Shown here: piece by piece, positions 1 to 64,000 of the stretch
Position numbering within the stretch: position 1 is the stretch's first letter
Layout of the letters: each line of letters opens with the position of its first letter
From: Thermosynechococcus vestitus BP-1
GTDB lineage: Bacteria > Cyanobacteriota > Cyanobacteriia > Thermosynechococcales > Thermosynechococcaceae
NCBI RefSeq assembly: GCF_000011345.1
Contig: NC_004113.1
Coordinates: 1,240,001-1,304,000, forward strand
Direction of reading: 5' to 3'
Length of the DNA: 64,000 bases
Position numbers and translations under genes: made by a program
The notes under the pieces: model-generated
The model's input: the letters and a program-made list of their open reading frames with translations, nothing else
What the model was told of the DNA's origin: nothing
Databases searched by the model: none

Positions 1-283
1 TCGCGACAACTATGCCGCCTATCAAGGCAAAAATATCGTCGTTTTGGGCGTGAGTGCAGATGACGAAACCTCACACCAAAAGTTTACTGCGAAATTTAAC
101 CTTCCCTTCCCGCTGCTGGCGGATGTTGATAGGTCGATTATCAAAGCCTACGACGTGGATGGGGGCGGCTACGCCAAGCGAGTTACCTATGTGATTGACG
201 GCAATGGCATCATTTCCCATGTTTATACCAGCGTGAAAACCGACACCCACGCCACCGACATTTTGGCGGATCTTGGCCTGTAG
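1..283 (+). CDS. Peroxiredoxin (AhpC/TSA, BCP-like), 5'-truncated by window edge
   Basis: The frame is open from base 2 and ends with TAG at 281-283, giving about 93 residues. They look like the C-terminal half of a thioredoxin-fold peroxiredoxin of the BCP/PrxQ type: a strand leading into GVSADD, then the FPLLAD segment followed by a VTYVID-type strand. Family members reduce hydroperoxides with an N-terminal peroxidatic cysteine. That residue lies outside the window, so subtype and activity cannot be judged. No cysteine is present in the visible part. The gene is followed by a strong hairpin terminator, so it probably ends its transcription unit. Confidence 0.8.
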   Translation, partial: RDNYAAYQGKNIVVLGVSADDETSHQKFTAKFNLPFPLLADVDRSIIKAYDVDGGGYAKRVTYVIDGNGIISHVYTSVKTDTHATDILADLGL

Positions 284-332
284 GTCACCCCAATAAAGTC
301 ATCATTAATATCATCAATGAAAGTAATAGGGA

Positions 333-362
333 GGCGGCTAGAGCAGCTCTGGCTGCCTTTTT
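333..362 (+). terminator. Rho-independent terminator after peroxiredoxin gene
   Basis: GGCGGCTAGAGC and GCTCTGGCTGCC form a nearly perfect 12-bp stem (10 of 12 positions exact, the others wobble-tolerant) with almost no loop, followed directly by five T. It lies 50 bases after the peroxiredoxin stop codon. Confidence 0.75.
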
Positions 363-384
363 GTTAATTGAATTGTTAATTGAA

Positions 385-471
385 CGGAGAGAGAGGGATT
401 CGAACCCTCGGTGGCATCACTGCCACACTCGATTTCAAGTCGAGCGCATTCGACCACTCTGCCATCTCTCC
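385..471 (-). tRNA. tRNA-Ser (anticodon UGA)
   Basis: Read on the minus strand, a 7-bp acceptor stem (GGAGAGA pairing with TCTCTCC) is followed by discriminator G and no encoded CCA. The anticodon loop CTTGAAA gives UGA, which reads UCA serine codons. The T-arm contains the usual GGTTCGAATCC-type core (GGGATTCGAACCC on the plus strand). The 87-base length with a long variable arm fits a class II serine tRNA. Confidence 0.95.
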
Positions 472-550
472 GAACATTCTTTATTTTAGCCTTAGTTCGA
501 ATGCCAAAGGCCAAGGAGTAGAGGGCGGCAGGTGAAGGATTAGGTGTTCT

Positions 551-2911
551 TCAGGCAGAAGTCGCAGAAATTGAAGCCATCTCTAAGTCAGTAGCCCTAG
601 TTTGGAAGTTACCAAACCGTTGGTTGGCTTTGACCACACCATTGACCACAATCCCAAGCATCTTTTGCCGTAAACCCAGATCGCAGGCTTTCAGCGCTTC
701 GGCCAAGGCCGCCTCTCGTGTTTTCCTTAAGCGTACCACCAACAGTGCCCGGTCTAGTGCTGTCAACACTCGATATGTATCCGCAGCAGCCAGGATCGCA
801 GGAACATCAACAATCACGACGTCAAAAGTTTCTTTAGTGCTGTCTAGGAAATCAAACCAGCGATAAGAACTAAACAGCGCCATGGGTTCCTGCTGCGCCT
901 GACCTCCCGTCAATACCCAGAGTCCCTCAGTAAGATTGGCCAAAAGACTAGGCCAGTGGGGCAGAGGCATCGTTCCCTGTAACAGTTCCCCTAAACCATT
1001 GACGTTGGGAATGCCAAGAACTTGATGAAGGCTTGGTTGGTGCAAATTGGCATCCACCAGCAAGACCCGCTTTCCTATCGCCGCTGCCGCCAAAGCAAGA
1101 TAAAGGGCAATGGTAGTTTGTCCTTCTTGACCACTGGTGCCCATGACTGCTAAGGCGTGGGGTGACCCCAACACCTCTAATTGCGTCAGTAGGAAGTAAA
1201 AACTTTCTTTAAAAGCAGGACTGACCCCCGGCAAACGGTGTTGCAGCCCCCACAGCGTCAATGGTGCTTCTAAACGACTAAAGGCCAGTTGATCAAAAGT
1301 CTTGGTCACAGGAATCTGACCCAAAATAGGTAAGGGGGTCTGTTGGCGAATCTGCTCCACCTCCAGAAAGCGATCATCCAACCAATCCATGATCAAGGCA
1401 ATTAGCACGCCAGAAATTCCCCCAAGTGCCAAAGCCATCAACAATGCCGTTGATAAGCGTGTGCTCACCTGATACCGCTCCGTATCGTCGATATCAGAAA
1501 GAACCTTCCATGTAAAGTCGCGCTGGGCAATTTGGAGTTGCAGCGACTGCCGTGTTTGCAATAGCAGTCCTAGGGATTGTAGTGCAGTTGCAAAACGTTG
1601 CTCAATTTTACGGTAGGGGTTGGCAAGGCCTAACAGTCGGGATACTTCTGCTTTGGTTGCCTGAATTTGATTACTCAATTCCGCATCTGCTCTCTTGAGA
1701 GCTTCAAGCTCAGTTTTTACCTGTAGATATTTCCCAATCAGCGAATCAGAGACAGCACTGCCATAACCAATTAAGGTTTCAGGGCGAGGAACTTGGTTCT
1801 GATATCGAATTGTGATTTGCCGAGCTTGGCGCTTAGACTGATCCAGCAGTTGCCGCTTTTGTTCCTCCAGCGCTTGGACTGTGGGAGATTGATCCGTTAA
1901 GTTGCTCCGCTCTCCTGCTAGCTGTGTTTCCGTTGTGGCTAAAGCGCCTAGCAATTGTTGATAATCTCTCGAAGCAGCTAAGTTAGAAGCAGCCAGTGCT
2001 TCATCAGGAGAAAGCTTTAACTGTGCCTTTAAGGAATTAAATGTTTCCTGGGTAGATTCCAGTTTCACTCTATTTTCATTTCTTTTGTATTCTAACTCAA
2101 TTAGAAGATTGGTATAAGTCTGAAGATCACTCATGCCAGAAGCTGAGTTTCCAGAATTTGGAGAATTTGTAGAAGTTGTAACATCAGGGCGTACAACTCG
2201 ATTTTGATATCGGAATTCATTGAGTTGACTGTCAAGATCGTCAATTTGACTAAGGGTCTTTTGAATTTCTTGATTGAGGTAGCGAAGATTGTCTGATATT
2301 TGCTCTTGTTTTTGCGCCTCATTAAACTTTTTTAATTCTTCAACAATAATTTTTAATGCTGATTCTAGCTTTGTTTTATCTTTTGCAATAAAAGTAATTC
2401 TTACTATCTTTGAGCTGCCTTTGCTAAGTAATTTTTTTTCTGCTTGGTCCTCGATTTTTATAGACTTAAGAAATGTTTCATAGGAATATTGCTCTCGATC
2501 TAAATCAGGATTGTCTTTAAGGAATTTTTCATAAATGGGCTTTAGGACGATATCACTATTGAGTATTTGTAGTAGTGTTGTTGCATCACCTTCTATTGAT
2601 GCTGATAGTAGAGGAAGAGGCAAAGACGCGAGATTACGGATTGCCTCTGAGGTCGCTCCTGGTCGAGCACCTGGAGGCTGGATTGGCTCAACCTGAAGCA
2701 AAATGGAGTATTGATAGTTCCTTAGAAACAAGTAATAGCATCCTAAGTAGCCGATCGCAACGAATGCACCAACTAATGCAGCAACCGCTGAACGCCGCTT
2801 CAAACCTCGCAACAGTTCGTCAACAGTTACTTTGTCAATGGGTCGTGGCTGCCACAAACTCAGCTGTGAAGCTTCAGGGGGAAGGGACAGATGGTTATTT
2901 TCACTGGACAT
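551..2911 (-). CDS. Wzz/GumC-type polysaccharide co-polymerase with degenerate BY-kinase-like ATPase domain
   Basis: This 786-residue inner-membrane protein has the layout of Wzc/CpsCD proteins: a transmembrane helix near 41-65, a long extracytoplasmic Wzz domain with coiled coils (about 190-460), a second transmembrane helix near 485-510, then a cytoplasmic MRP/CapB-like ATPase domain (about 560-770). Such proteins control chain length and export of surface polysaccharide. The Walker A' strand (LLVDAN, 617-622) and a Walker B-like strand (VVIVDVP) are present. However, the P-loop reads GTSGQEGQTT (591-600), with Gln598 where the invariant lysine of GK(S/T) is expected. There is also no C-terminal tyrosine cluster. 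I infer a structural co-polymerase with weak or no kinase activity. It is the last gene of the polysaccharide operon, 19 bases after the epimerase. Confidence 0.85.
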   Translation of the reverse strand: MSSENNHLSLPPEASQLSLWQPRPIDKVTVDELLRGLKRRSAVAALVGAFVAIGYLGCYYLFLRNYQYSILLQVEPIQPPGARPGATSEAIRNLASLPLPLLSASIEGDATTLLQILNSDIVLKPIYEKFLKDNPDLDREQYSYETFLKSIKIEDQAEKKLLSKGSSKIVRITFIAKDKTKLESALKIIVEELKKFNEAQKQEQISDNLRYLNQEIQKTLSQIDDLDSQLNEFRYQNRVVRPDVTTSTNSPNSGNSASGMSDLQTYTNLLIELEYKRNENRVKLESTQETFNSLKAQLKLSPDEALAASNLAASRDYQQLLGALATTETQLAGERSNLTDQSPTVQALEEQKRQLLDQSKRQARQITIRYQNQVPRPETLIGYGSAVSDSLIGKYLQVKTELEALKRADAELSNQIQATKAEVSRLLGLANPYRKIEQRFATALQSLGLLLQTRQSLQLQIAQRDFTWKVLSDIDDTERYQVSTRLSTALLMALALGGISGVLIALIMDWLDDRFLEVEQIRQQTPLPILGQIPVTKTFDQLAFSRLEAPLTLWGLQHRLPGVSPAFKESFYFLLTQLEVLGSPHALAVMGTSGQEGQTTIALYLALAAAAIGKRVLLVDANLHQPSLHQVLGIPNVNGLGELLQGTMPLPHWPSLLANLTEGLWVLTGGQAQQEPMALFSSYRWFDFLDSTKETFDVVIVDVPAILAAADTYRVLTALDRALLVVRLRKTREAALAEALKACDLGLRQKMLGIVVNGVVKANQRFGNFQTRATDLEMASISATSA

Positions 2912-2930
2912 GGCGGCTTCTCAAGACATC

Positions 2931-3947
2931 TTAAACACGATAGTAGTCACGATACCATTCCACAAACCGTTGTACACCAATCTCAACAGGGGTGATGGGT
3001 TCATAACCTGTATCTTCTTTGAGGGCGGTTACATCGGCATAGGTATCAGGCACATCTCCCGGCTGCAAGGGTAAAAAAGTGATGAGAGCCTTTTTGCCAA
3101 GGTACTCCTCCAAAAGCTCAATGTAGCGGAGAAGCTCAATGGGACGATGAGCGCCAATGTTGTACACTCGCCAGGGTGCTAAACTGGTGGCGGGATCTGG
3201 TGTTTCGCCACACCAAGCAGGGTTGGGAGCTGCCGGCCGATCTAAGACGCGCAGAATACCTTCGACAATGTCATCAATGTAGGTAAAGTCACGGCGATGT
3301 TTCCCATAGTTAAAGACGGGTAGGGGTTCATTATTCAGAATTGCCCTAGTAAACTTAAACAGTGCCATGTCAGGGCGACCCCAAGGGCCATAGACGGTAA
3401 AAAAGCGCAGTCCCGTTGTCGGAATATTATAGAGGTGGCTGTAGGTGTGTGCCATGAGTTCGTTGGCCTTCTTGGTTGCCGCATACAGGCTCAGTGGATG
3501 ATCAACGTTATCGTGAACGGAAAAAGGCAGCTTTTTATTCGCGCCATAAACACTGGAACTACTGGCGTAGACCAAATGCTCTACGCGGTGGTGGCGACAG
3601 GCCTCTAAAATGTGGAGAAAACCAACGATATTACTATCAATGTAGGCAAAAGGATTTTCTAGGGAATAACGCACGCCTGCTTGGGCTGCCAGGTGAATTA
3701 CCTTTTGCGGAGAAAAGTCTGCAAAGAGTTGGTTCACCCCCAGGCGATCAACTAAATCAATTTTTCGAAAAATAAACTGACCCGGTTGGCTAGAAATGTT
3801 CAGGTGTTCTAGGCGAGATTTCTTAAGGTTAACATCATAGTAGTCATTCAAATTATCCAAGCCAATCACGCGATCGCCCCGCCGTAGGAGTGCCAGAGCC
3901 GCCCCATGACCAATGAATCCAGCTACGCCCGTTACTAAAACATCCAT
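2931..3947 (-). CDS. NAD-dependent epimerase, probable UDP-glucuronate 4-epimerase
   Basis: This is a 338-residue extended short-chain dehydrogenase. The N-terminal Rossmann motif TGVAGFIG lies at 6-13, a serine-rich YASSSSVYG strand at 127-135, and the catalytic Tyr155-x3-Lys159 in YAATKK. The DNLNDYYD segment after the second beta strand is typical of the CapI/GAE branch that interconverts UDP-glucuronate and UDP-galacturonate. It would supply an acidic sugar nucleotide in the cytoplasm for the polysaccharide made by the neighbouring genes. The gene sits between the nucleotide-sugar dehydrogenase (27 bases upstream) and the Wzz-like gene, all on one strand. The exact sugar is inferred from family resemblance. 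Confidence 0.85.
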
Positions 3948-3974
3948 CGCCCCCTCCTTGAAAACTTAAAGGTG

Positions 3975-5258
3975 TTAAAGGCGCCCATCTGCATCTTCCT
4001 TGGACAATACCCACTTGACATCATACAGAGCACTTGGAGTTTTCAAGCAACGGCGAATGCCAGCGGCACCCAATTCAAAAAATTGACGATGAGCAACTGC
4101 AATCACTGCACCATCCCAGTACTCTGGGTACAACTCCTCAATCAGTGAAATGCCATACTCCTTTTTAGCCAAGTCGGGATCAGCCCATGGATCATAAACA
4201 TCTACCTGAATACCATAATCTTGCAGCTCAGAAATAATATCGACAACACGTGTATTACGAAGGTCAGGGCAATTTTCCTTAAATGTTAGACCCATGACCA
4301 GGACTCTTGCTTGTTGTGGATAGATTCCTTTTTGGATTAGAAGCTTAATAAACTGTTGAGCGACATAAGTGCCCATGTAGTCGTTAATTCGTCGGCCAGC
4401 TAAAATCAATTCAGGGTGATAACCATAGGCAGATGCCTGGTAAGTAAGATAGTAGGGATCTACACCAATGCAGTGACCACCGACTAATCCCGGACGGAAA
4501 GGCAAAAAATTCCACTTTGTTCCTGCGGCTGTTAGTACCTCTTGAGTGTCAATTCCTAAGCGATTAAAGAGAATAGAAAGTTCATTGACTAAAGCAATAT
4601 TGACATCCCGCTGAATATTCTCAATCACCTTAGCAGCTTCTGCTACCCTAATTGAGCTACATCTATGGGTTCCTGCGGGTACAATTGAGGCATAGACCCG
4701 ATCTACAATCTCTGCCACCTCAGGAGTTGATCCAGAGGTAACTTTAACAATCGTAGTCAAACGATGCTCTTTATCTCCCGGATTCACACGTTCTGGACTA
4801 TACCCTACAAAGAAATCTTGGTTGAAAACAAGGCCAGAAGCTTGCTCAAGAATGGGTACACAGATTTCTTCAGTAACACCCGGATAGACAGTGGATTCAT
4901 AGACAACAATACTGTTGCGGGGGAGAACATTACCGAGATGTTGAGAAGCAGTTTTAAGAGATCCTAAATCAGGTACTTTATGATCGTCCACAGGAGTTGG
5001 AACTGCGACTACGAAAAAGGAGCATTTTTTCAAGTCTTGGATATTGGTTGTGTAAGTTAAATATGAAGCACCTTTTAGCTCTTCAGAACTGATTTCGCCT
5101 GTGTGATCATACCCTTCGATGAGTTGGGATACTCGCAGAGAATTTAAGTCATAGCCTAAAGTGGGATATTTTTTGCCGAACTCCACTGCTAAAGGTAAGC
5201 CAACATACCCAAGGCCAATCACGGCAATTGAAAGGTTGCTATATTCCATTTGTTGCAT
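3975..5258 (-). CDS. Nucleotide-sugar 6-dehydrogenase (UDP-GlcNAc/GalNAc dehydrogenase, WbpA/TviB type)
   Basis: This 427-residue UDP-glucose/GDP-mannose dehydrogenase family enzyme has the NAD motif GLGYVG at 15-20, the PTPVD segment near 87-91, and catalytic Cys263 in GGHCIGVDP. The family performs a four-electron NAD-dependent oxidation of the sugar C6 to a carboxylate. The overall pattern (GYDL, TGEIS, ESTVYPG) matches the WbpA/WbpO/TviB subgroup acting on N-acetylhexosamine nucleotides rather than UDP-glucose; this is inference. The start is supported by an AGGAG sequence just upstream of ATG 5258. It begins 2 bases from the glycosyltransferase stop, so the two are probably translationally coupled. 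Confidence 0.88.
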   Translation of the reverse strand: MQQMEYSNLSIAVIGLGYVGLPLAVEFGKKYPTLGYDLNSLRVSQLIEGYDHTGEISSEELKGASYLTYTTNIQDLKKCSFFVVAVPTPVDDHKVPDLGSLKTASQHLGNVLPRNSIVVYESTVYPGVTEEICVPILEQASGLVFNQDFFVGYSPERVNPGDKEHRLTTIVKVTSGSTPEVAEIVDRVYASIVPAGTHRCSSIRVAEAAKVIENIQRDVNIALVNELSILFNRLGIDTQEVLTAAGTKWNFLPFRPGLVGGHCIGVDPYYLTYQASAYGYHPELILAGRRINDYMGTYVAQQFIKLLIQKGIYPQQARVLVMGLTFKENCPDLRNTRVVDIISELQDYGIQVDVYDPWADPDLAKKEYGISLIEELYPEYWDGAVIAVAHRQFFELGAAGIRRCLKTPSALYDVKWVLSKEDADGRL

Positions 5259-5259
5259 C

Positions 5260-6423
5260 CTACTCTCCTAGTTCTTCCGCAAATAATTGAAGGTATTGAG
5301 CATTGATTTTTTTAACATCAAAATCTTCAACGGCCTTTAGGTAGCTATGATATCCCATTGCGTGAACTAACTCTGGTTGATGAACAAATGCTTCCATAGC
5401 TTTTGTTAGAGCATTGACATCACGCGCTGGAACTAGAAAACCATTATAGCCGTCAATAACGGTTTCGCGACAGCCTGGTGTATCTGTGGTGATAATGGCT
5501 CGGCCAACAGCCATAGCCTCTTGAATGCTTCGAGGAATACCCTCTCGGTAAGAAGGAAGGACAAAAACACTGGTTTTGCAGAAATAGGTTTTACAATCCA
5601 CAAAGCCAAACCATTGAATAATACCATCATCAATAAAGTTCTGAAGGTCCTCTTTAACTAAGGATCCAGGATTGGCATCGAAGTCTCCCAATAGCCAAAA
5701 CTCAACTTTTGGATGGTTTGCTTTTATTTGGGATGCTGCTTGTACAAACTCCAGAATGCCTTTCTCTCGGAGAAGTCGGGCAGCTAGGGTAAAAACTAAA
5801 GGAGAGGTAGGCACGGGAGAAAACCGCCACTCATTTAAGTTAACACCAGTACCTTTAATCACGGCTACTTTATCGGCTGGTAGTTCGCATAGCTTCTTAA
5901 TTTCAGCACAGTCATCTGGGTTTTGGAAAATCACTTTTGTTGCTGATGGTAGAGTCATCTTATAAAGCAAAGCTAGTATATTTCCCACACATTTATCTCT
6001 CATTGACCGATCATTCATAGAAAAGAAATATCCCAAGCCTGTAAACAGTACAAATCTTTTTTCAATTCCCAGGAGTTTGGCAGCAGTTAATCCCCAAATA
6101 ATTGGCTTGGCAGTAAATGCAAGAATACAGGATGGATTAATTCTCTTAATGAGAGTCACTAAAGATAGTAAAGTGTGAATATCATGAAATGGATTAACAC
6201 TGTTCCGCTCAAGGTAGACCTCATCAAAAGATGCTCCTAATTCTAGGATTGCTCTTTTTTCCTTATCTAAGGATGCAGGAACAATACAGTGAACACTATA
6301 ACCAGATGCGATTAGGTCAATAATTAAATCCTTACGAAAGTTAATTAACATAGAAGCGTTATTACCAATGATAGCAAGTCTGTAGCTTTCTGTATTAGAT
6401 CTATTAAGTGTTGATTCAGACAT
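5260..6423 (-). CDS. Glycosyltransferase family 4 (PglA-like)
   Basis: This 387-residue GT-B glycosyltransferase has an N-terminal acceptor domain beginning LAIIGNNASMLINFR and a C-terminal donor domain with the E-x7-E-like element in SYREGIPRSIQEAMAVGRAII. Such enzymes transfer a sugar from a nucleotide donor to a lipid-linked acceptor at the cytoplasmic membrane face. The open frame extends to 6534, but that extension overlaps the upstream polymerase gene and is hydrophobic. The ATG at 6423 has an AAGG sequence just upstream and leaves a 19-base gap, so I chose it. Base composition is more AT-rich than in the rest of the window. Donor and acceptor are unknown. Confidence 0.87.
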   Translation of the reverse strand: MSESTLNRSNTESYRLAIIGNNASMLINFRKDLIIDLIASGYSVHCIVPASLDKEKRAILELGASFDEVYLERNSVNPFHDIHTLLSLVTLIKRINPSCILAFTAKPIIWGLTAAKLLGIEKRFVLFTGLGYFFSMNDRSMRDKCVGNILALLYKMTLPSATKVIFQNPDDCAEIKKLCELPADKVAVIKGTGVNLNEWRFSPVPTSPLVFTLAARLLREKGILEFVQAASQIKANHPKVEFWLLGDFDANPGSLVKEDLQNFIDDGIIQWFGFVDCKTYFCKTSVFVLPSYREGIPRSIQEAMAVGRAIITTDTPGCRETVIDGYNGFLVPARDVNALTKAMEAFVHQPELVHAMGYHSYLKAVEDFDVKKINAQYLQLFAEELGE

Positions 6424-6442
6424 AGAATACCTTATAACTGTG

Positions 6443-7504
6443 CTATACAAACGGATACATACGATAGGGTAACCAAGCAAAAGCATGATCTGCAAAATTG
6501 AGCCAAACCCATAGTACCACAAAGCTATAAGCAATAATAAGTATTAGCCATTTGATAAACAGTTTCCAGCTCTTACTTATAAATAGGTAGGGGAATTGAC
6601 CAAGGACATAGACTTGAATAGGAATAAGATAAAGAGCTAGACGATCAGCTGCTGTAGTGGAACCAGTCAAAAGTAGCAGTGGTGATAAAATGGCTAACCA
6701 AGAAATTGATAAATAAACTATACTTGATAGCTTAAATAGATTCCTAGCAGTATAATGCTCCATTAGGAATATAAATGCTGGCAGGAAGTTCATCAGCAGT
6801 CTGATAAGGGTACCAGAAGATTCCATTTGACCCTCAATATAAGCAGTTAAAAACCTAGACGTTGAGTTTATGATTAAAACGGAACCAAAAATAAATAGAA
6901 TTAATAAAAAAAGCAAAACTATACTATTCAATAGTTTTCTGTGCTGAATGGCACTAATAAGTTGTGACACTAAAGGGATTAAAAGAATAAATATTGCAGT
7001 CTTGTGGAGCAAAATAGCTAGGAATAAGTACGATAAAAATGTAATAAATTTACCTTGAGCTAGATAAATTAAAGCAATCATTTCAAAGCCGATCGCTCCC
7101 GATTGACGGGTATACCCCATTGCAACAACAGTAGTCAGGTATGGAAAGGCAACTACTAAACCTGCATAAGAATTTTTAAGGTGGCGACAGAAATAAAATA
7201 GGCCAGATGTGAATATCAAAGCAACTACTGAGTTGACAAAATAAATACCTTGGTTTAAAGTTCCCGCTAGCTTGTTGATTAAATGATAGCCAAAGTCATT
7301 CACGGTAATTCCTTCTAAAGCAAACCAAGATTGGGATTTTGCTGCCTCAAGTATGTATATGTACGATTCCCAATCAGCGCCAACTTCAAATCTTAGGCCA
7401 ATAAACAAGACATAAGTAAAAAACAGAAAAAAGCCATACCATCTCGGTACTTGGACAATGACTGGTATAGCTGTTAAGGCAAAAACAATAAAGTACGGCA
7501 GCAT
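6443..7504 (-). CDS. EpsG/Wzy-like polysaccharide polymerase (integral membrane)
   Basis: This 353-residue protein is almost entirely hydrophobic, with about ten predicted transmembrane stretches. The early segment GLRFEVGADWESY is characteristic of the EpsG family (R-x-x-x-G-x-D-x-x-Y), whose members polymerise lipid-linked repeat units in the periplasmic leaflet. It is the first gene of the five-gene operon, so its promoter should lie in 7505-7838. The stretch is strongly AT-rich (the 60 bases from 6541 contain 21 G+C), unlike the housekeeping genes around it. That suggests horizontal acquisition of the strain-specific polymerase and transferase. Polymer structure cannot be told. Confidence 0.8.
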   Translation of the reverse strand: MLPYFIVFALTAIPVIVQVPRWYGFFLFFTYVLFIGLRFEVGADWESYIYILEAAKSQSWFALEGITVNDFGYHLINKLAGTLNQGIYFVNSVVALIFTSGLFYFCRHLKNSYAGLVVAFPYLTTVVAMGYTRQSGAIGFEMIALIYLAQGKFITFLSYLFLAILLHKTAIFILLIPLVSQLISAIQHRKLLNSIVLLFLLILFIFGSVLIINSTSRFLTAYIEGQMESSGTLIRLLMNFLPAFIFLMEHYTARNLFKLSSIVYLSISWLAILSPLLLLTGSTTAADRLALYLIPIQVYVLGQFPYLFISKSWKLFIKWLILIIAYSFVVLWVWLNFADHAFAWLPYRMYPFV

Positions 7505-7838
7505 GAAGGGTTGTGCGTTACTTTTGCTACCTATAGTACCTTAGCTTAGCTTGAAACATGACTACCATCCACAACTTTCCCACTCTAAGCTCGCCCCCAT
7601 TGTAGTACCTGTCCTTGTACTATTCATGATGCCTCAAGTCTAATTTATCTCTCTTTTGTAACATGTCACTCCCTTGCGAAATAACTATAGCTGTTGGCTA
7701 GGGAGCCGCTGCTTTGGCAGGAACATACAGACGGCTGACCAAAGCATGATCGCCAGGAATCCACAGAATGACTGCTTCTAGCCAATGATGAGTGGAACCC
7801 ACTGTCGTCAACACCAAGCATGGGCATCTTGGCCCTGT
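7505..7838. other. Intergenic region upstream of polysaccharide operon
   Basis: This 334-base stretch must contain the promoter of the polysaccharide operon, but I see no convincing -35/-10 pair. On the minus strand one frame (about 7700-7830) reads open for some 45 codons, with a coding-like run ending VPAKAAAP. It has no start codon and no family I recognise, so it may be a decayed gene end. Confidence 0.4.
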
Positions 7839-8087
7839 CTAAGGCTTGTTCAGCAGTTCTACGAGAATGGTGCTGGCATCGGTTGCTCGTATGGCCACAT
7901 CGGTCAGGGCACCCACCCGGATGGCCAAGGTTTGACTAGAGGGGGCACGACGTAGGAGGGTGACGGTTTGACCCACGCTAAATCCCACAGCTGCCAGGCG
8001 GCGCTGCCAAGCGGCTGTGCCCTCAATGGCAGTGATACGCGCTGGCGTACCAAGGGGAAGGTCAGAGAGCAACACAGGATCATTCAC
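7839..8087 (-). CDS. FeoA-domain protein
   Basis: This is an 82-residue SH3-like FeoA domain protein: LSDLPLG and a small turn, then RRLAAVGFSVGQTVTLLRR and a C-terminal strand ending in ILVELL. FeoA proteins are small cytoplasmic partners of the FeoB ferrous-iron transporter, and the same fold occurs at the C-terminus of DtxR regulators. No feoB is visible here. Instead its ATG overlaps the stop of the CHASE2 kinase gene (ATGA), which indicates translational coupling to that kinase. I infer a role as a small regulatory or adaptor domain rather than in Feo transport, but iron function cannot be excluded. Confidence 0.8.
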   Translation of the reverse strand: MNDPVLLSDLPLGTPARITAIEGTAAWQRRLAAVGFSVGQTVTLLRRAPSSQTLAIRVGALTDVAIRATDASTILVELLNKP

Positions 8088-10306
8088 GAGACGGATGCAG
8101 CAGGCGTCCCTAAACGCCGTGCGTCTTGAAGGGCTTCTTTTGCCGAGGGGTAGCGATCGCTAAAATTAAATTTCACCATTTTATTAAGCACTACTGCTAA
8201 ACCTTCGCTTACTGTGACACACTGTTGCCAATCCACTTCACCGGTGCGCGGATCTCGCGGTAGATCACGGGGTTTAATGCCTGTTAAAGCCTGAAGGACA
8301 ATCATGCCGACGGCGTAAATATCACTGCTGAGGGTGGGTTGACCAGAGAGCTGCTCAGGGGGAGCATAGCCCATCGTGCCAATGACGACGGTGCTCCCTT
8401 GGGTTCTCTCTGCTTCTTGGGGTTGAATTTGTTTCACCGCTCCAAAGTCAATGAGTACCAGCTTGCGATCGCTGGCACGGCGAATAATATTATCGGGCTT
8501 AATATCACGGTGAATCACATAGTGACTGTGGACAAAATTCAAGACTTCCAAGATTTCCCGTAGGAGTTGGATGGCCTCGGCTTCCGTGTGTTTACGTTTC
8601 AGTTCCTCGCTCAGGGAGACACCATCAATAAATTCCTGCACTAGATAGAATTCCCGATTTTCCTCCACATAGGCAAGCAAGAGGGGAATTTGATCGTGGC
8701 GTCCTAGCTTTTCAAGGATTTCTGCTTCGGTATTAAAGAGTCGCCGCGCCACCTGCATAAAGCGCTCGTCGGTGCGTCCCGGTCGCAGATGCTTGACAAC
8801 ACAGAGGGGGTTCCCCGGTCGCTGGGTATCCTGCGCCAAATAGGTGCGGCCAAAACCGCCTGACCCCAAAACTTTTTGGATTTTGTAGCGACCACTGAGG
8901 AGGGAACGGGGTTTACCAGTAATTTCTGTGGGTTCTCGCAGTGCTGCATTGAGGGCTGCTGTATCCTCTGCCATTAGCGATCGCAACAGTGCCAAGGCTT
9001 TTTCTTGTTCCTGCACTTTTTCTCGGAAAGATTTTTGCTCCTGCTGCGCCTGATAGCTGACGTAGCCTACCATACCCACACTGCTGAGCACTAGAGCGAT
9101 CGCCGGCGGCACTACAGGAATCCAGCCACTCGCCATGACAAAAATGCCAAAGCCACCACCAAAGAGAACAATGATCCCCCCCACTACCGCGCCCCCCAAC
9201 CACAGGGGTTGCCGCAGCCACCAGCCAAGGATACTGCCCACCCCAGCCCACAGGAGAATCCAGCCTAGCACCAGCGGCACCGGCCAATACCAAATGGGAC
9301 CTTCCCCTTCAAGGGCAGCACTCAGGAATTGACTCACCATTTGCCCATGGACCACCACCCCCGGCATTTGCTGCGTCACTGCATCACTACCGCTATAGGG
9401 GGTGAGGAAAGTATCTTTGATACTCGGCGCAGACACACCAATCAAAACCACGCGATCGCGAATGAGGTCTTCGCTCACCCGTCCAGTCAGTACATCCGTT
9501 AGGGAAACCGTTGGCCCCACTGCGGTCCGTGAGCGGTACTTAAGGAGGGTTTGCATGCCGCGATCGTCTACCGCCACATAGCCACCAGCATCACTGGTGA
9601 GAAGAGGAAAATGGACATCATTTAGCGTCAAACCCTTGTCATCGAGTTTGATAGTTTGAGAAGGGTCTTGTTCTAGGTAGCGCAGTGCTAGCATCAGAGC
9701 AAAGGAAAAAGGCGTTGTACACCGCTGCGCCTTGGGATTGTTGATTACAAACAGGTTGCGGCGAATGACCCCATCGCTATCGAGGGGAATATCGGCAAAA
9801 CCCACACGCTCTGGCACCTGTGCTGTGGGAATACTGGGTGGTGGGGGCACCTCGGGTTGTTCCACTGTTTCGCCCGGTGATTTGCACACTGGAATAATGC
9901 GCGGGTTGATACGAATCATGTTTTGCAGCTCATCGTGGCCGGGGGGCTGGGGCAAATCGCGGAAAATATCCAAGCCAATGGCACGTGGGCTAGCTGCATT
10001 GAGGCGGGTGAGAAGTTCTGCAACAGTGGCATCCGGCAATGGCCACGTTTTTTGGGCCTGAATGTCCTGCTCCGTGACCAGCACTGTCAGGATGCGGGAA
10101 TCAGGGTCACGGGGGGGTTGCGATCGCACGTAAAAGTCATACAAACTCAGTTCCGACGGCTGAAGCAGTCCCAGTTGGCGCACACCGATCACAACGGCAG
10201 CCACCCCTACGGTTGTGGCAAGAACTGGTATCGGCAGCCATTTTGGCCATGGGTAGGGCACGGTTTCAACTCCTCGCGCAATTCTCCAGCAGCTCCCCAA
10301 GAGCAT
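8084..10306 (-). CDS. CHASE2-domain serine/threonine protein kinase
   Basis: This protein of about 740 residues has one N-terminal transmembrane helix, an extracytoplasmic CHASE2 sensor domain (about 40-330), a cluster of transmembrane helices (about 340-420), a short coiled coil, and a cytoplasmic Hanks-type kinase domain from about 472. Kinase motifs are intact: glycine loop GSGGFGRTY, HRDIKPDN catalytic loop, DFGAVKQ, and GTMGYAPPEQ activation segment. It should phosphorylate Ser/Thr targets in response to an external signal. The frame stays open to 10534, but the extra 76 residues look non-native and would run over a repeat cluster, so I prefer ATG 10306. It overlaps the FeoA-like gene by 4 bases and is divergent from rbcR. 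Confidence 0.88.
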   Translation of the reverse strand: MLLGSCWRIARGVETVPYPWPKWLPIPVLATTVGVAAVVIGVRQLGLLQPSELSLYDFYVRSQPPRDPDSRILTVLVTEQDIQAQKTWPLPDATVAELLTRLNAASPRAIGLDIFRDLPQPPGHDELQNMIRINPRIIPVCKSPGETVEQPEVPPPPSIPTAQVPERVGFADIPLDSDGVIRRNLFVINNPKAQRCTTPFSFALMLALRYLEQDPSQTIKLDDKGLTLNDVHFPLLTSDAGGYVAVDDRGMQTLLKYRSRTAVGPTVSLTDVLTGRVSEDLIRDRVVLIGVSAPSIKDTFLTPYSGSDAVTQQMPGVVVHGQMVSQFLSAALEGEGPIWYWPVPLVLGWILLWAGVGSILGWWLRQPLWLGGAVVGGIIVLFGGGFGIFVMASGWIPVVPPAIALVLSSVGMVGYVSYQAQQEQKSFREKVQEQEKALALLRSLMAEDTAALNAALREPTEITGKPRSLLSGRYKIQKVLGSGGFGRTYLAQDTQRPGNPLCVVKHLRPGRTDERFMQVARRLFNTEAEILEKLGRHDQIPLLLAYVEENREFYLVQEFIDGVSLSEELKRKHTEAEAIQLLREILEVLNFVHSHYVIHRDIKPDNIIRRASDRKLVLIDFGAVKQIQPQEAERTQGSTVVIGTMGYAPPEQLSGQPTLSSDIYAVGMIVLQALTGIKPRDLPRDPRTGEVDWQQCVTVSEGLAVVLNKMVKFNFSDRYPSAKEALQDARRLGTPAASVS

Positions 10307-10681
10307 CGCTAGACCGATTTTAGCTTTATCCGCAGGAAGCCCGGCGCCGTATTGGTGAATGCTGCTCGAGTAATGAGCAACAGGGTATAGCTTTAAGAAG
10401 TGGCCAGTGGAAGCACATGTTCGAGTGGTGCTAGATGGGCGATCGCTCGCTCCACAGTCCAACAATGTAACCAATGTAACAAAATAATGTAACAATATGT
10501 AACAAAGGTCAGCAATCGCGCGGAGAAAACCCAACCCTTACAATAGGTTTCAGACGTGCTATTTTGCGTTACTGGCACGCCAAGTTCAGCTTTCTTGTGC
10601 GGGGATACATATCAATTGGGCATGATTCCTGATAAGTTCAGAAAAACGCCTCTTGGTGGCACGCCTATGGCCTCAATGCCT
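10307..10681. promoter_or_regulatory. Divergent control region between CHASE2 kinase and rbcR
   Basis: This stretch of about 375 bases separates the two divergent genes if the preferred starts are right. It holds four copies of ATGTAAC on the plus strand at 10465, 10474, 10487 and 10497 (spacings 9, 13 and 10), a likely binding cluster. In-frame upstream ATG codons for rbcR occur at 10622 and later, so part of it may be coding. Confidence 0.5.
10465..10503 (+). repeat. Four direct ATGTAAC repeats
   Basis: Four exact ATGTAAC heptamers lie within 39 bases, roughly one helical turn apart, in the divergent promoter region. This is consistent with an operator read by a regulator such as RbcR itself, but the regulator is unknown. 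Confidence 0.6.
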
Positions 10682-11722
10682 ATGTCCGAACTGCCCTTTT
10701 CCCTCGATCAATTGCGAATCCTGAAGGCGATCGCCCTCGAAGGAAGTTTTAAGCGAGCCGCTGACAGCCTCTATGTCTCCCAACCCGCAGTGAGTTTACA
10801 GGTGCAAAACCTTGAGCGCCAACTGGATGTTCCCCTATTTGACCGGGGAGGGCGCCGTGCCCAACTCACCGAAGCTGGACAACTCCTACTGGCCTACGGC
10901 GATCAAATTCTCTCTCTGTGCCATGAAGCCTGCCGGGCCATCGAAGATCTGCAAAAATTACAAGGGGGTACCCTGATCATTGGGGCAAGCCAGACCACTG
11001 GCACCTATCTCATGCCCCGCATGATTGGGCTATTTCGCAGCAAATATCCCGAAGTTGCTGTTCAGCTCCATGTGCATTCCACCCGCCGCACCTGCTGGAG
11101 CTTGGTCAATGGTCAAATTGATCTAGCGATTATCGGCGGTGAAGTTCCCTCAGAACTGAGTGAGCAAATCACCGTTACCCCCTACGCAGAGGACGAACTG
11201 GCACTGATCTTACCTGTGGATCATCCCTTGGCTAGTGCCGAAACCTTGACCAAAGAAGACTTGTATAAGCTGAGCTTTATTGCTCTCGATGCCCAATCCA
11301 CCATTCGCAAGGTGATTGATCAGGTGCTGCAGCGCGCCAACATTGACCCTCGCCGCCTCAAGGTAGAGATGGAGCTCAATTCCATCGAGGCGATTAAAAA
11401 TGCCGTACAGTCGGGCTTGGGGGCTGCCTTCGTCTCCATTTCCGCCATTGAGAAGGAGTTACAACTGGGGAGCCTACGGCGGATGGGTATCGAAAATGTC
11501 GTGGTCAAACGTACCCTGTCGCTGATTACGAATCCTAATCGCTACCGATCGCGGGCAGCGGAGGTCTTCTGCCGTGAAATTCTCACCCAATTTGCCACCT
11601 TCGCCATCGATACAGAACTGACAACGCCCAAGCCACCCATCTCCGATAGTGAAAAGCCCCTTAAGGAACTCTTGACGATCGCTCCCCTTGAGGAAAACAG
11701 CACCAATGCCAGTAATTCTTAG
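10682..11722 (+). CDS. rbcR: LysR-family regulator RbcR (CbbR/Ycf30 type)
   Basis: This LysR regulator of about 346 residues has an N-terminal winged helix-turn-helix ([20 protein letters not shown], then [13 protein letters not shown]) and a C-terminal substrate-binding domain (from about 90). The sequence follows the cyanobacterial and plastid RbcR/Ycf30 pattern, with [18 protein letters not shown] at the start of the effector domain. Family members regulate RuBisCO and carbon-concentration genes in response to small metabolites. No rbc genes are in the window. The frame begins at 10556, but homology starts at the ATG at 10682; ATGs at 10622, 10667 and 10676 are alternatives. It is divergent from the CHASE2 kinase. 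Confidence 0.85.
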
Positions 11723-11791
11723 GGCAGAGCACGACCAGCCAAAGGCCAGAAGGGTCCCCCGTAGGGAGTTTATTATTTCAAACGATCGGAG

Positions 11792-11797
11792 TATGAT
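11792..11797 (+). promoter_or_regulatory. Candidate -10 box of rpsO
   Basis: TATGAT lies 30 bases before the rpsO ATG at 11828. The -35 region at the expected spacing (about 11769) is poor, so this is a tentative call. Confidence 0.35.
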
Positions 11798-11827
11798 AGT
11801 AGATCGCGCTGTTCATAACTGATGACC

Positions 11828-12097
11828 ATGGCCCTGCAACACGACGTTAAACAAGAAATTATCAACACCTACCAGATCCACGGTACGGATACTGGCTCCA
11901 CGGATGTCCAAGTTGCCATCCTCACGGAGCGGATCAAGCAGCTTTCTGAGCATCTCAAGGTGAATAAAAAAGATCACGCCTCTCGCCGAGGACTGCTGAA
12001 AATCATTGGCCGTCGCAAGCGGCTATTGGCCTATCTCTATCGCCACGATCCCCAGCGCTATCAGCAACTCATTGAACGTTTAGGAATCCGGGGTTAA
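11828..12097 (+). CDS. rpsO: 30S ribosomal protein S15
   Basis: This 89-residue basic protein shows the full S15 pattern: [33 protein letters not shown] and [14 protein letters not shown]15 binds the central domain of 16S rRNA early in 30S assembly. An in-frame ATG at 11822 is two codons further upstream, but family members begin MAL, favouring 11828. It is followed after 5 bases by the PAM68-like gene, with which it is probably cotranscribed. Confidence 0.97.
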
Positions 12098-12102
12098 AGA
12101 CA

Positions 12103-12567
12103 ATGGCAAAACGGTCGGATCTGCCCTTTGAGCCTAAAAAGAAAAAAGGAGCAACCCATTCTGCTAAAGCTCCTGCTGCTGCAGCCGTCCGTTCTAAAGC
12201 GCCAACATCCCCAGCTAAGCAAGCCAAAACAGGTGCCGGCATTCCCGAAATTGTCAGCCAACGAATGGTGGCTCGGATGGCAATCTTCTGCGGTACCCCC
12301 ACCCTCTTGGGACTGATGACATTTCCCCTCAGCTATTTCATTGTCCATGAGGGCTGGTTTAAGTTGCCGAATGTGGTCGTTGTCATCGTTAGTCTTGGTC
12401 TTTTTGGCCTTGGGGCGCTGGGGCTTAGCTATGGTATTCTTTCTGCCTCTTGGGATGAGCACGAGCAGGGAAGTTGGCTCGGCTGGCGAGAATTCCGCAC
12501 CAATTTTGGTCGTGTGGTCGAGAGTTGGCAAGCCTATCAGGCCCAGCGATCGCAAAACGCCGAATAA
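12103..12567 (+). CDS. PAM68-like (DUF3464) photosystem II assembly protein
   Basis: This 154-residue protein has a Lys/Ala/Pro-rich cytoplasmic N-terminus (1-50), two transmembrane helices (about 65-85 and 95-118) and a C-terminal segment with SWDEHEQGSWLGWREF. That last motif is characteristic of DUF3464, whose plant member PAM68 assists photosystem II reaction-centre assembly, probably in chlorophyll delivery to CP47. It should sit in thylakoid or cytoplasmic membrane. The close pairing with rpsO is, as I recall, common in cyanobacteria. The family assignment is secure; the role here is inferred. Confidence 0.85.
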   Translation: MAKRSDLPFEPKKKKGATHSAKAPAAAAVRSKAPTSPAKQAKTGAGIPEIVSQRMVARMAIFCGTPTLLGLMTFPLSYFIVHEGWFKLPNVVVVIVSLGLFGLGALGLSYGILSASWDEHEQGSWLGWREFRTNFGRVVESWQAYQAQRSQNAE

Positions 12568-12793
12568 GCGCGATCGCTGACTCAAGTGTGCGCCTTTAAT
12601 CAAGCAAATGTTAGGAATTTTTTACGGGTTTTTTATCATTTCCCGTAGAGTATTTACTATGGATTCAGAGAGTTAGACCCTGACCCGAATAACCAAGCAC
12701 GGTCAGCTGCATAGCAATATCAAGTGTTCCAGGCATCACCAGCGGCAAAGGGTCCTAAAGTGACTCAAACTCCGTTTCCTGAGGACAACCCCG

Positions 12794-13357
12794 ATGACAG
12801 CAGTGGAAATGCTCCCAGTTGAGGCGCACACAAATCTAGGAAACCTGCCCATTAGCCTACAGTCCTCTAGCTTTCTGCGAAATTTGCTGGGATTCCTGGC
12901 AGAAACCCTTGAAGATGTTGTCGGGCTGGAGGATGCCTCTGGCTTTATTGCCCTCGTGGGACAGCAAATGGGCAATTACATCAATGAACTTTACACCCAA
13001 GCCCTCGGCGATCGCCCCCTTGATGCCAAGACCGTGGCTCAAATTCTTGTGGATCTCAAAAATCGCATTGAAGGCGGATTTTTCCTAATTGAGCAGGACG
13101 AAGAACGCATTATTTTAGGGAATCACCGTTGCCCCCTTGGCAGTGGTGTGGTGGGTCATCCCTCGTTGTGCATGATGACCTCAAATGTGTTTGGGGTGAT
13201 TGTGGCGCACCACTTGGGCTATGCCAAGGTTTGTATTGAAGAGGCGATCGCCAATGGGGATCAAGGGTGCCGCATGGTGGTCTATACCCAACCCACCGCT
13301 GCTGCTTTAGCTGCTAAAGGGCGAGAACACTATCGTAGCGATCGCCTTGAGTCCTGA
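12794..13357 (+). CDS. MOD1 (methanogen output domain 1)-like protein
   Basis: This is a 187-residue soluble protein without membrane segments. The C-terminal half contains conserved-looking cysteines in HRCPLG, SLCMMTS and QGCRM, which resembles the MOD1 output domain found at the ends of archaeal and cyanobacterial sensor proteins and occasionally stand-alone. No enzymatic function is established for the domain. The gene lies 50 bases upstream of a diguanylate cyclase on the same strand, which suggests a shared signalling pathway. The family call is from memory of the cysteine pattern, so it is moderate. Confidence 0.6.
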   Translation: MTAVEMLPVEAHTNLGNLPISLQSSSFLRNLLGFLAETLEDVVGLEDASGFIALVGQQMGNYINELYTQALGDRPLDAKTVAQILVDLKNRIEGGFFLIEQDEERIILGNHRCPLGSGVVGHPSLCMMTSNVFGVIVAHHLGYAKVCIEEAIANGDQGCRMVVYTQPTAAALAAKGREHYRSDRLES

Positions 13358-13407
13358 GTCAGTCTCAGCCGGTGAAGTCCTTCATTGCAGTGGGGTCAGG
13401 GAGCAAG

Positions 13408-14439
13408 ATGAGCGACTTTACACTCGATATTAACACATGGATTGATCTGTTCCCAGAACCAATGCTGGCCATGAATGCCCAGGGCAACATTGTAGCCATT
13501 AACCCCAGTGGTCGTGAATTTTTTGGCGGCAGTGTGCTCAATCGCAACCTTAGGGAACTCGTCGCCACTCCCCCAGAGAAACTCAATAAATGGCTGCCCC
13601 TTTGGCAACAGGCCACCCAAATGGTGCCCGGTACTCTCCAAGGCCACCAAGGGCAAAAAATTGAAGTGCAAGCGGTGGGCATCCACCGTTGCCAGCCCCC
13701 CTTGATTCTGCTGCGACTCTTTCGCCAACCGCGGCTTCTAGGGCAGTTTATTATCCAACGGCAACAATTTGAGCAGTTGCAACAGCAGATGGCACGGCAA
13801 ACGGCTTTGATTGTGGAGCTACAGCAGCAGCAAAAACAACTGGAGGCAGAAAATCACTATCTACAGCAAATCTCGCAGCAAGATAGCCTGACCAAACTGG
13901 CAAATCGGCGTACCTTTGAATCCCGTCTGCGGTTGGTCTGGCAGGAAGCGGCAGCAACCCATACTCCCTTAGCCATTGTCCTGCTGGATATTGACCACTT
14001 CAAGGACTACAATGACACCTATGGCCACTTGGCGGGCGATCGCGCCCTGCAACGGGTCGCCTATGCCATTAAATCTCAGGTGCGGGCAACAGATCTGGTG
14101 GCTCGCTATGGTGGTGAAGAGTTTGTTCTCCTGTTGTCCCAGGCCCACCACGACGCTGCCATTTGTATCTTAGAGCGGATTTTTAACCACATCCGCAGTT
14201 TAGAAATTCCCCATGCTAGTTCGCCGGTCAAACCCTATCTCACTCTAAGCGCTGGCATTTGCATTGCAACTGCAACCCCTAGGGATTGTCCAATTTCTGA
14301 GCTGATCGCCACCGCCGATGCCGCTTTGTACGAGGCCAAACGCTCAGGGCGCGATCGCTATGTGTTGCAAACCTATGCTTGGATAAGTGGGCCTATCAGC
14401 CAAGAAATCTCGCCCTGCCCTTCGGAAAAGGCCCCGTAG
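13408..14439 (+). CDS. Diguanylate cyclase with N-terminal PAS-like domain
   Basis: This 343-residue protein has an N-terminal PAS-like sensor (about 5-110), a glutamine-rich coiled coil (about 115-165) and a GGDEF domain (about 170-330). The active-site loop is GGEEF in RYGGEEFVLL, and the product-inhibition I-site RxxD (RATD) lies upstream at the standard distance. It should therefore make cyclic di-GMP from two GTP and be feedback-controlled. There is no transmembrane segment, so it is cytosolic. I chose ATG 13408 because it follows a GGAG-type ribosome site; the frame extends to 13372. The preceding MOD1 gene is likely cotranscribed. Confidence 0.88.
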   Translation: MSDFTLDINTWIDLFPEPMLAMNAQGNIVAINPSGREFFGGSVLNRNLRELVATPPEKLNKWLPLWQQATQMVPGTLQGHQGQKIEVQAVGIHRCQPPLILLRLFRQPRLLGQFIIQRQQFEQLQQQMARQTALIVELQQQQKQLEAENHYLQQISQQDSLTKLANRRTFESRLRLVWQEAAATHTPLAIVLLDIDHFKDYNDTYGHLAGDRALQRVAYAIKSQVRATDLVARYGGEEFVLLLSQAHHDAAICILERIFNHIRSLEIPHASSPVKPYLTLSAGICIATATPRDCPISELIATADAALYEAKRSGRDRYVLQTYAWISGPISQEISPCPSEKAP

Positions 14440-14568
14440 CTGCCGCTGCTAGATATAATGTGGGTGGCCAAAGCACGGCAATCCCCTAGCCAAAACGTGA
14501 TAGTTGATCGCGGTTGGGACGTTGTATTGCAGAATGTAAAGCTGAGTTAATTTTTGGAGATCGTGTAG

Positions 14569-15732
<1,164 letters not shown>

Positions 15733-15742
15733 AGAGCTCATG

Positions 15743-15762
15743 GGGGGCGATCGCCCCCTTTC
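15743..15762 (+). terminator. Candidate terminator after petH built on a HIP1 palindrome
   Basis: GGGGGCGATCGCCCCC is a perfect 16-base palindrome followed by TTTC, 10 bases after the petH stop. The core is a HIP1 site, so terminator function is plausible but not certain. Confidence 0.5.
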
Positions 15763-15915
15763 ATGCCAATTGCCGCTCAGATCTGTCAGGATAGAAGTAA
15801 AGGGAACGGTTACCGAGCAATCAATGTCGGGTGTAGGGTCGCTAAAAGGTAACCCACTTGCCGCCAAGTTGTCAGGATTCCCGTATTCTAATGGTGAGTC
15901 ATCCAGCGATCGCCT

Positions 15916-16200
15916 ATGATTTATCCTCGCTTTCTGCGCAAAGCCTACCGTAGAGAACCCATCTCTGCCTTCCTTCTGTTAATGGGAGGGGTGGATTCCA
16001 CCATTGGGGGCGTGGGGGGCTACAACGGTCTGCTGCTTTTGGGTCTAGGTGTGATGGGAAGTGCACTCCTCTATCGTCTGCTCCAGCGATCGCCCGAACG
16101 TCCTCTTCCTGAGAAGGTACCCCAGTATGCGCTGCCGCCCCAGTCTTCCCAGCCCTTGCCAATGCTGACGATGAGCAAAAAGCACCCCCCCCTGCGCTAG
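15916..16200 (+). CDS. Small hypothetical membrane protein
   Basis: This 94-residue protein has a basic N-terminus (MIYPRFLRKAYRRE), one or two hydrophobic segments (about 16-27 and 36-55, Gly-rich) and a proline-rich cytoplasmic tail. I do not recognise a family. Its stop overlaps the stop region of the convergent menF gene by 4 bases. Codon use looks like that of its neighbours. The open frame without an antisense shadow gene makes it credible, but no strong ribosome site is visible. Confidence 0.55.
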   Translation: MIYPRFLRKAYRREPISAFLLLMGGVDSTIGGVGGYNGLLLLGLGVMGSALLYRLLQRSPERPLPEKVPQYALPPQSSQPLPMLTMSKKHPPLR

Positions 16201-17579
16201 GCCAAAGCTGAGATCATCGTCTGAAATTTCCACAGGATTTCCTGCCATTCCCGTTCAGGGTGAGAGCCTTTGACAATACCTGCCCCAGCCAAGAGATGGG
16301 CATAATTGCCCTGGAGGTGGGCAGAGCGAATTCCAACAATGAATTCCCCTTCTCCAGTGGGTGTCACCCAACCAAGGGGTGCAGCATAGCCATTGCGATT
16401 AAAGGGTTCCAGTTGCCGCAGCCAATGTTGTGCCCGAGCAGCGGGATAGCCTGCCACTGCTGGCGTAGGATGCAAGGCCGCCACCACTTGGAGAATATGA
16501 ATCGGTTCAGGCAGAGGTGCCTGAATCAAGGTTTGCAGATGTTGAATATGACTCAATTCAAGGATGCGGGGTTTGGCGGGTACCTCACAGGTCATGCCCA
16601 ACCGTTGGAGGGTTTGGCGGAGAAATTCAACAATGACTTGATGCTCATAGCGTTCCTTGGGGCTGTGGTAAAGGCCATTGCGCAGGCTTTGATCCTCCTG
16701 TTGGGTTTGCCCCCGGGGCCGGGAACCTGCCAAGGCATCGGCACAGAGGACGCCATCGGCAATCTTGACCAAGCGTTCGGGACTGGCTCCCAAAAAGACC
16801 TGCTGCCGCTTTTGGCCAACACTGAAGATGTAGGCATTGGTGTACTGCTGGCGCAGGTTTTGCAACGTTCCCAGCCAGCTAAACCCCTGAGGCTGCTCTA
16901 GGGTGAGGGCAGCGGCTAAAACCAATTTTTCGATGTCTCCCTCCTCAAGGAGCCGCAGGGCATGCTTGACCCGGCGAATAAATTGTCCATACTGCTCAGT
17001 CAGGGGCGGTAGAGCGATCGCCAGGGGTGGTGGACAGGGGGGCGGCTCAGCGAGAATCTGTGCCAGTGCCCGCTGCACCAATTGCCAGTCTTGCCAGAGG
17101 CGATGTGGAGTATTGGTCTCTAAAGCACAATTGAGGGTGAGCCAAACCTGCTCCAGACGCTGAATCACTTGCCAGCGGGGTAAGACTCCCCAGTTCGGAT
17201 GGGTGTCATCCCAAAAACTGAATTGACAAAACAGGCGCGGTTCGGCTGGAGCGATCGCCCACAGGCGGCTGAGGGTTTGTTCACTAAAACGCTGCAGTTC
17301 TCCAAACCGTTGATGTCCCTGAACACTGCTCGTCGCCACTGCACCACAGGCAGCAACAATCTCCCCCGCTTGCTCAAGGTAAAAATGCTCACTTTCGCCA
17401 CTGACGTGCATTAGACCTGCCAAGAGCATCAGGGGATCAACTGTTGGTAAGGCGATGCCTAAACTAAGGAACTGACAATTGGCCTGCTGTGCTGCCTGAA
17501 TGCCAGCGCTGACCTGAGTATAAAACTCGGACTCAGAGGACAAATCAAAAGTAAGGGGCAGCGAAACCGGCATAACCAA
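16197..17579 (-). CDS. menF: Isochorismate synthase
   Basis: This 460-residue chorismate-utilising enzyme has a C-terminal chorismate-binding domain containing KLVLAAALTLE, SPERLVK, GSRPRG and the final GAGIVKGSHPEREW segment. It isomerises chorismate to isochorismate, the entry step to phylloquinone (vitamin K1), the photosystem I quinone. The window also carries menE about 8 kb away, a dispersed arrangement usual for cyanobacteria. Length and motifs fit MenF/EntC rather than anthranilate synthase. Confidence 0.9.
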   Translation of the reverse strand: MVMPVSLPLTFDLSSESEFYTQVSAGIQAAQQANCQFLSLGIALPTVDPLMLLAGLMHVSGESEHFYLEQAGEIVAACGAVATSSVQGHQRFGELQRFSEQTLSRLWAIAPAEPRLFCQFSFWDDTHPNWGVLPRWQVIQRLEQVWLTLNCALETNTPHRLWQDWQLVQRALAQILAEPPPCPPPLAIALPPLTEQYGQFIRRVKHALRLLEEGDIEKLVLAAALTLEQPQGFSWLGTLQNLRQQYTNAYIFSVGQKRQQVFLGASPERLVKIADGVLCADALAGSRPRGQTQQEDQSLRNGLYHSPKERYEHQVIVEFLRQTLQRLGMTCEVPAKPRILELSHIQHLQTLIQAPLPEPIHILQVVAALHPTPAVAGYPAARAQHWLRQLEPFNRNGYAAPLGWVTPTGEGEFIVGIRSAHLQGNYAHLLAGAGIVKGSHPEREWQEILWKFQTMISALA

Positions 17580-17701
17580 ACAAGGTCAAGATTGCCCTTA
17601 CATTTTCCCCTTGGTAGGGAACCTTTGGCAAAAAGACTGGAACTTGCCGAGGTCACTGATTATGCTGAGGAGTAGGATCACGGTCTATTTCTGAGGCAAG
17701 T

Positions 17702-18109
17702 ATGACTAAGGTTGTGAAAACAGATGCAGAATGGCAAGCGCAACTGACCCCTGAGCAGTACTATGTCACCCGCAAAAAGGGAACGGAGCGCGCCTTCACA
17801 GGCTGCTACTGGAATAACAAAAAGCCCGGTCTCTATTCCTGTGTCTGCTGCGGCACACCGCTCTTTCGCTCTGAGACAAAGTATGATTCTGGCACGGGTT
17901 GGCCCAGTTTTTGGCAGCCCCTTGATCCCAACAATATCCGCATGGAGCGGGATCTTTCCCATGGCATGGTGCGCACGGAAGTCTTGTGTGCTGTCTGCGA
18001 TGCCCACCTGGGCCATGTCTTTGAGGATGGCCCGCCCCCCACAGGACTGCGCTACTGCATTAACTCAGCGGCACTGGCATTTGTCCCTGAATCTGCCGCC
18101 TCTTCATGA
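17702..18109 (+). CDS. msrB: Peptide-methionine (R)-S-oxide reductase
   Basis: This 135-residue MsrB contains the two zinc-binding CxxC motifs (CVCCG and CAVCDAH), the substrate loop SGTGWPSFW, and the catalytic cysteine in [11 protein letters not shown]. The enzyme reduces the R-form of methionine sulfoxide in oxidised proteins with thioredoxin. The stop codon overlaps the ATG of the next gene, a large histidine kinase (ATGA), so the two are probably translationally coupled. The promoter should lie in the short gap after menF's divergent start. Confidence 0.95.
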
Positions 18110-20286
18110 GCCCCGTGATTGAACAACTGCAAAGCCTCAACCGCATTTTGGTCAAACTGGCGCGGCGGCAGCCCTTCCATGGGGCCAACTGTGAGGAGAT
18201 TTTGCAGGATATTCTCTCTACGAGTGCCCGGAGTCTCAAGGTGGCCCGGGTAAGTCTTTGGTTTTATGCGGACGATCGCCAGCAGATTGAATGTGTGCAC
18301 TTGTTTCAAGAGTCGGGGCAAGGGTTGACGGCGGGGATGAAGCTGACCGCCAGTGACTATCCTCGCTACTTTGCAGCCCTACAGGAGGAGCGCACGATTA
18401 CCGCCCATGAGGCTGGGGTTGATCCGCGCACCCAAGAGTTTCGCCAAAGTTACCTCGAACCCCTTGGCATTACCTCGCTGCTGGATGTGCCCATTTGGGT
18501 TGAAGGGGTGATGATTGGCATTCTCTGCTATGAGCACATGGGACCGCCCCGCCAGTGGACGGTGGCGGAGGAGCAGTTTGCCGCTTCCCTTGCCGATCTG
18601 GTGTCCCTAGTTGTGGAAAGTCGCGATCGCCACCGCGCCCTTAAAGCCCTAGAGGAGAGTGAAGCCCGCTTGGCCACCTTCTTTCAAGCCACCTCTGAGG
18701 CGGTCGTCATCCATGAGCAGGGCACAATTCTCGATGTCAATGCCGCAACCGAACGGCTGTTTGGCTATAGGGCTGCAGAACTAGTGGGTCAGTCGGTGTT
18801 ATTGCTGACACATCCAGAATCGCGATCGCTGATTTTAGAGCGAATTCAGCAGCCAATGGATGTCCCCTTTGAAGCCCTTGCTCGCACCAAAAGTGGTGAA
18901 GTCCTGATTGTTGAGGTTCAGGGAAAATCCATTCTCTATCAGGGGCGCTGGGCACGGGTGGTGGGGATCCGGGATATTACGCAACGCAAAACTGCTCAAC
19001 AGAAGGTGCAATTGGCTGCCCAACAGCAGCAACTACTGGCGGAAGTTGCCCTGCGCATTCGCCAAACCCTGGAACTGCCAGAGGTGCTCAATACGACGGT
19101 GGTGGAAGTGCGCCGCTATCTCCTCAGCGATCGCGTGTTTATTGTCGCTTTTGATCCGATCACCGAAGAGATTCAAGTGGTGGCCGCAGCCATGGCTCCC
19201 CAGTGGCATACGAACCTTGAGGCGCTCCTGGAAAACGTGCCTTATCGTTCACAGCTGCTGACGACAGCGGCTACCCTCTCCTGCGGTCAGGAAGGTCTTG
19301 ATTCCCAGCTGCGACAGGTGTATGAAGCACACCACATCCAGTCTTGTCTACTGATTCCGATCCAACATCGTCCCCAGGGCCGGTGCTTTTTGCTGGGTGT
19401 CCACCAATGTGACCACCGGCGAGAGTGGCAGCCCCACGAACGAGCGTTTTTAGAGCAATTGGCGACTCAGGTGGCGATCGCCCTGCAGCAAGCAGAACTT
19501 TATCAACAATTGGCGGCCTTGAATGCCAATTTAGAACAGCAGATCGCCGAGCGCACTGGGCAATTGCAGCAGAAAATGAGTGAACTGGAGGAACTCAACC
19601 GCCTCAAGGATCTCTTCTTGCATGCGGTGTCCCATGATTTACGCACCCCGGTCCTCGGTACCCTGATGCTGATTAACCATCTCTTGCAGAGCGACACCAG
19701 CGACACGATTGCTGTACCCCGCAGCACCTTAACCTGTATTCAGCACAGCCAGCAGCGTCAACTGCATCTCATTGAAACACTGCTGCATATCCAGGGGGAC
19801 CGGCAACCTTCCCTCTCTTTGGCGATCGCCCCCACCTCCTTAGCCACACTTGTCAACGACATCTTGGCTGATTTACAACCCCTGCTCGAGAAAAATAAGG
19901 CGACGGTGAAACTGCAAATCCCTCCCACCTTGCCCCTGGTGCCCGTTGATCCTATCCAACTGCGACGAGTCTATGAGAATTTGATCACGAATACCCTAAA
20001 ACACAATTGTCCTGGCATCATCATCACACTGGCGGCAGAAGAACGGGGAGATAGTGTTTACTGCACCGTCAAGGATAATGGCGTCGGCATCCCCCCTGAC
20101 CAGCAATCTCACCTCTTTGAGCTCTATTATCGTGGCGGTGCAAGCCACCATCGCACGGGCATCGGTTTGGGTTTATATCTCTGCCGACAAATTATAACCG
20201 CCCATGGGGGCGAGATTGGGGTCACAGAGGGGGATTCCCAGGGAGCAACTTTTTGGTTTCGGATTTCCTTAGCCGACCAAATTTAG
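18106..20286 (+). CDS. GAF-PAS-GAF sensor histidine kinase
   Basis: This 726-residue soluble hybrid-less histidine kinase has a GAF domain (about 20-175), a PAS domain (about 185-300), a second GAF domain (about 320-465), a coiled coil and the HisKA dimerisation helix with His510 in [10 protein letters not shown]. The C-terminal HATPase has N-box [19 protein letters not shown] and GLGLYLC motifs. There is no transmembrane segment and no receiver domain; the partner regulator is not in the window. No Cys-containing bilin-binding motif of phytochromes is evident. Its start overlaps msrB, hinting at a link with oxidative stress (inference). Confidence 0.9.
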
Positions 20287-20636
20287 CAACTAGGCAGGAA
20301 GCGGCGCGCTCCAGGTCTCAGTATGAAAGTCGGGAGTCTGTCACGGCATTGTTACCCTTGACAAACCCAAGGCAAAAGCGAGACACTTAAGGCCAATGTC
20401 ATCCTTATTATCTCGGTTTTGTGTAAAATGGCCAGTTGAAGTTTCCTGTTTTAACTCCACTCCCGTGGACATTTGTGCATAGGTTCCCTTTTAGTCACGA
20501 AACTAAGATTGTTAAAACACGAGGAATACTATCTGGCATTTACGTTTCTGACCTGTCGCGGCGACAATACCACGGCACTTCAGAAGGGTTTTGCAACTCA
20601 TACATTGACATTTACTAGGAGCAATAGTGAGTCGTT
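20287..20636. other. Intergenic region upstream of sepF
   Basis: These 350 bases probably contain the sepF promoter. A TTGACA occurs at 20358 and a TAAAAT at 20424, but they are not at promoter spacing. An AGGAG lies 16 bases before the sepF ATG, unusually far. I see no RNA gene or repeat. Confidence 0.4.
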
Positions 20637-21209
20637 ATGTTGGGCAAACTCCGTGACCTGATGGGTCTAACCCCAGAAACTGACATCTACGATGAGGAAT
20701 ACCCTCAAGGAACGGCACGAACACTAACCACGGAACCTGGCGTGGAACCGCTGCCCGCATCCCCGCCAACCCCGACTCATGACTTTGACACCCGTCCATC
20801 CCCCTCGGTTGCCACTGGTTCAGTGCCGACGGGATCAACCGCCTCCAATGTAATTGGTATGCCTAATGCCGGCCGTTGGTGGGGGGCAGTGGCCGAAGTT
20901 TTGGTGATGCAGCCCCGCAGTTTTAGTGAAATGCCTGAGGTGATCAAAGCCCTTAAGGAGCGCAAGTCTGTGGTGCTCAATCTAACCTTGATGGAGCCAG
21001 AGCAAGCCCAACGCTCAGTGGATTTTGTTGCCGGTGCCACATTCACAATTGATGGCCATCAAGAGCGTATTGGCGAGAGTATTTTCCTCTTTACGCCCAG
21101 CTGTGTCCAAGTGAGTACTCAAGTCGGCGGCGTTCGTCCCAGTGCAACACCAACCCCCACCCCCCCGTCCGCCTGGGGTATGGATGCCCAACAACACCAT
21201 AGTGCCTAG
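20637..21209 (+). CDS. sepF: Cell division protein SepF
   Basis: This 190-residue protein has an N-terminal amphipathic segment ([11 protein letters not shown]) for membrane binding, a Pro/Thr-rich linker (about 20-80), and the SepF core (about 90-165) with [19 protein letters not shown] and [12 protein letters not shown]. SepF (also called Cdv2 in cyanobacteria) anchors and bundles FtsZ at the division ring. The C-terminal tail is Pro/Thr-rich. Its end overlaps the likely start of proC, an arrangement also seen in other cyanobacteria and Gram-positive bacteria (general knowledge). Confidence 0.92.
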
Positions 21210-22005
21210 GGTGCCTGCTCTTGGGATCATTGGCTGTGGCCGCATGGCGGAGGCAATGCTTGCGCGGCTGCTTGCAAAGGGTCTATTGCCAGACCATGTG
21301 TGGGTATCGGCGCGATCGCCCCAGCGGCAACAGTACTTAGCCCACACCTACGGGGTTAGAGTCACAACTAACCTTGAAGTAGCCACCGCCGAAACGCTCC
21401 TACTGGCGGTCAAGCCCCAGGTCTTGGCCGATATTGAGTCGGAACTCGCGGATACGCCGGTAGCTCAGGAGATGGGGGTTGTCCTTTCTATCATGGCCGG
21501 GATCCACAGTGGGCGGCTGCGGCGGCTTTTTCCCCAGCGGTTGATCTTTCGGGCGATGCCGAATACACCAGCACAGGTGGGTGCTGGCGTCATTGCCCTT
21601 GCCAGTGACAGTGCAGCCAGTGAACTGGAGATTCAAAAGATTAAGAATTTGTTGGGGGTGCTGGGGCAGGTGGTGGCTGTCAGTGAAGGGCAAATGGATG
21701 CGGTCACGGCGCTGTCTGGCTCTGGCCCTGCCTTTGTTGCTCTCATTGTCGAGGCTCTCTGTGATGCGGGGGTGGCAGTGGGCCTATCGCGATCGCTGAC
21801 ACAGGAACTCGTTTATGGCACAATAGCAGGCACAGTACAATTACTGAAGGAGCGTGGGCTGCATCCGGCGCAACTCAAGGATGCGGTTGCCAGTCCTGCA
21901 GGGACAACCATTGCGGGTCTCGAAGTCCTGGAAGCTGCCGGTATGCGTGGAACCCTCATGCAAACAGTAAAAGCGGCCTACGAGCGTTCCCAAGCCCTCA
22001 ACTAA
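21184..22005 (+). CDS. proC: Pyrroline-5-carboxylate reductase
   Basis: This protein of about 273 residues has the N-terminal NAD(P) motif [34 protein letters not shown] and the C-terminal [10 protein letters not shown] and [10 protein letters not shown] signatures of ProC. It catalyses the last step of proline synthesis with NADPH. Two starts compete: ATG 21184, which overlaps sepF by 26 bases, and GTG 21211, one base after the sepF stop. The frame itself extends to 21142. Homology begins just after either start, so this cannot be settled here. Confidence 0.93.
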
Positions 22006-22446
22006 GTGCCTATGCCCAACTCTCCCACAACCGCTGATCCCCCCGCCATTGAAGGCTTAGATGTGAAGGTGGTCTTCATTTACTACTTTGCCTGTGTAAC
22101 TGCCATCACCGCCCTGAGTTTGAGCCAAATTTGCCACTGGAGTCTATTGTCTCCTCTGCCCTACCGTTGGGGATTAGCCGTGGGAGTTGTCGTGGGAGCG
22201 ATCGCCGCCTATCGGAATCATACGAAAATTCTGGTGCTGACCCTGTCGCAACTGTTGCAGCTGGAGGCATGGCTCAAGGACAATGGCTACGAAGTGAGTG
22301 AGACCGCAGAGAATTTAACCATTTATCGCTCCCCCCAAAGCTGGCGACGCGGGGCAATCATCCTGGAAAATTTGGGCGATCGCCGGCGCGTGTATAGCCG
22401 TGCGGTCACGATTCGGCAACTGCAACGGAACTTGGCTGAGGGTTGA
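22006..22446 (+). CDS. Hypothetical membrane protein (cyanobacterial)
   Basis: This 146-residue protein has two transmembrane helices (about 22-43 and 53-70) and a C-terminal soluble part with [14 protein letters not shown] and a basic stretch. I do not recognise a named family. GTG 22006 directly follows the proC stop; ATG 22012 is the alternative. Its last codons overlap the dapA start (TTGA), so it lies within a tight proC-dapA-rnj run. Confidence 0.7.
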
Positions 22447-23339
22447 CTGTGACTGACTTCGGACGTGTCATTACCGCCATGATTACGCCATTTACAGCGG
22501 ATGGCGCGATCGCCTACGATGTGGCGGCAAAACTGGCACAGCACCTTGTGGCCAATGGCTCCGATGGCATTGTTGTTTGCGGCACCACCGGCGAATCTCC
22601 CACCCTCACTTGGGAAGAGGAATTTCAACTCTTTCAAACGGTGCAGCAGGCGGTGGCGGGCAAAGCTAAAATTATTGCCGGTACGGGTTCCAACTCCACC
22701 CGGGAAGCCATTGATGCCACGGCAAAGGCCGCAGAACTGGGCCTCGATGGTGCGCTCTTGGTTGTCCCCTACTACAATAAACCGCCCCAAGAAGGACTCT
22801 ACGCCCATTTTCAAGCGATCGCCAAGGCGGTGCCGGACTTTCCCCTCATGCTCTACAACATCCCCGGCCGCACAGGGCAAAACCTGCTACCAGAAACAGT
22901 GATCCGCCTTGCTGAGTACCCGAACATTGTTGCCATCAAAGAAGCCAGCGGCAGCCTTGATCAAGCCAGTACCCTGCGTGCTGCTCTACCGCCGACCTTT
23001 CGCATTTACGCCGGCGATGATTCCCTGACGTTGCCATTACTGGCTGTTGGTGGTTATGGTGTAGTCAGCGTTGCCAGTCACCTTGTGGGCTTACGCATTC
23101 AAGAGATGATCCAAGCCTTTGTCCAGGGAGACACGGCCAAAGCCACTGCTATTCACTGTCAACTCTTGCCACTGTTTAAGGCTTTATTTGTGACGACAAA
23201 CCCGATTCCGATCAAAGCTGCCCTTAGCCTCCAAGGTTGGTCAGTGGGTGAACCCCGACTACCCCTCACGTCTGCAAGTGACGCCGTGATTAGCCAATTG
23301 AAGGCTGTTTTAGATGACCTTGGCCTACTGAAGTCTTAA
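22443..23339 (+). CDS. dapA: 4-hydroxy-tetrahydrodipicolinate synthase
   Basis: This (beta/alpha)8 lyase of about 298 residues has CGTTGESPT for pyruvate carboxylate binding, the tyrosine in [10 protein letters not shown] and the Schiff-base lysine in VAIKEASG. It condenses pyruvate with aspartate semialdehyde, the first committed step to diaminopimelate and lysine, and so supports the peptidoglycan made by MurE encoded further on. The start is TTG 22443 or GTG 22449. It is followed by rnj, an adjacency that recurs in several bacterial phyla. Confidence 0.95.
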
Positions 23340-23404
23340 GACAACGCTGGGCATTTCCCAAGCTGCACCACACCTTTTTTGTTCGTTTCATTGTAAGGAG
23401 ACCT

Positions 23405-25150
23405 ATGAGTCAATCCGCTACAACTGCTGCCCTAAAAATTATTCCCCTCGGTGGGCTGCATGAAATTGGCAAGAACACCTGCGTTTTTGAATTCCAAGAT
23501 GAAATTATTTTGCTGGATGCAGGACTGGCCTTTCCCACCGATGGGATGCATGGGGTCACTATCGTCCTACCTGACATGACCTATCTGCGGCAAAATCGCC
23601 ACAAAATCAAGGGGATGATTGTCACCCATGGCCACGAAGATCACATTGGTGGCATTGCCTTTCACCTCAAGCAGTTTGATATTCCCGTCATCTATGGCCC
23701 TCGCCTTGCCATGGCGTTGCTGCAAGGGAAACTAGAAGAGGCGGGGGTTGCCGATCGCACCGAACTTCGCACTGTACAGCCTCGGGAGATGGTGCGTTTG
23801 GGCAAAAATTTCCTTGTGGAGTATATCCGCAATACCCACTCCATTGCCGATAGCTTCTCGGTGGCGATTCATACCCCCATTGGCGTGATTATCCACACAG
23901 GGGATTTCAAGTTTGATTTTACCCCCGTTGATGGTGAGTGCTTTGATCTGCAGCGGCTGGCGGAGCATGGGGAGAAGGGGGTTCTCTGCCTCATTAGTGA
24001 CTCCACCAACTCCGAAGTCCCCGGCCACACGCCCTCGGAGCGATCCGTCTTTCCCAACTTGGATCGTGCCTTTAGCCAAGCGGAGGGGCGGATTATTTTT
24101 ACCACCTTTGCCTCTTCGGTGCATCGTCTCAGTATGGCCTTGGAATTAGCTCAAAAGCATGGCCGAGTAGTCTCGGTCTTGGGTCGCTCGATGCTCAATG
24201 TGATTGCCCATGCCCGGCAGTTGGGCTATATTCGCTGCCCCGATGATCTCTTTGTGCCGCTGCACATGATGCACAAGTACCCAGATCATCAGGTGATGTA
24301 CCTCACCACTGGCTCCCAAGGGGAACCCCTCTCTGCCCTGACGCGGATTTCCAAGGGGGAACACAACAAAATTAAAATTCGCCCAGGGGATACGGTCATT
24401 CTCTCGGCTCACCCGATTCCAGGGAACACGATTGCCGTGGTGAACATGATCGATCGCCTAATGATGCAAGGTGCCAAAGTCATCTATGGTCGCGAACAGG
24501 GCATTCACGTCTCTGGCCATGCCTGTCAAGAGGATCAAAAGCTGATGCTGGCCTTGACGAAGCCCAAGTTCTTTTTACCCGTCCATGGCGAACACCGCAT
24601 GTTGGTGAAACACGCCCAAACGGCTCAGAGCATGGGGATTCCCCCTGAGAATATGGTGATTATTGACAACGGCGATGTGGTGGAACTGACCCGTGACTCG
24701 ATTCGTGTCATAGATAAAGTCCCCGCTGGCATTGAGCTCCTGGATCGCGGTGGCATTGTCAAAGCCCATGTGCTGCAAGAACGGCAACAACTGGCTGAGG
24801 AAGGCATTATCACCGTGGCAGTGGCGGTGGGTACTGATGGCAGTCTGAAAGCGACTCCCGAAGTCCACCTGCGGGGCGTGGTCACAGCCATTGAGCCACA
24901 GGCTTGGCAGGCTTGGGTACATGCTACGGTTGAGACCGCCTTGAGCGATCGCTGGAGTGAATATACCCGCAATGGCGAGGTGGACTGGGCTGGGGTCAAA
25001 GCCCACATTGAACGGGAACTGGTGCGACTGGTGCGCCGTGAACTTCAGGGGAATGCCTCAGTCCTATTGCTCCTGCAACCCATCGAAGTCACCCCGACTG
25101 TGACAACAGGAATCCGCCGGCGTCGCAGCACGACTTCTGTGGTTGGCTAG
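23405..25150 (+). CDS. rnj: Ribonuclease J
   Basis: This 581-residue metallo-beta-lactamase/beta-CASP nuclease has the metal motif H75-G-H77-E-D79-H80, the NTHSIADSF segment, DSTNSEVPG, the beta-CASP region and HVSGHACQEDQ, and a C-terminal dimerisation domain. RNase J has endonuclease and 5'-3' exonuclease activity and acts in mRNA decay and rRNA maturation alongside RNase E. A strong ribosome site (AAGGAG) precedes the ATG by 6 bases. Length is normal for the cyanobacterial enzyme. Confidence 0.95.
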   Translation: MSQSATTAALKIIPLGGLHEIGKNTCVFEFQDEIILLDAGLAFPTDGMHGVTIVLPDMTYLRQNRHKIKGMIVTHGHEDHIGGIAFHLKQFDIPVIYGPRLAMALLQGKLEEAGVADRTELRTVQPREMVRLGKNFLVEYIRNTHSIADSFSVAIHTPIGVIIHTGDFKFDFTPVDGECFDLQRLAEHGEKGVLCLISDSTNSEVPGHTPSERSVFPNLDRAFSQAEGRIIFTTFASSVHRLSMALELAQKHGRVVSVLGRSMLNVIAHARQLGYIRCPDDLFVPLHMMHKYPDHQVMYLTTGSQGEPLSALTRISKGEHNKIKIRPGDTVILSAHPIPGNTIAVVNMIDRLMMQGAKVIYGREQGIHVSGHACQEDQKLMLALTKPKFFLPVHGEHRMLVKHAQTAQSMGIPPENMVIIDNGDVVELTRDSIRVIDKVPAGIELLDRGGIVKAHVLQERQQLAEEGIITVAVAVGTDGSLKATPEVHLRGVVTAIEPQAWQAWVHATVETALSDRWSEYTRNGEVDWAGVKAHIERELVRLVRRELQGNASVLLLLQPIEVTPTVTTGIRRRRSTTSVVG

Positions 25151-25560
25151 CATCAAGATTCTTGGGCAGGAGATTGTGCCTATTTGTGGGGTATCCCTGC
25201 CCGTTGATTTTTGTCTGTGCTGTGCTAGCCAGCATCACAGCAAGAGGGGGTTTTCAGTTGACTTTTTTGGTGGAGCAACAACCCCTCAAGAATATCTTCA
25301 TTGAGATCTAGCCAATCAATGCATCACCTGCACCCCTAATTTGAAAGTGACTGCGCTCTTCTGTGGTGGCATAGGTCAAACGTGGATACCCTGCGATCGC
25401 CCCCGCACTCCTTCGCCCATCCTCATAGATCGACCCCAGGCGTATTATCTGTTACCAAGACTCGATCCTTCTAGGTAAATTCAGAGGACCCGTTGCAGAA
25501 CCTGTCCCACGCGTGTTTTCACTTCTCGAGATTGCTTGCCATCAAACGCTCAATGCCCCC
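25151..25560. other. Intergenic region between rnj and menE
   Basis: This is a 410-base gap between convergent genes. GGGCAGG at 25164 pairs with CCTGCCC at 25196-25202 and is followed by a T-rich run, a weak terminator candidate for rnj. On the minus strand a stretch of about 46 codons ending at 25308 is open but has no start codon; I do not recognise it. Confidence 0.35.
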
Positions 25561-26904
25561 TCATTCCCTTTGACCATAGCCATCGGCCAGGGTTACCAAG
25601 GATACTTTCCCTTGGGGTGTGCGGGGAATTTGCGGCACACGAATCCATTGCTTGGGGCATTTGTAGGCGCTGCATTGCTGTTTGAGCCATGTGTTGAGTT
25701 CCTCAGGGGAGGCGTCTCCCACATAAAGGGCAATGACTTGTTCGCCCCAAAGGGGGTCGGCTGCGCCGTAGATGTAGATGTCTTGGATGAGGCCACTGTC
25801 AAGGAGTAAAGCCTCTAACTCTTCGGGGTAGATATTCTCGCCGCCACTGATGATTTTGCGGCTGCTGCGTCCCAAAATGTAGAGGCGATCGCCTCGCCAT
25901 TGAGCGCGATCGTCGGTTGGGAAGATGGCTGAGTCAAAGAACTCAGGGTAATAGCCAAGGGCAAGGGAAGCCGCCTGAATCTGAATCTCACCCGTAGGGG
26001 TCAAATCAATCTGGGCATGGGGTAAGACTTGACCACAGGAGCGATCGCCCGCCAAAAATTCCCCCTGTCGCTGGGCACAGATCATACCTGCGGTTTCTGT
26101 CATTCCATAGGTGAGACATAAAGGCAATCGCTGCGTTGCCGCCTCCTCTAGCAGTTGTGACCAAGTGGGGCCACCGCCAATAAAAATCCCCCTTAACTTC
26201 CCTAACCACGGTAGCGGTTCCGTCAGCACCTGTTGTAGTTGCCGAGGCACGAGAGAAAGCCACAGATCAAGATTGGCAGGTGGTGTGGTTTGCCGTAAGT
26301 CCCGTAGATGGCGCGCTAGATAGAGTTCTCCCCCACTCCATAGCGATCGCAGCACAGGCATCAGGCCACTGACATGGTACAAAGGCAAAATACTCAGACA
26401 ATGAATTGTTAATTGCTGTAAATGACTTTGCAACCCCATCCTCGCCGCCTGCAGGGTGGCCACGGTGTGAATCGCCCAACGCAACCGCCCCTGAGTGCCG
26501 CCAGTGGGAATCAGAATCCAGCCCTGGGGCAATCGTTCTCCAGATCCTTGGGGGTCTAGGGGGGGCACCGTTCCCCAAGCCATAAAATTCTGCGGCAAGA
26601 TCGCTGCCAATTGCTGCCACTCTTGGGACTGCCATTGGGGATTGGCCAGTAACAGGGGCGTGCCTGTGGAGAGTGCTGCTAGAAACCCCCTGAGAAAAGA
26701 GAGGGGGTCGGATTCAGCTAGGACAAGCACCGTTGGCTGCCGCTGTTGGAGTTGCTCCTGATCATTAGCTAATTGCTCGAGGAGAATGGCAGTCGCACTG
26801 TGCCATTGTCCGTTGTGGGGGCACCACAGCCAGTGAGGGGCAATCCTCGTAAGGTTTTGTAACAAATTTGTCCTGCACCTCCCGAAACCAATGGCTAAAA
26901 TCAA
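25561..26904 (-). CDS. menE: o-Succinylbenzoate-CoA ligase (adenylate-forming enzyme)
   Basis: This acyl-CoA synthetase family protein of about 447 residues has a short P-loop-like element IPTGGTQGRLRW, YGMTETAG, the GDRLYILGRSSRKIISGGENIYP hinge region (shown in pieces: GRSSRKII, GGENIYP) and the C-terminal lysine in PQGKVS. Its small size and gapped N-terminus fit cyanobacterial MenE, which activates o-succinylbenzoate for phylloquinone synthesis. The frame begins with TTG 26904, which overlaps the rsfS region; TTG 26865 is an alternative. MenF in the same window supports the pathway assignment. Confidence 0.82.
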   Translation of the reverse strand: MILAIGFGRCRTNLLQNLTRIAPHWLWCPHNGQWHSATAILLEQLANDQEQLQQRQPTVLVLAESDPLSFLRGFLAALSTGTPLLLANPQWQSQEWQQLAAILPQNFMAWGTVPPLDPQGSGERLPQGWILIPTGGTQGRLRWAIHTVATLQAARMGLQSHLQQLTIHCLSILPLYHVSGLMPVLRSLWSGGELYLARHLRDLRQTTPPANLDLWLSLVPRQLQQVLTEPLPWLGKLRGIFIGGGPTWSQLLEEAATQRLPLCLTYGMTETAGMICAQRQGEFLAGDRSCGQVLPHAQIDLTPTGEIQIQAASLALGYYPEFFDSAIFPTDDRAQWRGDRLYILGRSSRKIISGGENIYPEELEALLLDSGLIQDIYIYGAADPLWGEQVIALYVGDASPEELNTWLKQQCSAYKCPKQWIRVPQIPRTPQGKVSLVTLADGYGQRE

Positions 26905-26951
26905 AGGATAAAGGAGTGCGTTTAGGAGAGAGCAGCCTGACTATTCAACAG

Positions 26952-27335
26952 ATGCAACGGGTAGCCGCAATTACTGACCCTAGCCTTAAACTAGCATGGA
27001 CCGCAGCCTATGCCGCCGACGATCGCAAGGGAGTGGATATCTGCCTTTTGGATGTGAGTGGCGTATCCTACCTCAGTGACTACTTTGTCATCATTACCGG
27101 TCTTTCCAAAACCCAAGTGCGCGCCATTTACCAAGGGATTGAGGAAGCGGCTCTTGAACATTGCCAACGCCAACCCCAACATATTGAAGGCCAAGCAGAA
27201 TGTTCATGGGTGCTGATGGACTACGGCGATGTCATTGTCCATGTGCAGTTGCCCAAGGAGCGCCAATACTACAACCTGGAGGCCTTTTGGGGACACGCCC
27301 AGCGCATTCCCTTTGAGCCAGCAGTTACCCTCTAG
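26952..27335 (+). CDS. rsfS: Ribosome silencing factor RsfS
   Basis: This protein of about 127 residues has the RsfS/Iojap pattern: AAYAADDRKGVDICLLDV, SYLSDYFVIITG, and WVLMDYGDVIVHV followed by YYNLEAFWG. It binds ribosomal protein L14 and blocks subunit joining when nutrients are scarce. The frame is open from 26868, but the homologous part starts at ATG 26952; GTG 26916 is a second candidate. It is divergent from menE, with overlapping or abutting starts. Confidence 0.93.
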   Translation: MQRVAAITDPSLKLAWTAAYAADDRKGVDICLLDVSGVSYLSDYFVIITGLSKTQVRAIYQGIEEAALEHCQRQPQHIEGQAECSWVLMDYGDVIVHVQLPKERQYYNLEAFWGHAQRIPFEPAVTL

Positions 27336-27364
27336 GTCATCCCACCCGGCTCCTAGAAGACTCC

Positions 27365-27634
27365 GATGCCGCTGCCCTTAAACAAGTAGATATTGGCATG
27401 GGGCAGCGATGGTACCAAAGCAGCCAGTAATAGGGTGCTTTTGGCTGACAACTTCACCACCATTATTGCTGCCACCGAGAAGGGGTGAGCGGTACATAGC
27501 AGCATTCGCCACTTCATCAAATATATCCTTGGCTCCAACATTGGCGAAGTGATCACAATTGCCTATTCACCCTTGTGGAGACTGGGGGAGTGCTCCTAAC
27601 ACCCTTGCAAATTCTCTGGATAAACCTCGTCTGG
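27365..27634 (+). pseudogene. Fragment of a P-type ATPase gene
   Basis: About 270 bases match, with substitutions, gaps and stops, the part of the downstream ATPase that encodes [11 protein letters not shown] through the [10 protein letters not shown] segment (30390-30675). Readable pieces include AALKQVDIG, DNFTTIIAATEKG and [12 protein letters not shown]. In-frame stops and a small deletion after the first piece show it cannot be functional. Divergence from the intact gene is considerable, so it is an old duplicate or a remnant of a second paralogue. Confidence 0.85.
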
Positions 27635-27953
27635 TATTAATGCCTCTAATCTGCCCAGTGGGGGTAATCAGCCTCCTAGCAGCGGCGCAGTTATTTCTGA
27701 AACAGCATCAGAAACAAACGGTAGCGCTATAGTAACGCAAGCAGCAGGCCGTACTACTTGTTCGCGTAATGGGGAGGAATTCACAGAAGAGAATCGAGAA
27801 GGTAAGTCACGGCGGCGTGTAGTGCTTATTAATGGCCGACAAACAGCTGTTGACCCACTCAGTCATTTAACGGAATATGAATCTGAAGATGAGCAGTGGA
27901 AGGAAGATGCGGGCTGCATAAACCTTGAGTTAAATGGTAACAATGTGCAGTAA
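27624..27953 (+). other. Unassigned open frame without start codon
   Basis: One frame is open for 109 codons after TAA 27621-27623 and stops at 27951. The translation is polar and coding-like, with a Gly/Ser/Asn-rich first half and then RRRVVLINGRQTAVDP and an acidic tail. No ATG or GTG begins it, and it abuts the ATPase relic, so it may be the 3' end of a lost or inserted gene. I recognise no family. Confidence 0.4.
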
Positions 27954-28245
27954 TTTATAATTACTCACTTATTACTGCTCTTGTTTGCATCTTGCAAAAC
28001 TGAAGACCGCTTTAGTGCCAGTTTGGCCATGCTAAAGTGAGCCTAGGCAGCAACTAGAGTCGTAGTTAACGGCTCTTTTCGTTTGGATCATCTAAACTGT
28101 GTTCACCCCTGCTCGCTTAGGCTCTGTGGCTTCATGTTTAACCCTTGGTTGCCGCAATTACAGTTCTTGTAGCCGCTCCCGCTCATTGCAAATGTGCCCC
28201 TTTGATCTGAAAACCTTGGACCCCTTGGCGCCTACAATATTCTAG
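27954..28245. other. Intergenic stretch without identifiable content
   Basis: This stretch is AT-rich at its left end. I see no gene, tRNA or clear repeat. It may contain the promoter for the downstream ATPase but no good -35/-10 pair is evident. Confidence 0.3.
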
Positions 28246-28371
28246 CCCCGCGATCAAGACACTTGGGCAACGGAATGGTTTTGGACCCAGTCTGAGCGAC
28301 CCCTAACGCTGATGGCGCGCTACGAGGACTATTGGCAGCGGTTTGGTATGGTGAAGATAAAGAAAGGATAA
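28246..28371 (+). pseudogene. Possible 3' end of a lost gene
   Basis: A frame of 41 codons after a TAG reads TWATEWFWTQ, then [14 protein letters not shown], and ends at TAA 28369-28371, 17 bases before the ATPase ATG. The composition is coding-like and aromatic-rich, but no start codon is present and I cannot name the parent family. Confidence 0.35.
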
Positions 28372-28388
28372 TCATCTCCCCATCCACC

Positions 28389-31214
28389 ATGACCTCCTCC
28401 AACGCCTCCTCCAACATTGATCGTGACTCCGTTTGGCATGCTCTGAGTGCCGATGAAGCCATTAGCCACCTTGGGAGCGATCGCCAACAGGGGTTGAGTT
28501 TTGCAGAAGTGCAACGGCGACAGACCCAATATGGCCGCAATGAACTTGTTGACAATGGCCGCCGCCCCCGCTGGCAGATCTTCACGGATCAGTTTCGCAA
28601 TGTGATGCTGATCATGCTGCTGGTGGTGGCGTTCATCTCTGGCACATTGGAGATTCTCGAATCCCTCCAAGAAAACAGGATTCCCTTGCCCAAGGATGCA
28701 ACCGCAATCCTGGTGGTGGTGATTCTCAATGCCATTTTGGGGTACGTCCAAGAAGCCCGTGCTGAGGAAGCTCTAGCAGCCCTGAAAAATATGGCGGCAC
28801 CCAAGGTGCGTGTCCTGCGCGAAGGCAAAGTCATGGACATTGACTCCCCTGAACTGGTTGTCGGGGATATTTTCTTTTTGGAAACTGGGGTAAAAGTGGC
28901 TGCCGATGGTCGCCTTCTAGAAACCGTCAACCTGCAAATCCGCGAGGCTGCCCTTACAGGTGAAGCAGAAGCTGTCAGTAAAGATGCTGCGAAAATTTTA
29001 CCCATTGATACTGAAGTGGGCGATCGCGCCAATCTAGTGTTTGCAGGCACAGAGGTTAGCCAAGGGCGAGGGGTCGCCGTCGTCACCGCGATCGGCATGG
29101 ATACCGAACTGGGGAAAATTGCTGCTGCCCTCCAAGGGGTCGAGCAGGAACCCACACCACTGCAAAAACGGATGACCGAGCTGGGAAATCGCTTAGTGGG
29201 GTTTTCCTTGGTGCTGGTGAGCATTGTTGTGATTGCGGGGGGGCTGTACGATCCTTCACTGCTGCGGCATCTCATTGAAGTTTCCCTGAGTATGGCAGTG
29301 GCAGTGGTACCCGAAGGCTTGCCTGCTGTGATTACCGTCACCCTTGCCTTGGGAACGCAACGGATGGTGAAACGCCATGCCCTGATTCGTCGGCTGCCGG
29401 CAGTGGAGACGTTGGGAAGTGTGACAGTCATTTGCTCCGACAAAACCGGTACCCTCACCCAAAACAAAATGGTCGTGCAGGCGATCGCCACAACGTCCTA
29501 TCGCGCCAAGGTGAGTGGCAATGGCTATGAACCTAAGGGGGACTTTTACGACGCCAATACCGATGACCCCTTAGCCCTGTACGAACGGCACCTACTGCTG
29601 CTCGCCGGGGCACTGTGTAATGATGCCCTGCTTAAACAACACGCAGCCGAATGGGTGATCCTCGGTGACCCCACAGAAGGCTCCCTGCTCCCCTTGGCCG
29701 CTAAGGGGGGCATTGATCTGAAAGTGCTACGGGAAACAGCGGAGCGGGTTGCCGAGTTTCCCTTTGATGCCAATCGCAAGCGCATGAGTACGTTCTATCG
29801 CCGTGAGTCTGTTCCTGATCTTCCCGCCAAGGAACCCTACTGGATGATCACCAAAGGGTCGCCCGAATTGATCCTAGAACGCTGCCAATGGCGGCAGGTG
29901 GGACAGGACATTCAACCCCTAACACTGGCGGAGCGCCAAGAGATTCTCGCTGAAAACGATCGCTTTGCCGCTCAGGGTCTACGGGTCTTGGGGATCGCCC
30001 ATCGCTACTGGTCAGAGTTACCGCCGCCAGAGAGCGTCGAGACCAGTGAGCAGGGGTTAACTTGGTTGGGGCTGGTGGGCATTCTTGATCCTCCTCGCCC
30101 GGAGGTGCTGGAGGCCGTCGCCACCTGTCGCACTGCCGGCATTCGCCCGATTATGATTACGGGCGATCATCAACTGACTGCCCAGGCGATCGCCAGTCAA
30201 ATTGGCATCTGTGAGTGGGGCGATCCTACCCTCACCGGTCGGACCATTGAAAAAATGAGTAGCGAGGAATTGGATGCTGTCACTCCCACCGTCAGCGTCT
30301 ATGCCCGGGTCTCCCCAGAACATAAACTGCGAATTGTCAAATCGCTGCAACGTCACGGTGAGATTGTGGCCATGACTGGCGATGGTGTCAATGATGCCCC
30401 TGCCCTTAAACAAGCGGATATCGGGGTAGCCATGGGGATTACGGGTACTGACGTCACCAAGGAAGCCAGTGACATGGTGCTCTTGGATGATAACTTTGCC
30501 ACCATTGTGGCTGCTACCGAGGAAGGGCGAGTCATTTACAGCAATATCCGTCGCTTTATTAGATACATTCTCGGCTCCAACATTGGTGAAGTAATTACAA
30601 TCGCCTGCTCACCCCTCCTGGGACTAGGAGGTGTTCCTCTAACGCCCTTACAGATTCTCTGGATGAACTTGGTTACCGATGGCCTGCCTGCCCTTGCCCT
30701 TGCCGTTGAACCGGGAGATCCCGATGTCATGAAGCGCCCTCCCGTTAAGCCGAACGAGAGCATTTTTGGCCGGGGCTTGGGTTCCTATATGATTCGCATC
30801 GGTTTGATCTTGGCGCTCGTTGGCATTTCCCTAATGGTATGGGCCTACAGCTACGCCAGTGAACATTTAGAGGGGGGACTGGATCCCAGACGTTGGACAA
30901 CCATGGTCTTTACCACCCTCTGCCTGGCCCAAATGGGTCACGCCCTCGCCGCTCGTTCAAGTACACGACTGACCATTGAAATGAACCCCACCTCCAACCC
31001 CTTTGTTTGGGCATCGGTCATTTTGACAACGATTCTACAACTCCTGTTGATCTATGCACCACCCCTGCGGCAGTTTTTTGGCACCTACCTGCTCTCGGGA
31101 ACTGAGCTAGCTGTGTGTATTGGCTTTAGCATGCTTGTCTTTGTGTGGGTAGAGCTCGAGAAACTGGTGTTGCGGCTATTCAATAAAGGCCAAGAACTCA
31201 AGCTATTGGAATAA
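28389..31214 (+). CDS. P2-type cation-transporting ATPase (Ca2+-ATPase-like)
   Basis: This 941-residue membrane pump has an N-terminal cation ATPase domain, an actuator motif read LTGEAEAV, the [11 protein letters not shown] helix typical of P2 pumps, phosphorylation site Asp351 in SDKTGTLTQ, the hinge [11 protein letters not shown] near 663, and about ten transmembrane helices. The VPEGLP and C-terminal pattern suit SERCA/PMR1-like or Na+-pumping bacterial relatives; ion specificity is not certain. It should sit in the cytoplasmic membrane and export Ca2+ or Na+ using ATP. I chose ATG 28389 because the 19 residues upstream look non-native. A decayed paralogue lies just upstream. Confidence 0.92.
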
Positions 31215-31223
31215 GCTCCCTAA

Positions 31224-31683
31224 AAACCCATGACCTTGGCGACGGTTTGTTCTGTGGGTTCAATAGCCAGCAGACAATAGGCCTTCAGAATTTCCTCATC
31301 TGTAACGGCATTAAAAGCCCCTTGGCTGGCTTCCTTGACCGCGATCGCCCGCTGCCAGTTGGCAGGATTGCCAATACGAATCGCCGTCGCAATGGTTTCA
31401 GGATGCGTTACAATCTCACCCTTGACTAGGGGGGCGGACCCCGCCGCTTGAAAGCCCATCATCCGCGGCAGGCGATCGCAACGGTTTTGCTCACGATACT
31501 GGCAAAAGCCCATCCAGTAGGCCGTAATGTTACCGGCATTGCCCAAGCTATCCACTACCTCAAAGGCCGCTGTTTTCTGTCCTTCCAGCCGATAGGGATT
31601 GACGGAATTGACCAGGGTCACGGGGTAGGTTTCCGCCATGAGCCGGACAATTTCCAAGGCCTTATCAAAGTTGCCCTCAATGG
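31224..31683 (-). pseudogene. Truncated, internally deleted copy of thrC
   Basis: This is a nearly identical copy of the 3' two-thirds of the intact thrC at 32620. It lacks the 5' part (pyridoxal lysine included) and has two in-frame deletions: 33 bases between two copies of GGCATTGCCCA, and 171 bases that remove the segment after YCLLA. The copy is 460 bases against 664 in the intact gene; the difference is exactly 204. A frame of 170 codons (31220-31732) survives but cannot encode a working threonine synthase. Confidence 0.93.
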
Positions 31684-31804
31684 TTTTGCTGCGGGCGCCT
31701 CGTACCTTGTGCTTGGCCAACCTATTTTGCAAGCAACGGTCCTGCCCCAGCTTGCGATGCGACTTACCACAGTATCATTCAAGAATATGATTGAGAAAGA
31801 TTAG
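31684..31804 (+). pseudogene. Possible fragment of orotidine-phosphate decarboxylase gene
   Basis: Directly beyond the thrC-copy breakpoint, one plus-strand frame reads AAGASYLVLGQPILQA and continues to a stop at 31804. The GA-x-YLV-x-G-x-PI-x-QA pattern resembles the phosphate-binding end of PyrF, but the usual arginine is glutamine. It would be only the last 40 residues. This is tentative. Confidence 0.3.
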
Positions 31805-31892
31805 TGGTTCTAGGCTCAATCGTCTATGTCCTTGAAAAGATGATCGGCATTTATTGTCATATTTCCTTTTGCCCTCCGGGATTAACTTTTAT

Positions 31893-31921
31893 TTGACTTT
31901 TTTGTCATTTTCGCTTAAAAT
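31893..31921 (+). promoter_or_regulatory. Sigma-70-type promoter of the signal-peptide protein gene
   Basis: TTGACT at 31893-31898 and TAAAAT at 31916-31921 are separated by exactly 17 bases, within an AT-rich stretch 82 bases before the ATG at 32003. Transcription would begin near 31928. Confidence 0.7.
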
Positions 31922-32002
31922 TCGCTAAACTCAAACAGAGTCTAGCACAGCTGCCTATCCTGAGGCTCAGTTGGGCAAACTCAAGTGTACTCGGAGAATA
32001 AC

Positions 32003-32623
32003 ATGAACAGTCATGGGATGAACCTGCGCTGGCAATTCCTTTTAGCAACTACTGTTGCGGTAACAATTTTACCATTTTCCATCGTCCCAGCAGCAACGGC
32101 TCGTCCTGGATCTCCTTTCCCTCAGGGAATTGAGCGGGACGCAAGCAAAGTTTTTCGAGATATAGCCAAAGCGCAGTACGAAGGTATGCGAGCAAAAGCC
32201 GTTAGTAGTGCAGATGCCAGCCTTTTGACCTTGGGCGATCGCCTACTGACCTCGGCCCAGCAACTCCAGCAAAGCGGCAACTACTTCCAAGCCCGACAAA
32301 CTGCCAAGGCCGCGACCCGTGTTTATGAAGCTGCTCGGAATCTTGGTGAAGCGCGCACAGGCCAAGCACTGCTTTCCAGAAGTTACTATGAAGCTCCTTT
32401 TGAGGTAATTCGTGAGCTAAAACGCACTGAGGCAGAAATGGCTTATTTCCGAGGTAACAACGCCACTGCACGCAGTCTATTCAACCAAGCTCAACAGCTG
32501 GCTCAGCCTGCTAGCTCAACGACTCCTGCTACCGCCGATATTCGCTACTTAGCCACCAATCGGGCTGCAGTTCAATTGCTGAAAGCTAGTCGCCACCTGA
32601 TGCGAGCAGAGCTAGGCTTCTAA
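32003..32623 (+). CDS. Exported hypothetical alpha-helical protein
   Basis: This protein of about 206 residues has a Sec-type signal peptide (basic start, hydrophobic core [17 protein letters not shown], cleavage after ATA) and a mature part predicted as alpha-helical with heptad-like Ala/Gln/Leu repeats. It is probably periplasmic. I recognise no family with certainty. The GGAG sequence 6 bases upstream favours ATG 32003 over the in-frame ATG at 31985. It has its own good promoter and is convergent with thrC, whose stop codon overlaps. It lies between the defective and the intact thrC copies. Confidence 0.75.
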
Positions 32624-33708
32624 AAGCCCATCACCTTGGCCACGGTTTGTTCTGTGGGTTCAATGTGGCGGTGGAAGCGATCGCTCTCCTGCTTGAGCGC
32701 GGTTTCTGGATCCTTGAGGCCATTGCCCGTGAGCACACAAACGACCGTAGCACCACTGGGCACCTGATCGGCCAACTTCAAGAGGCCAGCCACAGAAGCG
32801 GCACTCGCCGGTTCACAGAAAATCCCTTCCTCGGAGGCCAGCAGACAATAGGCCTTCAGGATTTCCTCATCTGTAACGGCATTAAAAGCCCCTTGGCTGG
32901 CTTCCTTGACCGCGATCGCCCGCTGCCAGTTGGCAGGATTGCCAATACGAATCGCCGTCGCAATGGTTTCGGGATGCGTCACAATCTCACCCTTGACTAG
33001 GGGAGCGGACCCCGCCGCTTGAAAGCCCATCATCCGCGGCAGGCGATCGCAACGGTTTTGCTCACGATACTGGCAAAAGCCCATCCAGTAGGCCGTAATG
33101 TTACCGGCATTGCCCATAGGAATGCAGAGCCAGTCGGGGGCATTGCCCAAGCTATCCACCACCTCAAAAGCCGCTGTTTTCTGTCCCTCCAGCCGATAGG
33201 GATTGACGGAATTAACTAGGGTCACGGGGTAGGTTTCCGCCATGAGGCGGACAATTTCCAAGGCTTTATCAAAGTTGCCCTCAATGGCAATAACTTCAGC
33301 GCCATACAGAAGCGCTTGGGCGAGTTTCCCTTGGGCAACATAGCCCTCTGGCACTAGGACATAGGCGCGTAGTCCAGCTCGTCGGGCATAGGCCGCCGCA
33401 GCGGCTGAGGTATTCCCTGTGCTGGCACAAATCACCGCCTCAGCACCTGCTTCCTTGGCCTTGGAAATAGCCATGGTCATGCCCCGATCCTTGAAGCTCC
33501 CTGTGGGGTTGAGGCCGTCGTACTTGACATAAACTGAGACGTTGCGGCCAATCCGCGCTGCAATTTGAGGCACCGGAATCAATGGCGTATTCCCCTCATA
33601 GAGGGTGACCACTGGGGTGCGATCGCTCACGGGCAAAAAGTCACCGTAGGCGTGAATTAAGCCATGCCAAGCAGGACGGATAGGGGGAGCAGAGAGTGTT
33701 ACAGGCAC
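32620..33708 (-). CDS. thrC: Threonine synthase
   Basis: This pyridoxal-phosphate fold-type II enzyme of about 362 residues has the [10 protein letters not shown] entry loop, the Schiff-base lysine in [11 protein letters not shown] and the glycine-rich [14 protein letters not shown] loop. It converts O-phosphohomoserine to threonine. The frame reaches ATG 33789, but the first 27 residues do not look native, and the family normally starts shortly before [11 protein letters not shown] 33708 is therefore preferred. A damaged duplicate of its 3' part lies 0.9 kb downstream of its end. It is divergent from the phosphatase gene. Confidence 0.9.
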
Positions 33709-33831
33709 AGGTACGCAGTCAAGAAATATGAATAAATTTGAGGCTGAGGATAGAGTGCAGCCGCACAGTACAATAATTTTAGCCATCAAGGGTTACACTT
33801 GCCAATTGCCGCCCTGGGGGAAAGCAACACA

Positions 33832-34446
33832 ATGCGTTTAATTTTGATTCGTCATGGAGAAGCTGTTGGCAATGATTCGGGCGTTATGCTTGGACGGCAA
33901 GATGTGCCCCTCACAGAACGGGGACGGCAGCAAGCCCTTGCCCTGCGGGAAAAACTCCCCCGGCCGAATGCCATTTACACCAGTCCGCTGCAACGCTGCC
34001 ACGATACGGCTACGCTGATGAATCCCTGTCCCGACTTAAAAATTCAAGAGCTAGCGGAGTTGATTGAAATTGATCAGGGAATTTTTACAGGACTGACATG
34101 GGCACAGGCCCAGTCACAACATCCTGACCTCTGTGAAGAACTGGAAGAGAGCGATTACCTGATTCCAGTCCCCGAAGCCGAGTCAATGGCCATGGCTTGG
34201 CAGCGGGCAAAACAGGCTTGGAAACAACTCCGACGTCACAGTGATGAGGACTGCGTTTGGTGTATTAGTCATGGCGGTTTTTTGCAGTGCCTTATTAGTG
34301 TTGTGCTGGGGAGCGATCGCCTCTGGGGGATGGAGATTCCCCCCGCTGCTTGGTTCGACTTCTCAGTACGGGTGGATTTAGATGGACGCTTCGAAGCAGA
34401 AAATACCCGCTGGTGGCGTATTCATGCCTTCAATCAGTTCCCCTAG
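33832..34446 (+). CDS. Histidine phosphatase family protein (phosphoglycerate mutase-like)
   Basis: This 204-residue protein has the catalytic RHG motif at its N-terminus (LILIRHGEA), the second arginine in TSPLQRCHDTA, the central glutamate region LIEIDQGIFTGLTW and the C-terminal histidine in ISHGGFLQC. The family removes phosphate through a phosphohistidine intermediate from sugars, nucleotides or cofactors; the substrate is unknown. I chose ATG 33832 because the RHG core normally lies close to the start and a GGGGGAAAG sequence precedes it. It is divergent from thrC. Confidence 0.85.
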   Translation: MRLILIRHGEAVGNDSGVMLGRQDVPLTERGRQQALALREKLPRPNAIYTSPLQRCHDTATLMNPCPDLKIQELAELIEIDQGIFTGLTWAQAQSQHPDLCEELEESDYLIPVPEAESMAMAWQRAKQAWKQLRRHSDEDCVWCISHGGFLQCLISVVLGSDRLWGMEIPPAAWFDFSVRVDLDGRFEAENTRWWRIHAFNQFP

Positions 34447-34533
34447 CCATCCAGCGGCATTGGGTTGTCAACAAACTGCCCTTGGCGCAACTAGGGTAAG
34501 AATCCGCAAGCAACGGCACACTGAGACCCTCCG
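34447..34533. other. Short gap between phosphatase gene and cas relic
   Basis: I see no gene or repeat here. It joins the stop of the phosphatase gene to the end of the Cas5 remnant. Confidence 0.3.
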
Positions 34534-35241
34534 CTAAGGAATCGTTACCCAGCATGCTGCTTCAAATTCATCAACTAAACGAAAGCGTTCAAATGTTCCT
34601 TGGCTACTTTGGCGATCAATCCAGATGGGGAGGCTAATCAGACCGCGATTGTCCTTAATGAGCCGGCGGATCGAGCCGTCGCTGTCACGATAGAGGCGTA
34701 TGCCATTCACCAGTGCCCAGGATTCTCCTAGACTGAGCCCCCCAAGCGAGTGATTTGAGCGGGGGTGGAAAGGGCGATCGCCACCCGGTCAGCAAGCTTC
34801 ACTCTCCCCAGTGCCTCACTGGAATCAATCCGAACAACTGCTTTCAAATCTGTGAGCCGTTCGTAGGAATTGGGTTTTGAGAACTTGCTAGTCGAAGCAG
34901 TTTTCAAGTGCTCTTTGCTGAACTATGATGCCAAGGGCTAACTTTACTCCCCGATGTTTGTCCATCTTAACTTCCCCTACAAGGGATAGGAGAAGTCCAT
35001 AAACTGTGGATGGCGGTGGGTAGCGATAGGTTTCTTTATAATTCTGCTGCGACACTGGCCATGCTCCTGAACGGTTGCAAACACGGACACGCTCTATGCA
35101 TTGGTTGCACAGTCCTATGATGAGGAGATCATCTTCCTCAGTTAGGACTTTTTCGAGCTGCCAGTGTAGCTTTTGCCGCTCCCGAGGTGTAAGACGACAG
35201 CCAAAAATTGAGAACTTCAATCGTTCACCGTAACCCTCTAT
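34534..35241 (-). pseudogene. Decayed cas2-cas5 remnant (CRISPR-Cas type I, MYXAN/DevS-like Cas5)
   Basis: Reading right to left on the minus strand, a Cas2 tail (IEGYGERL, FSIFGCRLTPRE, DDLLIIGLCNQC) runs without a stop into a Cas5 N-terminal part (YKETYRYPPPSTVYGLLLSL). After a stop near 34888 Cas5 continues in a second frame (YERLTDLKAVV, RVAIALSTPAQITRLGG) and then in a third (LSLGESWALVNGIRLY, SLPIWIDRQ, FRLVDEFEAACW) to TAG at 34534-34536. Cas2 lacks its N-terminus. The join shows that an internal segment was lost. Neither protein can be functional and no CRISPR array is visible nearby. Confidence 0.85.
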
Positions 35242-35340
35242 AGAGGCAGAGCGTCATTCGTTGAAGATGCAAGTTCAATAACACAGGCAAAGAGACACAA
35301 TCCCTTGGCGTTCTTCTAGGGTTAGGGGCTGCAACACTCT

Positions 35341-35952
35341 CTAACGATTGTTCCGCCACTGAAAGCTGCGTTTCCATGCGGGCGATCGCGGGGGCAATTC
35401 CTGCAACGAGGCTGTTACATGGTTAAACACCTCCTCCATTACCGGCAGGGGCACTTGATCCTCGGCCTCCAAAAGAAGCGCCAGCCGCCGTCCCCCCTGT
35501 AGCTGTATGAAGTACACCTCCTGGTGAATCGGTCGTGGCACTGGCAAATAGCGCACTTCACCGCGCAGGCGCCGTCCCAAAATGCGTCGCTCAACGGGTG
35601 CGGATGGGGTGGTGGGGGAGCCCCCCAGTTGGGTAAAGCGTAGCCAATTGCGCAACTCCTGATCCGAGAGACCCCCCAGTACGTCATCTATTTTGGGTAG
35701 GCCAATGAGGCTCACCATTAACTCGTGCTCCCCGGGTACAGCATTGGCGGGATAAACCACAGTAACGCCATTCTCACCAAAAGCGGTGGGTGGCGAAAAT
35801 GGAAGGGGTGTTTCAAAGGATAGCCCCAGCAGTTGATAGCGTTGGGACCCAGGGGCAACTGCCTCAATTGTCGGTTCACTTGCCTGCCCCATGAGCAGGG
35901 GAAACGCCCCCAAAAGGGTCAGACTACAACCAAGGATCAGCAGCAAACGCAT
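35341..35952 (-). CDS. Exported hypothetical protein
   Basis: This 203-residue protein has a clear signal peptide (MRLLLILGCSLTLLGAFPLL, then cleavage near GQA) and a mature part rich in beta strands and prolines, with basic residues at the C-terminus. I recognise no family. The N-terminal cysteine at position 9 lies inside the hydrophobic core, so a lipoprotein box is not evident. It is probably cotranscribed with the upstream RDD membrane protein, 11 bases away. A cell-envelope role is inferred. Confidence 0.7.
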   Translation of the reverse strand: MRLLLILGCSLTLLGAFPLLMGQASEPTIEAVAPGSQRYQLLGLSFETPLPFSPPTAFGENGVTVVYPANAVPGEHELMVSLIGLPKIDDVLGGLSDQELRNWLRFTQLGGSPTTPSAPVERRILGRRLRGEVRYLPVPRPIHQEVYFIQLQGGRRLALLLEAEDQVPLPVMEEVFNHVTASLQELPPRSPAWKRSFQWRNNR

Positions 35953-35963
35953 AGACTCTCACA

Positions 35964-37736
35964 CTAGGGAGATGATTGATGTCGTTGACGATAGGCAATG
36001 TATAGACCCTCTAGGAAGTCTTCGGCGCTCAGGGAGGGCCAGTGGGCGGGACAGGTGGGCAGCAACAGGGGTTCTAATTGTTGGCGCAGCTCTTGAGCCG
36101 CTTGATAACGACCCACAGGACTCAGGCGATCGCGACTGTTGAGGTAGTTCCGGACGAGAAGATAGTGTTCTGGGGTCATCTGTTCCCAATGAGCGAGCGA
36201 TCGCAACTCCTGCACCCAAGCCGCCTCTGGTTGCCGAAGGGTTGTCCCTGGGGGTGCCAACCGCGTCGCCTGTTCATCTTGAATCACCAAGGTACCCGCT
36301 ACCCTATCTCCTAGGCGTTTTTCTGATTGAGATAACGTCACCAGGAATGCCCCTATACCCAAAAAAGCAAAATCAATGGATTGCAGCAAACTGCGCAGCG
36401 TTGCCTCCCGCAAACCAATGGGGCGGCCATTATCCTGAACAACGCGAATTTCTGCGTATCGCTTGCCGGGGGTTTGTCCCTGCCAATAGGTTTCAAAGAA
36501 AATGTAATAGCCGTTGTAGAGAGCAAAGATCACCAATAGGTAAATGCCCAAACTCCAAGCTTGAATACTCTGACCACTGGCGGGTAGCACCTCAATCAGC
36601 CACGGGTAAAGCCCATAAAAATAGATATACCCTGCTGCCAGGGAAAAGAGGACAAGGGCAGTGTAGAGAATCACCTGATCAATGAGCCAAGCGAGAACAC
36701 GGCTGCCGATTCCCCCGAGGGCAAAGTCCAATTCAATACTTTCGGGTGTGCGTAATGTAACCCGCCGCAACCAACGCAAGGGGTTGACCACTTCGGGCCG
36801 CACTTGAAACGCTGCTCCTTCATTGCGTACCCGCAGATCCCAGTAGAGAACTGCCTTGATCCCTTGCCACAGGGGCAGGAGCAAAACCCCTACGAAGAGG
36901 CCAGCAACGGGAATAATCACCACACTATTGATCACACTGCCCAGGAGATTGGCGGGAATGGTTGCGAGGGAAGCAACAAAAAACACCGTTAGAGTATGCC
37001 ATACCTGTCCCTGCGTCAGTTGCCAACTGCGCCGAATGGATTTGAGGGGCGTACAGGCCGGTTCAAGAGCCAAGACCACATCAACGAGGGAAAGCCGCGC
37101 CATAACGTAGCTAATCACCAACAGCGCAAGGAGCACGAGCAACAGGATGCCGAGGAGAAAACTTAAAAAGAAGAGACCTCTTGCGGGTTCAGTTTGGATA
37201 TTCTGCTCCAGCAATTGCACTAAAGGTGCTCCCAGCAAATAAAGTAGGTAGCCGATCGCCCCCAAGACCCCATAAACGAAAAGCAAAATAAAGCTGACCA
37301 TCAGAGTGGCCAGCAGATAATTCCACATCTTGGGAAAAATGCAGCGGCGGGCTTCCGATTCCGATTCCTCAAGGGCAGTGAGAGCAGCATAGATACGGCG
37401 AGAAAGCAGGGCACCACTGGCCATCAGCCGTGTCCAACCAAAGAGATAAAAAGGCAAAGCGACAAGGATACCAATCCCTGCAAGCAAGAAAAACAGGGCA
37501 ACATTATTGACTCCTCCAGCGAGAATCCCGCCAACAATCAGGGCCACAGCGACAATCAACATGGCCGCAATGGTGAGCAGCAAAAACCACCCATGGGCAA
37601 AAAGGCTCAAAAGAAAATAGCGGTTGCCCTGATGACGGTACAGTTCCAAAGCAATCGTGACCACATTGCCACTAGAGAGAGAATGGGGAAGCCGTCCTCG
37701 CTGCTGAAAAGGCCACATTCGCGATACCCAACCCAT
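35964..37736 (-). CDS. RDD-family multi-spanning membrane protein
   Basis: This protein of about 590 residues has an N-terminal region of six or so transmembrane helices (about 40-310), similar to glycerophosphodiesterase-associated membrane domains. An RDD domain follows (about 335-480), with the family's C-terminal motif in RLGDRVAGTLVI and the GQTPGKRYAEIRVV loop. A soluble tail of about 110 residues ends the protein. RDD proteins are poorly characterised; some act in ion or osmolyte transport. ATG 37718 is an alternative start six codons in. The exported protein gene follows it closely. Confidence 0.8.
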   Translation of the reverse strand: MGWVSRMWPFQQRGRLPHSLSSGNVVTIALELYRHQGNRYFLLSLFAHGWFLLLTIAAMLIVAVALIVGGILAGGVNNVALFFLLAGIGILVALPFYLFGWTRLMASGALLSRRIYAALTALEESESEARRCIFPKMWNYLLATLMVSFILLFVYGVLGAIGYLLYLLGAPLVQLLEQNIQTEPARGLFFLSFLLGILLLVLLALLVISYVMARLSLVDVVLALEPACTPLKSIRRSWQLTQGQVWHTLTVFFVASLATIPANLLGSVINSVVIIPVAGLFVGVLLLPLWQGIKAVLYWDLRVRNEGAAFQVRPEVVNPLRWLRRVTLRTPESIELDFALGGIGSRVLAWLIDQVILYTALVLFSLAAGYIYFYGLYPWLIEVLPASGQSIQAWSLGIYLLVIFALYNGYYIFFETYWQGQTPGKRYAEIRVVQDNGRPIGLREATLRSLLQSIDFAFLGIGAFLVTLSQSEKRLGDRVAGTLVIQDEQATRLAPPGTTLRQPEAAWVQELRSLAHWEQMTPEHYLLVRNYLNSRDRLSPVGRYQAAQELRQQLEPLLLPTCPAHWPSLSAEDFLEGLYIAYRQRHQSSP

Positions 37737-37935
37737 TGGAGATCGAGATGATCCTAACGTTTGTGCCTATCGGTCCCCGCGCCACCTTTGTAAAATTTGT
37801 TAACATTAGAACAATTTAATCCTTTTTTTTGGTTCATCGCCGTTTTTCTTCTGTTTTTGATGGCTGAGGTGTGGGCATTGACCCCTCTGGCCAGCTGAGA
37901 TATGGGTTGCGTTTTGGCCAGTTCAAGGAGCACGT

Positions 37936-38988
37936 ATGGCACTGTACGCAGAACTACATCGACATTTGGGTGGGTCAGTGGTACCGCGGATCCTTTGGCG
38001 GTATTTTCAGCGGAACGATCGCTCCCTAGCGGAGCGCTTTCCCGACTATGAGGAATTTGAAGCCTTTTATACTCGCCCCCGCCAATCCCTTGAAGAATAC
38101 CTCGAACTCCACACCCTAGTGGAGAGTGTGCAAACGCCGCAAACCTTACCCTATTTCATTTTCCGTTTGATTCGCGGCGCCTATATTTTTGAAAATTTGG
38201 CCTACTTGGAGTTGCGCTATACCCCCTACCTGCGCACGGATCCGCAGCGATCCCAGAGCGATCGCATTGAGCAGATGGCAGACATTGTCAAAACCGTGGG
38301 TCTAGCTTGCCAAGTGCCCGAGTACCCGATTGTCACGAGCCAAATTCTCTGCATGCACACACGGCTACCCTACACTGTCAACCGTGCCATCGTTGATCTG
38401 GCGGCAAGTTTTCCTGAGTTTGTCTGTGGCATTGACTTGGCTGGGGGCGATAGTGTCTATGGCGATCGCCTGAGGGAATTTATTGACCTCTATGCCTATG
38501 CCCGCGATCGCGGCCTGAAAACCACGGGTCACCTCTACGAAACAGTGAATGGCTGCTATCCCGAATTGCTGCCCTACCTGCAACGCATTGGCCATGGCAT
38601 TCAAATTCCGCTGCGCTACCCAGAGCTGCTCAAAGACGTCGCTGCAGCGGGTCAATGCCTTGAAGTGTGCCCCACCACCTATTTTCAAACGGGTACCCTT
38701 GAGAGCTACGAACAGTTGCGGCTGATTTTTGAACGCTGCTTTGAGGCAGGGGTGGATGTGGCCATTTGTACCGATAATGCCGGTCTGCATAATGTGCGGC
38801 TGCCCTTTGAGTACGAAAACTTGCTGACCTATGACATCCTGAACTTCAAGGAATTGCAAGCCTGTCAGGAAGCGGCTTTTCGCCATGCCTTTGCTTGGCC
38901 CCATCCTCAACCGCCGACCCTGCTCCTGAGTAACCTGCTTCAGAGCAATTCAGCTCAAACTGCCCTTGCCGGCTGCGGTATCCAGTAA
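37936..38988 (+). CDS. Adenosine deaminase-like metal-dependent hydrolase
   Basis: This 350-residue amidohydrolase-fold protein has the metal-binding H8-x-H10 in ELHRHLGGS, the GHLYE segment in place of the classical HAGE loop, RIGHGIQ, and the aspartate in ICTDNAGLHN where ADA has SDDP. The metal-site histidines, glutamate and aspartate are kept, so hydrolysis of a purine or related substrate is plausible. The altered loops mean the substrate may not be adenosine. It precedes leuD by 9 bases and is probably cotranscribed with it. Confidence 0.8.
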   Translation: MALYAELHRHLGGSVVPRILWRYFQRNDRSLAERFPDYEEFEAFYTRPRQSLEEYLELHTLVESVQTPQTLPYFIFRLIRGAYIFENLAYLELRYTPYLRTDPQRSQSDRIEQMADIVKTVGLACQVPEYPIVTSQILCMHTRLPYTVNRAIVDLAASFPEFVCGIDLAGGDSVYGDRLREFIDLYAYARDRGLKTTGHLYETVNGCYPELLPYLQRIGHGIQIPLRYPELLKDVAAAGQCLEVCPTTYFQTGTLESYEQLRLIFERCFEAGVDVAICTDNAGLHNVRLPFEYENLLTYDILNFKELQACQEAAFRHAFAWPHPQPPTLLLSNLLQSNSAQTALAGCGIQ

Positions 38989-38997
38989 GATAGGCTT

Positions 38998-39588
38998 ATG
39001 AGCAAGATTGAACGCATTACAGGTCGCGGCCTGCCCCTGCGGGGCAACGATATTGATACTGATCGCATTATTCCAGCGCGGTTTCTCCGCTGCGTGACCT
39101 TTGATGGCCTCGGAGAGCACGTTTTTGCTGACGATCGCCAGTCGGGGCAGCACCCCTTTGACCTGCCTCAATACCAAGGGGCAAAGATTTTGGTGGTGAA
39201 TGCCAACTTTGGTTGTGGCTCAAGTCGTGAGCACGCCCCCCAAGCGATCGCCCGTTGGGGCATTCAAGCAATTGTTGGCGAAAGCTTTGCTGAAATTTTT
39301 GCGGGGAACTGCTTAGCGATGGGGGTTCCCTGTCTGACAGCAGCCCCAGAACAGGTACAGGCGCTGCAAAGGCTCTTAGAGAACCAGCCCAGTACAGAAC
39401 TGACCCTAGACCTGCAGACCCTGACCCTGAGGGCGGGGGATCAAGTGATTCCCCTAACCATGGCGGAAAGTAGCCGGCAAATGCTCATTTCTGGTCAATG
39501 GGATGCCTGTGGTCAGCTGTTGGCCCATCGTGACAAAATTCACGAAGTAGCAGCGCGACTACCCTATGTGCAGTGGGCTATTCGGTGA
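38998..39588 (+). CDS. leuD: 3-isopropylmalate dehydratase small subunit
   Basis: This 196-residue swivelling-domain subunit has the GNDIDTDRIIPARFL N-terminus and the NFGCGSSREHAP motif. With LeuC it isomerises 2- to 3-isopropylmalate in leucine synthesis. No leuC is in the window. It is probably cotranscribed with the ADA-like gene just upstream. Confidence 0.95.
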   Translation: MSKIERITGRGLPLRGNDIDTDRIIPARFLRCVTFDGLGEHVFADDRQSGQHPFDLPQYQGAKILVVNANFGCGSSREHAPQAIARWGIQAIVGESFAEIFAGNCLAMGVPCLTAAPEQVQALQRLLENQPSTELTLDLQTLTLRAGDQVIPLTMAESSRQMLISGQWDACGQLLAHRDKIHEVAARLPYVQWAIR

Positions 39589-39624
39589 TATACCCCCGAC
39601 CACGCTTATGCTGACAGGCTAATC

Positions 39625-39660
39625 CATTGATACATTTCCATTGATACATTTGATACATTA
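39625..39660 (+). repeat. Three tandem TTGATACATT-type repeats
   Basis: CATTGATACATT occurs at 39625-39636 and 39639-39650, followed by TTTGATACATT (39650-39660). The copies are 10-14 bases apart. Their role is unknown. Confidence 0.6.
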
Positions 39661-39773
39661 GAGTCCGGCCTTCTCATTGACTCCTCATCAGGCGTTTCCT
39701 CAGCTTTGAGGGGGGATGCCCCACTGCTGATATTGACTGCCCCATGGGAAATTTAGCTAAAAACCCTCTTAAA

Positions 39774-39789
39774 TGTGATCAATGTCACA
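39774..39789 (+). promoter_or_regulatory. CRP-type palindrome TGTGA-N6-TCACA
   Basis: TGTGATCAATGTCACA matches the full consensus of cAMP-receptor-protein sites (SyCRP1 in Synechocystis). It lies about 175 bases before the FHA gene ATG. Confidence 0.6.
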
Positions 39790-39964
39790 GCAACCCCAGG
39801 CGAAACCGGCAAAGGTAGAAGTAAGCACACAATCTAGACCACCTGTAGAAGTGTCACGTTTTGTAAGGGTGTTTCTGCCCTAACTGAAGCTGAAGGCGGA
39901 AAATATTGAGATTTGCAGAGGGGATGATTTCTTGAGGGCTATTGAGACACAGGGGAAAGATAAA

Positions 39965-40705
39965 ATGAGCGGCGGGCAACAGGAACGTCATGTCTTGATT
40001 TTGAATACGGTCGGTGGACGGCGGGCGATCGCCCTTGAGGCAGCGGCCTACTCCCTTGGGCGGGATGAGAGTAATGCCATTGTTATTGATTTTGAAACGG
40101 TTTCCCGCCAGCACGCTATTCTCCTGCGGGTACCTGTCCCCGGCACCACCAGCTATCGCTATCGCTTGGTGGATGGCAATGCCAATGGTAAACCCAGTAC
40201 CAACGGCACTTTTGTCAATGGCAAGCGCATTAGCAGCCATGAATTGCAACATGGCGATGTCATTCTCTTTGGCCGTAAAGCCAAGGCCTCCTATCTCCTG
40301 CTCTCCATGGCGGATACGGAGTTTAGCCAATATCTGCAATCCATTGCTTTCCAAAGCATTAAATCCGATCTGCGGGGTGCCAAGGAAACCCTGGTGGGCA
40401 TGGAGCTCAGTGGCGAACTGCGGCGAACCCCCAACCGTGAATTAGTGGCAGCCGGAGCCACTCAGTTACACCCTGAACTTGAACCAGCAAAAGATACGTT
40501 GTCTAGTGAGAGCGACAGCGAGCCAAAGGGGAACAACAAAGAAACTCTCCATGAAAAAGAAAGCCAGGGCTCAAAAACCAACCTCGTGGCTTTAGGGGCG
40601 ATCGCCCTTGTGGTTGTTGCCATTATCGCAGGGGCCGTCTGGAGAGCGGGCTTCTCCGCCAACCCACCCCAGGGATCACCACCTGCCACCCCCACCCGCA
40701 ACTAG
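39965..40705 (+). CDS. FHA-domain protein with C-terminal transmembrane helix
   Basis: This protein of about 246 residues has an N-terminal FHA domain (about 8-110) with SLGRDESNAIVI, VSRQHAIL and STNGTFVNGKRI, which recognises phosphothreonine. A charged linker (about 160-200) and one transmembrane helix (about 203-222) follow. The N-terminus should be cytoplasmic, so it could tether phosphorylated partners to the membrane; kinases such as the CHASE2 protein are possible sources (inference). A possible CRP-type site and repeats lie upstream. Confidence 0.85.
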   Translation: MSGGQQERHVLILNTVGGRRAIALEAAAYSLGRDESNAIVIDFETVSRQHAILLRVPVPGTTSYRYRLVDGNANGKPSTNGTFVNGKRISSHELQHGDVILFGRKAKASYLLLSMADTEFSQYLQSIAFQSIKSDLRGAKETLVGMELSGELRRTPNRELVAAGATQLHPELEPAKDTLSSESDSEPKGNNKETLHEKESQGSKTNLVALGAIALVVVAIIAGAVWRAGFSANPPQGSPPATPTRN

Positions 40706-40918
40706 CTTAACCCAGATCCTATATCGGTTTGATAAATAGTTTCAAAGTATAAACAATCCCCTATAACAGTCGCTCCCCTGAGTCCCTTTGCTAAAATAAA
40801 ACCAATTATGGAATGCGTTCTACAACTACCGGTGGAGTTGCACTTGAGCTAAAATCATGAGTGAAGCAAAGAAACATAAAAGCATTTCAAAAGCAAGCAA
40901 CTTTATAGGAGAACCTAA

Positions 40919-41245
40919 ATGACAAAGCGAGATCACAACAAGGTCTATAATGTCACTTTGGTCAATGAAGAAAGAGGCCTAAATAAAACTATTCGTGTTC
41001 ATGCCGACGAGTACATTCTCGATGCTGCTGAAGCCCAGGGTATTCCTCTGCCCTACTCCTGCCGTGCTGGCGCCTGCGTCAACTGCGCTGGCCGCATCAT
41101 CAAAGGTACTGTGGACCAGTCAGATCACTCCTTTTTGAAACCTAAGGAGCTGGATGCTGGCTTTGTGCTGCTGTGTGCAGCCTATCCCACATCGGATTGC
41201 GTCATCTCAACCCACGAAGAAGACAATTTGCTGAACTTAGCTTAG
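40919..41245 (+). CDS. [2Fe-2S] ferredoxin, plant type
   Basis: This 108-residue ferredoxin has Cys48, Cys53, Cys56 and Cys86 in the C-x4-C-x2-C-x29-C pattern of the plant-type cluster. Length and sequence differ from the main photosynthetic ferredoxin: an N-terminal extension of about 8 residues, and [16 protein letters not shown] near the end, which recalls FdxH-like paralogues. It probably serves as an alternative electron carrier; the partner is unknown. A strong ribosome site (AGGAG) lies just before the ATG, and the upstream leader is AT-rich. Confidence 0.9.
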
Positions 41246-41300
41246 CATTTGTGTCAACGTCGTTGTTGAGGAGTGTCCGCAATTCAGTTTTATAGCCTCC

Positions 41301-41317
41301 CTTCCCTCCTAGGGAAG
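41301..41317. terminator. Hairpin between convergent ferredoxin and glmS genes
   Basis: CTTCCCT and AGGGAAG form a perfect 7-bp stem with a 3-base loop between the two convergent stop codons. No T-run follows on the plus strand, so it is only a candidate bidirectional terminator. Confidence 0.35.
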
Positions 41318-41345
41318 CTGATATGATTAATAATTCCTGAAAAAG

Positions 41346-43226
41346 TTACTCAACAGTTACTGACTTAGCAAGGTTGCGGGGTTGATCAACATCTAGACCA
41401 CGGCGGGCAGCAATGTGATAGGCCAACAGTTGCAGAGGGATCACCGTCAAGATCGGGGAGAGAAGCTCATCAACCTCAGGCACGGGTAAGAGATTGTCAA
41501 AGGTGTGCTGGGCTTCGGCCTCGTCAAGGGGGGTTACACCAATGAGGCGGGCATCACGGGCTCGGGCTTCTTGGGCATTGGAGAGGACTTTTTCAAAGAC
41601 ACTGCCGGGCATGGCGATCGTGACCACTGGGACTTTGGCATCCAGGAGAGCGATCGGGCCATGTTTCATCTCGCCCGCAGGATACCCCTCGGCATGGATA
41701 TAGCTAATTTCTTTGAGTTTAAGGGCGCCTTCAAGGGCAATGGGAAAATTGATCCCGCGTCCCAAAAAGATAAAGTCTTGGGTTTCCCAGAAGTCATGGG
41801 AGAGAGCTTCAATATAGCGCTCTTGGCTCTCTAAAATTTGCTCCATCTGGGCGGGCAATTGCCGCAACCCAGTCACCAGTTCCGCTAACCGGGAGCGATC
41901 GCAAGACTGCCGCTGCCATGACAATTCGAGGGTCAGCAGATAGAAGGCCATCAACTGGGCAACAAATGTCTTTGTGGCCGCTACACCAATTTCAATGCCG
42001 GCCCGGGTATCAATAATGTGGGGCACCAGATGCCCAAGACTACTTTCGGGTCGATTGGTAATCCCTAGCAAACGAGGTTGGAGAGCACCATCAAGTCCTT
42101 GGCGACGTTTGAGCTCCATCTCTAGGGCTGCAAGGGTGTCTGCTGTTTCCCCAGACTGGGTGACACCAATGGTGAGGGTATGGGGTAGCAGGGGCGGCGG
42201 CGCATAGCGAAACTCTGAGGCATATTGCACACTGGTGGGAATCTGAGCCACCTGCTCAAGCAGATATTTGCCTACAAGGCCGGCGTGCCAACTGGTTCCA
42301 CAGGCAACAATTTGAATGTGCTGTAGATTATCCAGCAGACTGGGAGGGAGATTTAATTGCACAGGACTAAAGGGACTGGCCACCTCCCAATCAGCTCGTA
42401 AATAGTTCTCCAAACAGGCGCGTACCACCCCCGGTTGCTCATAGATTTCCTTGAGCATGTAGTGCTTAAAGCCCTGCTTTTCAACCATAACAGGGTTCCA
42501 GTTGAGGGTACGGGGGGTTTTGCGTAGGCGATGTCCCTCAAAGTCGTAGACCTCAACCCCTGTGGGCGTCAGCCGAGCTAGTTCACCATTTTCCAACGGC
42601 AACACAGCACGGGTATAGGGAATGATCGCTGGGGTATCCGAGGCACAGAAAAATTCCCCTTGGCCAAAACCAATCACCAGGGGGGCCTGTTGCCGTGCCA
42701 CGATCAATTCATCGGGATAGTCTGCACAGATAACGGCGATCGCAAATGCGCCTTCCAATTGATGCACGGCTTGGCGCACCGCTTCTAGGAGGCCATTGGC
42801 GGTGGGGGTCTCAGGCAATAATTCAGCAATCAGGTGGGGGATGACTTCTGTATCTGTTTCCGAGCGGAAAATGTGCCCCCGCGCCTGTAGTTGGTCCCGC
42901 AGTTCCCGATAGTTTTCAATGATGCCATTTTGCACCACGGCTAGGCGATCGCGACTGTCGCGATGGGGGTGGGCATTGTACTCCTCTGGTTTACCGTGGG
43001 TTGCCCAACGGGTGTGGCCAATACCAACATGGGCAACAATGTCCAGCTGTTCAACCTTCTCCACTAAGTTCTGGAGTTTGCCCTTGGCGCGCACACAGAG
43101 GAGTTCGCCCTCATTGAGTGTGGCAATGCCAGCGGAATCATACCCTCGATATTCCAGTTTTTGCAGCCCCTGAAGTAGGATTTGCGCTGCTCCCTGGGGG
43201 CCAATATAACCAACAATGCCACACAT
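41346..43226 (-). CDS. glmS: Glutamine-fructose-6-phosphate aminotransferase
   Basis: This 626-residue enzyme has the N-terminal glutaminase domain with nucleophile Cys2 (MCGIVGYIG), HTRWATHGKP, two SIS domains (SQSGETADTLAAL) and the C-terminal DQPRNLAKSVTVE. It makes glucosamine-6-phosphate, the entry to UDP-GlcNAc for peptidoglycan and the surface polysaccharide of this window. The frame extends to 43295, but Cys2 chemistry requires the start at ATG 43226. Confidence 0.97.
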   Translation of the reverse strand: MCGIVGYIGPQGAAQILLQGLQKLEYRGYDSAGIATLNEGELLCVRAKGKLQNLVEKVEQLDIVAHVGIGHTRWATHGKPEEYNAHPHRDSRDRLAVVQNGIIENYRELRDQLQARGHIFRSETDTEVIPHLIAELLPETPTANGLLEAVRQAVHQLEGAFAIAVICADYPDELIVARQQAPLVIGFGQGEFFCASDTPAIIPYTRAVLPLENGELARLTPTGVEVYDFEGHRLRKTPRTLNWNPVMVEKQGFKHYMLKEIYEQPGVVRACLENYLRADWEVASPFSPVQLNLPPSLLDNLQHIQIVACGTSWHAGLVGKYLLEQVAQIPTSVQYASEFRYAPPPLLPHTLTIGVTQSGETADTLAALEMELKRRQGLDGALQPRLLGITNRPESSLGHLVPHIIDTRAGIEIGVAATKTFVAQLMAFYLLTLELSWQRQSCDRSRLAELVTGLRQLPAQMEQILESQERYIEALSHDFWETQDFIFLGRGINFPIALEGALKLKEISYIHAEGYPAGEMKHGPIALLDAKVPVVTIAMPGSVFEKVLSNAQEARARDARLIGVTPLDEAEAQHTFDNLLPVPEVDELLSPILTVIPLQLLAYHIAARRGLDVDQPRNLAKSVTVE

Positions 43227-43278
43227 AGCTTTGTAGACCTCGTCATCTAAGATAAACACTAAGATAAACAGGGGTACC

Positions 43279-43584
43279 CTAACGACGGCTGGCAAACTGG
43301 GGCAGTTCCACCTGTGGTTGTTTCAGGGGAGGTCGGGAACGGGTAGCAAAGCGTTCTTTGGTGAATTCGGCTTGCCAAGGTTGAATACCAATCGGTTGAA
43401 TTGAACGCCGCTGGGAAACTGCTGACACAGTGATCCTCTCTAAGGGGTTTGAGGGGGTTCTGGAGGGAACCTCAACTGGCTGAATTGTCCTTTGCCAAGA
43501 GGTTTCAATCTGGCGGCGAGAATTGGCGATCGCTTGCCATTCTTGATCATTAATGTTCCACTCTACGTTCTGCCACTCACTCAT
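43279..43584 (-). CDS. Small hypothetical protein upstream of glmS
   Basis: This protein of about 101 residues is basic and rich in Gln, Arg and Pro, with a tryptophan-containing N-terminal part (SEWQNVEWNINDQEWQAIA). It is probably disordered in its second half. I recognise no family. It ends 52 bases before the glmS start on the same strand and may be cotranscribed. The open frame reaches 43611; ATG 43584 is preferred because the extra nine residues look non-native. Confidence 0.5.
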   Translation of the reverse strand: MSEWQNVEWNINDQEWQAIANSRRQIETSWQRTIQPVEVPSRTPSNPLERITVSAVSQRRSIQPIGIQPWQAEFTKERFATRSRPPLKQPQVELPQFASRR

Positions 43585-43937
43585 CACCCAACACCCACAC
43601 CTTGATGACATGTTGTTATTCGGATTTTTATGAACTAGATTATCGGAATTTTAACAAAAGGCAAGCTTTGGACAAAAATTGTCACAGGATGCCAGAGAGA
43701 CAGCCTGTAACTCCCGTCAGCTGCTGTGTTGAGCAATTACGCCAATCTCTCAGCGTCCATGCGGTTTCAGGACAACTCAAGACACTTCACAAACTGGCCC
43801 GTGTCTTTCTAGGGGCTTGAACTCCTCTGCCAGGATTCCTCATCTGGGGAGCGGGGTCATTGGTTTTCGTATCTTTTACAGACGAGTGCCGTAGTGCCAC
43901 AATACCCTAAACAGCCTATCACTGGAGATGCACAGCC
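43585..43937. other. Region upstream of murE
   Basis: This gap of about 350 bases contains a plus-strand frame of 72 codons (43602-43820) with a helix-like C-terminal part (VEQLRQSLSVHAVSG). The first half is not protein-like and no ribosome site is evident, so I do not call it a gene. The murE promoter should be here. Confidence 0.35.
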
Positions 43938-45431
43938 ATGAACCTGCGGGAACTCCTGACAGCGGCAGCAATTACACCGGGTTTTGAGCATCCTGCCCTC
44001 AATCAAGAGGTGAAGTCCCTGAGGATGAATTCTTGGGAGTGCGAGCCGGGCTCGTTGTTTATTGGTATGCCCGGCACACGGGTGGAGGGGGGCAATTTTT
44101 GGCCGAGTGCCTTGGCGGCAGGGGCGATCGCCGCGGTGGTGTCTCCCCAAGCTAAACCCCGTGAGGGAGAGGCCTGTGTAATTGTGGTGCCCGATATTGA
44201 GCGTGCCTGTGGCCGGCTGGCGGCGGCTTTTTATAATTACCCCAGCCAACATCTCAGCCTGCTAGGGGTTACGGGTACGAACGGCAAAACAACCACCACC
44301 CATTTGGTGGAACATCTCCTCAACCGTGTGGGCTATCCCACAGCACTCTTGGGGACCCTCTACAGTCGGTGGCCGGGACACTGTGAGGTGGCTAGCCATA
44401 CGACACCCTTTGCGGTGACCCTTCAGGAGCAATTGGCCGCCGCAGTGGATGCAGGCTGTCGCTTTGGGGTGATGGAGGTCAGTTCCCATGCCTTAGCGCA
44501 GGATCGGGTGTGGGGCTGTCAGTTTGAGGTGGCGGCTTTTACCAACTTGACCCAAGATCATCTAGACTATCACCGCGATTTGGAGGACTATTTTGCCGCT
44601 AAGGCCAAGCTCTTTACCGCTGACTACCTGAAGGGGCGAGCAATTCTCAATGGGGATGATCCCTTTGGCCAGCGACTGGCTCAACAATTGCCCCGCGATC
44701 GCTACTGGACCTATGGCTTAAGCAAGGATGCGGATTTTCGGGCTGAGAATCTCAACTATCGCAGCAATGGCGTCACGGGTGCGGTTCATACCCCCCTCGG
44801 TAGCGGTACCCTAGACTCGCCCTTGGTGGGACAGTTTAATGTGGCCAATGTGCTGGCAGCGATCGCTATGGGGGCAGCGGTGGGGCTACCCCTTGAGGCC
44901 ATGCTCAACGCCCTGCGTGATTTTCCGGGGGTGCCGGGGCGCATGGAACAGGTGCGCCTTGACCCAGAACAGGACATTACCGTTGTTGTGGACTATGCCC
45001 ACACTCCCGATAGCCTTGAGAATCTGCTGAGGGCGGCGCGTCCCTTTATTCCTGGCAAACTGATCTGTGTCTTTGGCTGTGGGGGCGATCGCGATCGCAG
45101 CAAACGTCCCCAAATGGGAGCCATTGCCGCCCGCTTGGCGGATCAGGTAGTGGTCACCTCGGACAATCCCCGCACGGAGAATCCACAGCGCATTCTCGAT
45201 GACATCCTTGCCGGTATCCCACCGGAAACAGCAATGATCGTTGAGGGCGATCGCCGCCAAGCCATTCTCCAAGCCATTCTGACCGCAGCCCCCGGCGATG
45301 GTGTGATTATTGCCGGTAAGGGCCATGAGGACTACCAAATTCTCGGTACCGAAAAAGTGCACTTTGACGATCGCGAGGAAGCCCGAAACGCCCTCAAGGA
45401 GCGACTCAAACAACCACTGCAGCGGGGCTAA
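43938..45431 (+). CDS. murE: UDP-MurNAc-tripeptide synthetase
   Basis: This 497-residue Mur ligase has the ATP motif GVTGTNGKTTTTH (about 109-121), SSHALAQDRV, TNLTQDHLDYH and, near the end, SDNPRTENP. The DNPR motif is the mark of meso-diaminopimelate-specific MurE. It adds meso-diaminopimelate to UDP-MurNAc-L-Ala-D-Glu in the cytoplasm. The DapA enzyme encoded in the window feeds the same pathway. Confidence 0.96.
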   Translation: MNLRELLTAAAITPGFEHPALNQEVKSLRMNSWECEPGSLFIGMPGTRVEGGNFWPSALAAGAIAAVVSPQAKPREGEACVIVVPDIERACGRLAAAFYNYPSQHLSLLGVTGTNGKTTTTHLVEHLLNRVGYPTALLGTLYSRWPGHCEVASHTTPFAVTLQEQLAAAVDAGCRFGVMEVSSHALAQDRVWGCQFEVAAFTNLTQDHLDYHRDLEDYFAAKAKLFTADYLKGRAILNGDDPFGQRLAQQLPRDRYWTYGLSKDADFRAENLNYRSNGVTGAVHTPLGSGTLDSPLVGQFNVANVLAAIAMGAAVGLPLEAMLNALRDFPGVPGRMEQVRLDPEQDITVVVDYAHTPDSLENLLRAARPFIPGKLICVFGCGGDRDRSKRPQMGAIAARLADQVVVTSDNPRTENPQRILDDILAGIPPETAMIVEGDRRQAILQAILTAAPGDGVIIAGKGHEDYQILGTEKVHFDDREEARNALKERLKQPLQRG

Positions 45432-45448
45432 CATGCCACAATAGGGGA

Positions 45449-46945
45449 TTGTTGTCCCAAAGCGAGCAGATTGTGATTGAGGCAGAGGTTCACCGCCAAT
45501 TACGGGCATTTTTACGCAGCAGTGGCGATCGCCGGTGGCCTCACCATCTCACCTTGGCGCGGTTAGTGGCCCGTGCCCTGCGGCTGCGGCGGGGGTGTTT
45601 ACTTCAGGTGAGCCAGCGGGCGGTGTTGCAACATCGCTACGGCTTGAGTTATCTGCTGCCGCTGCTGTTGTATCCTGAGCCTGCCCTGCTAGTCGTTCCC
45701 CAGGAGCGACTGACACGACTACTGCACCAAGAAATTCCTGAACTGCTCAGCTTCCTTGCCGTCACCAAACCAATTCAGCATAGCCACTGCCCGCAGCCAG
45801 TGTTTGAGGGGGTACTTGTGATGAACCTCGAAGACTGGTGTCGCCAAGCCACCCCCTACCCCAACGTGGTCACGATCATTGATGGCATTGAAGCCTTGCC
45901 CGCAATTGCCCAGCAGCAGATGACCTGCACAATTACCACCAGCGATTGGGAGCACTTGAAATTAGCAATTCCCAGTGCCATTGGTGCCATTCGCCAAGTT
46001 TATGCCCAATTGGTGCAACACCTCTTTCAGCGGCCTCAGAATCCCTATGGTGACTATCTGCTCACCCCCACAGAACAGCAACCCCTCCTGGAGCTGCTCC
46101 ATCAATGGCCGCAGTCGCTGCCTCCCCAATGGTCGCAATTGCGGCACTACCTCAACCGCGATGACACAGTCATCTGGGGACGCCGCCATCCCACGGCAGG
46201 CTACTTTACCCTCCATAGCCACCCCCTGAATTTGCGTCCCTATTTTCAGGACCTTTGGTGCCAAGCCCCCTTTGTCCTCATTGGCAGCGGACCCGATACA
46301 GACCCCCCTCTGGCCTATGTGCAGCAGGAACTAGGGATTCCGGCCCAAACGACGATTAAATTTGCCAGCGATCGCCACAGTGAAGCCATTACCCTTGCGA
46401 TCGCCGAAGACTTACCCCTACCGAATACCCCCGAATTTGCCCCGGCGGTTCTGCGGCGTCTCTACGATCTCCTTGGCACGATTGGCCATCAACGGGCGGT
46501 AATCCTTGTCAGCGATGTGCCCCTGCGGGAACAGTTGGCCACCCAATTGGCGGCCCTCTACGGTTCACGGGTACAGGTGGAGACGACAACCCTTGAGACA
46601 AACACGATTTTAGTAACGGGGGAAACCTTTTGGCTGCGTCATGGGGCGCAGTTACCCTGCCCGGCTCTATTGGTTTTGACGACGTTGCCCTTCCCTTCCC
46701 CGGAAAAAGCAGTGGTGAGTGCCCGTATTGAATGGCATAAGCGACAAAAACAGGACTGGTTTCGTCAGTATCTCTTGCCCGAGTGCTTGACGGTCCTAGA
46801 TCGTGCCCTTGCCCCTGTGCGTCAGGATGATACCTTGGTGGCCATTTTGGATCGGCGGCTTACGGAGCGCAGCTATGGCCGCGAAATTCTCCAGAGTCTC
46901 AGTCCCTACAACCGCGTTCGGGATCGCGCCCAATCCCCGCGTTGA
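45449..46945 (+). CDS. DinG-like helicase family protein lacking ATPase motifs
   Basis: This protein of about 498 residues resembles cyanobacterial DinG/XPD-like helicases in layout. The C-terminal half keeps LTTLPFPSPEKAVVSAR and VAILDRRLTE. The N-terminal motor region lacks a P-loop: where a GxGKT should precede SYLLPLLLYPEPALLVVP there is LQVSQRAVLQHRYG. The DEAH box is replaced by IIDGIEALP, and the C-terminal QGxGRxIR motif VI reads DRALAPVRQ. I infer a non-catalytic relative. The start is TTG 45449 or GTG 45473. It overlaps the convergent larE by 47 bases. Confidence 0.65.
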   Translation: MLSQSEQIVIEAEVHRQLRAFLRSSGDRRWPHHLTLARLVARALRLRRGCLLQVSQRAVLQHRYGLSYLLPLLLYPEPALLVVPQERLTRLLHQEIPELLSFLAVTKPIQHSHCPQPVFEGVLVMNLEDWCRQATPYPNVVTIIDGIEALPAIAQQQMTCTITTSDWEHLKLAIPSAIGAIRQVYAQLVQHLFQRPQNPYGDYLLTPTEQQPLLELLHQWPQSLPPQWSQLRHYLNRDDTVIWGRRHPTAGYFTLHSHPLNLRPYFQDLWCQAPFVLIGSGPDTDPPLAYVQQELGIPAQTTIKFASDRHSEAITLAIAEDLPLPNTPEFAPAVLRRLYDLLGTIGHQRAVILVSDVPLREQLATQLAALYGSRVQVETTTLETNTILVTGETFWLRHGAQLPCPALLVLTTLPFPSPEKAVVSARIEWHKRQKQDWFRQYLLPECLTVLDRALAPVRQDDTLVAILDRRLTERSYGREILQSLSPYNRVRDRAQSPR

Positions 46946-47732
46946 GTTTGCCACTGCGAAAGCCCTCCAGATCCAAGGTGACATAGGTAAAGCCAAGGGA
47001 CTGAAAGTGATTCACCAGTTTCTCAAGATCCGTCATCGTGACAAAGTCGGCAATCTGCTCTTGGGGCACCTCAATGCGAGCAGTATCGCCATGGCTGCGG
47101 ACACGACAGAGTTCCCAGCCCTGCTTGCGCAGGTAGTATTCGGCATGGCCCACCCGTTGCAGCTTGGCAAGGGTAATTTCTTCTCCGTAGGGAAAGCGCG
47201 AACTGAGACAGGGTTGGGCGGGTTTATTCCACCAGGGCAGCCCTAGGGATTTGGCAATTGCTCGCACTTCTAGCTTGCTAATGCCGACTTCGGCTAGGGG
47301 CGATCGCACCCCGCGTTCTTTGGCCGCCGCAATGCCCGGACGATAGTCTTGGAGATCATCGGCATTGACGCCATCAAGAACATAGTCATAGCCCCAAGCC
47401 TGCGCCAGTTCCCGCAGGCGATCGTGGAGTTCACTTTTGCAAAAGTAGCAGCGATTCACGGGGTTGGTGGCGTAGTTGGGGTTCTCCAGTTCATGGGTTT
47501 CAATCAGTTCATGGCGAATGCCAATGGCCGCCGCTTGAATGCGCGCATCCTCTAGATCCGCTGGAAATAGGGAAGGGGACACCGCCGTGACCGCCACAGC
47601 GCGATCGCCCAAGACATCCTGAGCAACTTTGGCCACAAGGGTACTATCAATACCACCAGAGTAGGCAATCAAGGCTCGATCCAGTTCAGCAATGAGATTG
47701 CGTAAGGCCGCTAGTTTCTCCACGCCCATCAC
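46899..47732 (-). CDS. larE: ATP-dependent sacrificial sulfur transferase LarE-like
   Basis: This 277-residue PP-loop protein has the nucleotide motif AYSGGIDST near residues 23-31, a VNRCYFCKSELH segment, and the conserved KPAQPCLSSR in which LarE donates sulfur from its cysteine. LarE makes the nickel-pincer nucleotide cofactor with LarB and LarC. Neither is in the window, so the acceptor here is uncertain. Convergent overlap with the DinG-like gene is 47 bases, and it is divergent from psb30. Confidence 0.85.
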   Translation of the reverse strand: MMGVEKLAALRNLIAELDRALIAYSGGIDSTLVAKVAQDVLGDRAVAVTAVSPSLFPADLEDARIQAAAIGIRHELIETHELENPNYATNPVNRCYFCKSELHDRLRELAQAWGYDYVLDGVNADDLQDYRPGIAAAKERGVRSPLAEVGISKLEVRAIAKSLGLPWWNKPAQPCLSSRFPYGEEITLAKLQRVGHAEYYLRKQGWELCRVRSHGDTARIEVPQEQIADFVTMTDLEKLVNHFQSLGFTYVTLDLEGFRSGKLNAGIGRDPERGCRD

Positions 47733-47878
47733 CGACCCATCTTCGGAAATTCTGCTCCTACAGTGTAGCTTAGGGATAAAAGCAGAAGCCGCAGGCGCCT
47801 GTTGCCCAGTGCTGCGAGTGCCCCCCTGCTCTAAAATAAAATCACGAACTGATAACCGCTGATTGCTTGGGAGAACCT

Positions 47879-48019
47879 ATGGGAATTTTCAATGGCATTA
47901 TTGAGTTTCTTAGCAATATCAACTTTGAAGTCATTGCCCAACTGACCATGATTGCCATGATTGGCATTGCAGGGCCGATGATTATTTTCCTGTTGGCAGT
48001 GCGTCGCGGCAATTTGTAG
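47879..48019 (+). CDS. psb30: Photosystem II protein Psb30 (Ycf12)
   Basis: This 46-residue single-span membrane protein starts MGIFNGIIEFLSNINFEVIA and has one transmembrane helix (about 20-41) and a basic C-terminus ending RRGNL. It is a small subunit at the periphery of the photosystem II core near cytochrome b559. A ribosome site (GGGAG) sits 5 bases before the ATG and an AT-rich TAAAAT-containing stretch lies further upstream. Confidence 0.97.
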   Translation: MGIFNGIIEFLSNINFEVIAQLTMIAMIGIAGPMIIFLLAVRRGNL

Positions 48020-48038
48020 GCCATTTCTTTTTCAAGAC

Positions 48039-50309
48039 TTAGGCAGTCCCCCACAGTTGTGCTAACCGTGCCAAATCCTTGGCTTGCAGTTGATACCAGC
48101 GTTGCAGTCGTGCCAGTTCTTCGGTAATGCTCAGGGTGGGGGCAAATTCTTCACAGCTATAGCCCAGATGGCGCAGGATCGCCACCAGTGTACAGGGGGC
48201 AATCCAATAGGCTTGACTCAAGGCCAAAAGATTCACTTGAGTCTCTTCTTTGGCTTTGAGCTCATTCTGAATGGAGAGGATGAGGGTGGTCAGAGGGGCG
48301 ATCGCCGGTCGTTGGTATCCCACATAGACGGTTTTTGGCTGGGCAATGGCCAATAGCCAACGCAAATGGGTAGAAGAGGGTGGCAGTGACCACAGGATGA
48401 GAGTGGGACAGCGATGGCGAGGGCGATCGTAGTGAATGGCTGCGGTGGTGAGGTTGGGCGGTACCTCAGGGCGGCCATAGCCATAGAGCAAGACAGGGTC
48501 GCGCAACTGTGGCAGGAGGGTTGTCAAAGGCGGTAGGGGTTGCCAACTGGGGATTGGGTGACTCGGTGGAGCAGGAACGTACCACGCCAGTGAGGGTTTG
48601 ACTCCCTTAAGTTCGAGTTCCAGCTGGGTTTCGCCATGCCAAGTGTGGGCTGTGAGGTGATAGGCAATATCTACTCGGGTTGGCAACGGCAAAAATGGTC
48701 CCCAGCGCCAAGCCTTAGCGGTCATCTGCTGCCCATTCTGCTCTAGGGTGAGTTTCAGGTGCTCCCCCTGCTGACCCATGGGCGTTTGTTCGAGGATCTT
48801 GACCCCGCGACTACAGAACATAGGCTGGGGATTCTCACTGCCAAAGGGTTGCAATTGCTCCACTTGAGTGTAAAAGTCCCAGGTCAGTTGCTCAAAGGAG
48901 ATTTCGGCATCAAGGGTGACCAGAGGACGCAGATCCTCGGGTTTGAGACAGGTTTGGGCAAAGGCCCGCAGGCGATCGCGCCAAGCCGCTAAATGCTCTG
49001 CCCGTAGGCTAAACCCCCCGGCCGCTTTATGACCGCCATATTTCAAGAGCAAGTCCTTGGTTGCCTCAAGAGCCTCAAAAACATGGAATTCTGGAATACT
49101 GCGAATTGAGCCACGAATTATCGTCTCATTTTCATAGGTGCCAATAAACACAGGGACGCCGTAGCGCTCCACAAGACGGGAGGCGACAATGCCAATGACC
49201 CCATGGTGCCAATTGGGCTGGACGATCACCAAAACCCACTCCTGTTGGGGATCAAAATCCGTCTCTTCCAAGTGGGCGATCGCCTCCGCTTCAATCGCAG
49301 CACAGAGATCCTGACGGCGACGGTTGGTTGCTTCACAGAGGGCTGCCAACTCCTGAGCACGGTCTGGATCGTCCGTTGTCAACAATTCAATGACCACTTG
49401 CGGGTCACCAATCCGGCCAATGGCATTGATCCGCGGTCCGAGACGAAATCCAACGGCCGTGGGTTTTAGGGAGGCGTCCTGCTCAGGTAAACAGCCTGCC
49501 ACTTGCATCAGTGCCTGGACACCCACCAGAGAAGAGGTGGGAAGGGTTTGCAATCCCTGCTTGACCCAGCGGCGATTCACCCCCGTCAAGGGAGCCAGAT
49601 CGGCAATGGTGCCAAGGGTACACAGCTCCCGCAAAGGCCGCACCAGTGGCCGCCAGTTTCCCAATCGCTGCGCCAGGGACACAGCAAGGATATAGGCCAT
49701 CCCCACCCCCGCCAGGGTATGGTAAGGAGAGGTCGGGGGGACGAGTTTTGGATTGAGAATGGCATGGGCAGGGGGCAGTTGCGGCGGTACATCGTGGTGA
49801 TCCGTCACAATGACCGTCAGTCCCAGTTCCCGCGCCTTGAGAATAGGGTGGAGGGCAGCAATGCCGTTGTCCACGGTGAGAATCAGTTTGACGCCCCGGT
49901 CGTAGCACTCCTGGACAATCCGCTCATTGATGCCATAGCCTTCGTGCATGCGCGAGGGAATTTCATAGTCAATGTCTGCTCCCAGATGGCGCAGGGCACG
50001 CAACAGAAGGGCGGTACTCGTCATGCCATCGGCATCGTAATCGCCACAAATGGTCATCTTGTCACCGCGGGCGATCGCCCGTTGCAGCAATTCCACTGCT
50101 AAATCAAGGTCAGGAAAGACGGCGTTGGGAGGCGGTAGCTCTAGGGTTTCCGGTTCGAGAAACGCCCGTACCGCTGTAGGGGTCGTGAGACCTCGCCGCA
50201 AATAAATTTCCGCTAGCGATGGGTGGCAACCCAGCGCCCGCCTTAAGGCGTCATGACACTCAGGATCAATCGGTGGCAAGAGCCAACGTTGCTGGGGAAG
50301 AACACCCAT
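48039..50309 (-). CDS. recJ: Single-stranded-DNA-specific exonuclease RecJ
   Basis: This 756-residue DHH-family nuclease has the GDYDADGMTSTALL motif, TVDNGIAA, the DHH motif in VTDHHDVPP, the LAGVGMAYILA segment, and the DHHA1 part with GGHKAAGGFSL. It degrades 5' single-stranded ends in recombination and repair. The frame runs on to 50459 into the IS5 element, but that extension encodes the IS end; family homology starts at ATG 50309. The C-terminal 200 residues are an extension typical of cyanobacterial RecJ. An IS now lies 43 bases upstream and must have separated any older promoter. Confidence 0.95.
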   Translation of the reverse strand: MGVLPQQRWLLPPIDPECHDALRRALGCHPSLAEIYLRRGLTTPTAVRAFLEPETLELPPPNAVFPDLDLAVELLQRAIARGDKMTICGDYDADGMTSTALLLRALRHLGADIDYEIPSRMHEGYGINERIVQECYDRGVKLILTVDNGIAALHPILKARELGLTVIVTDHHDVPPQLPPAHAILNPKLVPPTSPYHTLAGVGMAYILAVSLAQRLGNWRPLVRPLRELCTLGTIADLAPLTGVNRRWVKQGLQTLPTSSLVGVQALMQVAGCLPEQDASLKPTAVGFRLGPRINAIGRIGDPQVVIELLTTDDPDRAQELAALCEATNRRRQDLCAAIEAEAIAHLEETDFDPQQEWVLVIVQPNWHHGVIGIVASRLVERYGVPVFIGTYENETIIRGSIRSIPEFHVFEALEATKDLLLKYGGHKAAGGFSLRAEHLAAWRDRLRAFAQTCLKPEDLRPLVTLDAEISFEQLTWDFYTQVEQLQPFGSENPQPMFCSRGVKILEQTPMGQQGEHLKLTLEQNGQQMTAKAWRWGPFLPLPTRVDIAYHLTAHTWHGETQLELELKGVKPSLAWYVPAPPSHPIPSWQPLPPLTTLLPQLRDPVLLYGYGRPEVPPNLTTAAIHYDRPRHRCPTLILWSLPPSSTHLRWLLAIAQPKTVYVGYQRPAIAPLTTLILSIQNELKAKEETQVNLLALSQAYWIAPCTLVAILRHLGYSCEEFAPTLSITEELARLQRWYQLQAKDLARLAQLWGTA

Positions 50310-50352
50310 GATGCGGAGGGGGGAGATAGGCAAAGGGACAACCCCAATGCTA

Positions 50353-50369
50353 GATACTGTCGTCACGAG
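50353..50369 (+). repeat. Left terminal inverted repeat of the IS
   Basis: GATACTGTCGTCACGAG matches the reverse complement of the right end at 15 of 17 positions. Confidence 0.9.
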
Positions 50370-51129
50370 ATTGATGCCCAAATGGCGATACAACGGATGT
50401 GCACAGCAGCAAGGAAAGAAGCCGTATTTTTGGCGTATCGCGTGGCAATACCTCGCCAACGCTTGAGATGCAAAAAAGCATTCTCAACCAGATGACGAAG
50501 CCGATACAACTGCTTGTCGCATTCACGTCGCTGTCTGCGATGTCTGCGCGAAGGGATGACAGGCTGCATCCCATGCTCTTTGGCTTGGGCGATGAGGGCA
50601 TCACTGTCGTAGCCTTTGTCCGCCAACAGGTACTTTGCATCGATTCCTTCGATCAAGGTTGCAGCTTGGCGACAATCCGCAGTGGTACCTGCTGTGATAA
50701 CCATTCGCAGCGGCATACCATGCGCATCCACGGCCAGATGTATCTTGGTATTGAGCCCCCTTTTGTACGGCCCATGTCTTGGTTGCCGCCTTTGGCCCCT
50801 GTGGCATGAGGGTGGACTTTGACATGAGTAGCATCGATGATCAACCATTCGTAATCGGGCTCGTCGATCAACTGCTCAAGGACCTTTTCCCACACGCCTT
50901 TGTCTCGCCAGCGGCAGAACCTTCGATGCACGTTCTTCCAATCTCCGTACTCCGGGGGTAAATCCCGCCAAGGGGCGCCGGTGCGCAGTATCCAGAACAC
51001 CGCATTGATGAACTGCCGGTTGTCTTTCGCCACACCCCCCCAGCTCCCTCGGCGTCCAGGTAGATGCGGTTCCAACCGCTCCCAAACCCGGTCGGAAATA
51101 TCGTGGCGACGGTAGTCAGGTGTCCTCAT
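50363..51129 (-). CDS. IS5-family transposase made by -1 frameshift
   Basis: Two overlapping frames, 50653-51129 and 50363-50848, encode one DDE transposase. The first carries a DUF4096-like N-terminus and DATHVKVHPH with the first aspartate. The second carries LLADKGYDSD with the second aspartate and the glutamate in ENAFLHLKRWRGIATRY. They join at the slippery run A-AAA-GGG (in ACAAAAGGGGGC, minus strand, about 50757-50768), where a -1 slip connects TK to RGLNTK. The stop codon lies in the left inverted repeat. Such programmed shifts are known in the IS5 family; the element could still be mobile. Confidence 0.88.
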
Positions 51130-51177
51130 GGCACGGTCCTATAATACAGTCCAGACACACGCTCAGTATCTCATAAA

Positions 51178-51194
51178 CTCGTGACGGCACTATC
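51178..51194 (-). repeat. Right terminal inverted repeat of the IS
   Basis: The reverse complement reads GATAGTGCCGTCACGAG, matching the left end at 15 of 17 positions. Confidence 0.9.
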
Positions 51195-51235
51195 TAACGT
51201 GAGCATGGTTTTGGTTGACCCCCCTGAAAAAGTAG

Positions 51236-51255
51236 AATGATAATCATTACAATTC
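51236..51255 (+). promoter_or_regulatory. Fur- or Zur-type operator before porin gene
   Basis: AATGATAATCATTACAATT matches the 19-bp Fur consensus at 15 of 19 positions (best alignment TAGAATGATAATCATTACA) and the cyanobacterial Zur 7-1-7 consensus at 12 of 14. It lies about 60 bases before the porin ATG and 40 bases after the IS. Confidence 0.6.
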
Positions 51256-51314
51256 TTATCTAGCCTTGGTGGATTCCCCAGGCAGTCTTTTGGTGTGAGG
51301 CTAGGAGGGCAGTT

Positions 51315-52898
51315 ATGGAACAATCTTTAAGAGCGGTCATTGTGGGAGCCCTTGGCATTAACGTTTTTCTCCTGAATTCAGCAGTTTTTGCTCAGACGCT
51401 GAATCCTGTGCGGGCAAGTGACAGTCTGGGACAGGTAACCTCTGTCTCGCAGCTTGCGGATGTGCGCCCCACCGATTGGGCCTACCAAGCCCTTGCTTCC
51501 TTAGTGGAAAAATATGGCTGCATTGCCGGCTATCCGGATGGCACGTTTCGGGGTCATCGTGCCCTGACACGGTTTGAAATGGCGGCGGCTTTGAATGCTT
51601 GCCTCGATGTGGTGAGCGATCGCTTTGCCACCAAGGAAGATTTAGCTACCTTGCAACGACTTTCTGAGGAATTTGCCGCTGAACTGGCCACCCTGCGCGG
51701 ACGAGTGGATAATCTTGAAGCCCGCACTGCCGCCCTCGAAGCCACCCAATTTTCGACCACCACCCAGCTCTCGGTGGATGCCGTGATGGCCGTTCAAGCA
51801 GGGGGCAACACGGGCCAAGTCACTAGTTACGACCCTAATATCGGTGCTCCTGTGACGTTCCCAGGGGGTAATTTTAATCCCACAGTACTGAGTCGCGTTG
51901 AGATCAATCTCAACACCAGCTTTCGGGGCAGCGATCAACTGATCACCACCCTACAAATGGGCAACAATGGCCTCGACACCATTGGCGGTAGTTTGGTGAA
52001 TGGAGGAATCTTTAATGCCGGTGCTGTGGACTATGGGGATGTGCCCATCGCCGTTAACCTGTACCGGCTCTACTACAGCTTTCAGCCTCTCAAGGACTTA
52101 ACCCTAGGATTTGGCGCGCAGTTTTACCCCAGTGACCTAATTGACACCAACAGCTATGCCAATGACTCGTTTCAGGATTTTAGTTCTGGGTTCTTTATTA
52201 ACAACCCTCTAATTGTGCCCCAAGCAGTGCATGGCCCTGGCGGCGCTGGGGTCACACTGGTGTGGAATCCGCAACAAGGTCCCTTTACTCTGCGGGCACT
52301 CTACGTTGCAGCCCAGGCGAATCAGCCGATCCCAGCTCTGGGCGGTGGCGCCTTTGGCGATCCTTTTCAGGCCAGTTTAGAACTGGAATACGCTCGCCCC
52401 TTCGGCAGCAATGAGCAAAATAACTTTGCAGTACGGCTGCAGTATACCCACTCCGGAACTCAACGCCTGGTTCAAAATGCCGGTGGCCTGAACACGGAGC
52501 TGACCTTGGGCAAATTCGGTCTCTTTGGTCGCTATGGCATTTCTGGGGCGGAGTTTCGCGCCGGCTTTAACCTCAATGATCTAGGAGCTTTCCAAGTGAT
52601 CACAGGCCTGCCCCAACAAACAATCCTGCACACCTGGATGGCGGGGGTGGCCTATCGGGATTTGCTTGCGGAAGGGTCTCTGTTGGCAGCAGCAGTGGGT
52701 CAGCCTTTTCTCAATTCCCTCGGGTCTGCTGTGGGCATCAATGATGGCACCCAAACCAACTACGAACTCTTTTTCCGCATTCCCATCAGCGATAACATTG
52801 CGGTGACTCCTGTCCTGATGGCGATTACAGAGGCCAATAACGTGCGCGGCAATAGTCCCATCCTACAAGGTTTGATCCGCACGACGTTTAGCTTCTAA
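51315..52898 (+). CDS. SomB-type iron-uptake porin (SLH + OprB)
   Basis: This 527-residue outer-membrane protein has a signal peptide (cleavage near VFAQ, residue 27), an S-layer homology domain (about 45-105, with PTDWAYQALASLVEKYGC and GYPDGTFRG), a coiled coil (about 108-145) and an OprB-like beta-barrel to the C-terminal phenylalanine. Cyanobacterial porins of this type pass inorganic ions and are linked to iron uptake. The Fur/Zur-like site upstream fits metal control. The adjacent COG0523 relic is convergent and shares overlapping stop codons. Confidence 0.92.
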   Translation: MEQSLRAVIVGALGINVFLLNSAVFAQTLNPVRASDSLGQVTSVSQLADVRPTDWAYQALASLVEKYGCIAGYPDGTFRGHRALTRFEMAAALNACLDVVSDRFATKEDLATLQRLSEEFAAELATLRGRVDNLEARTAALEATQFSTTTQLSVDAVMAVQAGGNTGQVTSYDPNIGAPVTFPGGNFNPTVLSRVEINLNTSFRGSDQLITTLQMGNNGLDTIGGSLVNGGIFNAGAVDYGDVPIAVNLYRLYYSFQPLKDLTLGFGAQFYPSDLIDTNSYANDSFQDFSSGFFINNPLIVPQAVHGPGGAGVTLVWNPQQGPFTLRALYVAAQANQPIPALGGGAFGDPFQASLELEYARPFGSNEQNNFAVRLQYTHSGTQRLVQNAGGLNTELTLGKFGLFGRYGISGAEFRAGFNLNDLGAFQVITGLPQQTILHTWMAGVAYRDLLAEGSLLAAAVGQPFLNSLGSAVGINDGTQTNYELFFRIPISDNIAVTPVLMAITEANNVRGNSPILQGLIRTTFSF

Positions 52899-53740
52899 AC
52901 AAAACATGCCCTAAAGGCTTGGCGCAGTTGGCTCTCATCAAGGTTGCGGCCAATGAAGATGAGTTCATTGCGCTGGTGGTCAAGGGGGCGATCGAGGGCA
53001 CGACCCTCAAAGAGCATCTACACCCCCTGAAAGACAAAGGGCGGGGGCTGCTCCGCCAGATGTACCATCCCCTTCATAGGGAAATATCGGGGCCTTGGGT
53101 TTGCAGCAACTGGGTCAGCCACCTGTGCAGCTTGGCACCATCCAATTTGCCCGCAGCAACAATGGCCACAGAACCAACGGCTTTATCGTGTTATGGTGAT
53201 TCTCCCCAGGAAGTCGGGCTCGAGTTGGAGGGCACGCTCAAGGTCAAAGCGCCCAAATCCAGGATGCGCTCCATAGGTACGGCAGCCGCCTGAGTACCAT
53301 ACCCCTTGGCCAAGGGGTTCATGGCATGGATGCGATCGCGCAACTGGCTGAGGTCTGCTCCCCTCCCCAAGTCCGTTTTATTGAGCAAAATCATATCGGT
53401 AAAATCCATGAAGAAGGTTTGAATCACGGGCGCAGGATCTGCCAGCCCCGTCGTTTCAATGACCAGGTGATCAAACTGGTGCTGCCGTTCATCAGGTTGC
53501 CAATCATGGGAATCAAGTCACTGCGCCCGGTACAGCAAATGCAGCCACTATTCATCTCGAAAATTTCTGGATCGGTATTGACCACCAATTGAGGATCAAT
53601 TTGATGATCAATGCCCACTTCGCCAACCTCATTGACAATCACAGCAACCTTCTGACCGTATTCGTGGCTGAGCATGGGATTGAGGAGTGTGGTTTTACCG
53701 GCGCCAAGTAGCCAGTGAGCACTGCAACGGGAACGGTCAT
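52895..53740 (-). pseudogene. Decayed COG0523 (CobW/YjiA/ZNG1-like) metallochaperone GTPase gene
   Basis: Conserved pieces are in order but in several frames. MTVPVAVLTGY starts at 53740 and is followed by a one-base loss inside the P-loop (LLGAGKTTLL in the next frame). Then come AVIVNEVGEVGID, the metal motif CICC, a shift, HLVIETTGLADPAP, an in-frame loss of some 40 residues between FFMD and ADVILLNKTDL-like text, another shift near LDLG/RFDLERAL, and the C-terminal NELIFIGRNLDE. At least four lesions exclude function. Such proteins deliver zinc and are often Zur-controlled. Confidence 0.9.
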
Positions 53741-53849
53741 AGGAGCTAGGGAGAGTCAGAGACTCTTTGAGTCTATCAAATAGAGCTACAGTTGTTGTGA
53801 GATGGGCTGTAGGATAAAAAAATGCACAACTACGGAAAGTTTCAAGTCT

Positions 53850-54590
53850 ATGTTGCATCCGCGCTTAACCGCTGCCTTTAAGCAGCGTTCTGTTCTGAAG
53901 ATTATCAGTGGCCTCAACAATTTTGATCGCGATCGCGTGCGGGCGGTGGTGATGGCCGCCGATCAAGGGGGCGCCACCTTTGTGGATATTGCTGCCGATC
54001 CTCAACTCGTGCACCTTGCCAAGGAACTGACGACGCTGCCAGTCTGTGTATCGGCGGTGGAACCCTTGCAACTCCTAGGGGCAGTGGCCGCTGGTGCCGA
54101 TCTGGTGGAAATTGGCAACTATGATAGCTTCTATGCCCAAGGGCGAGTATTTAGCGGCGAGGAAGTGCTGGCCTTGACGCGCCAAACCCGCGAGTTGCTG
54201 CCCCAGATCATGCTGTCGGTGACTGTGCCCCATACGCTGCCCTTGGATCAACAAGTTGCCCTCGCTGAAGCCTTAGTGGCCGCCGGTGCCGACGTCATTC
54301 AAACGGAGGGGGGGACGAGTAGCCAGCCCCACCACGGTGGCACATTGGGTCTCATTGAAAAAGCCGCTCCCACATTGGCGGCAGCCTATGAAATTTCCCG
54401 TGCCGTTTCGGTGCCGGTGCTGTGTGCTTCGGGGCTTTCGACGGTGACGATTCCGCTGGCGATCGCCGCTGGGGCTGCAGGTGTAGGGGTTGGTTCTGCC
54501 GTCAACCAACTCAATAGTGAAGTGGCCATGGTGGCCAGTGTGCGTGCCCTTGTCGAAGCGGTTAACACTGCCATTGCCGTCCACGGCTAA
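53850..54590 (+). CDS. DUF561/Ycf23-family protein
   Basis: This 246-residue (beta/alpha)8-type protein has VLKIISGLNNFD, DIAADPQLVHLAKE, VSAVEPLQLL and GADVIQTEGGT, ending with GAAGVGVGSAVN. The family is conserved in cyanobacteria and red-algal plastids as Ycf23; its fold suggests a phosphate-binding sugar or cofactor enzyme, but no reaction is known. The frame starts at 53802, but ATG 53850 begins the homologous part. It is divergent from the COG0523 relic and is followed directly by a methyltransferase gene. Confidence 0.85.
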   Translation: MLHPRLTAAFKQRSVLKIISGLNNFDRDRVRAVVMAADQGGATFVDIAADPQLVHLAKELTTLPVCVSAVEPLQLLGAVAAGADLVEIGNYDSFYAQGRVFSGEEVLALTRQTRELLPQIMLSVTVPHTLPLDQQVALAEALVAAGADVIQTEGGTSSQPHHGGTLGLIEKAAPTLAAAYEISRAVSVPVLCASGLSTVTIPLAIAAGAAGVGVGSAVNQLNSEVAMVASVRALVEAVNTAIAVHG

Positions 54591-54594
54591 CCCT

Positions 54595-55572
54595 GTGGTC
54601 CAACCCTCTCGATTGGCCCTGGCCTGCGCGAATCGCCTTTTTGAGGCGGCGGACAATCGGGAGCGATTCCTCCAGGCGCTAATGACCCCCCCAGCTTATC
54701 CTGCCACGGTGCTTTGGTGTGGGGAGCCGGCTGCTGCCCTACCTTTTGCGGCCTTACCACCGCTGCCGTGGCAACCCCCCTGGGTGAGCCGCTTTGTTGC
54801 CGGTAGTCCAACGGGTCAACACCCTCTCCATGCAGCCGGTGCCTATTATTGCTTGGATAGCTCATCGGTGTTTGCGGCGGTTCCCCTGCTCACCCTGCCC
54901 CAGGAGCCGTCCTTGGTGATCGATGTGTGTGCGGCACCTGGCGGGAAGAGCCTCTTTGCGTGGCGATCGCTCCACCCTCGCTACCTCATCTGCAATGAGA
55001 CGATTGGCAAGCGAGTAGGGAAGCTCATTGGCAATCTCAAACGCTGTCGCGTCCATCCCGTAGGCGTCACCTCTTGGGATAGCGAAGTGCTGGCTGCTGA
55101 ATTCCAAGGCACGGCCGATGTCGTCATTGTCGATGCCCCCTGCTCCGGTCAATCCCTGCTGGCCAAGGGACAAAAAGCCGAGGGCTGCTTCCATCCTCTG
55201 ACCATTCGCCACAACCAACGGCGACAAAAACGAATTCTAGCGGCGGCAACCACCCTTGTGCGTCCGGGGGGATGGCTGCTCTATAGCACCTGCACCTTTA
55301 GCCAAGATGAAAACGAGGATGTGGCTGCTTGGCTCATGGCAAAGTTTCCCCACTTGCTTCCTCAACCCGTGCCGGCCCTGGCGGCCTATCAATCCCATTT
55401 AGCAGCATTTCCCTGCTATCGGCTATGGCCCCACCAAGGGGAAGGGGCGGGCGCCTTTACGATTCTCTGGCAACATCAGGGCAAGGGGGAATCCAATCCG
55501 CTACCTGATTTAGGCAACCGTCGCGCCTTTGGCGATCGCTGGCGCTGGCAATCCAGTTCCCAACCGGCATAG
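54595..55572 (+). CDS. RNA m5C methyltransferase (NOL1/NOP2/Sun family)
   Basis: This protein of about 325 residues has the SAM-binding DVCAAPGGKSLFAW (motif I), DVVIVDAPCSGQSLL (motif IV) and YSTCTFSQDENED (motif VI), with the two cysteines of the RsmB/RsmF class. It methylates a cytosine in rRNA or tRNA. The GTG 54595 starts 4 bases after the DUF561 stop; the frame itself extends into DUF561. The C-terminus overlaps the convergent oxidoreductase-like gene by about 97 bases. The target base is unknown. Confidence 0.88.
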   Translation: MVQPSRLALACANRLFEAADNRERFLQALMTPPAYPATVLWCGEPAAALPFAALPPLPWQPPWVSRFVAGSPTGQHPLHAAGAYYCLDSSSVFAAVPLLTLPQEPSLVIDVCAAPGGKSLFAWRSLHPRYLICNETIGKRVGKLIGNLKRCRVHPVGVTSWDSEVLAAEFQGTADVVIVDAPCSGQSLLAKGQKAEGCFHPLTIRHNQRRQKRILAAATTLVRPGGWLLYSTCTFSQDENEDVAAWLMAKFPHLLPQPVPALAAYQSHLAAFPCYRLWPHQGEGAGAFTILWQHQGKGESNPLPDLGNRRAFGDRWRWQSSSQPA

Positions 55573-56603
55573 GTAATGGCCGCAAAGGCATTTTCATCTA
55601 AACACCGACCGAAAATGCGACTACTGGCAATCGCCGCGCGTCCGATCAATGTTGCTCCTAGAAGCCGCCCTTGGCGATTGATGACCACTTGTCCTAGGCT
55701 CTGCCCCTCGGGACTCCACTGCTGAATCTCCCAGAGTTGAATGGGTTCCCTAAGGGACTGCTGCGCTTGCCGCCCATTCCAACCCACCCGCGCCATAGGA
55801 ATTGGTAAGGCAATCCACCAGGGCTGGGAACGGTAATCGAGGGGTATGGGTCGGCGCTGCAAAATCTGGCGGGCGATCGCAAAAGCTTCAAAGTAGGTCA
55901 GGGAGGGCAAATGGTATCCCCGCTGCCAACCGCCACAGGCATAGATTTGGGGGTGACTGGTACGTCCGTAGCGATTTAACCGCAGCCAACCCTGGGCATC
56001 CCGCTGTAGGGGGTGTAGATGCAAAGGACTGAAATCCGGGGCTTTGCGCTTTCCCGACCCGGGAATAGCTAGACCCAGAGCCTTTAGGGCAGCGTGCAGA
56101 CGATCGTTGAACCACGCATCTTCTGTTGTCACCACCGGCAGACCTTGTGCATCAGCATTAGGGGCTTTGCCAGACCAGTAGTGCCAACAGGCCAGCTCAA
56201 TTCTGCTGAGGGCATCCATATCCTGAAAATCCATTGCCGCTGGTGCATCAAGGAGCAAATAGCCTCGCGCGTAAAGGCGATCGCCCCCCACCTGAAAATG
56301 ACAGCGTGGCCGCCAAACAAATTCCCCCACCCCTGTGATCACATCTACCCCCACGAGTTCCAAGACCGCAGGGGCATAGCGTCGCTGTCCGTGGCTGAGG
56401 TGGGCTTGAAAGTGCTGCCAATGCTGGGCATCTAGGGTGCGGGGCGGAAACTGGGATAACCACCAGCGTTGCCACTGCCATTGCCACTGTCCATCAGGGG
56501 GTGGGATCACCAAGCCAATCCGCCCCAAGGGGGCACACCGATAGGCAATATCTAGCGCCAAGGGACTAGCGGCAACAATCAGCAAATCATACTCAAAACG
56601 CAT
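55476..56603 (-). CDS. Degenerate pyridine nucleotide-disulfide oxidoreductase-like protein
   Basis: This 375-residue protein starts like a flavoprotein (YDLLIVAASPLALDIAY), but the GxGxxG dinucleotide motif reads AASPLA. The central GRTSHPQIYACGGW resembles the FAD-binding T-x-x-P-x-I-x-A-x-G segment, and the end (VGWNGRQAQ, LGQVVINRQGRLLGATLIG) the dimerisation domain. No redox CxxxxC pair is present. I infer a relative that has lost classical activity. It is divergent from the truncated glgP and overlaps the methyltransferase tail to tail. Composition is Trp- and Gln-rich. Confidence 0.6.
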   Translation of the reverse strand: MRFEYDLLIVAASPLALDIAYRCAPLGRIGLVIPPPDGQWQWQWQRWWLSQFPPRTLDAQHWQHFQAHLSHGQRRYAPAVLELVGVDVITGVGEFVWRPRCHFQVGGDRLYARGYLLLDAPAAMDFQDMDALSRIELACWHYWSGKAPNADAQGLPVVTTEDAWFNDRLHAALKALGLAIPGSGKRKAPDFSPLHLHPLQRDAQGWLRLNRYGRTSHPQIYACGGWQRGYHLPSLTYFEAFAIARQILQRRPIPLDYRSQPWWIALPIPMARVGWNGRQAQQSLREPIQLWEIQQWSPEGQSLGQVVINRQGRLLGATLIGRAAIASSRIFGRCLDENAFAAITYAGWELDCQRQRSPKARRLPKSGSGLDSPLP

Positions 56604-56641
56604 AGGAAATTAAGATAGAAACGACGACATTGGCAGCCCCT

Positions 56642-57595
56642 ATGACGCCCATCCGCACGTTTAACGTTCGTCCCCACTTGCCGCAACGTTTGGAACCCCT
56701 GCGGGAACTGGCCTACAACCTCTACTGGACGTGGCACACCGAGGCGATCGCCCTGTTGCGCCGCCGCGATCCAGAACTGCGGGAGGAAACAAACCCCAAC
56801 CCGTTCACCCCCTTGGGACCCATTGGCCAAGATCGCCTCTGGGATGCAGCTGCCGACAACGGCTTTTTGGCACAGACGGAGCGGGGAATGAGCCAGTTTC
56901 AAGAATATGCCCAGCCTGTCCAGACGTGGTACCAGCAAACGGGCCCCGATGCGCCCCCGGGGGAGTGTATTGCCTATTTTTCCCTTGAATTTGGCCCCAC
57001 GGAGTGCCTGCCAATCTCTTCAGAGGGCTTGGGGGTCTTGGCTGGGGATCACCTTAAATCCGCCAGTGACCTAGGACTCCCCTTGGTGGGGGTGGGATTG
57101 CTCTATCAAAAGGGCTATTTTCCGCAGTACCTCGGTGGCGATCGCTGGCAGCAGGAGTGCTATCCCAGTAATGATTTTTATACCCTGCCCCTCAAGCTCA
57201 TCCCTACCCCTGAAGGTCAAGAGCATCGAATTAGCGTCGATTACCCCAATCGGAAGGTGCAAGCACGGATTTGGCAAGTCCAAGTGGGTCGGGTTCCCCT
57301 CTCTCTGTTGGATACAAATTTGCCAGAAAACAGTGCCTCCGATCAGCCGATCACCGATGACCGCTATGGCGGTGATACCGATCTGCACGGCTTGGGGTTG
57401 CGGCCAACGGTCTATCCCATGAATGAAGGGCACTCGGCCTTTTTGTCCCTAGAGCGGATTCGTCAGCCGCTCACCGAAGACCATCCCACCTATGGTGGGT
57501 CCTTGGAGATGGTGCAGGCCAGCCAGCTCTTTACCACCCATACGCCCCTGCCTGCGGGAATTGATCGATTTCCTGCCGATAAGGCGATCTACTAG
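56642..57595 (+). pseudogene. glgP: Truncated glycogen phosphorylase gene
   Basis: The 317-residue product matches the N-terminal third of bacterial alpha-glucan phosphorylase: LRELAYNLYWTWH, YFSLEFGPTECLPISSEGLG, then VYPMNEGHSAFL and FTTHTPLPAGIDRFP. The family's usual length is about 850 residues. The C-terminal catalytic domain, including the pyridoxal-phosphate lysine, is absent, and about 20 residues are missing between YGGDTD and LHGLGLRP. It stops soon after GIDRFPADKAIY. It cannot degrade glycogen, though the frame is otherwise intact, suggesting a recent loss. Confidence 0.85.
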
Positions 57596-57690
57596 TTCGC
57601 CAGCCGTCCATGAGGTTGTTTCTGTCTTGATTGAAACTGTGACTCGGTTTTGCCAACCCATCAAACAGGCGTCCCCTTTCTAAACGGCCT

Positions 57691-60156
57691 ATGCGATCGC
57701 CCCCGCCAAAAACGGTTGTTGATCTACCCACCGTCATCCTCACCCTCGAAAGTCAGGGGAAAACACTGACCTATTCCCTGACACAGCCAGAACATCGCCT
57801 GGGACGGGATCACCAGTGGGCGGATTTGGTGGTGCCCGATGATCCACTGTGGTCAGTGATTTCCAGCCGCCATGCCGTTTTTAAGCAACAGGGGGCAACC
57901 TACTACCTCTGGGATGGAGATGGCCATCAACGCCGCAGCACCAATGGCACCTTCTACAACCAACGCCGCATCGGCATTGAAGAGGGCTTTGCTCTCGGGG
58001 AAACCCTACGGCTAGAAATTGGCCAAGACCCGAAAAACAAAGTGCAATTGCTGGTCCAGATCCAGTTTTCGGCAACCGCCAGTCCACCCCCCTTACCACA
58101 GCAGCGCCGCCTTGTCCTGAAAACCCTCAAGGAATGGCCGCTGACTTTAGGGCGGCAAGCAAGCAACAGCTATCGGCATTGGCAACTGGATGCCCCCACG
58201 GTGTCCCTGCACCACGCCAGTATTGATCGCACCAGTGCGGGTCTCTACGTTCTGAGGGATTTGGGCAGCAGCAACGGCACCTACGTCAACGCCAAACTCC
58301 TCAAGGGACCCTACACACTGCGCAACGGTGATCAGATTCGCATTGGGCCTTTTGTCCTTCTCTACCACCATGAGACCTTAGAAATTAGGGACCAGGGCAG
58401 TCATCTTCGCATTGATGCTTGGGGATTGGAACGACGGGTAAAAACTCCAGCGGGCGATCGCGCCCTCTTGCAAGAGGTTGCCTTTGTGGCGGAGCCGAGA
58501 CAACTTGTGGGGATTGTCGGTGGCAGTGGTACGGGGAAATCCACCCTCTTAAAAGTGTTGATGGGGCTCGATCCGCCTCAGGAAGGACAGGTGCTGCTCA
58601 ATGGTTTGAATTTGCATCGCCATCTTGCCAGCTACCGCCACCAAATTGGTTATGTTCCCCAAGATGATATTGTCCATGCCCGCCTCACCGTGGCCGAAGT
58701 CCTGAATTATGCGGCGCAACTGCGCTTACCCGCGGATACCGATGCCCAAAACCGCAGGGCAGCAGTTGAGCGAGTTCTTGAACAGGTGCAGTTAAGGGGT
58801 ACGGAACATCAACGGGTGGCCAGCCTCAGTGGCGGTCAGCGCAAGCGGGTGAGTATTGCCGTTGAGCTATTGGCCAATCCCAAGCTCTTTTTCCTTGATG
58901 AACCCACGTCGGGTCTAGATCCGGGGCTCGACTTTTTGCTGATGCAGTTGCTGCGGCAATTGGCCGATCAAGAACGCACAATTGTTTTGGTTACCCACGC
59001 CACGAGTCATGTGTATTTGTGCGATCGCCTACTTGTTCTTGGTCCTGGGGGGCGGCTTTGCTATTTTGGCCCAGCCGATGAGGCTCGTCAATTCTTTAGT
59101 CCAACGGGCGATCGCCCTCTCAATTCTGTGGCTGAAATTTATGCTCTCCTGACTCCCGAAAATAGTGCTGCCTGGAGTCAAAAATTTCGCCAATCTGCCC
59201 ACTATCAACGCTACCTTGCCAGCCACCTCAGTATCGGGCCGCACTACGAGAGTACCAGTGTTCTGGGGGCAGAGAGTCGTCCCAATGCCGAAACACCACC
59301 GCAGCAGCCGGCACCGCCTCACCTCTACCAATGGCGGGTATTGTGCCACCGGCAGTGGCAACTCCTGTGGCGCGATCGCCTCAGCCTTGTCTTAAATTTG
59401 ATCAGTGTCCCTATTGCCCTGCTGCTTACTCGCTTTGCCAGCGATCGCTCCCCCTTTGTCCCCCAAGATCCCCCCAGCCTGCTGCAAGCGGCTCAAACCC
59501 TGCGCATTCTCTTTGTCTTTACCTGTGCCTGTCTTTGGGTGGGACTCTCGGGCTGGGCGCAAGCCCTGATCACAGAGGCGGCCATCTACCGCCGCGAACG
59601 CCTTGCCAATCTCAGTCTCTGGGCCTACATGGCCGCCAAACTCACCCTTGGCAAGGGCATGGCTTTGGCACAAACGCTACTCATTACCCTTGTGGGACTG
59701 TTGGCCTTTGGTCTGCCAAAGGGTGCCCTCCTCCCTTGGCCACTGGGGTTTGGCATCACCACCTTCCTGACACTAGTGGCGAGTCTCTGTTTGGGGCTTT
59801 TGATCTCGGCTGCTGTCCACAATAGCGATCAAGCCAGCAAGATTTTACCGCCGTTGCTCCTGCCGCAAATTATCTTTGCCGGCGTCCTCTTCAAGCTCAC
59901 GGGCATTGCAACGGCTCTCTCTTGGCTGACGATTGGCCGTTGGACAATGGGTGCCTATGGTGCCTTGATTGACGTGAATAGTATGGTACCGCCACCTCTT
60001 GATTTTGGTCTCTTTGAACCACCGCCCCAACCCTTTGATCCGACCCCTGTCTATGCCCCCACTTGGGGTAATCTGCTGCTGAATTGGGGAATGCTGATGC
60101 TCCACAGCCTGACTTACATGGGTGTGGCCACCTATCTACAACGGCGCAAAGGCTAG
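57691..60156 (+). CDS. FHA-FHA-ABC transporter (ABCG-type half transporter)
   Basis: This 821-residue fusion has a first FHA domain (about 20-115: HRLGRDHQWADL, ISSRHAVF, STNGTFYNQRRI) and a second (about 140-230: LGRQASNS, LHHASIDR, SSNGTYVNAKLL). An ATP-binding domain follows (about 245-480) with Walker A GGSGTGKST, signature SLSGGQRKRVS and Walker B LFFLDEPTSGLD. The C-terminal ABC-2 membrane domain has six helices (about 565-815). The FHA pair suggests phosphothreonine-dependent control of an exporter in the cytoplasmic membrane. The substrate is unknown. Confidence 0.92.
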   Translation: MRSPPPKTVVDLPTVILTLESQGKTLTYSLTQPEHRLGRDHQWADLVVPDDPLWSVISSRHAVFKQQGATYYLWDGDGHQRRSTNGTFYNQRRIGIEEGFALGETLRLEIGQDPKNKVQLLVQIQFSATASPPPLPQQRRLVLKTLKEWPLTLGRQASNSYRHWQLDAPTVSLHHASIDRTSAGLYVLRDLGSSNGTYVNAKLLKGPYTLRNGDQIRIGPFVLLYHHETLEIRDQGSHLRIDAWGLERRVKTPAGDRALLQEVAFVAEPRQLVGIVGGSGTGKSTLLKVLMGLDPPQEGQVLLNGLNLHRHLASYRHQIGYVPQDDIVHARLTVAEVLNYAAQLRLPADTDAQNRRAAVERVLEQVQLRGTEHQRVASLSGGQRKRVSIAVELLANPKLFFLDEPTSGLDPGLDFLLMQLLRQLADQERTIVLVTHATSHVYLCDRLLVLGPGGRLCYFGPADEARQFFSPTGDRPLNSVAEIYALLTPENSAAWSQKFRQSAHYQRYLASHLSIGPHYESTSVLGAESRPNAETPPQQPAPPHLYQWRVLCHRQWQLLWRDRLSLVLNLISVPIALLLTRFASDRSPFVPQDPPSLLQAAQTLRILFVFTCACLWVGLSGWAQALITEAAIYRRERLANLSLWAYMAAKLTLGKGMALAQTLLITLVGLLAFGLPKGALLPWPLGFGITTFLTLVASLCLGLLISAAVHNSDQASKILPPLLLPQIIFAGVLFKLTGIATALSWLTIGRWTMGAYGALIDVNSMVPPPLDFGLFEPPPQPFDPTPVYAPTWGNLLLNWGMLMLHSLTYMGVATYLQRRKG

Positions 60157-60387
60157 TACGGTGCTTTCATCACCACGCAGTAAGACTGCAAACCTCGTCC
60201 CGTTAGTCGGGTGATCAGCTGACAGAATGCTGAGGGATGTTGCTGTTCTTAAAACCGGTGTCCAAAAATACAACGACTCTCGCTCAAATCGGTTATGCTA
60301 GTATCCTAGGCTTTTTAATTCTAAACTACTCGCCCTAACCAATCAGTATTCCCTGACCTTCAGTTCAAAGAATTGAGGCGAGCATCT

Positions 60388-61308
60388 ATGACCCTATCGG
60401 GGAGTTCCCCTAGCCTGCTCTCTGTTGCCGAGCTACAAGACCTCAATCAACGCAGCAATTGGGCTGGCCTGCGACAGTTAGCCCTCCATTTAGGCATTCT
60501 CCTTGTGAGTGGTGCAGTGGGGCTGACGCAATTTGGGAAGCACGGGTGGTTAGCAATGCCGGCTCTCTTCCTCTGTGGCACTAGTTTGGCGACGATGTTT
60601 GCCACGCTCCATGAGTGCTCCCACCGCACAGCCTTTGCCAGTCAATGGTTGAATGACGCGGTGGCGTGGTTGGCGGGGCTGCTGTGTTTTTACAACAGTG
60701 ATTTTTACCGTCGCTATCACAGATGGCACCATCGCTACACGCAAATCCCCGGCAAAGACCCAGAACTGGCTGATGGCAAGCCCACGAACTGGCGAGAGTA
60801 CCTCTGGGAACTGAGTGGCTTACCTTGGTGGTGGGGCAAACTAAAAACCTTCTGGCATCTGTTCCTGGGTCGCTTGGAGGGCTATCCCTACATCACCCCT
60901 GAGGCGCGTCCTGCGGTGATTCGCTCGGCACGACTGCAACTGTTGACCTATGGGGGGGCGATCGCTCTTGCAGTTGCCTTGGGTTATCCTTGGCTGGTCT
61001 TGGCTTGGATCGGACTCTTAGCGGTGGGTCAGCCAGTTCTGCGATTTATTTTGCTGGCGGAGCACACCCATTGCAGCCACGATGCTAATGGCTTGATGAA
61101 TACCCGCACCACCCTAACTCTGTGGCCGATTCGTCTCTTCATGTGGAATATGCCCTACCACACGGAGCATCACCTCTATCCTTCAATTCCTTTCCATAGC
61201 CTTGGTAAGGCGCATACACTCCTGAAATCCCATCTAGGGCACTGTGTCTCGGGCTATTTCCAAGTGCATCGCCAAATTGTGGCACAGTTCAAGCAACCAT
61301 CACGGTAG
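60388..61308 (+). CDS. Membrane fatty-acid desaturase family protein
   Basis: This 306-residue membrane di-iron protein has three histidine boxes, HECSH (near 81), HRWHH (near 114) and HTEHH (near 258), with further His in LLAEHTHCSH, and about four transmembrane helices. The family inserts a double bond or hydroxyl into acyl chains or carotenoids. The boxes do not match the carotenoid hydroxylase CrtR or ketolase CrtW patterns as I know them, so a lipid or sphingolipid-type substrate is likelier. The ATG follows a GAGG sequence. No clear partner gene is adjacent. Confidence 0.8.
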   Translation: MTLSGSSPSLLSVAELQDLNQRSNWAGLRQLALHLGILLVSGAVGLTQFGKHGWLAMPALFLCGTSLATMFATLHECSHRTAFASQWLNDAVAWLAGLLCFYNSDFYRRYHRWHHRYTQIPGKDPELADGKPTNWREYLWELSGLPWWWGKLKTFWHLFLGRLEGYPYITPEARPAVIRSARLQLLTYGGAIALAVALGYPWLVLAWIGLLAVGQPVLRFILLAEHTHCSHDANGLMNTRTTLTLWPIRLFMWNMPYHTEHHLYPSIPFHSLGKAHTLLKSHLGHCVSGYFQVHRQIVAQFKQPSR

Positions 61309-61810
61309 GAACAGGGCAAACCCGGTACTTTCCCCTTGTCTGTGGTGCGACCTTGCAGACCCAGAAGTGGGCCGCTGCCGCGGGAATATCTACCGCAGGG
61401 TTGGGAAGCTCATTATGGCCGCTGGGATCTCCAGGATAGTTATATTAACACTTGGCTATATTAACACTTAGCTGAAGGGTGATATCGGCTCCCTGGGCAC
61501 CGAGGGCGATGATGCTGCTTGAGGGCCAAAATCCTAGGGATGGCGGCCAGTACCGACCCTTACTTTACAGTAGAAGACTGCCAGGCAGAGGCAAAAGGAT
61601 TGCCAAGGCCCAGGGGATTGATTTGGGGACACCGTGGTGGCAATCCTCCCCTGCGGATGCTGTGGTGATGCCGTGGCGGAACTTTTGGCCAGTGCTTGAC
61701 TTTCTGTATATCTACTTATTGCGATCGCCCGAGCACTGCGGGAAGATCGAACAAATAAGCCAAAAATAAGCCAAAATTGTTCCTGCTCAAGAGAGACCGC
61801 TACCACGCCC
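61309..61810. other. Intergenic region before glucosidase gene
   Basis: This 502-base gap holds a 16-bp tandem repeat at 61441-61472 and short open frames without convincing starts. One plus-strand frame near 61350-61460 (PLPREYLPQGWEAHYG and on) is coding-like but lacks a start and may be a gene remnant. Confidence 0.4.
61441..61472 (+). repeat. Tandem 16-bp repeat
   Basis: TATATTAACACTTGGC is followed directly by TATATTAACACTTAGC (15 of 16 identical). Confidence 0.7.
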
Positions 61811-63997
61811 ATGGAGACTGATGTTGTTTCCCTGTACGGGCGCAACTACATTCCCATTGTCGCCCCGCCCCTGCCTGCCACCAAAATTCAAACCCACCCC
61901 AAAACGGTTCCCGTCCTCAAGGACGATGATGTCTTGCTGATTTGTGATGAGTTGGGCAATATCTGCAATGACGAACAGCAAACGGCGATTACGGGGCTAT
62001 TTTGCCAAGATACGCGCTTCCTGAGTCAAGCGGAGTTGCGGGTGGGGGGCGATCGCCCCGTGCTTCTGAGTTTTCATTGTACGGGTAGCCACGCCCTCAA
62101 GGTAGTGTGTACCAACCCCAAACAGCCCAATGTACCAGCGGAAGCGCTGGCCATCGAACGCTGCCTCGTTGTGCGCGGCGCCCTTTTTGAAACGATTCTG
62201 ATTACCAACCACCAAGTACAGCCGGCAGTGGTGGATATTCAGCTGACCTTTGGGTCAGACTTTCAGGATTTATTTGAAATTCGCCAATACGGTGGTGGTC
62301 GCCCACAGCGGGGACAGACGTTGCAACCCGTCAGTTGTGAATTACGCCACACCAAGGGACGCGCCGATCTCTGCTTTGCCTATCAAGGCCTGGATGGTGC
62401 CCTGATGGAGACCCAAGTGCAGTTCTTGGGCACTCCCCCCGACCGTCTTGAGGACACCACGGCCACATGGCACCTGAAGCTGGAACCCCAAGGCTACCAC
62501 AGTATTCACTATTGCGTCCGTCCCTTTACCAATGGCGCCCCCACGGCACAGGTGGCAGTTCCTTCCTCCCTAGCGGCTGCGGATCAAGCGGCTCAACAGG
62601 AACGGCAACAGTGGTGGTCAGACTGTACAGAAATCGTCACCTCGAATCCGCAGTGGAACCGCATCCTGCGGCGGGGGATGGCGGATCTCTATATGCTGTT
62701 GCAGTCCTTTGGCCATGGCAAGGTTTTGACTGCGGGTATTCCTTGGTTTGCGACGCTCTTTGGTCGCGACTCAATTATTTCAGCAATGCAAACGCTGATC
62801 CTCAATCCGGCGATCGCCCGCGATACCCTGCGCACCCTTGCCCACTACCAAGGCCGGGAAATCTGTCCTGAGCGCGATGAGCAACCGGGAAAAATTCTCC
62901 ACGAGCTGCGCTTTGGCGAAATGGCACGCAACCGCGAAATCCCCCATACCCCCTACTACGGCACAGTGGATGCCACACCGCTGTGGCTCATGCTCTACAG
63001 CGACTACTATGCGTGGACAGGCGATCGCGCCACCATCGAGGTGCTCTGGCCCCATGCCCTTGCTGCCATGGCTTGGATTGATCAACAAATGGCCGCCACG
63101 GGCTACCTCAGCTATAATCGCCAAGCCGCCAAAGGGATTGACAACCAGGGTTGGAAGGACTCCGGTAACTGCATTGTTAACCGCCGCGGCGAACTGGCCC
63201 AGGGTCCCATTGCCCTCTGTGAGGTCCAAGGCTATGTTTATGCCGCCAAAACTCGCCTCAGTGTTATTGCTCACGCCCTAGGCTATGGCGAGTGGGGCGA
63301 TCGCTGGCAGCGGCAGGCCACCGACCTCAAAGCGCGCTTTAACCGCGACTTTTGGCTGGAATCCGACGGATTCTATGCCCTTGCCCTCGACGGTGAGGGT
63401 CGGCCGGTGGATAGCCTCACCTCCAATGCTGGCCAATGTCTGATGACAGGGATTTGTGACCCCGAGAAAGCCCAAGGGGTGGGGCAACGGCTGCGGCTAC
63501 CGGATCTGTTCAATGGTTGGGGGATTCGTACCCTGAGCAGCACCTCCCCAGCCTACAATCCCATTGGCTACCACTTGGGGTCAGTGTGGCCCCACGATAC
63601 CAGCCTGATTGCCTTTGGTCTGCGGGCAATTGGCGATAGTGACTTTGCCCTGACTCTTGTGGATACCCTTTTTGAGATGACCTGTCGGCAGCCGGATTTG
63701 CGCCCCCCAGAACTGTTCTGTGGCTTCGATCGCCAGACCTATCCCCAGCCCGTACAGTACCCAGTGGCCTGCTCCCCCCAAGCCTGGGCAACCGCCAGCC
63801 TCTTCCAGTTCATCCAGATCATGGTTTGGCCACTTGTGGATGCTCCCCAAGGCAAATTCTTGCTCCACCAGCCCCTGTTGCCCGCCAGTATCGAGGAACT
63901 CCACATTCGGAATCTACGCCTTGGCGACAGTCGCTTTGAGCTGCGGCTCTGGCGCACGGGGGAGAACGGCTGTGACTGGGAACTCCACACCGCGTAA
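61811..63997 (+). CDS. Amylo-alpha-1,6-glucosidase (glycogen-debranching type)
   Basis: This 728-residue protein has an N-terminal beta-rich domain (about 35-240, with LGNICNDEQQTAITGLFCQDTRF read in parts LGNIC and GLFCQDTRF) typical of bacterial glycogen-debranching enzymes. A C-terminal (alpha/alpha)6 barrel (about 285-700) contains AGIPWFATLFGRDS, HELRFGEMA, YYGTVDATPL and the GSVWPHDTSLIAFGL motif with the likely catalytic carboxylates. The GH133-like family hydrolyses alpha-1,6 branches of glycogen or related glucosides. With the phosphorylase gene damaged nearby, glycogen breakdown in this strain would depend on another phosphorylase gene. Confidence 0.88.
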   Translation: METDVVSLYGRNYIPIVAPPLPATKIQTHPKTVPVLKDDDVLLICDELGNICNDEQQTAITGLFCQDTRFLSQAELRVGGDRPVLLSFHCTGSHALKVVCTNPKQPNVPAEALAIERCLVVRGALFETILITNHQVQPAVVDIQLTFGSDFQDLFEIRQYGGGRPQRGQTLQPVSCELRHTKGRADLCFAYQGLDGALMETQVQFLGTPPDRLEDTTATWHLKLEPQGYHSIHYCVRPFTNGAPTAQVAVPSSLAAADQAAQQERQQWWSDCTEIVTSNPQWNRILRRGMADLYMLLQSFGHGKVLTAGIPWFATLFGRDSIISAMQTLILNPAIARDTLRTLAHYQGREICPERDEQPGKILHELRFGEMARNREIPHTPYYGTVDATPLWLMLYSDYYAWTGDRATIEVLWPHALAAMAWIDQQMAATGYLSYNRQAAKGIDNQGWKDSGNCIVNRRGELAQGPIALCEVQGYVYAAKTRLSVIAHALGYGEWGDRWQRQATDLKARFNRDFWLESDGFYALALDGEGRPVDSLTSNAGQCLMTGICDPEKAQGVGQRLRLPDLFNGWGIRTLSSTSPAYNPIGYHLGSVWPHDTSLIAFGLRAIGDSDFALTLVDTLFEMTCRQPDLRPPELFCGFDRQTYPQPVQYPVACSPQAWATASLFQFIQIMVWPLVDAPQGKFLLHQPLLPASIEELHIRNLRLGDSRFELRLWRTGENGCDWELHTA

Positions 63998-64000
63998 TGA

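Follow-up and report, generated by a model that had tools for sequence, protein, structure and literature searches.

Remains of a type I-MYXAN CRISPR-Cas locus left by deletion and decay in Thermosynechococcus vestitus BP-1

Between a gene for an uncharacterised protein and a histidine phosphatase gene, the genome of Thermosynechococcus vestitus BP-1 carries the remains of two CRISPR-associated genes, cas2 and cas5, joined on the minus strand at positions 35241 to 34534 of the window (the whole 64,000-nucleotide stretch of DNA that was analysed). The limits of this relic are the first aligning Cas2 codon (35241) and the Cas5 stop codon (34534). We compared it with 11 genomes of the genus, including the window's own (G000; a single contig of 2,593,857 bases), and the features below are given in window coordinates, with L021 denoting the corresponding locus of the relative G003.

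35341–35952, minus strand: left border gene, encoding an uncharacterised protein with no Pfam match; adjoins cas4-cas1 in G002, G003, G004 and G007
35242–35285, minus strand: unmatched bases at the scar of a second deletion, at the site of cas4-cas1 and the start of cas2 in L021 (14038 joined to 12041)
35041–35241, minus strand: Cas2 C-terminal fragment, approximately residues 27–95 of an intact 97 amino acids, N-terminus lost (TIGR01573/PF09827, tblastn and DNA identity)
35034–35046, minus strand: cas2–cas5 deletion junction, where the parent sequences have few bases in common
34925–35040, minus strand: Cas5/DevS part 1, continuing the Cas2 reading frame and stopping at a 50-nt deletion (TIGR02586/TIGR02593 and alignment to the L021 cas5)
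34746–34924, minus strand: Cas5/DevS part 2, in a second frame and stopping at a 1-nt deletion (TIGR02586 positions 88–131 and alignment)
34534–34745, minus strand: Cas5/DevS part 3, in a third frame, with an in-frame 3-nt deletion, reaching the conserved stop (TIGR02586 positions 129–182 and alignment)
33799–34446, plus strand: right border gene, encoding a histidine phosphatase (PF00300), in convergent orientation to cas5

The join between the two genes lies within a 120-codon open frame (35250–34888, minus strand). Profile searches of this frame revealed a Cas2 match that passes the curated cut-off of both models (PF09827, E = 2.9e-8; TIGR01573, E = 1e-7), followed within a few residues by the N-terminus of Cas5 (TIGR02586 cas5_cmx5_devS, E = 7.8e-7; TIGR02593, E = 1.1e-6, above cut-off), with the Pfam Cas5 model reaching only E = 0.017, below its cut-off. 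Two further frames, 34907–34728 and 34755–34534, matched consecutive stretches of the TIGR02586 model (positions 88–131, E = 3e-6, and positions 129–182, E = 4.7e-6, respectively), while a Pfam search of these two frames returned no match. None of the Cas5 pieces reached the whole-protein TIGR02586 cut-off of 111.5 bits, as would be expected of fragments. The original prediction, made from the sequence alone, had described a Cas2 C-terminal part running in frame into a Cas5 N-terminal part, with Cas5 continuing through two more frames, and the profiles bear out both statements; the strand, which it had left out, is minus. The tblastn and TIGR profile checks that it had proposed for the three frames returned matches to Cas2 and Cas5/DevS.

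Used as a query, the relic DNA had matches in 10 of the 11 genus genomes, and in G003 it led to an intact parent that has the same strand and is flanked by the same two border genes. This locus encodes, in order on one strand, cas4-cas1 (TIGR03983, 535 bits), cas2, an array of 25 repeats, cas6 (TIGR02807), cas3 (TIGR01587), cas8 in two open reading frames (TIGR03485/TIGR03486, each slightly below cut-off), cas7 (TIGR02585) and cas5 (TIGR02586, 115.3 bits, above cut-off), and NCBIfam labels the Cas1, Cas5, Cas6 and Cas8 models type I-MYXAN. The G003 Cas2 protein aligned to the relic by tblastn with 88% amino acid identity and no stops. At the DNA level, L021 12041–11843 matched the Cas2 part at 93.5% identity over 199 nt and the Cas5 part aligned from the very next base, which excludes a chance resemblance. 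The relic thus shares borders, strand, gene order and Cas5/DevS family with a type I-MYXAN locus, but the G003 locus is complete whereas the window retains only pieces of cas2 and cas5; tblastn of the G003 Cas7 and Cas8 proteins against the window found neither. A vanished type I locus with a MYXAN/DevS-type Cas5 had been predicted, together with a comparison to other Thermosynechococcus genomes in search of an intact array, and the G003 locus with its 25 repeats provides exactly such a counterpart.

Alignment to L021 also located the break points. In the main deletion, window position 35040 is matched in L021 by position 11843 towards cas2 and by position 4017 towards cas5, so that approximately 7.8 kb containing the array, cas6, cas3, cas8 and cas7 is missing. 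From the few bases that the parent sequences have in common there, the junction would have formed by short-homology or non-homologous joining. A second deletion, which the original prediction had not described, joins window positions 35286 and 35238 (L021 14038 and 12041), with cas4-cas1 and the beginning of cas2 lost in between; it leaves 47 bases unmatched at the DNA level (35285–35239), the last three of which lie inside an aligned Cas2 codon. Within cas5, comparison with L021 revealed a 50-nt deletion, a 1-nt deletion and an in-frame 3-nt deletion. The join had been attributed in advance to either loss of DNA or inversion. Loss stands, as the join skips exactly the array-to-cas7 stretch of G003, while inversion is unnecessary.

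The same comparison bears on whether the fragments were imported by transfer or rearrangement, inversion included, and are not the residue of a resident locus. In some relatives the locus has moved, or its surroundings have been rearranged: G009 has a different gene order with neither border gene near its cas genes, and the phosphatase gene of G002 and G007 is found elsewhere. In G003 and G004, however, both borders enclose intact loci on the same strand and in the same order, and deletion alone accounts for the join, which makes an imported origin extremely unlikely and leaves deletion from a resident locus as our preferred reading.

Substitutions in the remaining codons point in the direction of decay, although less strongly than the frame breaks do. 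Across 66 Cas2 codons the window and G003 differ at 15 bases. With the majority state among three intact genomes used for polarisation, 11 of these changes fall on the window lineage (4 silent, 7 replacement) and 3 on the G003 lineage, and 1 is ambiguous. The intact pair G003 and G002 has 15 silent and 1 replacement codons in Cas2 (Fisher p = 0.0025 against 4:7, a test that sets 11 polarised changes against pairwise codon differences), but more distant intact pairs have more Cas2 replacements (G003–G004, 17:10), such that the contrast with the window lineage depends on the pair chosen. For Cas5, the window and G003 differ at 16 silent and 33 replacement codons out of 168, a count that may be inflated near the frame breaks, versus silent-to-replacement ratios of 59:41, 66:49, 58:51 and 31:20 in four intact pairs; against G004 the window gives 56:44, like the intact pairs. 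The cas5 piece of G008, another genome with an eroded locus, gives 6:14 against G003. On these small numbers the replacement share suggests relaxed selection and falls short of proof. Continued decay after the join, as originally proposed, is nonetheless upheld by the 50-nt and 1-nt deletions in cas5 and by a share of amino acid changes that is higher in comparison with G003, although the numbers are small and the comparison of Cas5 with G004 shows no such rise.

The surviving frame could instead be read as a working small protein, a domesticated Cas2–Cas5 remnant with a new role, and it does stay open for 120 codons across the join. Yet its Cas2 part has no ATG before the join, and the earliest start codon listed, a TTG at 35220, already lies within that part; the Cas2 N-terminus, where the metal-binding aspartate sits, and the Cas5 start are both gone; Cas5 is shifted in frame twice; the changes look unconstrained; and no Cas2 survives in G008, the only other complete genome whose loss was mapped. 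We therefore give this reading hardly any weight. A short product may still be made from the 120-codon frame, but the relic most likely has no function today, judging from its sequence.

Profile matches and alignments together show which genes the pieces come from, that an intact parent occupies this site in a relative, and where the deletions and frame breaks lie, and we are all but certain that the relic is a pseudogene scar of a resident type I-MYXAN locus, left by deletions and now decaying. Under this explanation an intact locus would once have stood between the border genes at 35341–35952 and 33799–34446. A deletion of approximately 7.8 kb, with a few shared end bases at most, would have brought the end of cas2 up against cas5 at around codon 20, the reading frame being kept by chance, and another would have removed cas4-cas1 and roughly the first 26 codons of cas2. 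What remained would have decayed without constraint, acquiring the 50-nt and 1-nt deletions in cas5. The order of these deletions is one we infer.

In the rest of the G000 genome, searches for Cas1, Cas2, Cas3, Cas6/Cmx6, Cmr2 and the relatives' repeat brought up no working counterpart. Genome-wide searches found no match to Cas1, Cmr2 or Cas6/Cmx6, and none to Cas3 above cut-off; three weak Cas3 matches were obtained with a search that also gives matches in all 14 control genomes, in 6 of them above cut-off. The sole Cas2 match is the relic fragment itself. G000 consequently has no Cas1–Cas2 adaptation module, which in the relatives consists of a cas4-cas1 fusion and cas2 (a Cas2 fragment only, no Cas1), no complete set of Cas3 and type I-MYXAN effector genes (cas5 broken, no Cas6/Cmx6, no above-cutoff Cas3) and, in a search of window and genome with the relatives' repeat, no array. 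What it does have is what a relic would leave behind, namely Cas2 and Cas5/DevS homology at a site where G003 and G004 hold an intact parent between both orthologous borders. In the window, no copy of the relatives' repeat was detected at up to 6 substitutions, in keeping with the predicted lack of an array there. Nor did 173 spacers from ten loci of the relatives (170 distinct) give any sign that the lost system targeted the window, since their matches in it were short only (longest, 18 nt at 94%, E = 0.007). No identical spacers were shared between the ten loci.

Elsewhere in the window, beyond the phosphatase gene, a threonine-synthase-like gene (PALP family, PF00291) occurs on the minus strand as a shortened copy (31220–31732) and a full copy (32620–33789) approximately 0.9 kb apart. 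The two are 90% identical in DNA over 451 aligned columns, and the stretch was matched once in each of five relatives' loci (L021, L022, L023, L028 and L029).

A single repeat of the relatives' type was found in G000 (genome-wide, at up to 3 mismatches) at position 1,496,787, with 2 mismatches and approximately 220 kb from the relic; lying outside the window, it had not been part of the original prediction. The approximately 300 bases that end in this repeat align to cas-linked arrays at their leader side and first repeat (85% to L021), and leader-like sequence and repeat together span L044 1237–1536, at approximately 1,496.5–1,496.8 kb of the genome. The sequence on either side corresponds to that around a second array of 7 repeats in G008, and the left side corresponds as well to the left flank of arrays with 19 repeats in G007 and 11 repeats in G002; in G003, two lone repeats and inserted genes lie between these flanks. 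A second, unlinked array was probably reduced here to its leader and one repeat, an outcome expected of recombination between repeats. Beyond the window, the best hit of the spacers (16 nt, E = 4e-4, L044/L045) coincides in part with this lone repeat. Ectopic repeats can also regulate a toxin, as described for CreTA in the accessible part of PMC9458426; we set such a reading aside, as the preceding sequence matches the leaders of real arrays and the gene context is that of the 7-repeat array in G008. At the G003 site (L047 5043–7670), the two lone repeats lie 1.2 kb apart and enclose an open reading frame with an HSDR_N restriction-enzyme match (E = 1.7e-6), directly preceded by a cyclopropane-synthase-like gene.

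Across the 11 genomes the locus is kept in five, persists as eroded cas5 pieces in another five and is absent in both forms from one. The keepers (G002, G003, G004, G007 and G009) have Cas1, Cas2, Cas6/Cmx6, above-cutoff Cas3 and a full-length Cas5, which exceeds its curated cut-off in three of the five; G009, whose gene order differs and whose first cas8 reading frame shows one stop when aligned by tblastn, is a candidate system only. Between its cas8 and cas7, approximately six head-to-tail copies of a 147-base unit are found (L026 4035–4922). The eroded genomes are G000, G005, G006, G008 and G010, of which G005, G006 and G010 are drafts in 80–220 contigs, where absences are less certain. 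Matches to Cas2 and to part of Cmr2 were also obtained in G005; G006 has a partial Cmr2 and a Cas1 match with one stop and just 29% identity to the G003 Cas1; and in G010 a Cas1 fragment adjoins the left border. The remaining genome, G001, has neither locus nor cas5 pieces and no match genome-wide to Cas1, Cas2, Cas5/DevS, Cas6/Cmx6 or Cmr2, and it carries one repeat with 1 mismatch (G001:C1:2540112–2540147).

The eroded locus of G008 (L022) resembles the relic in having the same borders, with only cas5 residues 96–205 left, and its genome, like G000, lacks matches to Cas1, Cmr2, Cas6/Cmx6 and above-cutoff Cas3, and to Cas2 as well. It differs in having a larger, single deletion of 10 kb with other ends (L021 13852 and 3775) and in keeping a 7-repeat array elsewhere. 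That array (L046 7127–7575; six of seven repeats perfect) is an orphan in a genome without Cas1, Cas2, Cmr2, Cas6/Cmx6 or above-cutoff Cas3. In L053, from a metagenome-assembled genome (Thermosynechococcus sp. M98_K2018_005) found through the left border protein and possibly one of the 11, the border sequence that directly precedes cas4-cas1 leads straight to fragments of a broken cas5, with other ends again; its border region is 93% identical to that of G004, which is intact, and 87% to that of G003. The end points fall into three different sets, two of which have closely related genomes with an intact locus beside them, and this pattern suggests that the losses were separate. Counts of sites in three alignments speak for the same conclusion, favouring G003 with G008 (17 + 12 + 11 = 40) over G000 with G008 (2 + 6 + 3 = 11), with G000 and G003 between them (7 + 4 + 8 = 19); these are local alignments and not a genome tree, and a fourth, having no outgroup, was left out. 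A first deletion common to G000 and G008 is conceivable, if less likely, the G008 deletion spanning the 7.8-kb one.

The accessible part of PMC9403480 states that BP-1 and NIES-2134 have no CRISPR-Cas system, which agrees with the absence of working cas genes in G000, and mentions neither the cas2–cas5 relic nor the one-repeat scar. BP-1 is counted with one CRISPR locus in the accessible part of PMC10536717, and the corresponding parts of PMC2662882 and PMC10957709 contain nothing on the relic locus. We found no description of the relic in these texts or in the mostly open-access literature searched.

Taken alone, the scar changes nothing in the field: this is the ordinary decay of a known system, and what is of mild interest is that the locus has eroded repeatedly within the genus. 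A broader reading, which we hold to be possible but rather doubtful, is that the genus repeatedly discards the same resident type I-MYXAN locus by separate deletions lying between the two border genes, with the second array orphaned or collapsed to a leader and one repeat. If so, immunity would have been repeatedly counter-selected in hot-spring lineages, and the easy transformability for which the laboratory strain is known could follow from the loss. For G000 itself, the absence of CRISPR-Cas is a secondary loss whose scar can still be read, not the state of a genome that never had the system, and a genus with keepers and with losers at different break points amounts to a small natural experiment on the discarding of adaptive immunity.
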